From contig JALPXQ010000002.1 in NCBI GenBank assembly GCA_023271515.1, positions 1-42,837 of the forward strand: DNA of 42,837 bases, read 5' to 3'. Shown here in pieces: positions 1 through 42,837 of this stretch (positions within the stretch are counted from its first letter, which is position 1; every line of letters starts with the position of its first letter). The translations under genes and the position numbers were made by a program. The DNA comes from Dehalococcoidia bacterium. Its GTDB lineage: Bacteria > Chloroflexota > Dehalococcoidia > SZUA-161 > SpSt-899. Under the pieces are notes generated by a model. That model worked only from the letters and a program-made list of their open reading frames with translations, had not been told where the DNA came from and searched no databases.

Positions 1-132
1 CTCTATAATATATAACGAATGAAACGCCGAAAAGTTAGGTATGTATAAGACGCCGGAACGACCGATTCTGCTCACACACTTGCGATTGCTTTCTGCACTG
101 GCGTATAATCTCAGCAGAAGGGTTTTTTTGGG

Positions 133-372
133 CTGTTGAACGAGAACTTCCTCCATGAAGAAATAACCTTGATTCGCCGGGCCAGGGCAGGCGACAGGGA
201 GGCTTTCGGGCAACTGATGGAGATCCATGCACCGCGAGCCTATCGCCTTCGCCATCCTCTAGAACCGGAGTGATGCCGAGGACACGGTGCAGGAAGCCTT
301 CATCACTAGTCCTTTGAGGAGCATCTCCAGGATTGCAAAGATTGCCGCCATGAACTGGAGAGCCTCAGAGAG
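133..372 (+). pseudogene. Remnant of ECF sigma factor region 2 joined to an anti-sigma zinc-finger (HxxxCxxC) segment
   Basis: Frame at 133 reads LLNENFLHEEITLIRRARAGDREAFGQLMEIHAPRAYRL; after a frame change it continues FAIL*NRSDAEDTVQEAFIT (ECF sigma-like). About 310-372 in another frame reads SFEEHLQDCKDCRHELESLRELDIRL (zf-HC2-like). Confidence 0.6.
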
Positions 373-1479
373 TTGGACATTCGTCTGAAGCAAGAGGTTC
401 CCGGATACTGGGAAAGCGTGAAGCCGGCGCCGGCTTTCCTTGCCCGCCTTAGAGGATTGGAGTTGGAAAGTCCGCCAGGGCGAATTCCCTCCATCGCAGA
501 AGCGTTCTCGGCGCTATGGCTGCGGCATCGCCCGGCGCTGGCGGTAGGACTCTCTGTTTGTCTGGTAGTGGCCCTGGCAGTTACTGTTTTCTGGATTGTC
601 CCTCCAGGGGTGGAACCTATCATTGCCCCAGCGGAGGTCCCACCAGAGCTACAGGTGCAGGAGAAGCGAGACGTCCCGCCGGAGGTGGGAATACCTGCCC
701 CGGAACCTCCTCCTGTTGCCCGTGAGGCAGTGGCTGTGGATGTTGAAGTTGCCGCCCTCCTAGACGTCCGTGAGCAGCAAATCGCTCGGGCGGTGCGGTT
801 CCTCAGAGCCCATTTCGATCCTGAAGTCGGCCTTATCCATCGGAGCGAAGGAGCCACGATTGTGAATCACTTGCAATATCGGCACGACCAGATATTCTGG
901 CTCTACCCTGATAACCTGGTTGCCTCCTATGCCCTCGACCCCTTCGATGCGGGCATGGCTCAGAAGATAAGGGAAACGCTGCGCGGCTACGATCAGCCGC
1001 CAAGCCGGCTATTTGAGGTTCTCTTTGGTGAGCTGATACCGGAGGAGATCGCCAAAGCCCGGCAGGTGGTGATAGACAGGGAGCCTGAATTCCTGATTAT
1101 GGCTGAGTTTCACGATTCTCGTTACCCGTTATCCTGGAAAGACTACGGCGATATGCTCATCTACCAATCCCTGAATCAACACCTGCGGGGCAACAGGGAG
1201 AAGGCGAGGAAATACTTCGATCAGGCATATTCGATGTGGGATGGAAAGGGAATACTCGATGCAGAAGCCAGGGAAAAGAACCGCTATGCCAGCCACAATC
1301 CGGCGCTCATTCTCTACGCCAGCAGGGTTCTGGATATGCCCATCAGTCAGCAGATCGAGGCCACGCTTTGGGGTATGCAGAACCCCGGCGGCGGAATTGC
1401 GGCCTACTTTGATTTCGAAGGGGATGTGCTGGGGCCAAGCTGTATCAAGGCCACCGCCATGGCGCTCTTAATCTATTAA
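373..1479 (+). CDS. Membrane-anchored protein, anti-sigma-like N-terminus, single TM, extracytoplasmic domain of unknown function
   Basis: 368 aa ORF; hydrophobic LAVGLSVCLVVALAVTVFWIV then Pro-rich linker; homologous reading continues upstream of the ATG into the zinc-finger remnant. Confidence 0.6.
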   Translation: MDIRLKQEVPGYWESVKPAPAFLARLRGLELESPPGRIPSIAEAFSALWLRHRPALAVGLSVCLVVALAVTVFWIVPPGVEPIIAPAEVPPELQVQEKRDVPPEVGIPAPEPPPVAREAVAVDVEVAALLDVREQQIARAVRFLRAHFDPEVGLIHRSEGATIVNHLQYRHDQIFWLYPDNLVASYALDPFDAGMAQKIRETLRGYDQPPSRLFEVLFGELIPEEIAKARQVVIDREPEFLIMAEFHDSRYPLSWKDYGDMLIYQSLNQHLRGNREKARKYFDQAYSMWDGKGILDAEAREKNRYASHNPALILYASRVLDMPISQQIEATLWGMQNPGGGIAAYFDFEGDVLGPSCIKATAMALLIY

Positions 1480-1628
1480 CGAGGACCTCATCGCTCGGAT
1501 GCGGTGACTTTGCCCCAACCGTGGTCTGGGGTCAGGCGTTGCAGGCGCGAGCAGCTAGGTTCTACCCGCCGCCACCCAAAGTCTAGACCTCACCCCCACC
1601 TGTGCTATAATAGGCGGTAGAGGATACT

Positions 1629-2180
1629 ATGGCGCAACGTATTAGATTGCCGCTTCATGCCGAGGTGATAGAGAAATTGAGGGCCGGCGACCAGGTCCGG
1701 ATCAACGGGATTATCTATTCCGCTCGCGATGCGGCGCATAAGCGGCTTGTCGAGGCACTCGATAGAGGCGAGAAGCTCCCGTTTGAGATCGAGGGGCAGA
1801 CCATCTACTACATGGGACCTTCTCCAGCCAGGCCCGGTAGGGTCATCGGTTCGGCAGGACCAACCACCAGCGGTCGCATGGACGTCTATGCGCCTCGCTT
1901 GATGGAGGTTGGACTCAAGGGGATGATCGGGAAGGGATCTCGCTCCCAGGAGGTCAAAGATGCCATGCGCAGATACAAGGCCGTTTACTTTGCCGCCATT
2001 GGTGGTGCCGGAGCACTCATCGCTAAGTCCATCAAGAAGGCTGAAGTTGTAGCCTATGATGACCTCGGCGCCGAAGCCCTACGGCGTCTGGAGGTAGAGG
2101 ATTTCCCCGCCACGGTAATCAATGACATCTATGGAGGTGACCTCTATGAGGAAGGGAAGGCAAGATGGGGACGGTGTTGA
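1629..2180 (+). CDS. Fe-S hydro-lyase, tartrate/fumarate hydratase beta subunit-like
   Basis: MGPSPARPGRVIGSAGPTTSGRMD...KGMIGKG...YFAAIGGAGAL is typical of class I fumarase beta domains; TATAAT at about 1606. Confidence 0.85.
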   Translation: MAQRIRLPLHAEVIEKLRAGDQVRINGIIYSARDAAHKRLVEALDRGEKLPFEIEGQTIYYMGPSPARPGRVIGSAGPTTSGRMDVYAPRLMEVGLKGMIGKGSRSQEVKDAMRRYKAVYFAAIGGAGALIAKSIKKAEVVAYDDLGAEALRRLEVEDFPATVINDIYGGDLYEEGKARWGRC

Positions 2181-2701
2181 GTAATTAGCCGCAGGAGCCC
2201 GACGAGGGTTTTGGCGTCGCGAATCTCTCCTGAAGCGATCATCTCCGGGATGCCGGCCAGTGGAACGCGGACAATATTCATGATCTCATCGGCATCGGGT
2301 GCCTCCGGAGCGGGTTCCAGTTCCGTGGCGAGATAGAGATAAAGATACTCGGTGGAGTATCCGGGGCTGGCATAGAAACCGCCAAGGGCCTCTACCTTTC
2401 CGGCCAGGTAGCCGGTTTCCTCCCTCAATTCACGCTGGGCACAGACAAGCGGGCTTTCACCGGGCTCGACCTTGCCTGCTGGAATCTCAAGCAAATCCTG
2501 GCCTGCGGCGCTGCGGTGCTGGCGAACCAGGATGACATTTTCCGCGGCATCAACCACCACAATAGCGACACAGTTGCTATGCTCCACGATCTCCCGGGTG
2601 GTTTTCCTGCCTGAGGGCAGCTCTATGCCGTCAATGCGCAGGTTGATCCTCCGTCCCTGATAGACATGCTTGCTATCCAGTAATTTCTCTCTTCTTACCA
2701 T
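2144..2701 (-). CDS. NUDIX hydrolase (ADP-ribose pyrophosphatase-like)
   Basis: Nudix box G..E.GE....A.RELREETGY is present (GKVEPGESPLVCAQRELREETGY). Confidence 0.9.
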   Translation of the reverse strand: MVRREKLLDSKHVYQGRRINLRIDGIELPSGRKTTREIVEHSNCVAIVVVDAAENVILVRQHRSAAGQDLLEIPAGKVEPGESPLVCAQRELREETGYLAGKVEALGGFYASPGYSTEYLYLYLATELEPAPEAPDADEIMNIVRVPLAGIPEMIASGEIRDAKTLVGLLRLITQHRPHLAFPSS

Positions 2702-3171
2702 TGTAGCTTTGCCGAGGGCTTCAAATGGAGAACCATGGCGGTCTCATCGCAATCGGGATACTTGGGACATCGCTGGCATTCCCCCCATATCTTCCGGGGA
2801 AGCTCCATGAGGCTAACCTGACTAAAACCAAATTGTTCGAAGAAGGCTGGCTGGTAGGTAAGACAGAAGATGGTAGGCACACCCAGGCCTCTCGCTTCCT
2901 CGATGCACTCTTTGACCAGCTCGGTGCCGAGACCCGCATCCTGTTGCTCCTCGGCTACGGCGAGGGACTTGATCTCTACCAGGTCATGCCAGCAGATATG
3001 CAGGGCCACACAGGCCACTAGCTCATCTCCCTCCCGAACGACGAAGAAATCTCGCAGGTTCTCATAGATTTCACTTAAGGGGCGAGCAAGTATCTGGCCC
3101 TGCGATGCAAAGTAGTTGACCAGCTTGTGTATCTGGGGCACGTCGGCGATCTTTGCTTTTTCAACTCTCAT
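2695..3171 (-). CDS. GNAT N-acetyltransferase (ArgA-like)
   Basis: MRVEKAKIADVPQIHKLVNYFASQG...CVALHICWHDLVEIKSLAVAEEQQDAGLGTELV; start chosen inside the ORF 2695-3192. Confidence 0.8.
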   Translation of the reverse strand: MRVEKAKIADVPQIHKLVNYFASQGQILARPLSEIYENLRDFFVVREGDELVACVALHICWHDLVEIKSLAVAEEQQDAGLGTELVKECIEEARGLGVPTIFCLTYQPAFFEQFGFSQVSLMELPRKIWGECQRCPKYPDCDETAMVLHLKPSAKLQW

Positions 3172-4000
3172 CCGTTGATCCCCCTTTGGCACTTAACCTC
3201 TGCAATAATGTCTCATGGAAGAAGGAGCGAGGCTGGATTCGCAGGAGCCGGGTGGTATAAGGGCTGCGTCTGATTCTGACCGTGTCCCCGCTATGCAAAG
3301 GGAACTCAAGTTGCCCGTCGATGCTGACCCTGGCCTCGTGAGCGGTTTGAACCTCAAGCTCTACTACCGATTGGGGGGATAGCACCAGAGAGGTAGCCAA
3401 ACTTAAATGCGGTGCGATCGGTGTCAACAGAATCTCCTGGGCATTGGGGAAAAGGATCGGCCCACCGGATGACAGGGAATATCCGGTGCTTCCGGTTGCC
3501 GTGGCCACAATCACCCCATCGCCCTTGTAGGTAGTTACCGGTTGGCCGTCGACGGATGCCTTCACCCGGATAACACGCACAATCGAGCCCCGTCCCACCA
3601 CCACATCGTTCAGTGCGTGAATGACTCTCGAATGCGAGGGGAGTTCCGCCTGGAGCATTGCCCGCTCGTCGGTCCAGCTTTCTCCAGCCAGGAAGCTGGA
3701 AATCCTGGTGAGTGCCTCCCCTCCACTGATTTCGGTCGCAAATCCCAGATTGCCCAGGTTTATGCCCAGGATGGGGATCGCCTCAGGAGCGGCAAGGCGC
3801 GCCACCCGTAGCATCGTGCCGTCACCGCCAAGGCTGAGGATCATCTCGGTTCCCGCCAGTTCCTTCGTGGCCCTGACCTCGTCGGCGGCCGGGTAGAGCC
3901 AGGCTGAAACGCCCAGTTGCTGCAATTTCTCCGCCAGACTTTGAGCAAGGCCTGGGGCGGCAGCGATGTTGGCGTTAAACAATATACCGACTCGTCTCAT
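3161..4000 (-). CDS. nadK: NAD kinase
   Basis: LSLGGDGTML, NLGNLGFATE and TGSTGYSLSSGGPI motifs. Confidence 0.95.
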   Translation of the reverse strand: MRRVGILFNANIAAAPGLAQSLAEKLQQLGVSAWLYPAADEVRATKELAGTEMILSLGGDGTMLRVARLAAPEAIPILGINLGNLGFATEISGGEALTRISSFLAGESWTDERAMLQAELPSHSRVIHALNDVVVGRGSIVRVIRVKASVDGQPVTTYKGDGVIVATATGSTGYSLSSGGPILFPNAQEILLTPIAPHLSLATSLVLSPQSVVELEVQTAHEARVSIDGQLEFPLHSGDTVRIRRSPYTTRLLRIQPRSFFHETLLQRLSAKGGSTDES

Positions 4001-4054
4001 AGTTGCACCGTAACTGCTCAGGTTGCCAGGCCTGCCCCCGGCCGCAGGCCCAGG

Positions 4055-4082
4055 GGTTCAAGGTTCAAGGTTCACGGTTGTC
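4055..4082 (+). repeat. Four-unit heptad array GGTTCAA|GGTTCAA|GGTTCAC|GGTTGTC
   Basis: Direct 7-nt periodicity in spacer between nadK and Mut7-C gene. Confidence 0.85.
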
Positions 4083-4113
4083 CACCTTGCCCTCTTCATC
4101 TTTCTCTAACCCT

Positions 4114-4635
4114 TCAGGGTATTCCCTCACTCGCTAAAGTCTCCTCGTCATGAAACGGATCCCCTGGCTTCAGCAGTTGCTCCAGCTCCTCTCTCATCCT
4201 CTGCCAGTGCGTTCCTCGCCAGTAAATGCGATTGCACCCCGGACACTGCACGTATTGCTCCTGCGTTTGGAGAACATACGGTGGCACAAGATCACGAACC
4301 TCTTCTTTTTCCCTGGGGATCAAGGGCTCGTTGCATTCCAGGCAGAGCGAAAACGGATCTGAGCCCGATTCCAGGTACAACGTCTCCACCACCTGCCGCA
4401 GTTGTTCTCTCACGTTCTCGGATTCGATCAACACCACCTTGATCTTTCCGGTAGAAGCCACCCCTCTTCGTAGTATGCCGGTATCTTTGGTTAAGAGAAC
4501 CCTCCCCTCTTTTAGAGCGATTCGAACAAGCTCGTTATCGTCCAGGCCGTTGATGAACAGGGCATCATATCCCAACATCCGAAGCCTTTTGGCCAGCTTG
4601 CCTACATTGAGATCGACGATGAACTTAGGCTTCAT
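4114..4635 (-). CDS. Mut7-C RNase-domain (PIN-like) protein with C-terminal zinc ribbon
   Basis: MKPKFIVDLNVGKLAKRLRMLGYDALF...LLTKDTGILRR plus CLECN...CPGCNRIYWRGTHW. Confidence 0.85.
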   Translation of the reverse strand: MKPKFIVDLNVGKLAKRLRMLGYDALFINGLDDNELVRIALKEGRVLLTKDTGILRRGVASTGKIKVVLIESENVREQLRQVVETLYLESGSDPFSLCLECNEPLIPREKEEVRDLVPPYVLQTQEQYVQCPGCNRIYWRGTHWQRMREELEQLLKPGDPFHDEETLASEGIP

Positions 4636-4697
4636 GCTTTCTATATATGATAGCATAAATCCACAGGCGCTTTCATTTCTGCTATAATTCAACTACG

Positions 4698-5111
4698 ATG
4701 CCAAACTTCGAGTTCACCGATCATACCGCTGACATAGGTATTATCGCCTATGGGAATAGCGTCGAAGAGGTGTTCGTCAATGCCGCCTGTGGGATGTTCA
4801 GCCTCATCGCTGATTTCGAAAAGGTAGCCGAGGTGATCGGTCACCAGGTGGTCGCCGAAGCCCCGGATCAGGAGGAGTTGCTGGTCACCTGGCTGAACGA
4901 GCTTCTCTATCTCTTCGATGCCGAGAATCTTATCTTCAGTAGATTTGAGATCGTTGACCTGAGGCAGCAATATGTGAGGGCGATGGCTTATGGGGAAAAG
5001 GTCGATCCCTTGCGTCACAATCTCAAGACGCAGGTCAAGGCCGCTACTTATCACCAACTGAAGCTCGAAAAAGGGGACGAGTTTAGTGCCCGAATAATCC
5101 TTGATATCTGA
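4698..5111 (+). CDS. Archease
   Basis: FEFTDHTADIGIIAYG...LVTWLNELLYLFD...ATYHQLKLEKGDEFSARIILDI. Confidence 0.93.
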   Translation: MPNFEFTDHTADIGIIAYGNSVEEVFVNAACGMFSLIADFEKVAEVIGHQVVAEAPDQEELLVTWLNELLYLFDAENLIFSRFEIVDLRQQYVRAMAYGEKVDPLRHNLKTQVKAATYHQLKLEKGDEFSARIILDI

Positions 5112-5125
5112 ATGGAGGTGTATAG

Positions 5126-6583
5126 ATGTCATCATGGAGAGAGCGGCTCAAGAAGATCGATGATTATCGCTGGGAGATTGAAACGAGCTACAAGCCTGGA
5201 ATGCGTGTGCCGGGGCTTCTGTATGCCGATGAGCACATGCTGGAGCAAATCGGTGAGGAGCAGTCGCCGGAGCAGGTAGCTAACGTGGCGTTTCTCCCCG
5301 GAATCGTGGGCAAGTCCCTGGCCATGCCCGATATTCACTGGGGATACGGATTCCCTATCGGGGGGGTTGCCGCAACCAGAGTCGACGATGGGGTGATCTC
5401 TCCGGGTGGGGTGGGGTTCGACATCAACTGCGGTGTGCGGCTTTTGACCACCAACCTGATGGAGAAAGACGTCCGGCCCAGGATTGAAGAGATTATTGGG
5501 CAACTGTTTGCGAGCATTCCCTCGGGCATGGGATCTGGGGGCCGCATAAGGGTCAAGGGAAAAGAGATGGACAAGGTGCTACGCGATGGCGCCCGATGGG
5601 CAGTGGAGAAGGGGTATGGTGATCAGGAAGATCTGGAATTTACCGAGGAGAATGGGTGCCTCAGGGGGGCAGATCCTGATCAGGTAAGCGAGAAGGCCAG
5701 GAAACGGGGCATCCCTCAATTGGGCACCCTTGGGTCCGGCAATCACTTCCTTGAGATTCAGATGGTGGAGGAGATCTACGACGAAGTGGCCGCCGGTGTC
5801 TTTGGCGTACATCGAGCGGGTCAAGTCGTTATCTTGATTCATACCGGCTCGCGCGGATTCGGACATCAGGTATGCGACGATTATCTCAAGACGATGGGCC
5901 CGGCGGTGAGGAAGTATGGCATCGAGCTGCCCGACCGGCAGCTTGCCTGCGCCCCGGTGAAATCACCCGAAGGGCAGGCATATCTTGCGGCAATGGCCTG
6001 TGCGGCTAACTACGCCTGGGCTAATCGCCAGTGCATCACTCACTGGACGAGGGAGGCGCTGTCCGGTATCTTCGGCAGGAGCCCTCGCGAATTGGGGCTG
6101 CGACAGGTCTACGATGTGGCGCACAACATCGCCAAGATTGAGGAGCACGCTGTAGACGGCAAGGGGCTCCTGGTTTGCGTGCATCGCAAAGGGGCTACCA
6201 GGGCTTTCCCTGCGGGGCATCCCGATGTGCCTGCGGCCTACAAGGATGTCGGCCAACCGGTGCTCATTCCCGGGGATATGGGGCGCTACTCCTATGTGGC
6301 GGTAGGGACTCAGAGGGCAATGGAGGAGACCTTCGGTTCGACCTGTCACGGGGCAGGCAGGGTGCAGAGTCGCTCGAAGGCAAAGAAAGACCTTTCCGCC
6401 TTGGACGTCGCCGATGAGCTAAGGGCGAAAGGGATTACTTACCAGGTGGCAAGCAGGTCGGCCCTGGTCGAGGAAGCGTCCCAGGCCTATAAGGATGTAA
6501 GCGAGGTGGTTCAGGTGGCCGATGGTGCGGGGATATCGCGCAAGGTGTTCAAGGCCAGACCCATCGGGGTGATAAAGGGGTAG
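5126..6583 (+). CDS. rtcB: RNA-splicing ligase RtcB
   Basis: GYGFPIGGVAATRVDDGVISPGGVGFDINCGVRLL, GNHFLEIQ, HRKGATRAFPAGHP. Confidence 0.95.
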   Translation: MSSWRERLKKIDDYRWEIETSYKPGMRVPGLLYADEHMLEQIGEEQSPEQVANVAFLPGIVGKSLAMPDIHWGYGFPIGGVAATRVDDGVISPGGVGFDINCGVRLLTTNLMEKDVRPRIEEIIGQLFASIPSGMGSGGRIRVKGKEMDKVLRDGARWAVEKGYGDQEDLEFTEENGCLRGADPDQVSEKARKRGIPQLGTLGSGNHFLEIQMVEEIYDEVAAGVFGVHRAGQVVILIHTGSRGFGHQVCDDYLKTMGPAVRKYGIELPDRQLACAPVKSPEGQAYLAAMACAANYAWANRQCITHWTREALSGIFGRSPRELGLRQVYDVAHNIAKIEEHAVDGKGLLVCVHRKGATRAFPAGHPDVPAAYKDVGQPVLIPGDMGRYSYVAVGTQRAMEETFGSTCHGAGRVQSRSKAKKDLSALDVADELRAKGITYQVASRSALVEEASQAYKDVSEVVQVADGAGISRKVFKARPIGVIKG

Positions 6584-6684
6584 TCAAATTCTGCATTTCG
6601 CACTGAGCCATCGCGCCCGGCAGTTAAACCACGAATTTCCTGGATTTCCCTGTCAAGAAACTCAAGGCCTTACCCCGATTGTTT

Positions 6685-7518
6685 CTATACGAGGTTGTCC
6701 CAGCGGAACTTTCTAAGCGTGATCAACGATGCCACGATCGTAATAACGAGCAGGTAAAGGAGAGAGTAGCCGACCGTGACGTTTTCAAATACTGTCACAT
6801 TGAAGAGGGTAACACCAGTGAAAGAAAAGTTGGGTTGATTGAAGCCAGGATGCACCCAAATGTGGGACAACGCATCGAACGCATGACTGAGCGGGAGAAG
6901 GTCTGATATGAACTTGAGCCAATCAGGGAAGTAAATGCGTGGCCCCATCGCTCCACTGAGAAGAAACATCGGGAGGAATATGACAAAACTCAGAATCTGT
7001 GCTGTCTGGCTGCCTGGTGTTAACACGGACAGCATCATACCAAGTGAAAAGAAAGCCAGATAGCAAATTAAGAATGCAAGCAGTACCTGCCAGAGAATGC
7101 CGCCGAATAGTATGCCGAAGGCAATTCGACCGACAATGATCATCGCAACAAGCGAGAGCGCAGTAACAACCATACCGACCGCAAGTTGAGAAAACAAAAT
7201 GGCGGCAAGTGGAACAGGCCGAGTTCGCAGGGTTCTGAATACACCGCGCTCTCGATAGCGGGTCATCATAGGGTAAATCCCCAGGATACCAATGGCGGCA
7301 AATACCCAGGCAACGGTTGATCCTACCATAGCATCAACGATACGAAATGTACGACCGTATTCGTCTGTGAAGATTTCTTCTCCTTTCAGCCCAACGAATT
7401 CGCCAAGTAAATACAAGGAAATTACCGGGAAGGCAATGGTTAAAAGAACCAGGAGCGGCTGTCTAAAGAAGAGACGCAGTTCACTTGCTATTAAACTCAG
7501 ATATGTCTTTACTCGCAT
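6685..7518 (-). CDS. ABC-2 type transporter permease
   Basis: Polytopic membrane protein adjacent to an ABC ATPase; YRERGVFRTLRTRPVP motif. Confidence 0.88.
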   Translation of the reverse strand: MRVKTYLSLIASELRLFFRQPLLVLLTIAFPVISLYLLGEFVGLKGEEIFTDEYGRTFRIVDAMVGSTVAWVFAAIGILGIYPMMTRYRERGVFRTLRTRPVPLAAILFSQLAVGMVVTALSLVAMIIVGRIAFGILFGGILWQVLLAFLICYLAFFSLGMMLSVLTPGSQTAQILSFVIFLPMFLLSGAMGPRIYFPDWLKFISDLLPLSHAFDALSHIWVHPGFNQPNFSFTGVTLFNVTVFENVTVGYSLLYLLVITIVASLITLRKFRWDNLV

Positions 7519-8447
7519 GTTTCTCCTCCGTTCTCAGAATACTCTGTGCCGGTGATCAATAGGTATAGGTCGTTTAGTGTTGCCCCGCGTGTTTCCATTT
7601 TGAGGGGTGCTATGTCCTTTTCTTCCAGATGCGACAAGATAACTCTGTGCAAATCAGAACCAAGGCCGAAGACCTCACTTCGGTTGCCATCTTGCCTCAC
7701 GTGCGTAACCTTCGGAAGCGCAAGTAGTGTAGCTACGTCCAGTGGTGATGCTGTCGTAATTGCAACCCTGGTATCGATTTGCTGGGCTGCCAGTAACTCG
7801 CTGGTGGTTCCTCTGGCGACCATCCTTCCCTTGTCCATGATGGCGATTGTGTCGCAATTGTCCTGGGCTTCCTCCAGATAGTGTGTCGTTACAATGATGC
7901 TTCGACTGGAATTACAATATTCCCGCATGTATTGCCAGAAGCGGTTGCGTCCATGTGGATCCAATCCGGTAGTGGGTTCATCCAGGAAAAGAAGATCTGG
8001 TTTACCCACGAGAGCCAATGCGACCTGGAAGCGCCGCTTTTGCCCGCCGGACAATCGATCGTAATAGCGTGAGCGAGCCTCACTCAAGTTGAATACGTCC
8101 AGTAGCGATTGCCACGGCAGTGAGTCATCGTAGAAGGATGCAAATAGTCGCATCGTTTCATCTACTTTGATTCGTTCTGGTAAGCCGGCACCTTCCTGCA
8201 ACTGGACGCCTATTCGGGGTAGCAACTGTTTACGATCTTTGTGTGGATCGAGACCGAGCACTTGAATGCCTCCAGAGTCCGGTCGGCGAATGCCTTCGAT
8301 GCACTCGATGGTAGTTGTTTTGCCGGCACCGTTTGGCCCGACGATACCGAAGATCTCTTTCTCATAGACCTCGAAGCTGACACCATCAACGGCGGCGAGA
8401 TCACCATACCTCTTGATAATATCTTCAACGACAATTACTGTTTCCAT
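7509..8447 (-). CDS. ABC transporter ATP-binding protein
   Basis: Walker A GPNGAGKTT, signature LSGGQKRR, Walker B LLFLDEPTTGLDP. Confidence 0.95.
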   Translation of the reverse strand: METVIVVEDIIKRYGDLAAVDGVSFEVYEKEIFGIVGPNGAGKTTTIECIEGIRRPDSGGIQVLGLDPHKDRKQLLPRIGVQLQEGAGLPERIKVDETMRLFASFYDDSLPWQSLLDVFNLSEARSRYYDRLSGGQKRRFQVALALVGKPDLLFLDEPTTGLDPHGRNRFWQYMREYCNSSRSIIVTTHYLEEAQDNCDTIAIMDKGRMVARGTTSELLAAQQIDTRVAITTASPLDVATLLALPKVTHVRQDGNRSEVFGLGSDLHRVILSHLEEKDIAPLKMETRGATLNDLYLLITGTEYSENGGETCE

Positions 8448-8496
8448 TCTGTAACACTTCTCCTTTGAATTGGTTCAGTCCTTCTCGGATAAATCA

Positions 8497-8660
8497 GGTA
8501 ACCGTTCACGGTTGTCGGTTCACAGTTCACAGTTTTTTCAATGAACTATGCAACGATTGAAGCATTTTGGATATTGATTTCAATAGAGGATCCCATGACT
8601 CTCCTTTGCCCTCTGTTTTTTCAACCGTGAACCGATAACTGTAAACCGTGAACGGTTACC
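8497..8660. repeat. Palindromic heptad-repeat element (two inverted period-7 arms)
   Basis: 17-bp perfect inverted repeat GGTAACCGTTCACGGTT (8497-8513) / AACCGTGAACGGTTACC (8644-8660); both arms continue as heptads. Confidence 0.9.
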
Positions 8661-8842
8661 AAATCAGCTACGGTAAGATCATACAAACCTCCTCAGTATT
8701 AGTTAATTCCTTGCCTCCGCTGTCGCTAGGGCTCCTCGTTCACTCTACCCCCAGTTCCGGGGCTCCGTTGACGCCATTGATTCCGATGAAGGCTAAGTAG
8801 AACCAATACGTTATCGTTTTATGCACCGATTAAACGGGTAAA

Positions 8843-9769
8843 TCATCTCTTTAAGTGCTGTTCCAAAAAGGCGCAGGTCTTGGCCCAGGCGTCATCTATT
8901 GCAAAGGCGTTTCCAGTTTTTGTGCCGCCAGCTCTAATGAATAAGAGGGAGAACAGATTCTTGAAAGAAAGACGAAGCCCACGCCTCCTGGTGCGACGTT
9001 CCTCCATCAGAACTTCCATTGTGCCGGGAGGGATATGTCCTGCATCCTCATAACTGAGGTGCTCAAACGGAAAAGGAAAGTTGTGCTGCGAAAGTCTCTC
9101 CACGATACGCTCGCACATCATACTCGACGGCCATAGGCCATCCTTTTTGCCTGAAATCAACAGGATGGGGCCATTGATTCTCTCTACGGGAATGATTGCA
9201 CGTTCCACTGCCTCCTGGTCCTGAAGACCGCCGAGATGATTTGCTAATGCTAACAAGAAGCCATGTCGCCACATAAGCCTGAAACTAGGTCTATAAGGTA
9301 CAAAGGGCAGAGGTTGGCCGTGAAGCGTCCAAGAGGATTTTTCAACTGGCGGGCCAAAGCGCCTAAAGTTTAAGCATTGAAACACGACATCGCTTGGCAC
9401 ATAAGCGACTACGGCCGATATCTCAGGATAGGTGGCACTCACTAACAAGGCGGCTTCTCCGCCCTTGGAAGTGCCAATCAACCCTATTCGCCTCGATTCA
9501 ACTGAAGGATTGGAAGCCATCCAGTCAATCGCCTGTTTGAAATACTCCAACGGTATCTCTTCGAGCTTCGGGGGCAGTTGTTCCACTCCAAAGTAAGCCA
9601 ATGCCAACGCCGCATATCCTTGTTCCGCAAGCAGTTTGGCTGTCGTCGAGTCTTTCCCACCCTCGGAACCGCCAAGCACAATGACGCCGGGATGTTTGCC
9701 GGCGGTGCCGGGCAGACAAAAGCTGGCAACCAAGCCGTTATCTCGAATTTCCATCACACTAACTCCCAT
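8843..9769 (-). CDS. Alpha/beta hydrolase, acyl-CoA thioester hydrolase (BAAT_C)-like
   Basis: GVIVLGGSEGG, IGLIGTSKGGEAAL nucleophile elbow, late His region YEDAGHIPPG. Confidence 0.8.
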   Translation of the reverse strand: MGVSVMEIRDNGLVASFCLPGTAGKHPGVIVLGGSEGGKDSTTAKLLAEQGYAALALAYFGVEQLPPKLEEIPLEYFKQAIDWMASNPSVESRRIGLIGTSKGGEAALLVSATYPEISAVVAYVPSDVVFQCLNFRRFGPPVEKSSWTLHGQPLPFVPYRPSFRLMWRHGFLLALANHLGGLQDQEAVERAIIPVERINGPILLISGKKDGLWPSSMMCERIVERLSQHNFPFPFEHLSYEDAGHIPPGTMEVLMEERRTRRRGLRLSFKNLFSLLFIRAGGTKTGNAFAIDDAWAKTCAFLEQHLKR

Positions 9770-9886
9770 TGGTTTCTACCTCCCTGAAAGGTTCTTGCGC
9801 TAATGGCTTCGAAAGACTGTGCCTCATGGAGGCTTCTCCTTGCCTCGAAAATAGAATCTTCATGATTCGTTGGTGGACAGCAAGGT

Positions 9887-9981
9887 GTTCCACTCCAAAG
9901 TAAGCCAATACCAACGCCGCATATTCTTGTTCCGCAAGCAGTTTGGCTGTCGTCGAGTCTAGCCCACCCTCCGAATCGCCA
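9887..9981 (-). pseudogene. Truncated duplicate of an internal segment of the neighbouring BAAT-like hydrolase gene
   Basis: About 93 nt nearly identical to 9580-9674 (offset 307) with about 6 mismatches. Confidence 0.9.
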
Positions 9982-10030
9982 CCACTGGACCATAGACTTT
10001 ACGCAGGCCATTGACTTGCACAACAGACAT
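9975..10030 (-). pseudogene. 5' remnant of an ABC transporter ATPase gene
   Basis: Reverse strand: AGGAGGTG SD then ATG reading MSVVQVNGLRKVYGPVVAI, then abrupt switch into the hydrolase fragment and stop. Confidence 0.65.
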
Positions 10031-10157
10031 GACTTCACCTCCTGATTTTTTGTCCGGCGGAAATAAGCGGCCTTTCGCAGTATATGCCAGGTTGGCAAGC
10101 GCGCTGACCCAATTTGGGTGAGCACCGACGGTGCGACCGCATACGCCGCATTAAGGA

Positions 10158-10493
10158 CTAATCACCTGCCTCGGCGATCAACTTCTCCAGGGCCTGCAGA
10201 TGCGTCTCCAGGGCCTTCCGGCCATCCCGGGTCAGGCTATACCAGCTTGTCGGTTTCCGATCCCGAAACTCCTTCTTAACCACGAGGTAATCCTCGTCCT
10301 CCAACTTTCGCAGATGTGCCCCAAGGGCCCCGTCCGTTTCCTTGAGCAGAGCCTTGAGCCGGCTGAAGGTGATGGTATCGTTGCGGGCCAGGAGTACGCA
10401 GATCCCCAGCCTGGTGCGATGCTCGAGGAGTCTATTGAAGCCATTCACCCTGTCCCAGATGGGGCCGTCGGACTCACCTCGGTGACGTACCAC
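10158..10493 (-). CDS. Winged-helix transcriptional regulator
   Basis: ARNDTITFSRLKALLKETDGALGAHLRKLEDEDYLVVKKEFRDRKPTSWYSLTRDGRKAL. Confidence 0.85.
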   Translation of the reverse strand: MVRHRGESDGPIWDRVNGFNRLLEHRTRLGICVLLARNDTITFSRLKALLKETDGALGAHLRKLEDEDYLVVKKEFRDRKPTSWYSLTRDGRKALETHLQALEKLIAEAGD

Positions 10494-11043
10494 TCTTCCT
10501 CCTCCCTATCAGGCCGGTGCTTACCAGCGCCACCGCCACCAGAGCGCCGATGAAGGTCCAGCCATAGGCCGGGATAACGAAGAGGGCCAGGTAGCCCGCC
10601 ATCATCAGGATGCCGATCCAGAGAAGGGGCCGCTCCAGGTGAACGCCGGCCAGGAAGTAGGCCAGGCCTATGATAAGCAAGATGAGCTTGGACAGCTCTT
10701 GCCAGGCAACGGCGCCGGTCATCCCAAGGATAGACGCCAGGAAGATAACCGCCATCATCCCGAACATGTGTAGAAAGTAGCGGATTCCCAGATCTCGACG
10801 CATCTGGCCCTGCCGCTGGCTGTGGCGCCACCCCAGAAAGCAGCTCACTAAGAAGCCTAGCGGAGCAGCAATACTCCAGTACAGACCTACGTGCCGCGGA
10901 GCGAAGTCAATCAGGGAGAAGCCCACCAGGCAGATCCCTGCCCAGAGGAAACTGATTGCCGGTACGGATGGGTCTTGCTCCGATGCCCGAACCACTTCTC
11001 GAACGTAGCCAAGATCGGATTTTACCTGTTCCATGTCCGCCAT
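10474..11043 (-). CDS. Multi-pass membrane protein of unknown function, overlapping the regulator
   Basis: Start at MADMEQVKSDLGYVRE; several hydrophobic segments; overlaps the downstream HTH gene start. Confidence 0.7.
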   Translation of the reverse strand: MADMEQVKSDLGYVREVVRASEQDPSVPAISFLWAGICLVGFSLIDFAPRHVGLYWSIAAPLGFLVSCFLGWRHSQRQGQMRRDLGIRYFLHMFGMMAVIFLASILGMTGAVAWQELSKLILLIIGLAYFLAGVHLERPLLWIGILMMAGYLALFVIPAYGWTFIGALVAVALVSTGLIGRRKSGTSPR

Positions 11044-11193
11044 TCCTAGCCTCCTGTTTCTAGAGTACTCTAAAGTATACAGCACTGTGCAGAGTTTGTC
11101 AAGCCCCCGACTGAACCCCTTAATTCGTGGATCAGACTTCAAGTCCAGGTTATAGTATCTGGCAAAAAACACTATGGGAAAATTGTTACTGTT

Positions 11194-11440
11194 CACCGCA
11201 GAGAGCGTCGAGAGCGCTGAGATTCTTGATATGTAGGCGTTCAGCGGTCAGCAATCAGTTCTGAGTTTGGAGTTACGGGTTTAGAGTTATGAGGTCCTCG
11301 GAACTCAATACTCTGAACTCACTCGGCTGACGGCTCAAGCTGATGCTTACGTCGTTCATCCGTAAGGTGCTGAACGCTGATGGCTGAACGCTTACCTTGA
11401 CATTAAGATTTCTCTGTGTTCTCTGCGTGCTCGGCGGTTA
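11194..11440. repeat. Nested palindrome: outer period-9 inverted arms, inner period-7 inverted arms
   Basis: Outer CGCAGAGAG|CGTCGAGAG|CGCTGAGAT vs reverse-strand CGCCGAGCA|CGCAGAGAA|CACAGAGAA; inner 11237-11394 runs in one heptad register. Confidence 0.88.
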
Positions 11441-11446
11441 TCGCTA

Positions 11447-12547
11447 TCACTGAACATAAAACCGCTTTAGCAGCCATAGCAGAATAAACCCTATAACCAA
11501 TAATACCCCGATGGTCTTATTCCCCAGAAATATCTTATTGCCATCCAACATAGGAATGGGAATCAGATTGAAACCACCAATGGAAAAGTTTGTCCAGAGC
11601 CCGACTGTGCCCAGCGCTTCCAGCCACCCCCTATCTCCCCAGTGTGTTAGACCTAGAAAGCAGAAGGCCAATACCAGGCTAACCACGGGGCCTGCAACAT
11701 AAATCAAGCCCATCTCTCTGAGGTTCTTATTATAGGGCCAATCCTTTTGCTTGATATAGGTTGAGCCATAGGTCGGATAATGGACACCAACCAATAAAGA
11801 GAATGGAGCACTGAAGAGCAGTCCCAATTCGTTAGCCTTGAATACCGTCTTAAGTCCAAAGAGGCGAGCAATGAGCTTATGGGCAAGTTCATGGGCGAAT
11901 ATGCTTATGCTGACAACACCCAAGGCAAAGGGGATGGAGGTGAGTACAGGTGCGTCATATCTAAGTCCAACAATCCAGGCGACAAAACTGAAGCCGAGCC
12001 AGGCGAGAAGGAAATGCCAGCGCTCCCCGATCTCTTCCACTAACTGGCCCTCGTTGACCGTCTTTCGCACTATAAAATGTCCTGGCGCAATGAAGTAGCT
12101 AACGATCCACCATAACGAAATGATCCTCCATCCGAAAACCTTAAATTGCCTATCGAATTCAAACGGCATGAAGCCCCTATGGAAGAACATATTCCACGAT
12201 GGGGAATTGTAGCGATCGATGAGGGCATAGAGCGTTTTGCAGCCTTCCTCTTGAAAATAGGAGAGGACGGCATCCAACAGGGCTTTGCCGGCCCCCTTGC
12301 CCTGAACGTTGCGGTCAACGAATATCCAATCGACCATGCCTATCCTTTCGCCGGCAATTCTGGCAACCCGTGGAACAACGCAGCCTACAACCCTCTCCCC
12401 ATCAACAGCAGCCAGCGCATTGGCCTTGCCCCTTTTGTAAGATAAATAGGCAAAATAACGCTCCGGGGCTCCCAGTGTTTTGGCAACTTCCGAGACCGCT
12501 CTGTCGTCATCCGGCTGGATTTTTCGTATAGTGATTGCCTGGTTCAT
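11447..12547 (-). CDS. GNAT acetyltransferase domain fused to M50 (site-2 protease-like) intramembrane metallopeptidase
   Basis: N-terminal VDWIFVDRNVQGKGAGKALLDAV (GNAT); C-terminal HELAH and NLIPIPMLDGNKI with TM segments. Start placed at MNQAITIRK. Confidence 0.85.
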   Translation of the reverse strand: MNQAITIRKIQPDDDRAVSEVAKTLGAPERYFAYLSYKRGKANALAAVDGERVVGCVVPRVARIAGERIGMVDWIFVDRNVQGKGAGKALLDAVLSYFQEEGCKTLYALIDRYNSPSWNMFFHRGFMPFEFDRQFKVFGWRIISLWWIVSYFIAPGHFIVRKTVNEGQLVEEIGERWHFLLAWLGFSFVAWIVGLRYDAPVLTSIPFALGVVSISIFAHELAHKLIARLFGLKTVFKANELGLLFSAPFSLLVGVHYPTYGSTYIKQKDWPYNKNLREMGLIYVAGPVVSLVLAFCFLGLTHWGDRGWLEALGTVGLWTNFSIGGFNLIPIPMLDGNKIFLGNKTIGVLLVIGFILLWLLKRFYVQ

Positions 12548-12691
12548 TAACTTCATGAGTAGCATAGCTTGTGCAAAAGCACAATCCCTACTATACTAAG
12601 TAAGAGCCAAGATCACAAGATCGGCACTTTGGGTGGCTAGTAATTGCCGGGGGAATTGTTAGAAAACATCCAATAGAAAGGAGTTACTCAG

Positions 12692-13840
12692 ATGAAACTG
12701 GAAGATATCAAAAAGATAGCGGTTCTGGGTGCGGGTGATATGGGGCATGGGATAGCCGAGGTTGCGCTGCTTGCCGGCTATAGGGTGGCCCTGAGGGACA
12801 TCGAGCAGCGATTTGTGGATAACGGCCTTCAGAAAATCGGGGAGAGCCTGGCAAGGCTTGCGCGGAAGAAAAGGATCACTGAAGAGGACAGGAAAGCGAT
12901 GATGGGCAAGCTTCAATCCTTTGTTGATTTGGAAGATGCGGTCAACGATGCCGATTTTATCATCGAGGCAGCTCCTGAAATAATGGATGTGAAGAAGGCA
13001 GTGTTCCAGGAAGTGGACAAATCGGCGCCGGAGCATGCCGTGCTGGCTTCAAATACCTCCACTATGAGTATAACGGAGATAGCATCAGTCACCCGCAGGC
13101 CGGAAAAGGTCGTGGGGATGCATTTCTTTAACCCTGCTGCTGTGATGAAACTTGTTGAAGTCATCAAGGGAGATCAGACGAGCGAGGAGACCATGCAGTT
13201 GACCCACGACCTGGCAACAAGAATGAACAAGCTTCCGGTCAGAGTAGAGAAGGACTCTGTCGGCTTCATTTGCAACAGGATTGGAGCGTCATGTTCAATT
13301 CTGCTCGGTGCCATAGTGGATCGGGGCATAGCCGCGCCTGAGGAAATCGATGCCAGGCTGAAGCAAATGGGGATGCCCATGGGGCCTTATGAGCTGATGG
13401 ACTATGTGGGACTGGATATCGTCTACCATAGCTTGCTCTACGTCGCCGAGAGGCTGTCCTCGGAGTATGGCCCTCCCAAATGGCTCCAGGAGAAGATCGA
13501 GGCCAGAGATCTGGGAAAAAAGACGGGGAAGGGGATCTACGACTGGTCCAGGGGAAGGCCAGCGATAGACCTGGCCAGGGCAAAGGAGGACTTTGATGCG
13601 ACCGACTTGATCGCCATACAGGTCAATGAGGCGACAAAACTGCTCGAGGAGGGGGTTGTAAAGAGTCCGAATGATATCGACAAAGCGATGATCCACGGAG
13701 GAAGAGCAGCATCCGGCCCGTTCCAGCTTGCCCGGGGAATAGGATATGACAAGCTGGCCGCCCGCTGTGAAGAGCTCGCAAGAGAGTACGGCGTAGCGGC
13801 ATTCAAACCAACGGAGACCTTGAAAAAAGGCAACATTTGA
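12692..13840 (+). CDS. 3-hydroxyacyl-CoA dehydrogenase
   Basis: VLGAGDMGHGIAEVALLAGY; ASNTSTMSITEIAS; GMHFFNPAAVMKLVEVI. Confidence 0.95.
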   Translation: MKLEDIKKIAVLGAGDMGHGIAEVALLAGYRVALRDIEQRFVDNGLQKIGESLARLARKKRITEEDRKAMMGKLQSFVDLEDAVNDADFIIEAAPEIMDVKKAVFQEVDKSAPEHAVLASNTSTMSITEIASVTRRPEKVVGMHFFNPAAVMKLVEVIKGDQTSEETMQLTHDLATRMNKLPVRVEKDSVGFICNRIGASCSILLGAIVDRGIAAPEEIDARLKQMGMPMGPYELMDYVGLDIVYHSLLYVAERLSSEYGPPKWLQEKIEARDLGKKTGKGIYDWSRGRPAIDLARAKEDFDATDLIAIQVNEATKLLEEGVVKSPNDIDKAMIHGGRAASGPFQLARGIGYDKLAARCEELAREYGVAAFKPTETLKKGNI

Positions 13841-13924
13841 GGATACTCGGCCTTCATGTCGAACGATCAGGTCCGGCAGAAGGCAGATTGGTGATGGGAG
13901 AGGGGCTCGTCAAAGAACCTCCCA

Positions 13925-13976
13925 GGGACACAATACCTATTCCTGAACCTCTTGGAAGAAATAGGTATTATGTCCC
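13925..13976. repeat. REP-like imperfect palindrome between convergent genes
   Basis: GGGACACAATACCTATT (13925-13941) vs AATAGGTATTATGTCCC (13960-13976); 16/17 pairing, 18-nt loop. Confidence 0.85.
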
Positions 13977-13989
13977 CAGAAATACACAT

Positions 13990-15336
13990 CTATACCTTCG
14001 GCACTTTGGAGAGGGCCTCTTCCACCTTCTCCCTGGGATACTCGTAATCGATGAGTTTGCCTGTGAGATATGCCTCGTAGGACGCCAGATCGAAGTGGCC
14101 GTGTCCGCTCAAGGCCAGGAGAATGGTCCTGGCCTCTCCAGACTCCTTACACTTCAGGGCCTCATCGATGACCACTTTGACGGCATGGGCCGGTTCCGGT
14201 GCGGGAACGATGCCCTCCGTGCGAGCGAATTGCACCGCGCTCCGGAAAACGGCCACCTGATGCTCCGCTCTGGCCTCGATCAACCCCAGTCGGTTAAGAT
14301 GGCAGATAATCGGCGCCATTCCGTGGTATCGCAGTCCGCCGGCATGGACCGGCGGGGGAACGAAGGTGTGTCCTAGAGTGAACATCTTGATCAGAGGGGT
14401 AAGCCCGGCCACATCGCCAAAGTCATATATATCGGGTCCCTTGGTCAGGGTAGGGCAGGCCTCCGGTTCAACGGCGATTATCTGAATCCTCTTCCCCTTC
14501 AACTTATCCGGTATGAAGGGGAGGATCACGCCGGCGAAGTTACTGCCACCGCCGATGCAGCCGGCGATGATATCGGGATAGACACCGGCCTTCTCCATTT
14601 GCGTCTTCACCTCAAGCCCGACCACGGTTTGGTGCATCAGCACGTGATTGAGCACGCTTCCCAGAGAATAGTAGGTGTCGTCCCGGTGCATGGCGTCTTC
14701 GACTGCCTCGCTGATGGCGATCCCCAGGCTGCCGGGCGAATCGGGGTTCTCGGACAGGATGTCGCGACCCGCCTGAGTATCCGTGCTGGGACTGGGAACG
14801 CATGTGGCCCCAAATGTCTCCATCAAGATGCGGCGATAGGGCTTCTGGTTATAGCTAACCCTCACCATGTAGACCTTGCACTCCAGGCCGATGAAGCTAC
14901 AACCTATGGCCAGGGCACTGCCCCACTGGCCGGCGCCGGTCTCGGTGGCGAGCCGTTTGACCCCATCCTGCCGGGCATAATAGGCTTGAACGACGGAGGT
15001 ATTGAGTTTGTGACTGCCGGCCGGGCTGACGCCCTCATACTTGTAGAATATCCTCGCCGGCGTGTCCAGGGCCTTCTCCAGGCGATGAGCCCGGTATAGG
15101 GGGGTCGGCCGCCACATGTGGAGGATTTGCTGCAACTCCTCGGGTATCTCGATGAAGCGCTCGGTGCTGAACTCCTGTTTAATCAGCTCTGAGGCAAACA
15201 GCGGGGGCGGCAGAATTGTGGGCTCGTGGGTGCCCGGGTGCAGTAGCGGTGGCAACGGCTGTGGCAGATCCGCCTGTACGTTGTACCAGGAAGTGGGCAT
15301 CTCTTCTTCAGATAGAGTGAACTTGGTCGTTTTCAT
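13990..15336 (-). CDS. trpB: TrpB2-type tryptophan synthase beta-like protein
   Basis: [52 protein letters not shown]. Confidence 0.92.
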
Positions 15337-15411
15337 TTCTCCTCCTTTTGTTGATTTCGTTCGGATCTCCGGGTGTTGCAGACTGCCTCATCTATCACCT
15401 CCTAATTTGTT

Positions 15412-15600
15412 TGTACGGCTTCCCTTAATCTCCCGACAAAAGCTCGCAGTTTTGCCAGTGACGCATCCTCCTCTATCAGCTGTATAATGCGACTGCCCAC
15501 GATGATACCGTCGGCCACGCTGCTCACTCGCCTGGCCTGCTCCGGGGTCGATATCCCGAATCCCACGCACAGCGGCCGGCGAGTCCTCCGCCTGATATTT
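15412..15600 (-). pseudogene. C-terminal fragment of tryptophan synthase alpha (TrpA)
   Basis: Reverse-strand frame reads NIRRRTRRPLCVGFGISTPEQARRVSSVADGIIVGSRIIQLIEEDASLAKLRAFVGRLREAVQTN*; no alpha-subunit N-terminal two-thirds. Confidence 0.85.
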
Positions 15601-16200
15601 TTCTCGCTGGATCGGGACTGCTGACCAGCGCTTCGCCAACCAGAATGGCGTCAACTCCGACATCTCCAAGTTTCACCACATCATCCCTGGTGTGAATGCC
15701 ACTCTCGCTCACTACTAGTCCTGGAACAAGAGGGCGCAATTCCAGCGTCGTCTCCAGGCTGACGCTGAAGTCGGCCAGGTTCCGATTGTTTATCCCGATG
15801 ATCTCTGGATCAATTGCCAACGCCTGCTCTAGCTCCTCTCGATCATGGATCTCTACGAGTGCCGTCATGCCCAGCGAGTGAGTCGTCTCCAGCAGACTCC
15901 GCAATTCCACCGGCGAAAGGATGCCGACGATGAGCAAGACCGTATCGGCACCGTGCGCCCTGGCCTCATATACCTGGTACGGGTCGAGGATGAAATCCTT
16001 GCGCGGAATCGGCAAACCGACCGCTGCTCGAACCGATTCCAGATCAGTCAGACTGCCCCAGAAATACTCGCTCTCCGTTAGCACTGAAACGGCCGCCGCA
16101 CCGGCCTCTTCATACGTGCGGGCAAAAGCAGCGGCGTCGATGTTCGGTGCGAGCAGTCCCTTTGATGGTGAGGCTCGTTTCACCTCGGCGATCAATTTGA
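15595..16200 (-). pseudogene. Indole-3-glycerol phosphate synthase (TrpC) core lacking native N-terminus and extreme C-terminus
   Basis: LIAEVKRASPSKG...AAAVSVLTESEYFWGS...DFILDPYQVYEARAHGADTVLLI...IGINNRNL...DAILVGEALVSSPDPA; embedded in ORF 15524-16507. Confidence 0.8.
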
Positions 16201-16673
16201 GAAAGGAGGCTCGGAGCAGGGAGAAGGCATCCTCGCCGGGATTGAGTCTCCCTTCTACCGCCGAGACGATGTGGCTTACATGGGAGTATTTTTCAACCCC
16301 CATCAGCTCTGGCACCTTCACCGTGCCGTACCGGCAAACACGCGATATAGCCTTATGGTATGCTGCATCGACATCGTCATCCACATAGGCATTGGCGATG
16401 ATCTTCATCTTGTGTTGCACATGGTCGAAAGCGAGCATAGTATCAGCGAAGAGGAAGAAGCAATCCGGAAGATCGAGTTCATCATGGGAGCACTGCGGCA
16501 GCTCCACGCTCCACGCTTTCCAGAAGGAAGGTTGGCGGCGACTGACCGAGCTTGAGGAAGACAGACACCGGCGTATCCAGATCGGCAGGGAGCTCCCGGC
16601 AGATCGGGGTCAGTCCTCCTTTCCTGGCTTTTTGCCGAAAGAGTTTTGAATCAGGGAAATATTTACCGGCCAT
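16200..16673 (-). pseudogene. Anthranilate synthase component I (TrpE), at least three ordered fragments
   Basis: MAGKYFPDSKLFRQKARKGGLTPICRELPADLDTPVSVFLKLGQSPPTFLLESVE | LPDCFFLFADTMLAFDHVQHKMKIIANAYVDDD..AYHKAIS | RVCRYGTVKVPELMGVEKYSHVSHIVSAVEGRLNPGEDAFSLLRASF. Confidence 0.82.
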
Positions 16674-16679
16674 CGTGCC

Positions 16680-16988
16680 CCAAAAAAACCTCCGCCCCAA
16701 AGGGGCGGAGGTCAATCCGCGGTGCCACCCTTGTTGACCAACACGCTTACAGCATTGGCCATCTTATTCGGGTACGGCCTTCTAATTTGGCGATACCCTG
16801 GGCTCTGATAACGGTGCCCTCTCCGTCAAAGCCTACTCTCCCTGCGTGTCAGGGTTTCGGTTTGCAGCTCCCAGGTCCATTCTTCCTCTGCCTTAGCGCC
16901 GGGCTCTCACCTTGCCCCGGCTCTCTGTAGCTCGCCTCGAGGGGTACTACTCCTGTTCACAGCCTTTGGTGCGTTATTCAGTTGTGAG
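16680..16988 (-). promoter_or_regulatory. T-box leader (putative tRNA-Trp sensing)
   Basis: Reverse strand has AAGGGTGGCACCGCGG (16717-16732); leader contains GAAUGGACCUGGGAG with plausible UGG specifier. Confidence 0.92.
16682..16712 (-). terminator. Intrinsic terminator of the T-box leader
   Basis: ACCTCCGCCCCTTTGGGGCGGAGGTTTTTTT. Confidence 0.93.
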
Positions 16989-16991
16989 CCT

Positions 16992-17020
16992 AGTATAGCA
17001 TGGGATCAATTATTTGTCAA
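16992..17020 (-). promoter_or_regulatory. Sigma70-type promoter for the T-box transcript
   Basis: Reverse strand TTGACA-17 nt-TATACT. Confidence 0.85.
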
Positions 17021-17046
17021 GCGATCGCCCCGGGCTCATCTAACAG

Positions 17047-18063
17047 CTATGCAATTACGATTGGCTCCTCCCCCTCCACCACCCCCCCGATTATCCTTGC
17101 CTCAGGTAAGGCAGCTAACAGCTCATCGACATCGCCTGGGGAGCAGAAGAGCGCCATCCCGATTCCCATATTGAATACCCGGTACATCTCCTGTTCATCG
17201 ATATCGCCCTGTTTTTGAATCACCTCGAAGATGGGCGGAATATCCCAACTCCCTTTTCTCAGGTGTGCCGCAAGCCCCCAGGGGAAAAGTCGCGGAATGT
17301 TATCCAGGAGCCCGCCCCCGGTGATGTGCGCCAGCCCCTTTATTCTGGGAAGCAGTGACCTCAGTTGGTGATAATAACTGCGATGAGGCTTGAGCAGCTC
17401 CTCACCCAGTGTGCACCCAAGATCGGGATAGAAAACGCTGAGCGCGGAGCGCTCGATGTTAAATATTTTCCGCACCAGAGAATATCCGTTGGTGTGCAGC
17501 CCGCTCGAGGGCAGCCCGATGATGGCGTCGCCTGCCCTGATCGACCTGCCGTCGATGATCCTGCCCTTCTCCACCACTCCCACAATGAAGCCCACCAGGT
17601 CATAGTCACCCTCAGCGTACAGTCCGGGCATCTCGGCGGTCTCACCCCCGATGAGGGCGCAATCTACTTCACGACATGCCTCTGCCAGTCCTTTGACAAT
17701 GTCGCTCACCTGTTCCGGAAAGAGTCTGCCCACTCCGATGTAATCCAGAAAAAATAGCGGTTTAGCGCCGCAGGTCAGGATATCATTCACGCAGTGACTG
17801 ACCAGGTCAATGCCAATGGTGTCGTGTTTGTCGAGCGTCGCTGCGATCTTGAGCTTGGTGCCCACACCGTCGGCGCTGGAGACTAGAACGGGCTCTTCGT
17901 AGCCCTTGAGCTCAAAGAGTCCGCCGAAGAATCCGAGGTCGCCAAGTACTTCGGGGCGTAGAGTGGAGTGGGCGTGCTTCTTGATCAGCTCCAGCGCCCG
18001 GCCAGCAGCACCGATGTCAACGCCGGCGGCCGCATAGCTGACTTTATCCCTCTGTCCTGTCAT
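17047..18063 (-). CDS. purM: Phosphoribosylformylglycinamidine cyclo-ligase
   Basis: SYAAAGVDIGAAGRAL; SADGVGTKLKIA; IGGETAEMPGLY; GLHTNGYSL. Confidence 0.95.
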   Translation of the reverse strand: MTGQRDKVSYAAAGVDIGAAGRALELIKKHAHSTLRPEVLGDLGFFGGLFELKGYEEPVLVSSADGVGTKLKIAATLDKHDTIGIDLVSHCVNDILTCGAKPLFFLDYIGVGRLFPEQVSDIVKGLAEACREVDCALIGGETAEMPGLYAEGDYDLVGFIVGVVEKGRIIDGRSIRAGDAIIGLPSSGLHTNGYSLVRKIFNIERSALSVFYPDLGCTLGEELLKPHRSYYHQLRSLLPRIKGLAHITGGGLLDNIPRLFPWGLAAHLRKGSWDIPPIFEVIQKQGDIDEQEMYRVFNMGIGMALFCSPGDVDELLAALPEARIIGGVVEGEEPIVIA

Positions 18064-19456
18064 CCCATCTCTCCAGCGCAAGCTTATCCATTTCAAGCTG
18101 GACGGGCACCGGGTAGTCTCCGGTAAAACAAGCAAGACAGAAGTTCTCCCTGGGAAGGCCAACTGCCTCGATAAGTCCATCAAGGCTCAGATAGCCCAGG
18201 GAGTCGGCGCCGATCCACTGGCATATTTCAGGAATCGACCTGGTAGCGGCGATAAGCTCGCGGCGGGTCGCCATATCGATCCCGAAAATACAGGGATAGC
18301 GGATGGGCGGGGCACAGATTCTAAGATGGACTTCCCTAGCACCGGCTTTTCGGAGAAGGGCAACTATCCGGGGAGTGGTGGTGCCACGTACAATACTATC
18401 ATCGACCACTACCACGCGCTTTCCGGAGAGCACCTCAGGGATGGGATTGAACTTCAGCCTGACGCCGACGTCGCGCAGGCGCTGGTCGGGTTGGATAAAG
18501 GTGCGCCCCACATATCTACTCTTGAGCAGTCCTTCGCCAAAGGGAATACCTGATGCTTGAGAATACCCTACTGCGGCAGCGGTTGCTGAGTCAGGCACAC
18601 CGATGACCAGGTCGGCATCTACCGGGTGCTCTCGGGAGAGCCCCGCTCCCATTGCCAGCCTGGCCGGATAGAGACGGCGGCCACCAATGGTGCTATCGGG
18701 ACGTGCAAAGTAGATGTACTCGAAGATACAGAGTGCCCTTTCCGCCGAGGGATTGGCCGGGGGGAAACTGTGAAACCCCGATTCGTCAATCAGCACGATC
18801 TCGCCGGGCACGATTTCCCGAGAGACCTGTATGCCCAACTGATCCAGAGCACAACTCTCCGAGGCGATGACCCAGCTACCGTTAAGGGTCCCGAAGCAGA
18901 GGGGCCGAACCCCCAGGGGGTCCCGCACCCCGAGAAGCTGGTCTTTAGTCATGATCACCAGGCTATAGGCACCCTGAAGTCTGGCCATGGCAAACCGGAC
19001 GTTCTCAACCATGGTTTTCCCCGGTGCCGAGGCCAATAGATGAGCGATCACCTCGGAATCGGAGGAGGTGCGAAAAACGTAGCCCTGTCCTTCAAGCTCC
19101 GCCCTGAGGTATGCCGCATTAGTGAGGTTGCCATTGTGGCCCAGGGCTACCTCGCCCAGGGCGCTGGGCCCTACAATAGGCTGGGCGTTAATGACGCAAC
19201 TTGATCCTGTGGTGGAGTAACGATTGTGTCCGATGGCGATACTGCCAGCAAGTCGTTCCAGAGTCTCTTCATCGAATACCTGGGCTACCAATCCCATGTC
19301 GGCATGAAGGCGAATGGACTGGCCGTCGCCGCTGGCAATGCCGGCGCTCTCCTGGCCGCGGTGCTGGAGGGCATGGAGGGCAAAATAGGTAAGCCTTGCC
19401 ACATCCTCACCGGGAGCGTAAATCCCAAAAACGCCGCACGATTCATGCAGAGACAT
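18044..19456 (-). CDS. purF: Amidophosphoribosyltransferase
   Basis: ESCGVFGIYAP; HALQHRGQESAGIA; VVVVDDSIVRGTT; start inferred at MSLHESCG. Confidence 0.95.
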   Translation of the reverse strand: MSLHESCGVFGIYAPGEDVARLTYFALHALQHRGQESAGIASGDGQSIRLHADMGLVAQVFDEETLERLAGSIAIGHNRYSTTGSSCVINAQPIVGPSALGEVALGHNGNLTNAAYLRAELEGQGYVFRTSSDSEVIAHLLASAPGKTMVENVRFAMARLQGAYSLVIMTKDQLLGVRDPLGVRPLCFGTLNGSWVIASESCALDQLGIQVSREIVPGEIVLIDESGFHSFPPANPSAERALCIFEYIYFARPDSTIGGRRLYPARLAMGAGLSREHPVDADLVIGVPDSATAAAVGYSQASGIPFGEGLLKSRYVGRTFIQPDQRLRDVGVRLKFNPIPEVLSGKRVVVVDDSIVRGTTTPRIVALLRKAGAREVHLRICAPPIRYPCIFGIDMATRRELIAATRSIPEICQWIGADSLGYLSLDGLIEAVGLPRENFCLACFTGDYPVPVQLEMDKLALERWDDRTEG

Positions 19457-19638
19457 GTTCGATCCGACGAAGCATTCTATATTATAGTCCGTCTGTTGCC
19501 GAGGGTCAACCGGGCATTCTTGACATGGAACCAGCCATCTGCTAAAGTAGGCTTGCGTTTCAGTTTGACTATCTTTCCCCCAGATAAGCATGGTTGGGCG
19601 GTTTAGAGTGAGTGATAGGGTAAATATGGTTTCATACG

Positions 19639-20994
19639 ATGGGAGTTAGCGAAATGAATGCTAGAGAGATGTTACAAGCAGCGGAGCGTCGGGGCAATTT
19701 CACTACAGCCTCCGGCCTGCCGGTCGAGCGGGTCTATACCCCGGATCAAATCACTGATCCCGATTATCAGGGTGACCTCGGTCTGCCGGGCGAATACCCC
19801 TATCTTTGTGGCATCCATCGCACCGGCTATCGGGGCCGGCTAATGCGCATGTTTGCTGGCTTCGGCACTGCCGAGGAGACCAACGCCCGCTACAAGTATC
19901 TCCTGGAGCATAGACAGACCGGCCTGAGCGTCGCCTTCGACTATGCCACGCTGGACGGTTATGATACCGATCATCCACTGGCCCGAGGTGAATTTGGAAA
20001 GTGTGGGGTGGCGATCTCATCATTGGCCGATATGGAGTTACTATTTGATGGCATTCCGCTGGATCAGGTAACCACCTCCATGACCATCAACGGCGCCGAA
20101 AAACGGGGCATCCCCATGGAGAAGCTCGGTGGAACGATACAAAATGACATCCTCAAGGAATACATGGCCCAGTTCTCATTCATCTTCCCCCCCATGCGCC
20201 TGGTGGTAGATACCATCGAGTCCAGATACCTTCCTTGCTGGAACACCATCAGCATAAGCGGCTATCACATACGAGAGGCCGGGTCCACCGCGGTCCAGGA
20301 GCTGGCATTCACCCTGGCTAATGGGCTTACCTATGTGCAGGCGACGATAGATCGGGGCCTGAAGGTGGATGATTTCGCTCCCAGACTTAGCTTCTTCTTC
20401 AATTCGCACAACGACTTTTTTGAGGAGATCGCCAAGTTCCGCGCCGCCCGGCGCATCTGGGCACGGGAGATGAAGGGACGTTTCGGAGCCCATGGATGAA
20501 GCCCTGGCGCTGCCCTCAGAGAAGGCGGTGCTCATCGCCCTGAGAACGCAGCAGATCATCGCCCACGAAAGTGGGGTGGCCAGTAGTGTCGATCCTCTCG
20601 GCGGCAGCTTCATGGTGGAGGCGCTGACCAACCAAATTGAGGAGAACGGGAAATTGCCGAGGCTGCCTCTCGCTATCAGAGGGAGATCGAAACCAGGGAC
20701 AGGATCATAGTTGGAATAAACGAATACGAACTCGATGAGCCCGTAGCCATCCCTATCCTGAAGATGGATGAGGAAGGTGAGCGGAGACAGATATCCAGAC
20801 TGAATCGTGTCAGGCGGGAGAGAAGCAACAAGGAGGTTCAGCGTGCCCGGACAGAGCTCAGGAGAGCAGCTCAGGGAACGGAAAACCTTATGCCCTACAT
20901 CCTGGATGCGGTAAGGGCCTATGCCACACTTGAGGAGATATGTGACACCCTGAGGGATGTCTTTGGGGAATACGAAGCATATTCTGCATTTTGA
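19639..20994 (+). pseudogene. Methylmalonyl-CoA mutase large (alpha) subunit with two internal deletions/frame changes
   Basis: MCM N-terminal to [14 protein letters not shown], jump to [52 protein letters not shown], jump to [28 protein letters not shown]...YATLEEICDTLRDVFGEYE. Confidence 0.88.
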
Positions 20995-21007
20995 GCAAGG
21001 AGGAAAG

Positions 21008-22099
21008 ATGATCACACTGAGCGTAATCAAGGCCGACATCGGAGGTTACGTCGGACACTCCAGTATGCACCCTGATCTCATTGCCAGGGCTCAGGAATAT
21101 ATGGAGAAGGCTAAAGGGCAGGGGCTGTTGGTTGACTTTCACGTAACCAGGTGCGGGGATGACCTTCAGCTCATCATGACTCATGAGCAGGGCGAGGGAA
21201 GTGAGCGCATTCACAAGCTGGCCTGGGATATCTTTTTGGCCTGCACCGATGTTGCCAAGAAGTTGAAGCTCCACGGAGCGGGACAGGACATGTTGAGCGA
21301 TGCCTTCTCCGGCAACATAAAAGGCATGGGACCAGGTGTGGCGGAGATGCAGTTCGAGGAACGCGGCTCCGAACCTGTTCTGGTGTTCATGGCCGATAAG
21401 ACCTCATCCGGGGCCTGGAATATGCCTCTCTATAAGATGTTTGCCGATCCCTTCAACACCATCGGGCTGGTCATCGCCGAGAACATGCACTCCGGCTTCT
21501 CCTTTGAGGTGCACGATGTGAAGGAGCACCGCAAGGTGGTCTTCAATGCCCCTGAGGAGATATACGACATGCTGGTGCTCATCGGAGCACCTTCGCGTTA
21601 TGCGGTAAAGTGCGTTCGCCATCGCCCATCAGGGGAGATCGCCGCCGTCTCATCCACCGACAAATTGTACAAGATGGCCGGCAGGTATGTGGGAAAGGAT
21701 GACCCGGTGCTCATCGTTCGCTCCCAGGGGGAATTCCCGGCTGTCGGCGAGGTGCTTGAACCATTTGCTATGCCTCAGATGGTACAGGGATGGATGCGAG
21801 GGTCGCACCACGGCCCGCTTATGCCGTGTTCTATCTCAGAATCAAACCCCACCAGATTCGATGGACCCCCTCGCGTGGTGTGTGCCGGATTCCAGCTGGT
21901 AGGGGGCAAACTCATCGGTCCCCGGGATATGTTCGACGACCCCAGCTTTGATGAGGCCTGGCACCAGGCTAACCTGGCCGCGGAATACCTGCGACGCCAC
22001 GGTCCGTTCGAGCCACATCGTTTGCCGCTGGAGGAGATGGAATACACCACCATGCCTCAGGTGATGAAGAAGCTCGAGGGGAGGTTCTCGCCTCTCTAA
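21008..22099 (+). CDS. Bifunctional fructose-1,6-bisphosphate aldolase/phosphatase
   Basis: ITLSVIKADIGGYVGHSSMHPDL...DMLSDAFSGNIKGMGPGVAEM...DKTSSGAWNMPLYKMFADPFNTIGLVI. Confidence 0.93.
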   Translation: MITLSVIKADIGGYVGHSSMHPDLIARAQEYMEKAKGQGLLVDFHVTRCGDDLQLIMTHEQGEGSERIHKLAWDIFLACTDVAKKLKLHGAGQDMLSDAFSGNIKGMGPGVAEMQFEERGSEPVLVFMADKTSSGAWNMPLYKMFADPFNTIGLVIAENMHSGFSFEVHDVKEHRKVVFNAPEEIYDMLVLIGAPSRYAVKCVRHRPSGEIAAVSSTDKLYKMAGRYVGKDDPVLIVRSQGEFPAVGEVLEPFAMPQMVQGWMRGSHHGPLMPCSISESNPTRFDGPPRVVCAGFQLVGGKLIGPRDMFDDPSFDEAWHQANLAAEYLRRHGPFEPHRLPLEEMEYTTMPQVMKKLEGRFSPL

Positions 22100-22699
22100 A
22101 TGCCAAAGCTTCTGCTTGCCACCAACAATCAGGGAAAGATCCGAGAGTTGGCCTTTCTGATCTCGAGCAAAGCCTGGGAGCTTACCACTCCGGCCCGGGA
22201 AGGTATAGACATCCATGTTCAGGAGACCGGCAAGACATTTGAGGAGAATGCCGCCATCAAGGCATTAGCCTATGCCAAAGCGGCTAACCTGGTTGCTATC
22301 GCCGATGATTCCGGATTGGAGGTTGAGGCGTTGAATGGAGAACCCGGGGTGCTCTCGGCTCGCTACGCCGGTGAAGGGGCCTCGGACAGGGAGAGGGTCG
22401 ATCATCTCCTGGCCAAGCTTGCCGGTGTGCCCTGGGAGAAGCGGTCAGCTCGTTTCAGGTGTGTCATTGCCATAGCTACGCCTGAGGGTGAGGTGGAGCT
22501 TTGCTCGGGCGAGTGCCGGGGATTTATTGCTCTTGAGAGCAGGGGCGAGAATGGCTTTGGATACGACCCTATTTTTTACCTGCCGGAATTCGGCAAGACA
22601 ATGGCCGAACTCAGCTTCGAAGAGAAGAACGGGGTGAGCCACCGGGGAAAGGCAGCAAGGGAAGCGCGGCTGGTACTGGAGCGCTTATCGAGAAAATGA
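22100..22699 (+). CDS. rdgB: XTP/dITP diphosphatase (HAM1 family)
   Basis: LLATNNQGKIRE; ADDSGLEVEALNGEPGVLSARYAGEGASD; GENGFGYDPIFYLPEFGKTMAEL. Confidence 0.95.
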   Translation: MPKLLLATNNQGKIRELAFLISSKAWELTTPAREGIDIHVQETGKTFEENAAIKALAYAKAANLVAIADDSGLEVEALNGEPGVLSARYAGEGASDRERVDHLLAKLAGVPWEKRSARFRCVIAIATPEGEVELCSGECRGFIALESRGENGFGYDPIFYLPEFGKTMAELSFEEKNGVSHRGKAAREARLVLERLSRK

Positions 22700-23667
22700 C
22701 GGGACTCTCCGATAATCATCCCATAAACTACCTGCGCATATCGGTTACCGACCGATGCAATCTGCGCTGTGCCTATTGTATGCCGCTTGAGGGAGTTGCC
22801 CCACTGCCGCATGATGAGATCCTTAGCTACGAAGAGATATCCCTCGTGGCCAGGGCAGCCTCCGAGCTGGGCATCAGCAAGGTGCGGCTTACCGGGGGTG
22901 AGCCGCTGGTGCGGGCGCATTTGAGCAGTCTCATCGGAATGTTAGCTCGGATCGAGGGAATCGACGACCTCTCTCTCACAACAAATGGTGTGCTCTTAAG
23001 TCGCTATGCCCGGGAACTCAAGGCGGCGGGTCTGAAGCGAGTGAATATAAGCCTCGATTCCCTCCAACCGGATAGGTTCAAGCAGATAACTAGAATTGGC
23101 AAACTTGAGGATACGCTCCTGGGGATAGAGGCAGCCCGGGCAGCAGGACTTCACCCGATAAAGATTAACATGGTGGTAATGCGCGGAGTAAACGATGATG
23201 AAATAGCCGATTTCGCTCACCTGACCAGGGAAAATGGATGGCATGTGCGATTTATCGAGTTCATGCCTATCGGGGGACAGAAGCAAGAGGGAAAGTTTGT
23301 GCCTATTTCGGAGATCATGGAGCGCATCGAGCCCCTGGGAGTTCTTAAACCACACTCACTCGATGGGAACGGGCCGGCAAGATATTTTCACTTGCCCCAT
23401 GCGAAGGGTACCATCGGATTTATAAGTCCGGTCAGCGAGCACTTTTGCTTCAAGTGCAACCGTCTGCGGCTCACTGCGGAGGGGAAGCTTCGCCCCTGCC
23501 TTCTTTCTGATGAAGAAATGGATCTCCGCGAGCCACTTCGTCGCGGGGCCTCGGCTGATGAACTGAAACGCTTGATTAAGCAGGCTACCGAAGCCAAGCC
23601 AGAAGGTCACAAACTTGACAGCGGCACCACGGCAAGGAGCAGGTCTATGTGCCAGATCGGGGGCTAA
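22696..23667 (+). CDS. moaA: GTP 3',8-cyclase
   Basis: [29 protein letters not shown]-terminal [19 protein letters not shown] and MCQIGG. Confidence 0.94.
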
Positions 23668-23671
23668 AGCA

Positions 23672-24538
23672 ATGATCAATATCTATACCGATGGTTCATG
23701 CTCGGGCAATCCCGGTCGTGGGGGCTGGGCAGCGATAGTGGTGCAGGATGGCCGGCAGGTGGAGCTCAAGGGGAGTGTGGAGAGGACGACTTCCAATCGA
23801 ATGGAGCTCACTGCGGCAATTGAAGGACTAACCCACGTCCCCGAGGGTTCTGAGGTCAGCATTCATAGCGACAGCGAATACCTGGTCAACACGATGACTC
23901 GCAACTGGAAACGCCGTGCCAACCTCGACCTCTGGCAAAGGCTCGATGAACTAAAGGCGACCCGTAAGGTGAAGTGGATTTGGGTCGAGGGACACTCCAG
24001 CCATCCCGGGAATGAAAGGGCCAACAGACTGGCAATGGAGATGTCTGCTTACAAGAATCCTCGCAAGAGGCCGACCCATTTCAATTCCTCCGGTCAAGTC
24101 CATATGGTGGATATCTCCGACAAACAGATCACCCAGCGGGCGGCCGTAGCTAAAGGCGTGGTGAAAATGAATCCTTCCACTCTGGAGTTGATCGAGCAGG
24201 GGCAAGCGGCCAAGGGCGATGTGCTCGCTGTGGCGCAGATGGCGGGTATCATGGCGGCCAAGAAAACATCGGAATTGATACCATTATGTCATCCATTGCG
24301 CCTCGGAAGCGTGGCGGTGGAATTCCAGCTGGATAGGGAAGGAAGCATGGTAGAGATTACTGCTACAGTCAGGGCAGCAGAAAGGACCGGCGTGGAAATG
24401 GAGGCGCTCACCGCGGTAGCGGGGAGCGCCCTGACCATCTACGATATGTGCAAGGCGGTAGATCGAGGGATGATGATCGAAGGAATCCGGCTTGTTAGAA
24501 AGAGTGGAGGCAAGAGTGGGACAATCACCCTTGAGTGA
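23672..24538 (+). CDS. RNase HI domain fused to MoaC
   Basis: [21 protein letters not shown]...[11 protein letters not shown]...HSDSEYLV...[18 protein letters not shown] then [16 protein letters not shown]...LIPLCHPL...[22 protein letters not shown]. Confidence 0.92.
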
Positions 24539-24542
24539 GGGG

Positions 24543-25385
24543 ATGAAGGTCGCTTTGACGATCCCGGCAATGAAAGAGATCAGAGGAGAGCTGCCGGAGC
24601 CGGTGGGCTTCGTCCCCACCATGGGCTATCTTCACGAAGGGCATCTGTCCCTGGTTCGTCGGGCGCGGGGGGAAAATAGAAGTGTGGCCGTCAGCATATT
24701 CGTCAATCCTACCCAGTTCGGCCCACAGGAGGATTTCGAGACCTATCCACGTGATACCGAGCGAGACCTGACTTTGCTGCGCGGAGAAGGAACCGATGTT
24801 GTCTTCCTGCCGGAGGCAGAAGAGATGTACCCCGCGGATTTCAATTCATGGATTGTAGTCGAAGGGATGACCGAGATGCTGGAGGGTGCTTCACGCCCCG
24901 GCCACTTCCGGGGAGTCGCTACCATAGTAGCCAAGCTCCTCAATATCGTTCAGCCCAACAGGGCCTACTTCGGACAGAAGGATGCCCAGCAAGCCCTGGT
25001 CATCAAGAAGATGGTGGCCGATCTCAATATGAATCCGCAGATCATAGTCGCTCCTACAGTCCGCGAGCCTGACGGACTGGCGATGAGCAGTCGCAATATC
25101 TATCTCAACCCCGAGGAACGTCAGGCTGCCCTGGTGCTGTGGAAATCCCTTAGCCTGGCACAGCAGCTTCGGTCCGGTGGTGAGAAAAGTGCAGATCGCA
25201 TTCGCCGGCAGATGATTGCCCTTATCGAGGGTGAGCCCAGAGCGCTGATTGATTATGTCAGCATTGCTGACCCCGGGTCCTTGCGGGAACTTGATGAAAT
25301 AGATTCCCCTGCCCTGGTATCCCTGGCGGTTTGGATCGGGAAGACCCGGCTCATCGACAACGTGATCCTGGGGGGTGCGGCTTGA
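24543..25385 (+). CDS. panC: Pantoate-beta-alanine ligase
   Basis: GFVPTMGYLHEGHLSLVRRA; VSIFVNPTQFGPQEDF; YFGQKDAQQ; DGLAMSSRN. Confidence 0.94.
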   Translation: MKVALTIPAMKEIRGELPEPVGFVPTMGYLHEGHLSLVRRARGENRSVAVSIFVNPTQFGPQEDFETYPRDTERDLTLLRGEGTDVVFLPEAEEMYPADFNSWIVVEGMTEMLEGASRPGHFRGVATIVAKLLNIVQPNRAYFGQKDAQQALVIKKMVADLNMNPQIIVAPTVREPDGLAMSSRNIYLNPEERQAALVLWKSLSLAQQLRSGGEKSADRIRRQMIALIEGEPRALIDYVSIADPGSLRELDEIDSPALVSLAVWIGKTRLIDNVILGGAA

Positions 25386-26206
25386 AAATCCTGGTATCCA
25401 ACGACGATGGTATCTATGCCAGGGGACTCTGGGCTCTGGTAAGGGCACTCAAAGGGGTGGGCGAAGTCATAGTGGTGGCTCCTGACCGCCAGCAGAGTGC
25501 GGTGGGAACCTCGGTTACCCTTCATTACCCACTGAGGGTCAAGAAGGCGAAATCCCCATTAAGCGGGGTAGAGGCCTATTCGGTCGAAGGAACACCGGCC
25601 GATAGCGTGATCCTGGGCTTGCAGATGCTGGCAAAGGACGATGTTGACCTGGTCATCTCCGGAATTAACGAAGGGCTGAATTTAGGCAACGATGTTTTCA
25701 TCTCCGGGACGGTCGGTGCTGCTCTTCAGGGATACTTCTACGATATTCCTGCCATTGCCATCTCCGCTGCCCTGGTAGAGAATAAGGTGCGGTTCGATAC
25801 CGCTGCCAGGATAGGAGCATTGCTGGCAAAGAAGGTTGAGCAGAAGGATTTGCTCCCCGGAATCCTCCTCAACGTAAACCTGCCCCACTTGCCCCTCAGG
25901 AAGATTCAGGGAATTGAGGCAACGAGGCTCGGCCGCAGAAGCTACCGGGATGACATCAAGAAGGGGAACGACGGCAGAAGGGACTATTATTGGATCGTGC
26001 GCAGCGAACCTGAACGGGGTGAGGAGAAGGGAACCGATATATGGGCCGTACGGCACGACAAGATCTCGATCACCATGCTTCGAGGCAACCTGGCCAATTC
26101 GAGCCGGATGAGTCACCTGGAAAGCTTGTGTTCCTCACTCTTTGCGGAACTTGGCTACGCAGGTTCAAAGTTCCGGGGTTCACGGTTCACAGTTCGCAGT
26201 CACTAG
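25382..26206 (+). CDS. surE: 5'/3'-nucleotidase SurE
   Basis: TTG start KILVSNDDGIYARGL; GTPADSV; SGINEGLNLGNDVFISGTVGAA; last ~14 residues encoded by a heptad repeat. Confidence 0.94.
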   Translation: MKILVSNDDGIYARGLWALVRALKGVGEVIVVAPDRQQSAVGTSVTLHYPLRVKKAKSPLSGVEAYSVEGTPADSVILGLQMLAKDDVDLVISGINEGLNLGNDVFISGTVGAALQGYFYDIPAIAISAALVENKVRFDTAARIGALLAKKVEQKDLLPGILLNVNLPHLPLRKIQGIEATRLGRRSYRDDIKKGNDGRRDYYWIVRSEPERGEEKGTDIWAVRHDKISITMLRGNLANSSRMSHLESLCSSLFAELGYAGSKFRGSRFTVRSH

Positions 26207-26260
26207 TCACTAGTCACCAGTCACTAGTCACCTTTCACTCAGCCCTCAGCCTTCAGCCTT
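26162..26260 (+). repeat. Heptad array passing through three heptad families
   Basis: GGTTCAA|AGTTCCG|g|GGTTCAC|GGTTCAC|AGTTCGC|AGTCACT|AGTCACT|AGTCACC|AGTCACT|AGTCACC|TTTCACT|CAGCCCT|CAGCCTT|CAGCCTT. Confidence 0.92.
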
Positions 26261-26266
26261 AATTGC

Positions 26267-26296
26267 TTGACTCGACGATACGTCTTTTGCTAACAT
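26267..26296 (+). promoter_or_regulatory. Promoter of tRNA-Ala
   Basis: TTGACT-18 nt-TAACAT immediately upstream. Confidence 0.55.
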
Positions 26297-26307
26297 TAAA
26301 GAGCCTG

Positions 26308-26380
26308 GGGGATATAGCTCAATTGGGAGAGCGCGGCGTTCGCATCGCCGAGGTTGGGGGTTCGAGTCCCCCTATCTCCA
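26308..26380 (+). tRNA. tRNA-Ala(CGC)
   Basis: Cloverleaf GGGGATA/TATCTCC acceptor with G3-U70, anticodon loop TTCGCAT, T arm GGGGGTTCGAGTCCCCC. Confidence 0.93.
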
Positions 26381-26546
26381 GACCCGGCACCCACGATAAA
26401 CACTAGGGGTGGGGTGAGAGGAGGTCCCATCGAAGGCGATCTCAGCAGGATGATTTTTGTAAACAGAACGGAATCTCCAAGGTCTCCGGGAATCACTGCT
26501 ACGAAATGCTCCTCGGGAGCGAACGATCGGTAGTCCCACCCCTCCA

Positions 26547-26595
26547 CTGACTGCTGGCTGATTGCTGAAATCTGAGGACTGAGAGTTTACGAGGT
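26547..26595 (+). repeat. Heptad array of the TCAGCnn family (reverse orientation)
   Basis: CTGACTG|CTGGCTG|ATTGCTG|AAATCTG|AGGACTG|AGAGTTT; reverse strand TCAGTCC|TCAGATT|TCAGCAA|TCAGCCA. Confidence 0.7.
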
Positions 26596-26599
26596 CTGG

Positions 26600-27454
26600 T
26601 TGAACGTCTTACCTGACGACCTCTGGCTGGAGGTGAACCGGGGACAAACCGTCTGGGAGGCGCTGCAAAATGAGGACGTGGAGCTCGAGGGGGACTGCGG
26701 CGGACTGGGAAAATGTGGCAAGTGCAAAGTGAGAATCCTCTCGTCCACAGGTCCTCCGTCACAAGAATCAGTGGAACTCCTCGATGAGGACGAACTCAAA
26801 GGGGGCATTCACCTTGCTTGCCGTACCGAGGTCAACGAGGATACGGTGGTCTACTTCGGAGAATCCGATCCCGGTCGGGAATATGTCCAGATTCTGAAGA
26901 CCGGCCATCGGCCGCTTTTTCATTTGAATCCCCTGGTAGATCAGCGGCCTGTCACATTGCTTTCCAGCCATCGGGATGAGGGGTTTTCCGATCTCGACCG
27001 GATCAAACTAGCCAGGGGTCCGGATTATGAACACATGAAGGCCTCGCTACACTGTCTTCGCACGTTACCTCAAATGTTGCAGGAAACCCAGTCAAGGGAT
27101 ATGAACCTCATCATCAAGCAGCTTCTGCAAGTAGGTGGGCTGGATCCAAATGACATCTTCGTGGCGGTTGCCGCGGGGCACACCACCATGCAGCACCTTT
27201 TTCTGAGATTGAATCCGCTGGGGATCGCCGAAGCGCCCTTCGCTCCCGTTTTGACCGATGGACTGACTGTAAAAGCGACGGATGTGGACCTGCGATTACA
27301 TCCGGAGGCCCTGCTTTATATGATACCGGTGAAATCCGGCTATATCGGTGGTGACCTGATCAGCGTCATGCTGGCTTCCGGGGTAGCTGAACAGGGGAAC
27401 CTTATTCCACGACGCTTATCTTTCCCTTTGGTTCCGCTACTATTTCTCCAATGA
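26600..27454 (+). pseudogene. RACo-like 2Fe-2S/ASKHA corrinoid-protein reductive activator, internally deleted and 3' truncated
   Basis: LEGDCGGLGKCGKCKVRI ferredoxin motif; LHCLRTLPQMLQETQSRDM joined to NLIIKQLLQVGGLDPNDIFVAVAAGHTTMQHLFLRLNP; ORF then runs antisense into selD. Confidence 0.7.
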
Positions 27455-28448
27455 TGGCTGCCTCTCTGTGGTCGGTATAGTGCAGCTTCTCAAGCAACAC
27501 TTTCGCCTTCTCCGGGGAAGTGGAGATCAGCAGCCCTCCCGAGGTCTGAGGATCGAAGAGAATGTCCGGTGCCCACTGAGGGACACCAGCGGCAAATTCC
27601 ACCATGGCAGCGCGAAAGGCCTTATTGCGAAATGCCCCACCGGGCACAACTCCCATTCGGGCGAATTCGATGGACCCGGCAAAGATGGGAACCGCGGAGT
27701 AAGAGATCTCTATTCCAATGGAGTTGTTCTGAACCATCTCGCAGGCGTGGCCCAAAAGTCCGAAGCCGGTTACGTCGGTGCAGGCGTGGACCCCCACCTC
27801 CTGCATCAACTGGGAGGCTCGTCTATTTAAAGCAGCCATCTGCTCGGTAACCATGCCTATGGCCTTCTCATCGGCCATGCCTGCCTTAATTGCCGTATTG
27901 ATAATACCCGTGCCCAGTGGCTTGGTAAGTATCAGGCTATCGCCGGGCACTGCCCCCGAATTGAGCACGATCTTGCACGGATGGATTACCCCGGTAACGG
28001 AGAGGCCGTACTTGAGTTCGGGGTCGTCCACGCTATGCCCTCCCACCAGGGTCACCTCCGCCTCGTGGAGCTTATCCATCCCTCCACGCAGAATGTCCCT
28101 CAAAATGGCTAGGTCCATCGATCTGCTGGGGAAACAGACGAGGTTCATTGCCGTGACTGGCTTGCCGCCCATGGCGTACACATCGCCCAGGGCATTGGCG
28201 GCAGCGATGCGGCCGAAGTCGTAGGGATTATCGACGACGGGCGTGAAGAAATCGACGGTCTGGATGATGGCCAGATCGTCGGTTAGCCGGTAGACGCCGG
28301 CATCATCAAGGCTATCGAATCCCACAATCAAGTTGGGATCGTGGGGGATTTCCAGGCCACGCAACGCCTTGTCCAGGTCCCCTGGACTGAGCTTGGCGGC
28401 TCAGCCGGCGCCGCTGACGGATTCGGTTAGACGAAGGACTTTATCCAT
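27402..28448 (-). CDS. selD: Selenide, water dikinase, putative selenoprotein (in-frame UGA at 28401-28403)
   Basis: Reverse strand MDKVLRLTESVSGAG(U)AAKLSPGDLDKALRGLEIPHDPNLIVG...; UGA at the catalytic Cys/Sec position; rest of SelD intact. Confidence 0.92.
28371..28387 (-). promoter_or_regulatory. Candidate bacterial SECIS hairpin
   Basis: GTCCAGG-GGA-CCTGGAC starting 13 nt after UGA; G-rich apical loop 21-23 nt after UGA. Confidence 0.65.
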
Positions 28449-28483
28449 TTTTCTCTCCAAAAGGTCGATAAGCGCCTATTCAG

Positions 28484-28578
28484 CCACAGAGCACACCGAG
28501 ATCACAGGGTTTATAGCGTGTAGCGCATAGCGGGTAGAGGATAGGGAGGCTACACCCTACCTGCTACCCCCTACACGC
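28484..28578. repeat. Period-9 segment followed by palindromic period-7 array
   Basis: CCACAGAGC|ACACCGAGA|TCACAGGGT (28484-28510); GCGTGTA|GCGCATA|GCGGGTA|GAGGATA|GGGAGGC|TACACCC|TACCTGC|TACCCCC|TACACGC (28516-28578). Confidence 0.92.
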
Positions 28579-28887
28579 TTATATCTGATGTATCCCCTGG
28601 ATTTCCAACTTGCTTCGGCCAAGTATTCCCTCAACCTTCAGCTCGTCGGCCCGCTCGAACCGAATACAGATGCCACAGTCCGAACTCAGATGCCGCGGCA
28701 CGGGAATCATCTTCAAAGGCACGCCTTCCGCCTTCAGCAGCTTCTCGGCGCGGAGCGCCCCGCTTATCGAGTGAAAGAGTACCACGCAGCGGCTCCCATA
28801 CTTATTGTTTTCTCTGTCCTTAGAGGCCAATGCCCTTACCCATACTGGCAATATTGCAGACTGCCCTGAGGACGATGTCTGCCTCAT
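28579..28887 (-). CDS. DUF3343-family small protein
   Basis: CVVLFHSISGALRAEKLLKAEGVPLKMIPVPRHLSSDCGICIRF; true start uncertain. Confidence 0.82.
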   Translation of the reverse strand: MRQTSSSGQSAILPVWVRALASKDRENNKYGSRCVVLFHSISGALRAEKLLKAEGVPLKMIPVPRHLSSDCGICIRFERADELKVEGILGRSKLEIQGIHQI

Positions 28888-29983
28888 CCTCGGTAGTGAA
28901 GTAACCGGGACTCACCCGAACTGTTCCCCCGGGGAATGTCCCCAATGTCTTGTGTGCTATGGGTGCGCATTGCAGCCCCGGCCGACACAGAATATCATAC
29001 TCCTCCTCGAGCCGCATTGCCACCTCTGAAGAGGCTATCCCGGCGATATTGAAGGAAAGCACTGCCACCTGTTCTCGTGCATCGCCGCTACCGTAGAGGG
29101 TGACCCCGGGAATCGCTCCAAGCCCCTCGATAAGGAGATACATCACCTTCTCCTCCTTTTCTCGTAGAGCATCTACGCCCTGGGATAAGACGAACTGCAC
29201 CCCCGCCCCCAACCCTGCCAATCCCACCGTGTTAGGCGTACCGCTTTCGTACTTATCGGGCAGGAAATCGGGCTGGTGCTCCGAATCCGACCGGCTGCCG
29301 GTGCCACCATGCATCAAGGGCTCAACTACATCCTCCACACCCTGGCGAATGTAGAGCCCGCCAGTTCCCTGCGGGCCAAAGAGGGATTTGTGCCCGGTGA
29401 ACGCCAGGAGATCGACCTTCATAAAGGATACGTCCAGAGGATAGGCGCCGGCGCTTTGAGCGGCATCGACGCAGAAGAGCACCCCATGCCGGCGGGCAAT
29501 TGCACCTACTTCGATCACCGGAAGTAGGGTCCCCACCACATTGGAGGCATGATTCAGGACAATGAGCCGCGTGTTTGGCTTGATCGCCTTTTCAATTCCG
29601 CCAGGATCGAGAAAACCCTCCTTTGAGCAACTGACCACGGTTAGCTCAACCCCCCTCTCCTGCAGGGCGCGAAGGGGGCGCATCACCGAGTTATGCTCCA
29701 TGCTGCTGGTGATAGCGTGATCGCCCGGGCGTAAGACCCCGTTTATCGCGACATTTAGTGCCTCGGTGGCGTTGCTGGTAAAGATAATGCGCAGCGGGTC
29801 ATCGATATTAAAGAGCCGGGCCAACGACTCCCTGGTCTCATAAACGACGCGCCCAGCCTCGATGGAAAGCCGGTGCCCGGAGCGGCCCGGACTGGCGCCC
29901 ACCTGACGCATGAAGTTATTCATCGCCTGATAGACCACCTCCGGCTTGGGCCAGGAGGTAGCAGCGTTATCGAGGTAGATCAT
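28820..29983 (-). CDS. Class V aminotransferase / cysteine desulfurase family protein
   Basis: MIYLDNAATSWPKP; NHASNVVGTLLPV; DAAQSAG; FTGHKSLFGPQGTGGLYI. Confidence 0.92.
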   Translation of the reverse strand: MIYLDNAATSWPKPEVVYQAMNNFMRQVGASPGRSGHRLSIEAGRVVYETRESLARLFNIDDPLRIIFTSNATEALNVAINGVLRPGDHAITSSMEHNSVMRPLRALQERGVELTVVSCSKEGFLDPGGIEKAIKPNTRLIVLNHASNVVGTLLPVIEVGAIARRHGVLFCVDAAQSAGAYPLDVSFMKVDLLAFTGHKSLFGPQGTGGLYIRQGVEDVVEPLMHGGTGSRSDSEHQPDFLPDKYESGTPNTVGLAGLGAGVQFVLSQGVDALREKEEKVMYLLIEGLGAIPGVTLYGSGDAREQVAVLSFNIAGIASSEVAMRLEEEYDILCRPGLQCAPIAHKTLGTFPGGTVRVSPGYFTTEDEADIVLRAVCNIASMGKGIGL

Positions 29984-30019
29984 AGAGCACCTCCGCCCCC
30001 GCATACCAAGAACTTCAGC

Positions 30020-30238
30020 CTACTTGCCCGCAGGGGCCAACTGGAGCCTATACCCATCGAGAACCTGTTCTACCTTAACCGAATATCCCCTGCTTCGGGC
30101 GAGGCGAGATACATTTTCCCTGGCAACCTCGCTATCCACGAGTACGATAACCGGCTTACCTGGATGCCCATCAAGGGCCTGAGTGGTTTTCACCACCGGT
30201 ATGGGGCAGGAGAAGCCTCGCGCATCAACTTCAATCAT
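30020..30238 (-). CDS. TusA/YedF-like sulfurtransferase
   Basis: MIEVDARGFSCPIPVVKTTQAL with CPxP motif. Confidence 0.9.
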   Translation of the reverse strand: MIEVDARGFSCPIPVVKTTQALDGHPGKPVIVLVDSEVARENVSRLARSRGYSVKVEQVLDGYRLQLAPAGK

Positions 30239-30252
30239 CTCTTTGCTCCTTA

Positions 30253-31305
30253 TCATGTCCTGTCGCGCATAAGAAAGCCCACGCTTGCAGCGAAAACCAG
30301 CCCCACGATGACCGCTACCTGTCCAAAGTCTGTTGGACCATCTGGGGTTGAGGCCAACAGGAAATTGTGGGCAAAGGCAGCCCCCGCGAAGAACCCAAGA
30401 ACAGTTATCCCGGCGTCGGTATCGCCCTCCCCGGAGAGGATCGTTTGCCGCAATGGACAGCCGCCGAGAAGGACCGAACCCAATCCAACCAGGACCATGC
30501 CGAGAAAATTCCACAGATGATTGGTGTGAGCCACCGGCTGGCCCTCAAATCCCCAGCTCACATGCCCCAGGATCAGATTTAGGAGAAGTGCCCCGACGAA
30601 GAAGCCTGCTATCCCACCGAACAGGTGAGTATTCTTAATAAGAAAAAGGTCGCGCCAACCACCGACCATACACATCCGTGTTCGTTGCACCAGGATGCCC
30701 CCCCCAAGTCCGGCAAGTAGCGCTATCCAAAGTGCGACATGCGTCGCCCCCGGCCCCTTCTCGCTCTCAAAGATGAATCCCGGCGGGAAGATAGCCAGGA
30801 GTAGCAGTGCGAGCATTGCCACGGGCATGATCCATCCATTTGCCCTTTTCGTCGCGGATGACCGGCCGAGGTTAAAGCCTTGCTTGAGAAACAAGATGCC
30901 GATAACTGCCCCCAGAATGAGGCCGGCTACGGCAGTGATGCCGTTGAGGTCTCCCCCGGCGAGGCGAAGAAGTGCCCGTATGGGACAGCCGAGAAAGACC
31001 AGTGCCCCGATCATGACAAAAGCTCCCAGGAAGAAACGCACCATCGGCGAGGAACCACCCCGGGCGCGAAACTCTCTAAATCCATAAGCGGAGATGAATG
31101 CCCCCAGCACAAAGCCGATTATCTCCGGACGAATATACTGCACCACACCGACACGATGCAAGCCAAGCGCCCCGGCAATATCTCGATAGAAACAGGCAAC
31201 ACAGATGCCCATGTTCCCCGGATTGCCCCACTCGACAAGCAGTGATCCCAGCGCCCCAAAGATGAGGCCGGCGAGGATGATCATTATTCTCGACGATATA
31301 GCCAT
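30253..31305 (-). CDS. yedE: YedE-family putative selenium transporter
   Basis: Polytopic; LGCPIRALLRLAGGDLNG and LGGCPLRQTILSGEGDTDAG. Confidence 0.88.
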   Translation of the reverse strand: MAISSRIMIILAGLIFGALGSLLVEWGNPGNMGICVACFYRDIAGALGLHRVGVVQYIRPEIIGFVLGAFISAYGFREFRARGGSSPMVRFFLGAFVMIGALVFLGCPIRALLRLAGGDLNGITAVAGLILGAVIGILFLKQGFNLGRSSATKRANGWIMPVAMLALLLLAIFPPGFIFESEKGPGATHVALWIALLAGLGGGILVQRTRMCMVGGWRDLFLIKNTHLFGGIAGFFVGALLLNLILGHVSWGFEGQPVAHTNHLWNFLGMVLVGLGSVLLGGCPLRQTILSGEGDTDAGITVLGFFAGAAFAHNFLLASTPDGPTDFGQVAVIVGLVFAASVGFLMRDRT

Positions 31306-31439
31306 GATAAGCCTCCTGTGTCAGATAGTATATCATAGAGGAAATCAATGTGTCAAATAGCAATAATGGATAGTTGCGGCCTTGCCGATAGAACTGTCCT
31401 ATATCGATATACTCTTCTATAAACTACATTATGTCCAGT

Positions 31440-31935
31440 TGTCACCTGATTATCCCTCACCCCCGTATTCGAGAGCGGGCAATGGAGCATGAGATAACAG
31501 CCGTGCCGGCGATGCTGCCAGGGTAACCGGTGAGTATAGTAGCATCGAGACGCCCAATATCCACCCCCAGCTCCAGCGCCGTCGTGGCCACCGCCCCCAG
31601 GAGTTTTCCTTTGAAGAGTTCTCGTTCGATCATACATGTAGATCAGCTCCACCAGCTTGCGGGTTCGGGCAAAGGCGAGACTACGCATGACTTGAGCCGT
31701 AGCGAGCGTAGATGCGCCAGAGACGGCGGACTACGTTAGCTACATGCGCAGCGGCCTGATGGCTGTATAGAGGAAATAGATGACTCGCCTCCAGCGCAGT
31801 CTGAAGGGCGGGTTGCAAGGGCTTTTCTAATTGCTGATGCCGGGCTTCGCGGGGCGGAATATATTCCCGATGGACGATCTGATCGTGATAGAAGGGGAGC
31901 TTCCTGAGGTGATCGAGAAAGGCTGGAGTATCCAT
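31440..31935 (-). pseudogene. YprA-like DEAD/DEAH helicase, ordered fragments
   Basis: MDTPAFLDHLRKLPFYHDQIVHREYIPPREAR...LYSHQAAA | RRLWRIYARYGSS | [19 protein letters not shown] | [42 protein letters not shown] in changing frames. Confidence 0.8.
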
Positions 31936-31954
31936 CCCTATGGGCCTGACCCCA

Positions 31955-32248
31955 CTAAAAGGCGTGCAGAATCTCAATCCGGTAATCCAGAATCTCGGCA
32001 TCCCCTCTGATGTACCCAATGAAATCCATCACCTTCGAGAGGAGTTCATTGGCATGGCGACCATCATTGCTCACGCACGCCACACCCAATGTGGCCAGTT
32101 GCCAGAGATCGTGATTCTCGACCTCGGCAATGGCGACATTGAACTTGTTCTCCACCCGACTGGTAATCGATTTCAGAACCTTACGCTTGCTCTTGAGAGA
32201 GCCATTTTCGGGCAGACGAAGCCTTACCCATAATGCTCCAATGCTCAT
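31955..32248 (-). CDS. DUF503 family protein
   Basis: LRLPENGSLKSKRKVLKSITSRVENKFNVAIAEVENHDLWQLATLGVACVSND. Confidence 0.9.
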   Translation of the reverse strand: MSIGALWVRLRLPENGSLKSKRKVLKSITSRVENKFNVAIAEVENHDLWQLATLGVACVSNDGRHANELLSKVMDFIGYIRGDAEILDYRIEILHAF

Positions 32249-32295
32249 CGTTTCAGCAGCTATTCTGTCTTTGATTCCCAGAACGATTCTGAACT

Positions 32296-32589
32296 CTAGC
32301 GCTGGTCTTTTAGATTGCCAAAGCAGTCACTGCAGTAGACCGGGCGGTCACCTCGAGGTTGAAAAGGTACCTCACACTCAGATCCACAAGCGGCGCACAC
32401 CGCTTTATGCATCTCGCGTGGCCCTTGATAACCGAAGCGCCCTCCTCGCCTTCTGTCGCGCCGGCAGTCTGGACAGCGGCCGGGTTCGTTGAGCAGGCCG
32501 CGTGATTCGTAGAACTCCTGCTCCCCGGCTGTGAAAGTAAACTGCTGGCCGCAATCGCGACAAACCAAGGTCTTGTCCGCAAATGCCAT
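32296..32589 (-). CDS. Zinc-ribbon domain protein
   Basis: MAFADKTLVCRDCGQQFTFTAGEQEFY...PGRCPDCRR...CAACGSECEVPFQPRGDRPVYCSDCF. Confidence 0.9.
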   Translation of the reverse strand: MAFADKTLVCRDCGQQFTFTAGEQEFYESRGLLNEPGRCPDCRRDRRRGGRFGYQGPREMHKAVCAACGSECEVPFQPRGDRPVYCSDCFGNLKDQR

Positions 32590-32658
32590 TGATCGACCCT
32601 CCAATTGTACTTACGGCTCCATTCTACATCATTGTCAGTTGGAATGCAAGAATCCGAT

Positions 32659-34008
32659 TTAAATCATCTAAAATGTAACCAAAAGGTTCTTTGTTAAATC
32701 ATATAAAAAGTAACCGAAATTAGTTAGAATGTAGCCTGGTTATTACTTTGAAGGAGGTGAGACCAGGCTACATGGAAAGGATGGATATGCACTCAAGAAA
32801 TGAGTATCTCAAGGTATTAAGGGAGAAGTATCTCAAAGCCAGAACCAAGAGGGAGAAGTCGCAGATTCTGGATGAATACTGTGGCAATACCGGTCAGGCA
32901 AGGAAGTATGTCATCAGGAAGATACAGCCCGGGGTAGACCTGGGGCTGAAGCAGAGGAAGAAAAGGAAGGAGACTTACGACAGCCAAGTTAAGGCAGCTC
33001 TAGCCAAGGTATGGGAAATCTTCGATCATCCCTGTGGTCAGAGGCTTAAGCCCCTTTTGGAAGTAGAAGTAGACAGGTTAAGTGAACTTGGCGAACTCAG
33101 GGTATCTGGTGAAGTTGCTTCAAAACTGAAAAGGATGAGGCTACCATTGATAGAAAGCTAAAGCACCAAGGCATTGCACCTTTTGAAGTCAAAAGGTGGT
33201 CCCAAGCCAGGTTCGCTACTCAAGCAGAAGATACCAATAAGGCTTACCGAGTGGGATACCTCAAAGGTTGGCTATATAGAAGGTATGGTTGTCCATTGTG
33301 GCGCTTCTACCTCAGGTGAGTATATCAATACCCTGAACACCACTGAGATTTCCTCCGGTTGGTGGGAGGCAATAATGGGAAGGTCTCAGGAACATAGCTT
33401 CTGGGCGTTGAAGGAGATAAGGAAAAGAACCCCCTTTGAGTGGAGAGGGATAGACTCAGATAATGGTCAAGAGTTTGTCAATCAAATTCTGTATAAATAT
33501 TGCCAGAGGGAGAAGCTAGAGTTTACCAGGTCGCGGCCAAACCGGAAGAATGACAATACCTACATTGAGCAGAAAAAGCCCACGTGAGGAAACTATTGGG
33601 ATACCTGAGATATGACACTCTCGGGGAAGTGGTTATTAATGACCTTTATCGTAACGAGCTGAGACTATATAAGAACTTCTTTCAACCGGTGATGAAGCTA
33701 GTCAGCAAGGAAAGGATTGGAGGCAGCCTAAAGAGGAAATATGATACCCCTAAGACACCGTACCAGAGATTGATGGACTCGGGGCAGATATCAGAGCAAA
33801 CCAGAAAGCAACTTAAGACGGTCTACCTCAGCTTAAACCCGGCTCAACTAAAGCGGAGCATCGATGCCAAATTAGACGAGCTCTACAGGACATATGAAGA
33901 GAAAAGGAAATCTCAGCAGGTTAACCCGATGAGGAAAGTGGTACCTCTACGGTTACATCTTTTATGATACAACAACCTAAAGTTGGGTTACCTACTTAAA
34001 TGATTTGA
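32659..34008 (+). mobile_element. Insertion sequence with rve/DDE transposase split over three ORFs
   Basis: Transposase pieces at 32748-33161, 33174-33587 and 33584-33967 (GIDSDNGQEFVNQ); ends TTAAATCATCTAAAATGTAACC and GGGTTACCTACTTAAATGATTTGA plus subterminal copies. Confidence 0.85.
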
Positions 34009-34018
34009 CACGGAATCT

Positions 34019-34047
34019 TTGCAAAATGGATGCTGGTGGTCTATAAT
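34019..34047 (+). promoter_or_regulatory. Promoter of tRNA-Ser
   Basis: TTGCAA-17 nt-TATAAT. Confidence 0.65.
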
Positions 34048-34070
34048 AAGTTTTAGGTTTTAGGTGTAAG

Positions 34071-34162
34071 GGAGGGATCGCATAGTGGTCTAGTGCGGCC
34101 GCCTGCTAAGCGGTTACCCTGAGAGATCGGGGTCGTGGGTTCGAATCCCACTCCCTCCGCCA
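34071..34162 (+). tRNA. tRNA-Ser(GCT), CCA encoded
   Basis: GGAGGGA/TCCCTCC acceptor, anticodon loop CTGCTAA, long variable arm, GTGGGTTCGAATCCCAC, GCCA end. Confidence 0.93.
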
Positions 34163-34171
34163 GATGCCTCA

Positions 34172-35551
34172 TCACCGACCTCGCCGGGAGCGAGGGGCAC
34201 GCTTATCCTGCCCTCGATAATCCGGAGCGCCAATCGGAACCACGTTGCTTATTCGGGGATCCATAAGGCGCGACCTCAAACGAGCATCGAGGCTTTCCAA
34301 TGCGGGATTGGTCACCGTGATCACGGTAGCAAGTCGGGCATTGTATCTGTAATTGAGAATCTGATAGAGCTTCTCCCGGGCCCAGGCAGTCGCTGTTTCC
34401 ATCCCCAGATCATCGAAGATCAATAGCGGGCTGTTCTTGATCTCCTCGATCCGTATCTCATGTCCCCGCCGGTCGTCAGTCCCAAAGGTGGGACGCAGAT
34501 GATCGAGCAATTCCGGAACGCTGGCGAAAAAGGCCGGGCGCTGGGAGGTGATCTGCTGGTTGGCGATGGCTGCCGCCAGGTGAGTCTTACCGGAGCCAGG
34601 CGGCCCCACCAGTACCAGCCAGTTCTCAGGCGATTCCGCAAACTGCCGAGCGGCCTCCAGGGCCATTTTGAGGCTCTCTCTCTGCTCCCTATCGGCATTC
34701 ATCCCCTGAATATCGAAGGTCTTGAAGCTCATAGTGCAGATTGTGTCCCTGCTCAATCCGCCGATATGATTGAAAAGTGGGGGGCCTTCTTTCCTCAGCT
34801 CCAATTGCCGGGACAGCCCCGGAGTTTTTAGTCGGGTTTGCAGCCGTTGGTCAAGGTCACTCAGAGTTATTGTAGTGACCACAGTGGGCAGTTGAGCATT
34901 GAAGCGGTGATTCAGCACCTGGAAGAGCTTCTCCTCAGCCCAGGGTGTGCTGCTGTGGGTTCCCAGGTCGTCGAGGATGAGCATTGGGGTATTCTTCACC
35001 CGTTCGAAGAGATCGTCATAGCTCACGTCGCTGGTGGGACTGAACGTAGTGCGTAGATGATCGAGAAGATCGGGGACGATGGTCCAGAAGATCGCTATTC
35101 CTTGCCTGAGACAATGATTGGCGATGGCGACGGCCATATGTGTCTTGCCGCAGCCGCTGGGACCGGTGAGCACCAGCCACCCATGCGGATCACCGGCGAA
35201 CGCCTTGGCCTGCTCATAGCAGAATTTGAACTGCTTCTGTTTGTCCGGATCGGCATCCAGCCCCTCTGGCCGCAGATTGTCGAAGGTGAGTCGTGTCAGA
35301 GGCCCCAGGTTGCTGTACCGCTCAAGCCTCTGGACCCGATTGCTGGCGAATTCCCTCAGTCTGCACTCGCAGGGGAACGACCTGCCAAAATCGGGGTGCT
35401 CCACCGGGACGTCCAGGACGACCCACCCGTGACCACTGCAAATGGGACACCCCTGGATCTGTGCCGGCTCATTTCCTGGTGAGATGCCGGTACTTCTGGA
35501 TGTACTCTTTCGGACTAATGTCCTTTTCAGGACTTTCCCTAGTTGTTCCAT
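34172..35551 (-). CDS. DnaC/IstB-like helicase loader with two tandem AAA+ domains
   Basis: CPICSGHGWV...CECR; Walker A GPSGCGKTH and GPPGSGKTH; Walker B MLILDDLG and LLIFDDLG. Confidence 0.9.
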   Translation of the reverse strand: MEQLGKVLKRTLVRKSTSRSTGISPGNEPAQIQGCPICSGHGWVVLDVPVEHPDFGRSFPCECRLREFASNRVQRLERYSNLGPLTRLTFDNLRPEGLDADPDKQKQFKFCYEQAKAFAGDPHGWLVLTGPSGCGKTHMAVAIANHCLRQGIAIFWTIVPDLLDHLRTTFSPTSDVSYDDLFERVKNTPMLILDDLGTHSSTPWAEEKLFQVLNHRFNAQLPTVVTTITLSDLDQRLQTRLKTPGLSRQLELRKEGPPLFNHIGGLSRDTICTMSFKTFDIQGMNADREQRESLKMALEAARQFAESPENWLVLVGPPGSGKTHLAAAIANQQITSQRPAFFASVPELLDHLRPTFGTDDRRGHEIRIEEIKNSPLLIFDDLGMETATAWAREKLYQILNYRYNARLATVITVTNPALESLDARLRSRLMDPRISNVVPIGAPDYRGQDKRAPRSRRGR

Positions 35552-36170
35552 AATCCTTTCCTCGCGAGGCCCACCGCTCCAGGATTCTGCTGATATAACG
35601 CCAGTTGCGCTTGTTGAGCCTGATCGCTTCTCTGAAGGCATCCTCGATCCACGAGGCGGGGTATAATCGCTCCGCCTCCTTCAGGTCCTCAGCGATTAAC
35701 GGGGTTAGAAGTCCGATGTTCTCTTCGTAGAGCGTGAAGATGTTCCGCCTCTCTTCAGTCGCCGCCGGCTCTATTCTGGCCATGCCGCCCAGGCGAATTT
35801 CACCGTTCTCTATCTGGACTATGGCCCGGCGAGACAGTTCGGTATTCAGAAAATACAGCTCTTCGGGTTCACCGTCTCTGTCCATCTTCAGGCAAAGCAA
35901 GGTCCCCCGCCCCACCCCCCTTTCCAGCCCATGCCGCAATTCCTCCTCCGCGGAGAAGCTCGACATCAATGCCTGGTCACCGCGCAATTCGCCATAGGTC
36001 ATGAACCTGGGGTAGCCCTTCTTGCGATAGAGTGCCCAGAAGATATGAAGCGTTACTCTCAGCTCGGATAAATCCTGAATTTCAGGCAGAACCGCACTGA
36101 AGAAGGGGTTGGGGATTGGAGTGAACCCCGTTCTCGTTGGGAATCCTGGAAATCGCTTCGGAGCGTTCAT
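35469..36170 (-). CDS. DnaD-domain replication protein
   Basis: C-terminal NIFTLYEENIGLLTPLIAEDLKEAERLYPASWIEDAFREAIRLNKRNWRYISRILERW. Confidence 0.85.
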   Translation of the reverse strand: MNAPKRFPGFPTRTGFTPIPNPFFSAVLPEIQDLSELRVTLHIFWALYRKKGYPRFMTYGELRGDQALMSSFSAEEELRHGLERGVGRGTLLCLKMDRDGEPEELYFLNTELSRRAIVQIENGEIRLGGMARIEPAATEERRNIFTLYEENIGLLTPLIAEDLKEAERLYPASWIEDAFREAIRLNKRNWRYISRILERWASRGKDYGTTRESPEKDISPKEYIQKYRHLTRK

Positions 36171-37546
36171 AGCAAGATTGGTTTCTCCGCCACCTCCGCC
36201 GCGTTCTCGAACCTGCTTATGCGCTCGTTGAAATGGAGCTTTACCCTTCCGGTAGGGCCATTGCGGTGTTTGGCTATTATGATCTCAGCCTCCCCTTTGG
36301 GATAAGGCTTATCCGGATACTGTCTGGCCCATTGCTCCTCAGTGTGGTAAACATCGTCCCGGTAAATGAACATCACCACATCGGCATCCTGCTCGATCGA
36401 ACCGCTTTCCCTCAGGTCCGAAAGCAGGGGTATGTGGGGGGAACGCTGCTCGACGGCCCGGCTGAGCTGCGAAACTGCCAAAACCGGCACATCAATATCC
36501 CGGGCCAGCTCCTTGATCGTTTGTGAAATATACGTCATCTCCTGCACCCGGTTATCGGTGCGTCTGCCGGAGCGTATCAACTGAATATAGTCCATTATGA
36601 TGAGATCGATGCCGATCTCGTTCTTCAGACGCCGTGCCTTGCTTCGCATATCCAGGTCCCTCAGGAAGGCCGAGTCATCTATATAGATAGGGGCCTCAGT
36701 GAGGATTTCCAGGGCTCTCATAACCCTGTCGCGCTGGCCGTCGGTCAATTGGTCGAGCCGGAGCATTTGAGTATTGACTCCCGATTCAGCGGCGATAAAG
36801 CGGTATCCCAGCTCCAGTCTGGACATCTCCAGGCTGAAGATGGCGACTCTGGCCCCCTGGTTCAGGGCGGCATTCCTGGCGATGTTTACCGCCAGACTGG
36901 TCTTGCCCATACTGGGCCTGGCAGCCAGGACGATCATATCGGATCGGTGCAGCCCTCCCAGCTTCCGGTCCAGCAGGGTGAATCCAGTGTCGATATGCGG
37001 GAGGAAGCCTTCCTCGACGGGATGGGCAGCAAAGCTTGATTCCTCAAAGTAGCGATCGAGGACATCGCGTATATGGACAAATTCCCGCGACGTCTGCCCA
37101 TGTCGCAGTTGAAACAGCAAGCCCTCGGCCCGGTCGAGAGCGCTCTCGGGATCGGGAGGCGCTTCGTAACCGATATTGGCAATCTGCCCTGCAGTGGCGA
37201 TGAGATTTCGCATTATCGAGAGGCGGCGCACTATCCCGGCGTAGTACTCGACGTGAACCGAGGTGGGAACGTTCATTATAAGATTGCTCAAATAGGCAGA
37301 CCCTCCGATGGCCTCCATCCTGTCACGCCGACTCAGTTCATGAGCCACCGTGACCTGGTTGATGGCCTCGTCCCGTTCATAAAGCGAGTAACAAGCCTCG
37401 TAAATCCACTGGTTCTTATCCCGATAAAAGTCAAGGGGACTCAGCAGATTGAGTATCTTGAGAATCGCTTCATGATCGATGAGGAGTGAGCCCAATACGG
37501 CTTCCTCCGCATCGAGATCATGAGGTAGTATTCTGTCATCAGCCAT
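36167..37546 (-). CDS. dnaB: Replicative DNA helicase
   Basis: AEEAVLGSLL; ARPSMGKTSLAVNIARNAA; IIMDYIQLI; DLRESGSIEQDADVVMFIYRD. Confidence 0.96.
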   Translation of the reverse strand: MADDRILPHDLDAEEAVLGSLLIDHEAILKILNLLSPLDFYRDKNQWIYEACYSLYERDEAINQVTVAHELSRRDRMEAIGGSAYLSNLIMNVPTSVHVEYYAGIVRRLSIMRNLIATAGQIANIGYEAPPDPESALDRAEGLLFQLRHGQTSREFVHIRDVLDRYFEESSFAAHPVEEGFLPHIDTGFTLLDRKLGGLHRSDMIVLAARPSMGKTSLAVNIARNAALNQGARVAIFSLEMSRLELGYRFIAAESGVNTQMLRLDQLTDGQRDRVMRALEILTEAPIYIDDSAFLRDLDMRSKARRLKNEIGIDLIIMDYIQLIRSGRRTDNRVQEMTYISQTIKELARDIDVPVLAVSQLSRAVEQRSPHIPLLSDLRESGSIEQDADVVMFIYRDDVYHTEEQWARQYPDKPYPKGEAEIIIAKHRNGPTGRVKLHFNERISRFENAAEVAEKPILL

Positions 37547-37593
37547 GACTGTTCTAGGGGGTTTCAGGGGGAGAATCCCCCTGATGGTGCTGA

Positions 37594-38049
37594 CTACTCG
37601 GCGGTCTTTTCCTCTTCGATCGTGACCCCTATCCTGGCAACCACGCCTTTGCCCAGCTCGATCTCAACCTCGTGGGTACCGAGTTTGCGCAAGGGCTCCT
37701 CGAGTCTTATCAGATGCTTATCAACCTTAAAGCCCCGGCGGTGCAATTCCTGGGCGATGGCGGTGTTTGAGACTGAGCCATAGATATTTCCCCTGGACCC
37801 CACTCTTTTGGCAAAGACGAGCGAGACACCCTGGAGGGAGTCACCGAGGGCGACTGCCTCTTGCACTTGCTGATCGCGTCGCCGGGCTTCAGCCTGACTT
37901 CTCGCCTCAACACGCTTGATTTCAGCGGCAGTAGCAAGTACCGCCAGGCCCCTGGGGAAGAGATAATTTCTGGCGTGACCGTCAGCCACCTCTTTCACTT
38001 CGCCCGCTTGAGCTACCTCGGGCACATCTTGCAGGAAAACTACTTTCAT
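37594..38049 (-). CDS. rplI: Ribosomal protein bL9
   Basis: MKVVFLQDVPEVAQAGEVKEVADGHARNYLFPRGLA. Confidence 0.97.
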   Translation of the reverse strand: MKVVFLQDVPEVAQAGEVKEVADGHARNYLFPRGLAVLATAAEIKRVEARSQAEARRRDQQVQEAVALGDSLQGVSLVFAKRVGSRGNIYGSVSNTAIAQELHRRGFKVDKHLIRLEEPLRKLGTHEVEIELGKGVVARIGVTIEEEKTAE

Positions 38050-38067
38050 GATATTCTCCTCACCGTC

Positions 38068-38607
38068 TCAATATCGGTCATAGCTTACGATCTCCGTTAG
38101 CTCTTTGCGGCGCGGGGCCGTTGGTTCCTCGGCCGGGTAACCCAGAGGAAGGAGCAGCACCACCCGGGCATTTGAAGGAAGCTCTAGAAGATCTGCCACC
38201 TTTGAAGCATCGAAAGATCCGATGGCCACCGTTCCCAGCCCCAGAGAGTAGGCGGCCAACATCATGTTCTGCGCCGCAAGCGCGGTATCGAACATGTACC
38301 AGTCTCCCTTATCGGTCATCGCTACACCCTTCTTGTAGCCCGCTCTCTCCAACTCACCGCAGATCGCGATGATCACCGGAGCATTCTTCAGGGCATCAGT
38401 GCCCGGATTCCCGGGAGAGATGGTCTCCGCGACCTTGCCCCTCATCAGGGGGTCTTGCACCACCACAAATTTCCAGCACTGGGTATTGGCCCACGATGGC
38501 GCCCAACGACCCGCCTCCAGTACGGTTTCGAGGAGATCATTGCTCACCGGCTCCGATCTGAGCTTGCGAACACTCCTCCGGTTCTTTACAGCTTGCATCA
38601 GGTCCAT
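38068..38607 (-). CDS. Nitroreductase family protein
   Basis: MDLMQAVKNRRSVRKLRSEPV...WAPSWANTQCWKFVVV; GLGTVAIGSFD. Confidence 0.92.
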   Translation of the reverse strand: MDLMQAVKNRRSVRKLRSEPVSNDLLETVLEAGRWAPSWANTQCWKFVVVQDPLMRGKVAETISPGNPGTDALKNAPVIIAICGELERAGYKKGVAMTDKGDWYMFDTALAAQNMMLAAYSLGLGTVAIGSFDASKVADLLELPSNARVVLLLPLGYPAEEPTAPRRKELTEIVSYDRY

Positions 38608-38617
38608 GTCTACCTCC

Positions 38618-39676
38618 TTAAATGTTAAACAAGATGGTAACCACATCACCATCCTGTACCAGATAGTTCTTGCCTTCGAGCCGGATCAGCCCTTTACGGC
38701 GAGCCTCAGCGAGGCTGCCGCATTTCGTCAGATCGTCGTGTGCGATAACCTCTGCCCGGATGAAGCCTCGTTCCATGTCCGAATGTATCCTGCCCGCCGC
38801 CTTCTGAATGGTGGTTCCCCTCGAAACCGTCCATGCCTTTACCTCACCGGAGGCGATAGAGAAAAAGGTAACCAGCTCCAGAAGTCCGTAGGAGAGCCTT
38901 ATGGCCCGGTCCAGCCCGCTCTGGGTCAGCCCCATAGAGGAGCGAAACTCCATCGCTTCATCATCATTCAGTTGGCCAAGCTCCATCTCCAGCCGGCCGC
39001 AAAGCACCGCGACCTCGGAGTGAGGCCGCTGGAACATGGAGCGGAATCGCCGCTCCAGGGATGATCCCTCCTCCCGTTGATCCTCCCCGATATTGAAAAG
39101 CAACAACAATGGTTTGGCACTCAGAAACTGAAAGCCATGAATTGCTTTACATTCTTGCTCGCTCAGTTCCTGCTCCCGGAGGGGCAGGCCATCCTCCAGA
39201 GCTGACTTGATCTTATCCAGCAGGGATTGCTCCCTGAGGGCAATCTCTCGTTCCGCCACTTTGGCCCCCTTCAAGGAAACTCGCAACCTCTCCAACCGCC
39301 TCTCAATGATCGATAGGTCGGAGAAGATCAACTCAAGATCGAGGATGCCCACATCTCGTTCAGGACCTACTCCGCCCTTGATATGCGGGATGCGCTCATC
39401 GCGGAAGACCCGAATGACATGGATGAGAGCATCTACCTGCCCAAATCCCCTGGGAGAATCACCGCCGTCAAGATACCTCACCTCCGCCGGAATGGTGCGC
39501 TCAGGCTTTAGCATCGCGGCAAGGTTGTCCAACCTCGGGTCAGGCACCTTCACCACCCCGACATTCGGGGTCGCCTTGCCGGTAGAATAGGCGGCGACCT
39601 CCGCCCTGCCCATGGTCAGCGCGTTGAAGACCGTCGTCTTACCGCTCTTGGGAAGCCCGAGGATGCCGAGTTCCAT
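38618..39676 (-). CDS. ychF: YchF-like P-loop ATPase/GTPase
   Basis: ELGILGLPKSGKTTVFNALT; C-terminal TGS-like end EGKNYLVQDGDVVTILFNI; central switch region looks short. Confidence 0.85.
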   Translation of the reverse strand: MELGILGLPKSGKTTVFNALTMGRAEVAAYSTGKATPNVGVVKVPDPRLDNLAAMLKPERTIPAEVRYLDGGDSPRGFGQVDALIHVIRVFRDERIPHIKGGVGPERDVGILDLELIFSDLSIIERRLERLRVSLKGAKVAEREIALREQSLLDKIKSALEDGLPLREQELSEQECKAIHGFQFLSAKPLLLLFNIGEDQREEGSSLERRFRSMFQRPHSEVAVLCGRLEMELGQLNDDEAMEFRSSMGLTQSGLDRAIRLSYGLLELVTFFSIASGEVKAWTVSRGTTIQKAAGRIHSDMERGFIRAEVIAHDDLTKCGSLAEARRKGLIRLEGKNYLVQDGDVVTILFNI

Positions 39677-39753
39677 TGTTCTATGGTATAATCAACTCAT
39701 CGATAGTCTATTATACCACGGTCGCCAGGGATTAGAAACTTCGGGGGACAACA

Positions 39754-40740
39754 TTGCTCTATATTCTTTACGGCGAGGACAACTTCTCAATCAGGGAGTC
39801 GCTGGCCAAAATCAAAGCCGACTGCGGCGGGGCGGAGTTGGGAGAGTCTAACCGCATCCTGCTTGAAGGAGACAAGGTGAGCCTCAATGAACTTGTCTCC
39901 ATCTGCAACACCATGTCCTTTTTGTCACCAAAGCGGATGGTGATAGTTGATGGTCTGCTGGCTCGATTCGAACCCAAAGGGAAGCGTCGCGGTGGAGATC
40001 AGCCCTCTCAATTGAAGGATTGGAGTGCGTTAGCCGGGCACGTGGTTAACATGCCCCAAACCACCGTCCTGGTGCTGGTTGACGGCAAGCTGAGCCGGGC
40101 CAATCCGCTGCTGAAGAAACTTTCCCCGCTTGCCAAGGTCAGGGAATACATACCCCCGAAGGGGACGGAGCTCCAGAACTGGATTCGCGCCCGCGTGGCC
40201 GGTAATAAATGTGAAATCTCGCCTCCGGCGCTTCGACTCCTCACCGATCTTATCGGGAGCAACCTGTGGATACTCTCCAACGAGATTGACAAGCTCTGTG
40301 TCCATGCGGGAGAGGGTCGTATAGAAGAGGCGGATATCAACTCGCTGGTAAGCTATGCCAGGGAATCGAATGTCTTTGAGATGGTCGACGCCATAGTGCA
40401 GCGCCGGCTGGGGGTGGCGTGCCGGCTGATCCACCAGCTCCTGGATGAGGGGTCTGCGCCCCCGTATCTGCTCTATATGATGACCCGTCAGTTCCGCTTG
40501 CTGGTTCAGGCCAGGAGATTGATGGCTCAGGGTTTGCCCTCCAGTGCCATCGGGGCAAAGATAGGCGAGACCAGGGATTGGATACTGGAGAAGGTATTGA
40601 GGCAAGCCAGGGGATATTCTCTTGAGCGACTGGAGGAGAGCTACCGCAGGCTGCTCCAGACCGACCTCTCGATCAAGACCGGGACGGTTGATGGGGCGGT
40701 GGCCCTCGATCTTCTCATCACCGACCTCTGTGGGCGCTAA
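39754..40740 (+). CDS. holA: DNA polymerase III subunit delta
   Basis: TTG start; LYILYGEDNFSIRESLAKIK...GNKCEISPPALRLLTDLIGSNLWILSNEIDKL. Confidence 0.92.
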   Translation: MLYILYGEDNFSIRESLAKIKADCGGAELGESNRILLEGDKVSLNELVSICNTMSFLSPKRMVIVDGLLARFEPKGKRRGGDQPSQLKDWSALAGHVVNMPQTTVLVLVDGKLSRANPLLKKLSPLAKVREYIPPKGTELQNWIRARVAGNKCEISPPALRLLTDLIGSNLWILSNEIDKLCVHAGEGRIEEADINSLVSYARESNVFEMVDAIVQRRLGVACRLIHQLLDEGSAPPYLLYMMTRQFRLLVQARRLMAQGLPSSAIGAKIGETRDWILEKVLRQARGYSLERLEESYRRLLQTDLSIKTGTVDGAVALDLLITDLCGR

Positions 40741-40878
40741 GGCCTGCTCCTGCGGAAGCAGCGGCTACATCCGCTTGACAGGAAGCCCTCTTTTGGCTAT
40801 CTTTAGCATCTGTTAGCTCAAACAAAGCAACTCGATCACATACGCACACTTCAGACTCATAGATAAGGGAGGTTAACC

Positions 40879-41166
40879 ATGGTTGCCAAGATTCTCATTG
40901 AGCGAAAGATCAAGCCCGACTCTCTGGGCGATATCCTTGACCTATACATGCATCTAAGGTCTCTGGCTATGCGGCAGCAAGGTTACCTCTCAGGAGAGAC
41001 GCTCGTTTCGGCTGATTGCGATGATGAACATCTTGTTATCAGTACCTGGCATAGCCTGAGTGACTGGCAGGCATGGGAGAACAACCCCGAGCGACTCGGA
41101 ATCGCACAACAGATCGAAAGTCTCCTGGATGAGCCGTCTACGGTCAGGGCCTTCACGACCCTCTGA
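40879..41166 (+). CDS. Antibiotic biosynthesis monooxygenase (ABM)-domain protein
   Basis: ILIERKIKPDSLGDILDLYMHLRSLAMRQQGYLSGET...WHSLSDWQAWENNPER; GGAGG-type SD. Confidence 0.88.
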   Translation: MVAKILIERKIKPDSLGDILDLYMHLRSLAMRQQGYLSGETLVSADCDDEHLVISTWHSLSDWQAWENNPERLGIAQQIESLLDEPSTVRAFTTL

Positions 41167-41225
41167 AGTTGAGCCGGCCACCAGCAAACAGGATGATCAA
41201 AGTGCGCTTGCGACTGCCGGCTAAC

Positions 41226-41413
41226 GACTGTGGACTAACTATGAGGGTCAGGTAGACCTTGAACTGGAAATAGGGCAAATAGCTGGAATACTGGAAGGGC
41301 ATAGCCCGGGTGAGTTAGAAACCCTTGAGATTCTGTTGAACCGAGAGTTAACAGATGAACTCAAGAAGAGGCATCAGGAAGCCAGGATAGAATTTGAGCA
41401 GGGGAAAACTTAA
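41226..41413 (+). pseudogene. Short coding-like remnant, possibly antitoxin-like, no convincing start
   Basis: Frame reads NYEGQVDLELEIGQIAGILEGHSPGELETLEILLNRELTDELKKRHQEARIEFEQGKT*. Confidence 0.35.
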
Positions 41414-41635
41414 AACTTACAACTCACGCAATCGCCCTGAAGAGAAAACGGAATTATGGAGGTGAAAAAAGATCTACAGAGGCATCATCCAAGCGGCTTT
41501 GGCTTTTGCAATGGAGGCGCTACGTGCTGATGTGGTCTATCCTCTATCGGAGATGGCTCAATGAAGTTTCCAGCCACTATAGAGAGAATCTGTGTCTGCT
41601 TGCCGCGCCATTCGAGCATGAAGTGAACCAACCAT

Positions 41636-42019
41636 CTAAAACTCAGTAAACTCGGTAGGATAATGAGAAAGATCCAATTTCTCTTGCTCTGGTATCAATC
41701 GTATCCCCCATTGTTGCATTGCCAAGGCCCCAAAGAGAACTTCGATAGCTTTCTCTTCCTCATCATTTCCAATGCGATCAATAACCATAGCTTCCGTATG
41801 AAAAGGCTTCCCATCGATTTCGCCGACTAATACAGCAGCCTGCGAAGACACCTTCGTCTCGCCCCCTAATTTGGTATATGTTGGACGAGGAAGGCTTGTT
41901 ATAGTAAGTTGTGCTGCAACATCAGGAATAATGTAGGTATTTCGGGCTCCTGTGTCAAAAAGTGTCCATACATTCCGTCCATGTATATTTATCGTTTGTC
42001 GAATCCTGCCCATGATCAT
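41636..42019 (-). CDS. Small retropepsin-like aspartyl protease
   Basis: NVWTLFDTGARNTYIIP (DTGA active-site motif); start inferred at MIMGRIRQTI or MGRIRQTI. Confidence 0.75.
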   Translation of the reverse strand: MIMGRIRQTINIHGRNVWTLFDTGARNTYIIPDVAAQLTITSLPRPTYTKLGGETKVSSQAAVLVGEIDGKPFHTEAMVIDRIGNDEEEKAIEVLFGALAMQQWGIRLIPEQEKLDLSHYPTEFTEF

Positions 42020-42199
42020 CACCTCCATTTTGTAATGTCGCTTAAATATTTCATTCAAGTGCCTAACTTAATATTATAAAGAATCCCTCTCGTCTGTCAA
42101 ACACATGTTGCTGCCTTCGTATTCCAATCGCAGCGGTCTTGCCACGACATTACCAGTCTATCACAAAGAACACCAATAATGGGTCGGAGGTATTGAGGA

Positions 42200-42837
42200 T
42201 AAGCTACCCCTGACTAGATCAGGGGCCAAGCTCGTCACATATATCGGCGATACTTGGAGAAAGGGGATGAGGGGTTGATCCATCGCAGTCGAGGCCAGCC
42301 ATCGAATCGAGGGAAAGCGGCTGAAGTGAAAGAGGCGGTGCTGTCGGTTTACCAGCAACGATATTGGGATTTTGGGCCCACGCCGGCAGCGGAGAAAGCT
42401 GAGCGGGAGGGTTATCAGGTTGGGTGTGAGACGTTGAGGCGGTGGCTTAAGGATGCCTGGGCTATGGGAAAGGCATAGGAAGCGGTCCAAGCACCGCAAT
42501 CGGCGGGAGCAAAAGGCCCACTTTGGGGAGTTGGTCCAGATGGATGGCAGCCATCACCAGTGGTTCAGTGGGCGTAAGGGCAAATCATGCCTGATGGACA
42601 TGGTAGATGATGCGACCGGAAGAACACTGGCCTTAATGAGGAGGGAAGAGACCACCAAAGCAGCTATGGAGGTATTATGGGCCTGGATTGAGAAGTATGG
42701 TCTTCCCCGGTCGTTATATGTGGATCGCAAGACAGTTTACATCACTGGCAGGGAACCCACTTTAGAAGAGCAACTGGCTGGGGAGAAACCATTGACCCAG
42801 TTTGGCAGAGCCTGCCGAAAGCTGGGCATTGAGATCG
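42200..42837 (+). mobile_element. ISNCY-like transposase, frameshifted and cut by window end
   Basis: RRYLEKGDEGLIHRSRGQPSNR...YWDFGPTPAAEKAEREGYQVGCETLRRWL then HFGELVQMDGSHHQWFSGRKGKSCLMDMVDDATGRTLAL. Confidence 0.85.

Follow-up and report, generated by a model that had tools for sequence, protein, structure and literature searches.

Intervening sequences (IVSs) lie, in their classical position, inside the 23S rRNA gene, and their RNA is cut out by RNase III. They have long been regarded as selfish elements or transposon remnants with no clear parent. The IVS of Coxiella burnetii contains tandem GACAGAT heptamers in strain-variable number and a 28-bp terminal inverted repeat (PMC4990558). 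Geobacter metallireducens class 2 sites (three tandem TCTCCGTS[Y] units, forming inverted pairs whose spacing varies) and class 3 sites (five tandem MTYCTGA heptads) were proposed for a global DNA-bending regulator, with predicted IHF/HU binding (PMC2700814), and TAACTGA heptamer repeats were described in Beggiatoaceae (PMC4679880).

The DNA analyzed here (the window; 42,837 nucleotides) is contig 63 of its own assembly (1.35 Mb, 58% complete). C numbers denote contigs of this genome unless prefixed by G, L numbers denote retrieved loci, and G002, G003 and G004 are sister genomes. The feature under study is, with high probability, a set of three small mobile elements, hairpin-forming and now without their genes, nested one inside another: an outer shell of the GxxExxY kind (A), a shell of the PF05635 kind (B) and an innermost heptad hairpin (C). 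This mechanism comes from the present analysis; the preliminary description gave none. That description had placed inverted 9-nt-period arms on either side of the feature, where they were located again, and had put its extent at 11194-11440, which is real but slightly short of the full element (about 11185-11448). The features are listed below.

11185-11448, no strand: outer element A, probable ORF-less shell of GxxExxY type with 9-nt-period arms and 12-nt outer ends, containing B and C (the 9-mers and 12-nt ends resemble GxxExxY loci; A minus B aligns to the solo copy in C80)
11185-11196, plus strand: left outer end GTTACTGTTCAC; compare GTAAnnnTTCAC beside the 9-mers of GxxExxY elements
11197-11223, plus strand: left 9-nt-period arm, three units, CGCAGAGAG CGTCGAGAG CGCTGAGAT
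11225-11232, plus strand: CTTGATAT, left copy of the 8-bp direct repeat around B (7/8)
11233-11395, no strand: inner element B, 7-nt-period hairpin GTAGGCGTTCAGC...GCTGAACGCTTAC, probable ORF-less shell of PF05635 (23S IVP) type (inverted arms; heptads of L131)
About 11259-11326, no strand: innermost heptad hairpin C (TTCTGAGTTTGGAG...CTGAACTCACTCGG), probably inserted in B (standalone copies; 7-bp indel)
11396-11403, plus strand: CTTGACAT, right copy of the 8-bp direct repeat around B
11410-11436, minus strand: right 9-nt-period arm, three units, CGCCGAGCA CGCAGAGAA CACAGAGAA
11437-11448, minus strand: right outer end GATAGCGATAAC (minus-strand reading), overlapping the stop codon of the 11447-12565 gene
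28485-28511, plus strand: second 9-mer array of the window, one-armed, adjoining a heptad palindrome (GTGTAGC words, about 28515-28585)

A strict inverted-repeat alignment scan of 620 kb was uninformative and was replaced by folding and periodicity scans because the arms are too diverged. By RNA folding, 11185-11448 forms a single long branched hairpin with an outer stem and a multi-branch centre. The segment 11190-11445 folded at -119.7 kcal/mol (z -8.37 on the plus strand, -5.31 on the minus strand), with 0 of 200 dinucleotide shuffles as low, and DNA-parameter folding of the feature gave z -6.3. By both measures the segment at 11201 ranked first among 7,654 scanned (357 kb of the own genome, 263 kb of sister genomes). 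The heptad register described from 11237 to 11390 was recovered as 22 x 7, a whole number of sevens, with a lag-7 self-match of up to 0.62. The claim that two symmetrically nested periodicities exceed chance holds, folding and periodicity both lying beyond shuffled sequence and the block being conserved in sister genomes. At the centre the heptads do form a palindrome, as had been described, but two stacked ones (B and C) rather than a single one. The arms of B (11233-11258 and 11370-11395) are 81% complementary.

Inside B there is no ORF of at least 50 aa, and the window copy retains no remnant of an ORF. The feature has no Rfam match and the window no rRNA, and neither stem end is followed by the T-run of an intrinsic terminator. 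The neighboring genes encode a GNAT/M50 protein, a genus-restricted protein without a Pfam match and a winged-helix regulator; as had been stated, they do not account for the feature. Elsewhere in the window, a T-box leader was seen at 16698-16969 (minus strand), upstream of the minus-strand gene ending at 15524.

In a lag scan, period-7 islands numbered 21 across 357 kb of own sequence and 43 across 263 kb from sister genomes (shuffles, 0), densities that are upper estimates because the sampled contigs, about a quarter of the own genome, were partly picked for having hits. Only period 7 was enriched genome-wide; at other lags, 0-4 islands were found in the 357 kb of the own genome, except at the harmonic 14. 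The islands are built from many different words (GAGTCTG, GGTTCAC, GACTGGT, GTGTAGC, GCTGAAC), are often palindromic and are non-coding in 46 of 58 cases, mostly intergenic, although coding density is 87%. A further long heptad hairpin lies at 8497-8660 of the window; its inverted ends (GGTAACCGTTCACGG...) are perfect, and each end carries the 6-bp direct repeat AAATCA. At 26151-26260, just upstream of the tRNA gene at 26308, there are mixed arrays of heptads (GTTCACA, AGTCACT and TCAGCCT words).

The outer arms of the feature were found around one ORF in a 478-bp segment that is present in G002 and absent at C107. This ORF encodes a GxxExxY protein (TIGR04256, E 2.5e-47; PF13366, E 1e-45). 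The empty site (C107) reads GGAGCAGG-ATAACAACC; the filled site (G002, G004) reads GGAGCAGG, then the element (GCACCCGTTCACC...GGTGAAGGCTTAC), then GGAGAAGG-ATAACAACC. GGAGCAGG and GGAGAAGG together form an 8-bp target duplication, one position of which has since changed (7/8 now).

GxxExxY relatives were drawn from 54 loci (Chloroflexi, Desulfobacterales, Planctomycetes, Verrucomicrobia, Acidobacteria, Bacteroidetes, Gammaproteobacteria and Methanophagales archaea). Inverted CRCNGAG 9-mers were present on both sides at 35 of the 47 testable loci, against 0/47 and 2/47 in farther control regions; distant members have other 9-mers (CACGAAGGA, CACTAAGGA and others). The best flank period was 9 at 40/52 loci and at 17/27 in a second sample (family-model matches from Chloroflexota, picked regardless of arms), while control regions gave 9 in 21/86 and 7 in 5/86. 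Both arms are present around the Bacteroides plasmid copy beside radA. On a Sphingomonas parapaucimobilis plasmid (L308, 689-1117), a GxxExxY gene separates fabD from fabG, which it precedes by 3 bp; a 9-mer-like arm was seen on the left only. Residues H20, E29, D69, E79, K81 and Q93 are invariant in the GxxExxY alignment and make up an intact PD-(D/E)XK site. The predicted structure (pLDDT 94) gave weak fold matches, the best at E 0.004, to lambda exonuclease and nucleases of the Cas4 type, and a PDB sequence search with GxxExxY found no relative.

Element A has inverted tandem CRCNGAG-type 9-mers and TTCACC-like outer ends. The GxxExxY gene is absent between its arms, and none was found in the own assembly at 58% completeness. 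Intermediate and gene-free copies were identified: arms enclosing 56 codons of the ORF (L127, G003), a solo 9-mer hairpin retaining the ATG and about 13 codons (L134, G004), arms without an ORF (C110, C81) and a right arm alone where G004 carries the full element (C129). ORF-less copies arise by internal deletion, seen directly in these loci, and the window copy is the end point of this series of gene loss.

Around PF05635 genes, 9-mers were absent, and this led to the division into 7-nt and 9-nt arms. Inverted heptads (best flank lag 7) were found at 38/46 PF05635 loci of Chloroflexota and at 20/29 loci of other phyla (controls, 5/86). The arm periods are family-specific, because lag 7 was best at 2/52 GxxExxY loci and lag 9 at 1/46 PF05635 loci. 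Arms and genes thus form units across phyla, with period 9 accompanying GxxExxY and period 7 accompanying PF05635. At 6 of the 29 loci from other phyla (L241-L270) the best arm period was 8, not 7, possibly a third register. In both families, the two arms of a locus resemble each other more closely than they resemble arms from other loci (Wilcoxon p about 1e-8), which maintained hairpins would lead one to expect. At L131 (G011:C237) a PF05635 gene is surrounded by the heptads of the window itself (GTAAGCGTTCAG...GCTGAACGCTGATGGCTGA), and in the same genus a PF05635 gene with heptad arms lies inside a 23S rRNA gene (L139; RF02541). The tandem heptamers and terminal inverted repeat of the Coxiella IVS lend independent support (PMC4990558).

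The modules of the nest also occur alone: A, as a 9-mer hairpin, in C80, C81, C110 and C41; C in C32, C119 and C110; and B in C124, where its inverted ends are GTAAGCG and the 8-bp direct repeat AGTTTTTG is perfect (8/8) and sits at the same position as the repeat in the window. C69 carries A and B without C, and the window all three. Since A, A with B, and A with B and C all exist, and the modules stand alone elsewhere, the nest was built stepwise. Excision of B between CTTGATAT and CTTGACAT leaves a sequence alignable with the solo A of C80. The search for other composites of outer 9-mers and inner heptads, which had been proposed along with comparison of folding to dinucleotide shuffles, returned a two-armed copy (C69, 4931-5075) and two copies with a single 9-mer arm (C78, 2314-2420; window, 28485-28600). 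Nested copies elsewhere and significant folding, whose joint absence had been named as counting against the feature, were thus both found.

Insertion with an 8-bp duplication has occurred at least twice, at the C107 site and for B at C124. A direct-repeat signal 12-13 nt outside the 9-mers at 35 GxxExxY loci (0/200 permutations) lends weak support to target duplication. Exact repeats of at least 6 bp at the inverted ends were found at 6/49 GxxExxY loci, against 0-3 in mismatched pairs, which is barely more than background, and target duplications are not general; what holds is the positional signal and a few clear single loci. Outer element A has no target duplication in the window, and no empty site was found for its locus because the downstream neighbor (the 10474 gene) occurs only within the genus.

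The nested structure is also present in G002 and G004, and in G003 as far as the contig end. The 247 bp of 11194-11440 recur without a substitution in both G002 and G004 (L051, L052), where C is one 7-bp unit longer, whereas the genes flanking the element are 94-98% identical between genomes (2-6% divergent). At 5.5% divergence, the probability of no substitution in 247 bp is ~9e-7. Plain decay would not predict such identity between divergent flanks, which may reflect constraint, conversion or recombination; local recombination between co-occurring cells is a possible contributor because the adjoining 144 bp in G002 are identical as well. Beside the hairpin in G003 (L053, C317 of that genome), the promoter and start region upstream of the 10474-type gene contains a 94-bp tandem duplication.

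A very stable structure directly 3' of a stop codon, 247/247 identical in two sister genomes, is what an exapted RNA element might look like, either as a 3' hairpin that terminates or stabilizes the 11447-12565 message or as one that tunes the 10474 promoter. This reading is nonetheless unlikely, as the stem has no T-run after it, other copies have unrelated neighbors, and convergent gene pairs show no excess of heptad islands between them (9% of islands against 17% of intergenic sequence). A terminator reading was rejected on the same gene orientation.

It is very unlikely that the tandem 9-mers and heptads are paired recognition sites of a global DNA-bending regulator, as proposed in Geobacter metallireducens. 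The class 2/3 patterns of that species are very like the outer and inner arms (PMC2700814), and the block is strongly conserved in sister genomes, but the GxxExxY ORF, being present, truncated or lost, accounts for the variable spacer of the paired 9-mers, the heptad words vary from copy to copy, unlike an operator, and nested insertions would not be expected. A passive by-product of replication slippage and template switching at hairpins, with no mobile element, would fit the difference of one heptad between sister genomes, yet it is extremely improbable given the gene-specific periods of 7 and 9 across phyla, the presence and absence of elements between sisters and the dispersed, near-identical modules. 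Inverted chimeras are common in single-cell genomes, and the look of the sister genomes suggests single-cell assemblies, but an artefact of whole-genome amplification or assembly has a negligible chance of being correct and is refuted because three independent assemblies share the nested structure, plus a fourth cut by the contig end.

In the favored reading, a nest of three gene-free mobile elements, A would be the shell of an element that, when intact, has a single gene, coding for a GxxExxY protein with a PD-(D/E)XK nuclease site. The loop of A would hold B as an insert, a shell of the 23S rRNA intervening-sequence kind, the intact form of which carries PF05635, and C would be a further heptad hairpin inserted in B. 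The elements would move at the DNA level, following a staggered cut of the target, and self-folding, as in IVS RNA, may be what makes the inserts tolerable within transcripts. Insertion into hairpin loops may be favored: in the window and in C69 alike, B lies in the loop of A, and IVSs lie in rRNA loops. The window copy probably has no present function beyond that of a tolerated insert downstream of the 11447-12565 gene.

More tentatively, and going further than the comparisons above, GxxExxY elements might form a cross-domain class of minimal mobile elements (~480 bp, one PD-(D/E)XK gene, 9-nt-period arms) that move by their own nuclease, favor hairpin loops and parallel the IVS type, with GxxExxY reading 9-nt units and the four-helix protein PF05635 reading 7-nt units. 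In the literature searched on GxxExxY, PF13366, TIGR04256 and 7-nt or 9-nt repeats, no report linking GxxExxY genes to 9-nt arms was found, other publications possibly existing.

The tie between heptad arms and the PF05635 gene now extends far beyond rRNA. Bacteria and archaea also have a second, parallel class, in which the arms have a 9-nt period and the nuclease site of GxxExxY is invariant, and its protein family is almost absent from the literature searched. Such elements are a likely origin for many unexplained intergenic repeats, among them the Geobacter class 2/3 sites and the CACAGAG repeats in metagenome bins, and their mode of movement becomes a testable question.

With the 23S rRNA IVSs that carry the S23/IVP protein (PF05635), element B shares the hairpin, the long terminal inverted repeats with a stable stem and the tandem heptamers in the arm. 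Intact relatives carry one small ORF in the loop, whereas B is ORF-less, intergenic and nested in a second element. Having the structural features of an IVS but neither the 23S location nor the S23/IVP ORF, B is therefore IVS-like and not an IVS. The copy-number change of one heptamer has its counterpart in the Coxiella IVS, there between strains (PMC4990558). The outer arms of the window are of the same kind as those of GxxExxY (TIGR04256/PF13366) loci, a solo relative of which keeps the start of the ORF, but the window copy is without the GxxExxY gene.

Like MITEs, the elements are small, multicopy, non-coding and dispersed, have inverted ends and show nested insertion. Target duplications may be a further likeness: the repeat around B agrees at 7/8 positions in the window and at 8/8 in C124, and the window copy of A has none. 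The apparent parents here, however, encode a PD-(D/E)XK nuclease or a four-helix protein; no transposase parent with the same ends was found, and the same-end parents carry only the PD-(D/E)XK nuclease gene. An unrelated MITE of ~90 bp with GTAACAGGTAAGTTTTTCC ends was observed at 11174-11289 of L080 (C107) and 9964-10054 of L098 (C129 of G004); its presence differs between sister genomes, and duplications of 6-7 bp (AAAGGAG, ATATAG) accompany it.

Dispersed intergenic heptads are shared with the TAACTGA repeats of Beggiatoaceae (PMC4679880) and with cyanobacterial heptanucleotide STRRs, but those are mostly direct and of one fixed word, while the heptads here are inverted, degenerate and of many words. 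The Geobacter class 2/3 sites are alike in their triple tandem 9-mers in inverted pairs and in their tandem heptads. There they were read as IHF/HU sites, and here the same patterns are tied to element ends and genes; by analogy, the Geobacter sites look like the same two kinds of arm and may need to be reinterpreted.

Follow-up and report, generated by a model that had tools for sequence, protein, structure and literature searches.

Heptanucleotide repeats are unexpectedly common in prokaryotes, and there is no agreement on their cause. They are reported to form the most abundant class of long simple sequence repeats (SSRs) in many prokaryotes – described examples include the STRR of cyanobacteria, GGGNATC in Xanthomonas/Nostoc and TAACTGA in Beggiatoaceae – and polymerase slippage has been proposed to account for them (PMC4692102, PMC4679880). 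Among dispersed repeats, REP/BIME elements are GTAG- and CGTC-tagged and 20–40 bp long (PMC3733652), and Rickettsia palindromic elements (RPEs) make up sequence families of ~150 bp (PMC10969869). A 7-bp spacing is also found in parS of plasmid pSM19035, where 7–10 contiguous 7-bp units, direct and inverted and with the consensus WATCACW, lie beside the par genes (PMC9499535).

The element considered here lies next to selD in a stretch of 42,837 nucleotides from a Dehalococcoidia bacterium, referred to below as the window. It is probably a mosaic of two short dispersed repeats lodged in the spacer between a DUF3343 gene and selD – the main part being a ~66-bp unit that we call B – and a passenger at this site. 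The comparisons draw on the window's own genome (G000; 1.35 Mb in 150 contigs, 58% complete) and on a genus sample of 674 kb of stretches from five congeneric Dehalococcoidia genomes (G000–G004), all of them incomplete MAGs or SAGs. The features at the locus are as follows:

27402..28448, minus strand: selD, encoding selenide, water dikinase, which is a selenoprotein in its own right (Sec16, from an in-frame TGA), with AIRS and AIRS_C matches
28482..28510, plus strand: one end of a nonamer-type dispersed repeat (AGCCACAGAG NN CAC.GAG NN CACAG), adjoining B only on the side that faces selD; copies with both ends are found at L006 and L008
28514..28579, minus strand: copy of element B (~66 bp), made of two inverted heptad arrays (own-genome homologues at 84–86% identity; constant ends in an alignment of ~25 loci from five congeners); minus-strand layout (GTAGNNN)n – GCCTCC – (CTAYNNN)n, heptad core at 28516–28578
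28544..28549, plus strand: element centre GGGAGG, between the two inverted four-heptad arrays
28579..28887, minus strand: DUF3343/Se_S_carrier gene, whose TAA stop abuts the element
28820..30004, minus strand: class-V aminotransferase gene, cysteine-desulfurase-like, upstream and co-directional, in the same selenium cluster

All genes near the element lie on the minus strand, DUF3343 and selD being co-directional, and the element sits between these two genes and upstream of selD, just as the original prediction had placed it. The true selD start is at 28448, with the in-frame TGA at codon 16; the spacer measures ~130 bp, and the DUF3343 stop codon shares its final base with B, of which it is the first. 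A promoter/terminator scan of this spacer on the relevant strand returned no promoter-like or terminator-like site, and an Rfam scan of the window gave no match at the element, its only matches being a T-box and two tRNAs. The T-box leader (RF00230, 109.7 bits) occupies window positions 16698–16969 on the minus strand. In the selenium cluster itself, compared with window positions 28787–28845, G004 (L126:10755–11215) carries ~380 bp of extra coding-looking DNA between the DUF3343 gene and the aminotransferase, which is a candidate for a YedF/DsrE-like gene.

Positions 28516–28578 consist of exactly nine 7-bp units in a single register – GCGTGTA GCGCATA GCGGGTA GAGGATA GGGAGGC TACACCC TACCTGC TACCCCC TACACGC – so that the nine consecutive heptads first read there do run without a slip. 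At lag 7, 33 of 56 comparisons within this core are identical, and across the window no period is strongly enriched other than 7 and its multiple 14. The core had further been described as a perfect palindrome whose right half is the inverse of the left. The inverse relationship stands, the core being the top-scoring 63-bp ungapped palindrome of the window, with 22/31 Watson–Crick pairs, whereas none of 40 Markov randomisations exceeded 20; 'perfect', however, was wrong, because full complementarity is confined to the outermost heptad pair, the inner pairs matching at 4/7, 6/7 and 4/7. The core is better described as two inverted four-heptad arrays flanking GGGAGG, a centre comparable to the G-rich centres of the other inverted heptad elements of the genus. 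Taken as RNA, the minus strand folds at -54.3 kcal/mol (z -4.45); the fold of the element as DNA has z -3.2.

The adjoining CCACAGAGC, ACACCGAGA and TCACAGGGT are members of a real nonamer family, and their proposed kinship with an element at window position 11194 holds up. In the 674 kb of the genus, CACAGAG(N)2CACNGAG occurs ten times at spacing 9 and once at spacing 8, and CACAGAG/CACNGAG was not found at spacing 7 or 10–12, so that the spacing is specific to the family. At selD the nonamers are indeed present on one side only; the copies at L006 and L008 are complete and two-sided. About seven B copies carry the nonamer end on the other side, and several run on into GAAC/GTTCAC heptads: these elements are mosaics. 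The element at 11194–11441 is itself long and nested, with nonamer ends enclosing CTGA-type and GAGT-type heptads, and G002 and G004 have it too, G003 only in part.

The heptad part has homologues of 84–86% identity on several other contigs of G000, where the nonamer part is matched separately. An iterated profile search of the genus sample recovered ~25 other loci with the same ~66-bp unit and constant ends, described by the consensus AGNGTGTAGGGGGTAGTAGGTAGCGTGTAGCCTCCCTACCCCCTACACGCTATGCGCTACACGCTA with a mean column identity of 79%. These loci are unrelated, and share the non-periodic centre of B and likewise the junction AGTCACCTTTCACTCAGCC. In a scan of genomes from 85,000 species, the exact 24-mer CTACACGCTATGCGCTACACGCTA occurs in 11 stretches, all of them in four Chloroflexota/Dehalococcoidia MAGs or SAGs (BS503, BS517, AH-958-J08 and AH-958-E22), and a degenerate B pattern found no match in viral contigs. 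B copies sit at gene boundaries, in either orientation and often between co-directional genes; no copy was seen inside a gene. B is thus a dispersed element and, by the 24-mer scan, specific to one genus. Many families of heptad-unit elements (GTAG-, GGTT-, AGTC-, CTGA-, GAGT- and GTCA-type) have multiplied there, B being one of them.

Differences in the presence of B between congeners can be seen directly. A G003 copy at L139:3317 is absent in G002 and G000, which have ~5 bp at the site compared with ~100 bp, and another at L141:2608 is absent in G000, G001, G002 and G004; as the latter site is empty in four congeners, a recent gain in G003 is the simplest reading there. Heptad content also turns over at orthologous sites. 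The spacer at L139:3934 is occupied by B in G003 and by a CTGAAG-type heptad array in G002, with a short remnant left in G000, and the spacer before the tRNA at 26308 holds a nonamer plus B in G003 and a GTTCAC-GTCACT-TCAGCC array in G000, G002 and G004. Even the unit number changes, the GTCACY part of this last array having five units in G000 and six in G002 and G004. No target-site duplication was recognisable at the compared B sites, and the boundaries of the insertions are not clean; some of the presence/absence cases could therefore reflect local rearrangement or loss instead of insertion. Within a B copy of G003, at L141:2450–2610, sits a small element with the ends GGGGCTGTTCAA...TTGAACAACTCC and TTAG on both sides. 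Compared with G002 and G004, the window is also missing stretches of ~85–1240 bp that appear to be coding, at 31503–31747, 26449–26594 and 27094–27399 (the 1240-bp gap being seen against G004 only); the joints are sharp, some with 3–5 bp junction repeats, and either gene decay or an assembly fault would account for them.

Other heptad types are found in frame within genes. In G003, orthologues of what we take – from recognisable protein sequences – to be RdgB, MoaA and PanC are interrupted in frame by heptad arrays, the matching window positions being 22350–22400 (RdgB), 23260–23310 (MoaA) and 25275–25325 (PanC), compared with L135, L137 and L164. Three heptads make 21 nt, or seven codons, and one such array is translated as ESRVESRES...DSRLQTPDSRLQT. 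MoaA reads MPIG-EVKSQESRVESRESRGGGLQTPDSRLQTKE-FVPIS in G003 and MPIG-GLQTTDYRLQTSDYRLQTTDSRLQTEE-LVPIS in G004, with a third version at the same place in G001 and a stretch of 16 protein letters in G000; PanC has different heptads at the same site in G001 and G003. Different heptads at one site fit either an old insertion with rapidly rewritten units or repeated insertion. The arrays within genes are AGTC-type heptad elements, a type that occurs in unrelated genes and in spacers.

Period-7 arrays are frequent across the genus. With an array taken to be four or more occurrences of one tetramer at a constant spacing, the genus sample contains 108 arrays at period 7, 15 at 14, 6 at 11, 2 at 9 and 0–1 at each of the other periods from 5 to 15, although this density is inflated, many of the scanned contigs having been fetched because of repeat hits, and contigs taken by number yield two period-7 arrays in 69 kb and the window four in 43 kb. 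At the remaining tested periods there was one run, at period 6. Second-order Markov sequences gave no such arrays, and other members of the family, order and class have three period-7 arrays in ~700 kb. The recurring tetramers differ between arrays (AGTC, AACC/GGTT, ACTC, CTAC/GTAG, CTGA, GTGA and others), and in arrays with three variable positions out of seven, these positions are contiguous in 79 of 177, related copies counted, versus 35 expected.

Close inverted array pairs usually flank a G-rich centre such as GGGGAGGGG. As a rule for all arrays, inverted pairing had to be rejected: its excess is modest (17 among 145 neighbouring pairs, against 3.3% when pairs are drawn at random), and neighbouring pairs in the same orientation are similarly enriched, so that inverted pairing is limited to particular families. 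A stop codon in every heptad was rejected as a common purpose as well, given that GACTCTC and CCAGACT contain no stop and that arrays lie in open frames. Of 197 genomes of the class, 15 contain the strict AGTC-heptad pattern; this genus has it in many copies, and so does the distant genus G061. The latter has 31 period-7 arrays in 163 kb (L266–L275), partly in long ORFs; the G-rich-centre architecture does not extend to it, there being one inverted pair only, without the typical centre. Two further repeats in the window are heptad-periodic in part: a 164-bp element at 8498–8661 whose 16-bp ends are inverted (GTAACCGTTCACGGTT), whose arms are heptad-periodic and whose interior varies, with related copies at G000:C75, G004:C59 and G004:C74, and, at 4009–4080, a GGCCTGCCCCCGGCCGCAGGCCCAGGGG palindrome followed by GGTTCAA heptads, of which dozens of copies exist in the five congeners.

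If the feature at selD is such a lodged mosaic, the two repeats would already have been in the spacer in the ancestor shared by three congeneric Dehalococcoidia species. Target bases are replaced and no target duplication is seen; we infer that new copies may arise where a break or stalled fork takes up hairpin-forming heptad DNA, copied in by way of short homologies; slippage by 7 nt would afterwards alter the number of units and let the heptad vocabulary drift. No mobilising enzyme linked to B was found in the five congeners, whose genomes are incomplete. At selD, B would most likely be a passenger, transcribed as a strong intercistronic hairpin, and any effect on the processing or stability of selD mRNA would be incidental.

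A more far-reaching reading, which we put forward tentatively and consider possible at best, would make the selD element one copy of a hitherto undescribed class of heptad repeats recognised not by sequence but by the length and arrangement of its units – 7 bp, each with four fixed and three variable bases, in inverted arrays around a G-rich centre. A copying activity working in a 7-nt register would generate and rewrite the arrays and insert them into spacers and, in frame, into enzyme genes, so that sister species would come to differ in heptad vocabulary at one and the same site. A search of the open literature for six representative heptad or nonamer strings gave no match. A genus with many unrelated and dispersing heptad motifs, partly inverted around G-rich centres, is, in any case, a natural series for testing how such arrays originate and whether 7 nt is a register of polymerase or of repair, turnover at shared sites, in-frame stretches of MoaA and PanC among them, being observable between species ~85–95% identical.

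That B belongs to the REP/BIME type and owes its mobility to a RAYT (Y1) transposase seems rather unlikely. It is a short, dispersed, intergenic palindrome that enters modular mosaics and contains GTAG tetramers, its ~25 loci in 674 kb lie at gene boundaries, and Y1_Tnp proteins are encoded in four of the five congeners (G000–G003); yet at 66 bp it is longer than REPs, its GTAG lies within the paired arms, pairing with CTAC, and no end bears an unpaired GTAG or CGTC foot. No B copy lies within 1.5 kb of the Y1 genes of G000–G003 – incomplete genomes – and none of these genes is flanked by the repeat. Other heptad families of the same genome, moreover, are devoid of GTAG.

An unlikely alternative, too, is that the arrays are purely local heptanucleotide microsatellites, generated by 7-nt slippage in place, with palindromes arising through template switching and no dispersal at all. 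The differing unit number of the orthologous array before the tRNA at 26308 would suit this explanation, as would the reported abundance of heptanucleotide SSRs together with the slippage proposed for them (PMC4692102, PMC4679880). What it leaves unexplained is the sharing, across unrelated loci, of the non-periodic centre (at the column identity given above) and of the junction; furthermore, slippage alone does not make inverted arrays.

The original prediction had suggested that the element could sit in the 5' UTR of selD, and a cis-regulatory hairpin, whether in the leader of selD or in the intercistronic region – an attenuator, an element of mRNA processing or stability, or a selenium-responsive RNA – would accord with the position directly between DUF3343 and selD and with the strong fold. 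Comparison of this spacer in relatives, which the prediction had called for, revealed conservation: in G002 and G004, whose selD is 94–95% identical, B occupies the same site with the same flanks, and it thus persists in every one of the three congeners found to have selD. This is a counterpoint to the passenger reading, as it would also fit a useful role. Nonetheless, B was absent upstream of selD in the other members of the family, order and class that were examined. The selD copy differs between G000 and G002/G004 at 4/66 positions, with the 45-bp flanks on each side identical, and selD itself differs between G000 and G002 at 41/900 positions and at 24/300 third positions; as the divergence of the element falls within the range of these third positions, the element is not visibly constrained. 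Across 17 B copies, compensatory change was seen in 0/14 consensus pairs, and there is no covariation, which together with the third-position-like divergence argues against a selected selD RNA. Neither specificity for selenium genes nor a covarying structure, as expected of a selD regulatory RNA, was thus found. As B is dispersed over ~25 unrelated loci, is absent at selD in other genera and lacks covariation – and as the element has no Rfam match and the spacer no promoter-like site – a selD-specific regulator is very unlikely, and a striking palindrome beside selD need not mean a selenium regulator.

A binding array for a ribbon-helix-helix-like protein, comparable to omega/ParB on pSM19035 parS, is highly improbable, for although the 7-bp spacing, the direct and inverted units and the four fixed positions per unit are reminiscent of one, the tetramer varies between arrays (AGTC, GGTT, GTAG, CTGA, GAGT and others), so that no single protein could read them all, and arrays also lie within coding sequences.

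Taken as a dispersed mosaic, then, the element shares with several described systems some properties and not others. With omega/parS heptads the resemblance is one of spacing only (PMC9499535): unlike the plasmid-borne parS of pSM19035 with its one consensus, WATCACW, the arrays of this genus are chromosomal, comprise many motifs and have no par genes nearby, the neighbours at the present locus being selenium genes. Like REP/BIME elements, B is a short dispersed intergenic palindrome with tens of copies, often between co-directional genes and joined into mosaics; it differs from them in its length of 66 bp, its internal period of 7, the lack of an unpaired end tag and the lack of a flanked RAYT (PMC3733652). 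As a dispersed palindromic repeat of spacers, B works like prokaryotic MITEs (PMC10969869); empty orthologous sites were found for it, with no target-site duplication, and the 16-bp inverted ends belong to the separate element at 8498–8661. The AGTC-type heptad elements are, for their part, like RPEs in occurring both in spacers and in frame in unrelated housekeeping genes (PMC10969869), B having been seen in spacers and in no gene. Unlike RPEs, the heptad elements of the genus show no target-site duplication and have in common the 7-bp unit and the inverted layout, their sequences differing between species at the same site. With heptanucleotide SSRs they share tandem 7-bp units in excess over other periods (108 arrays, versus 0–6 at periods not divisible by 7), a mainly intergenic location, many copies per genome and a variable unit number, B itself being degenerate and inverted; but whereas the known SSRs of this kind draw on a single motif or a few in each genome and are mostly directly oriented, this genus carries many unrelated motifs, some of them inverted around a G-rich centre.
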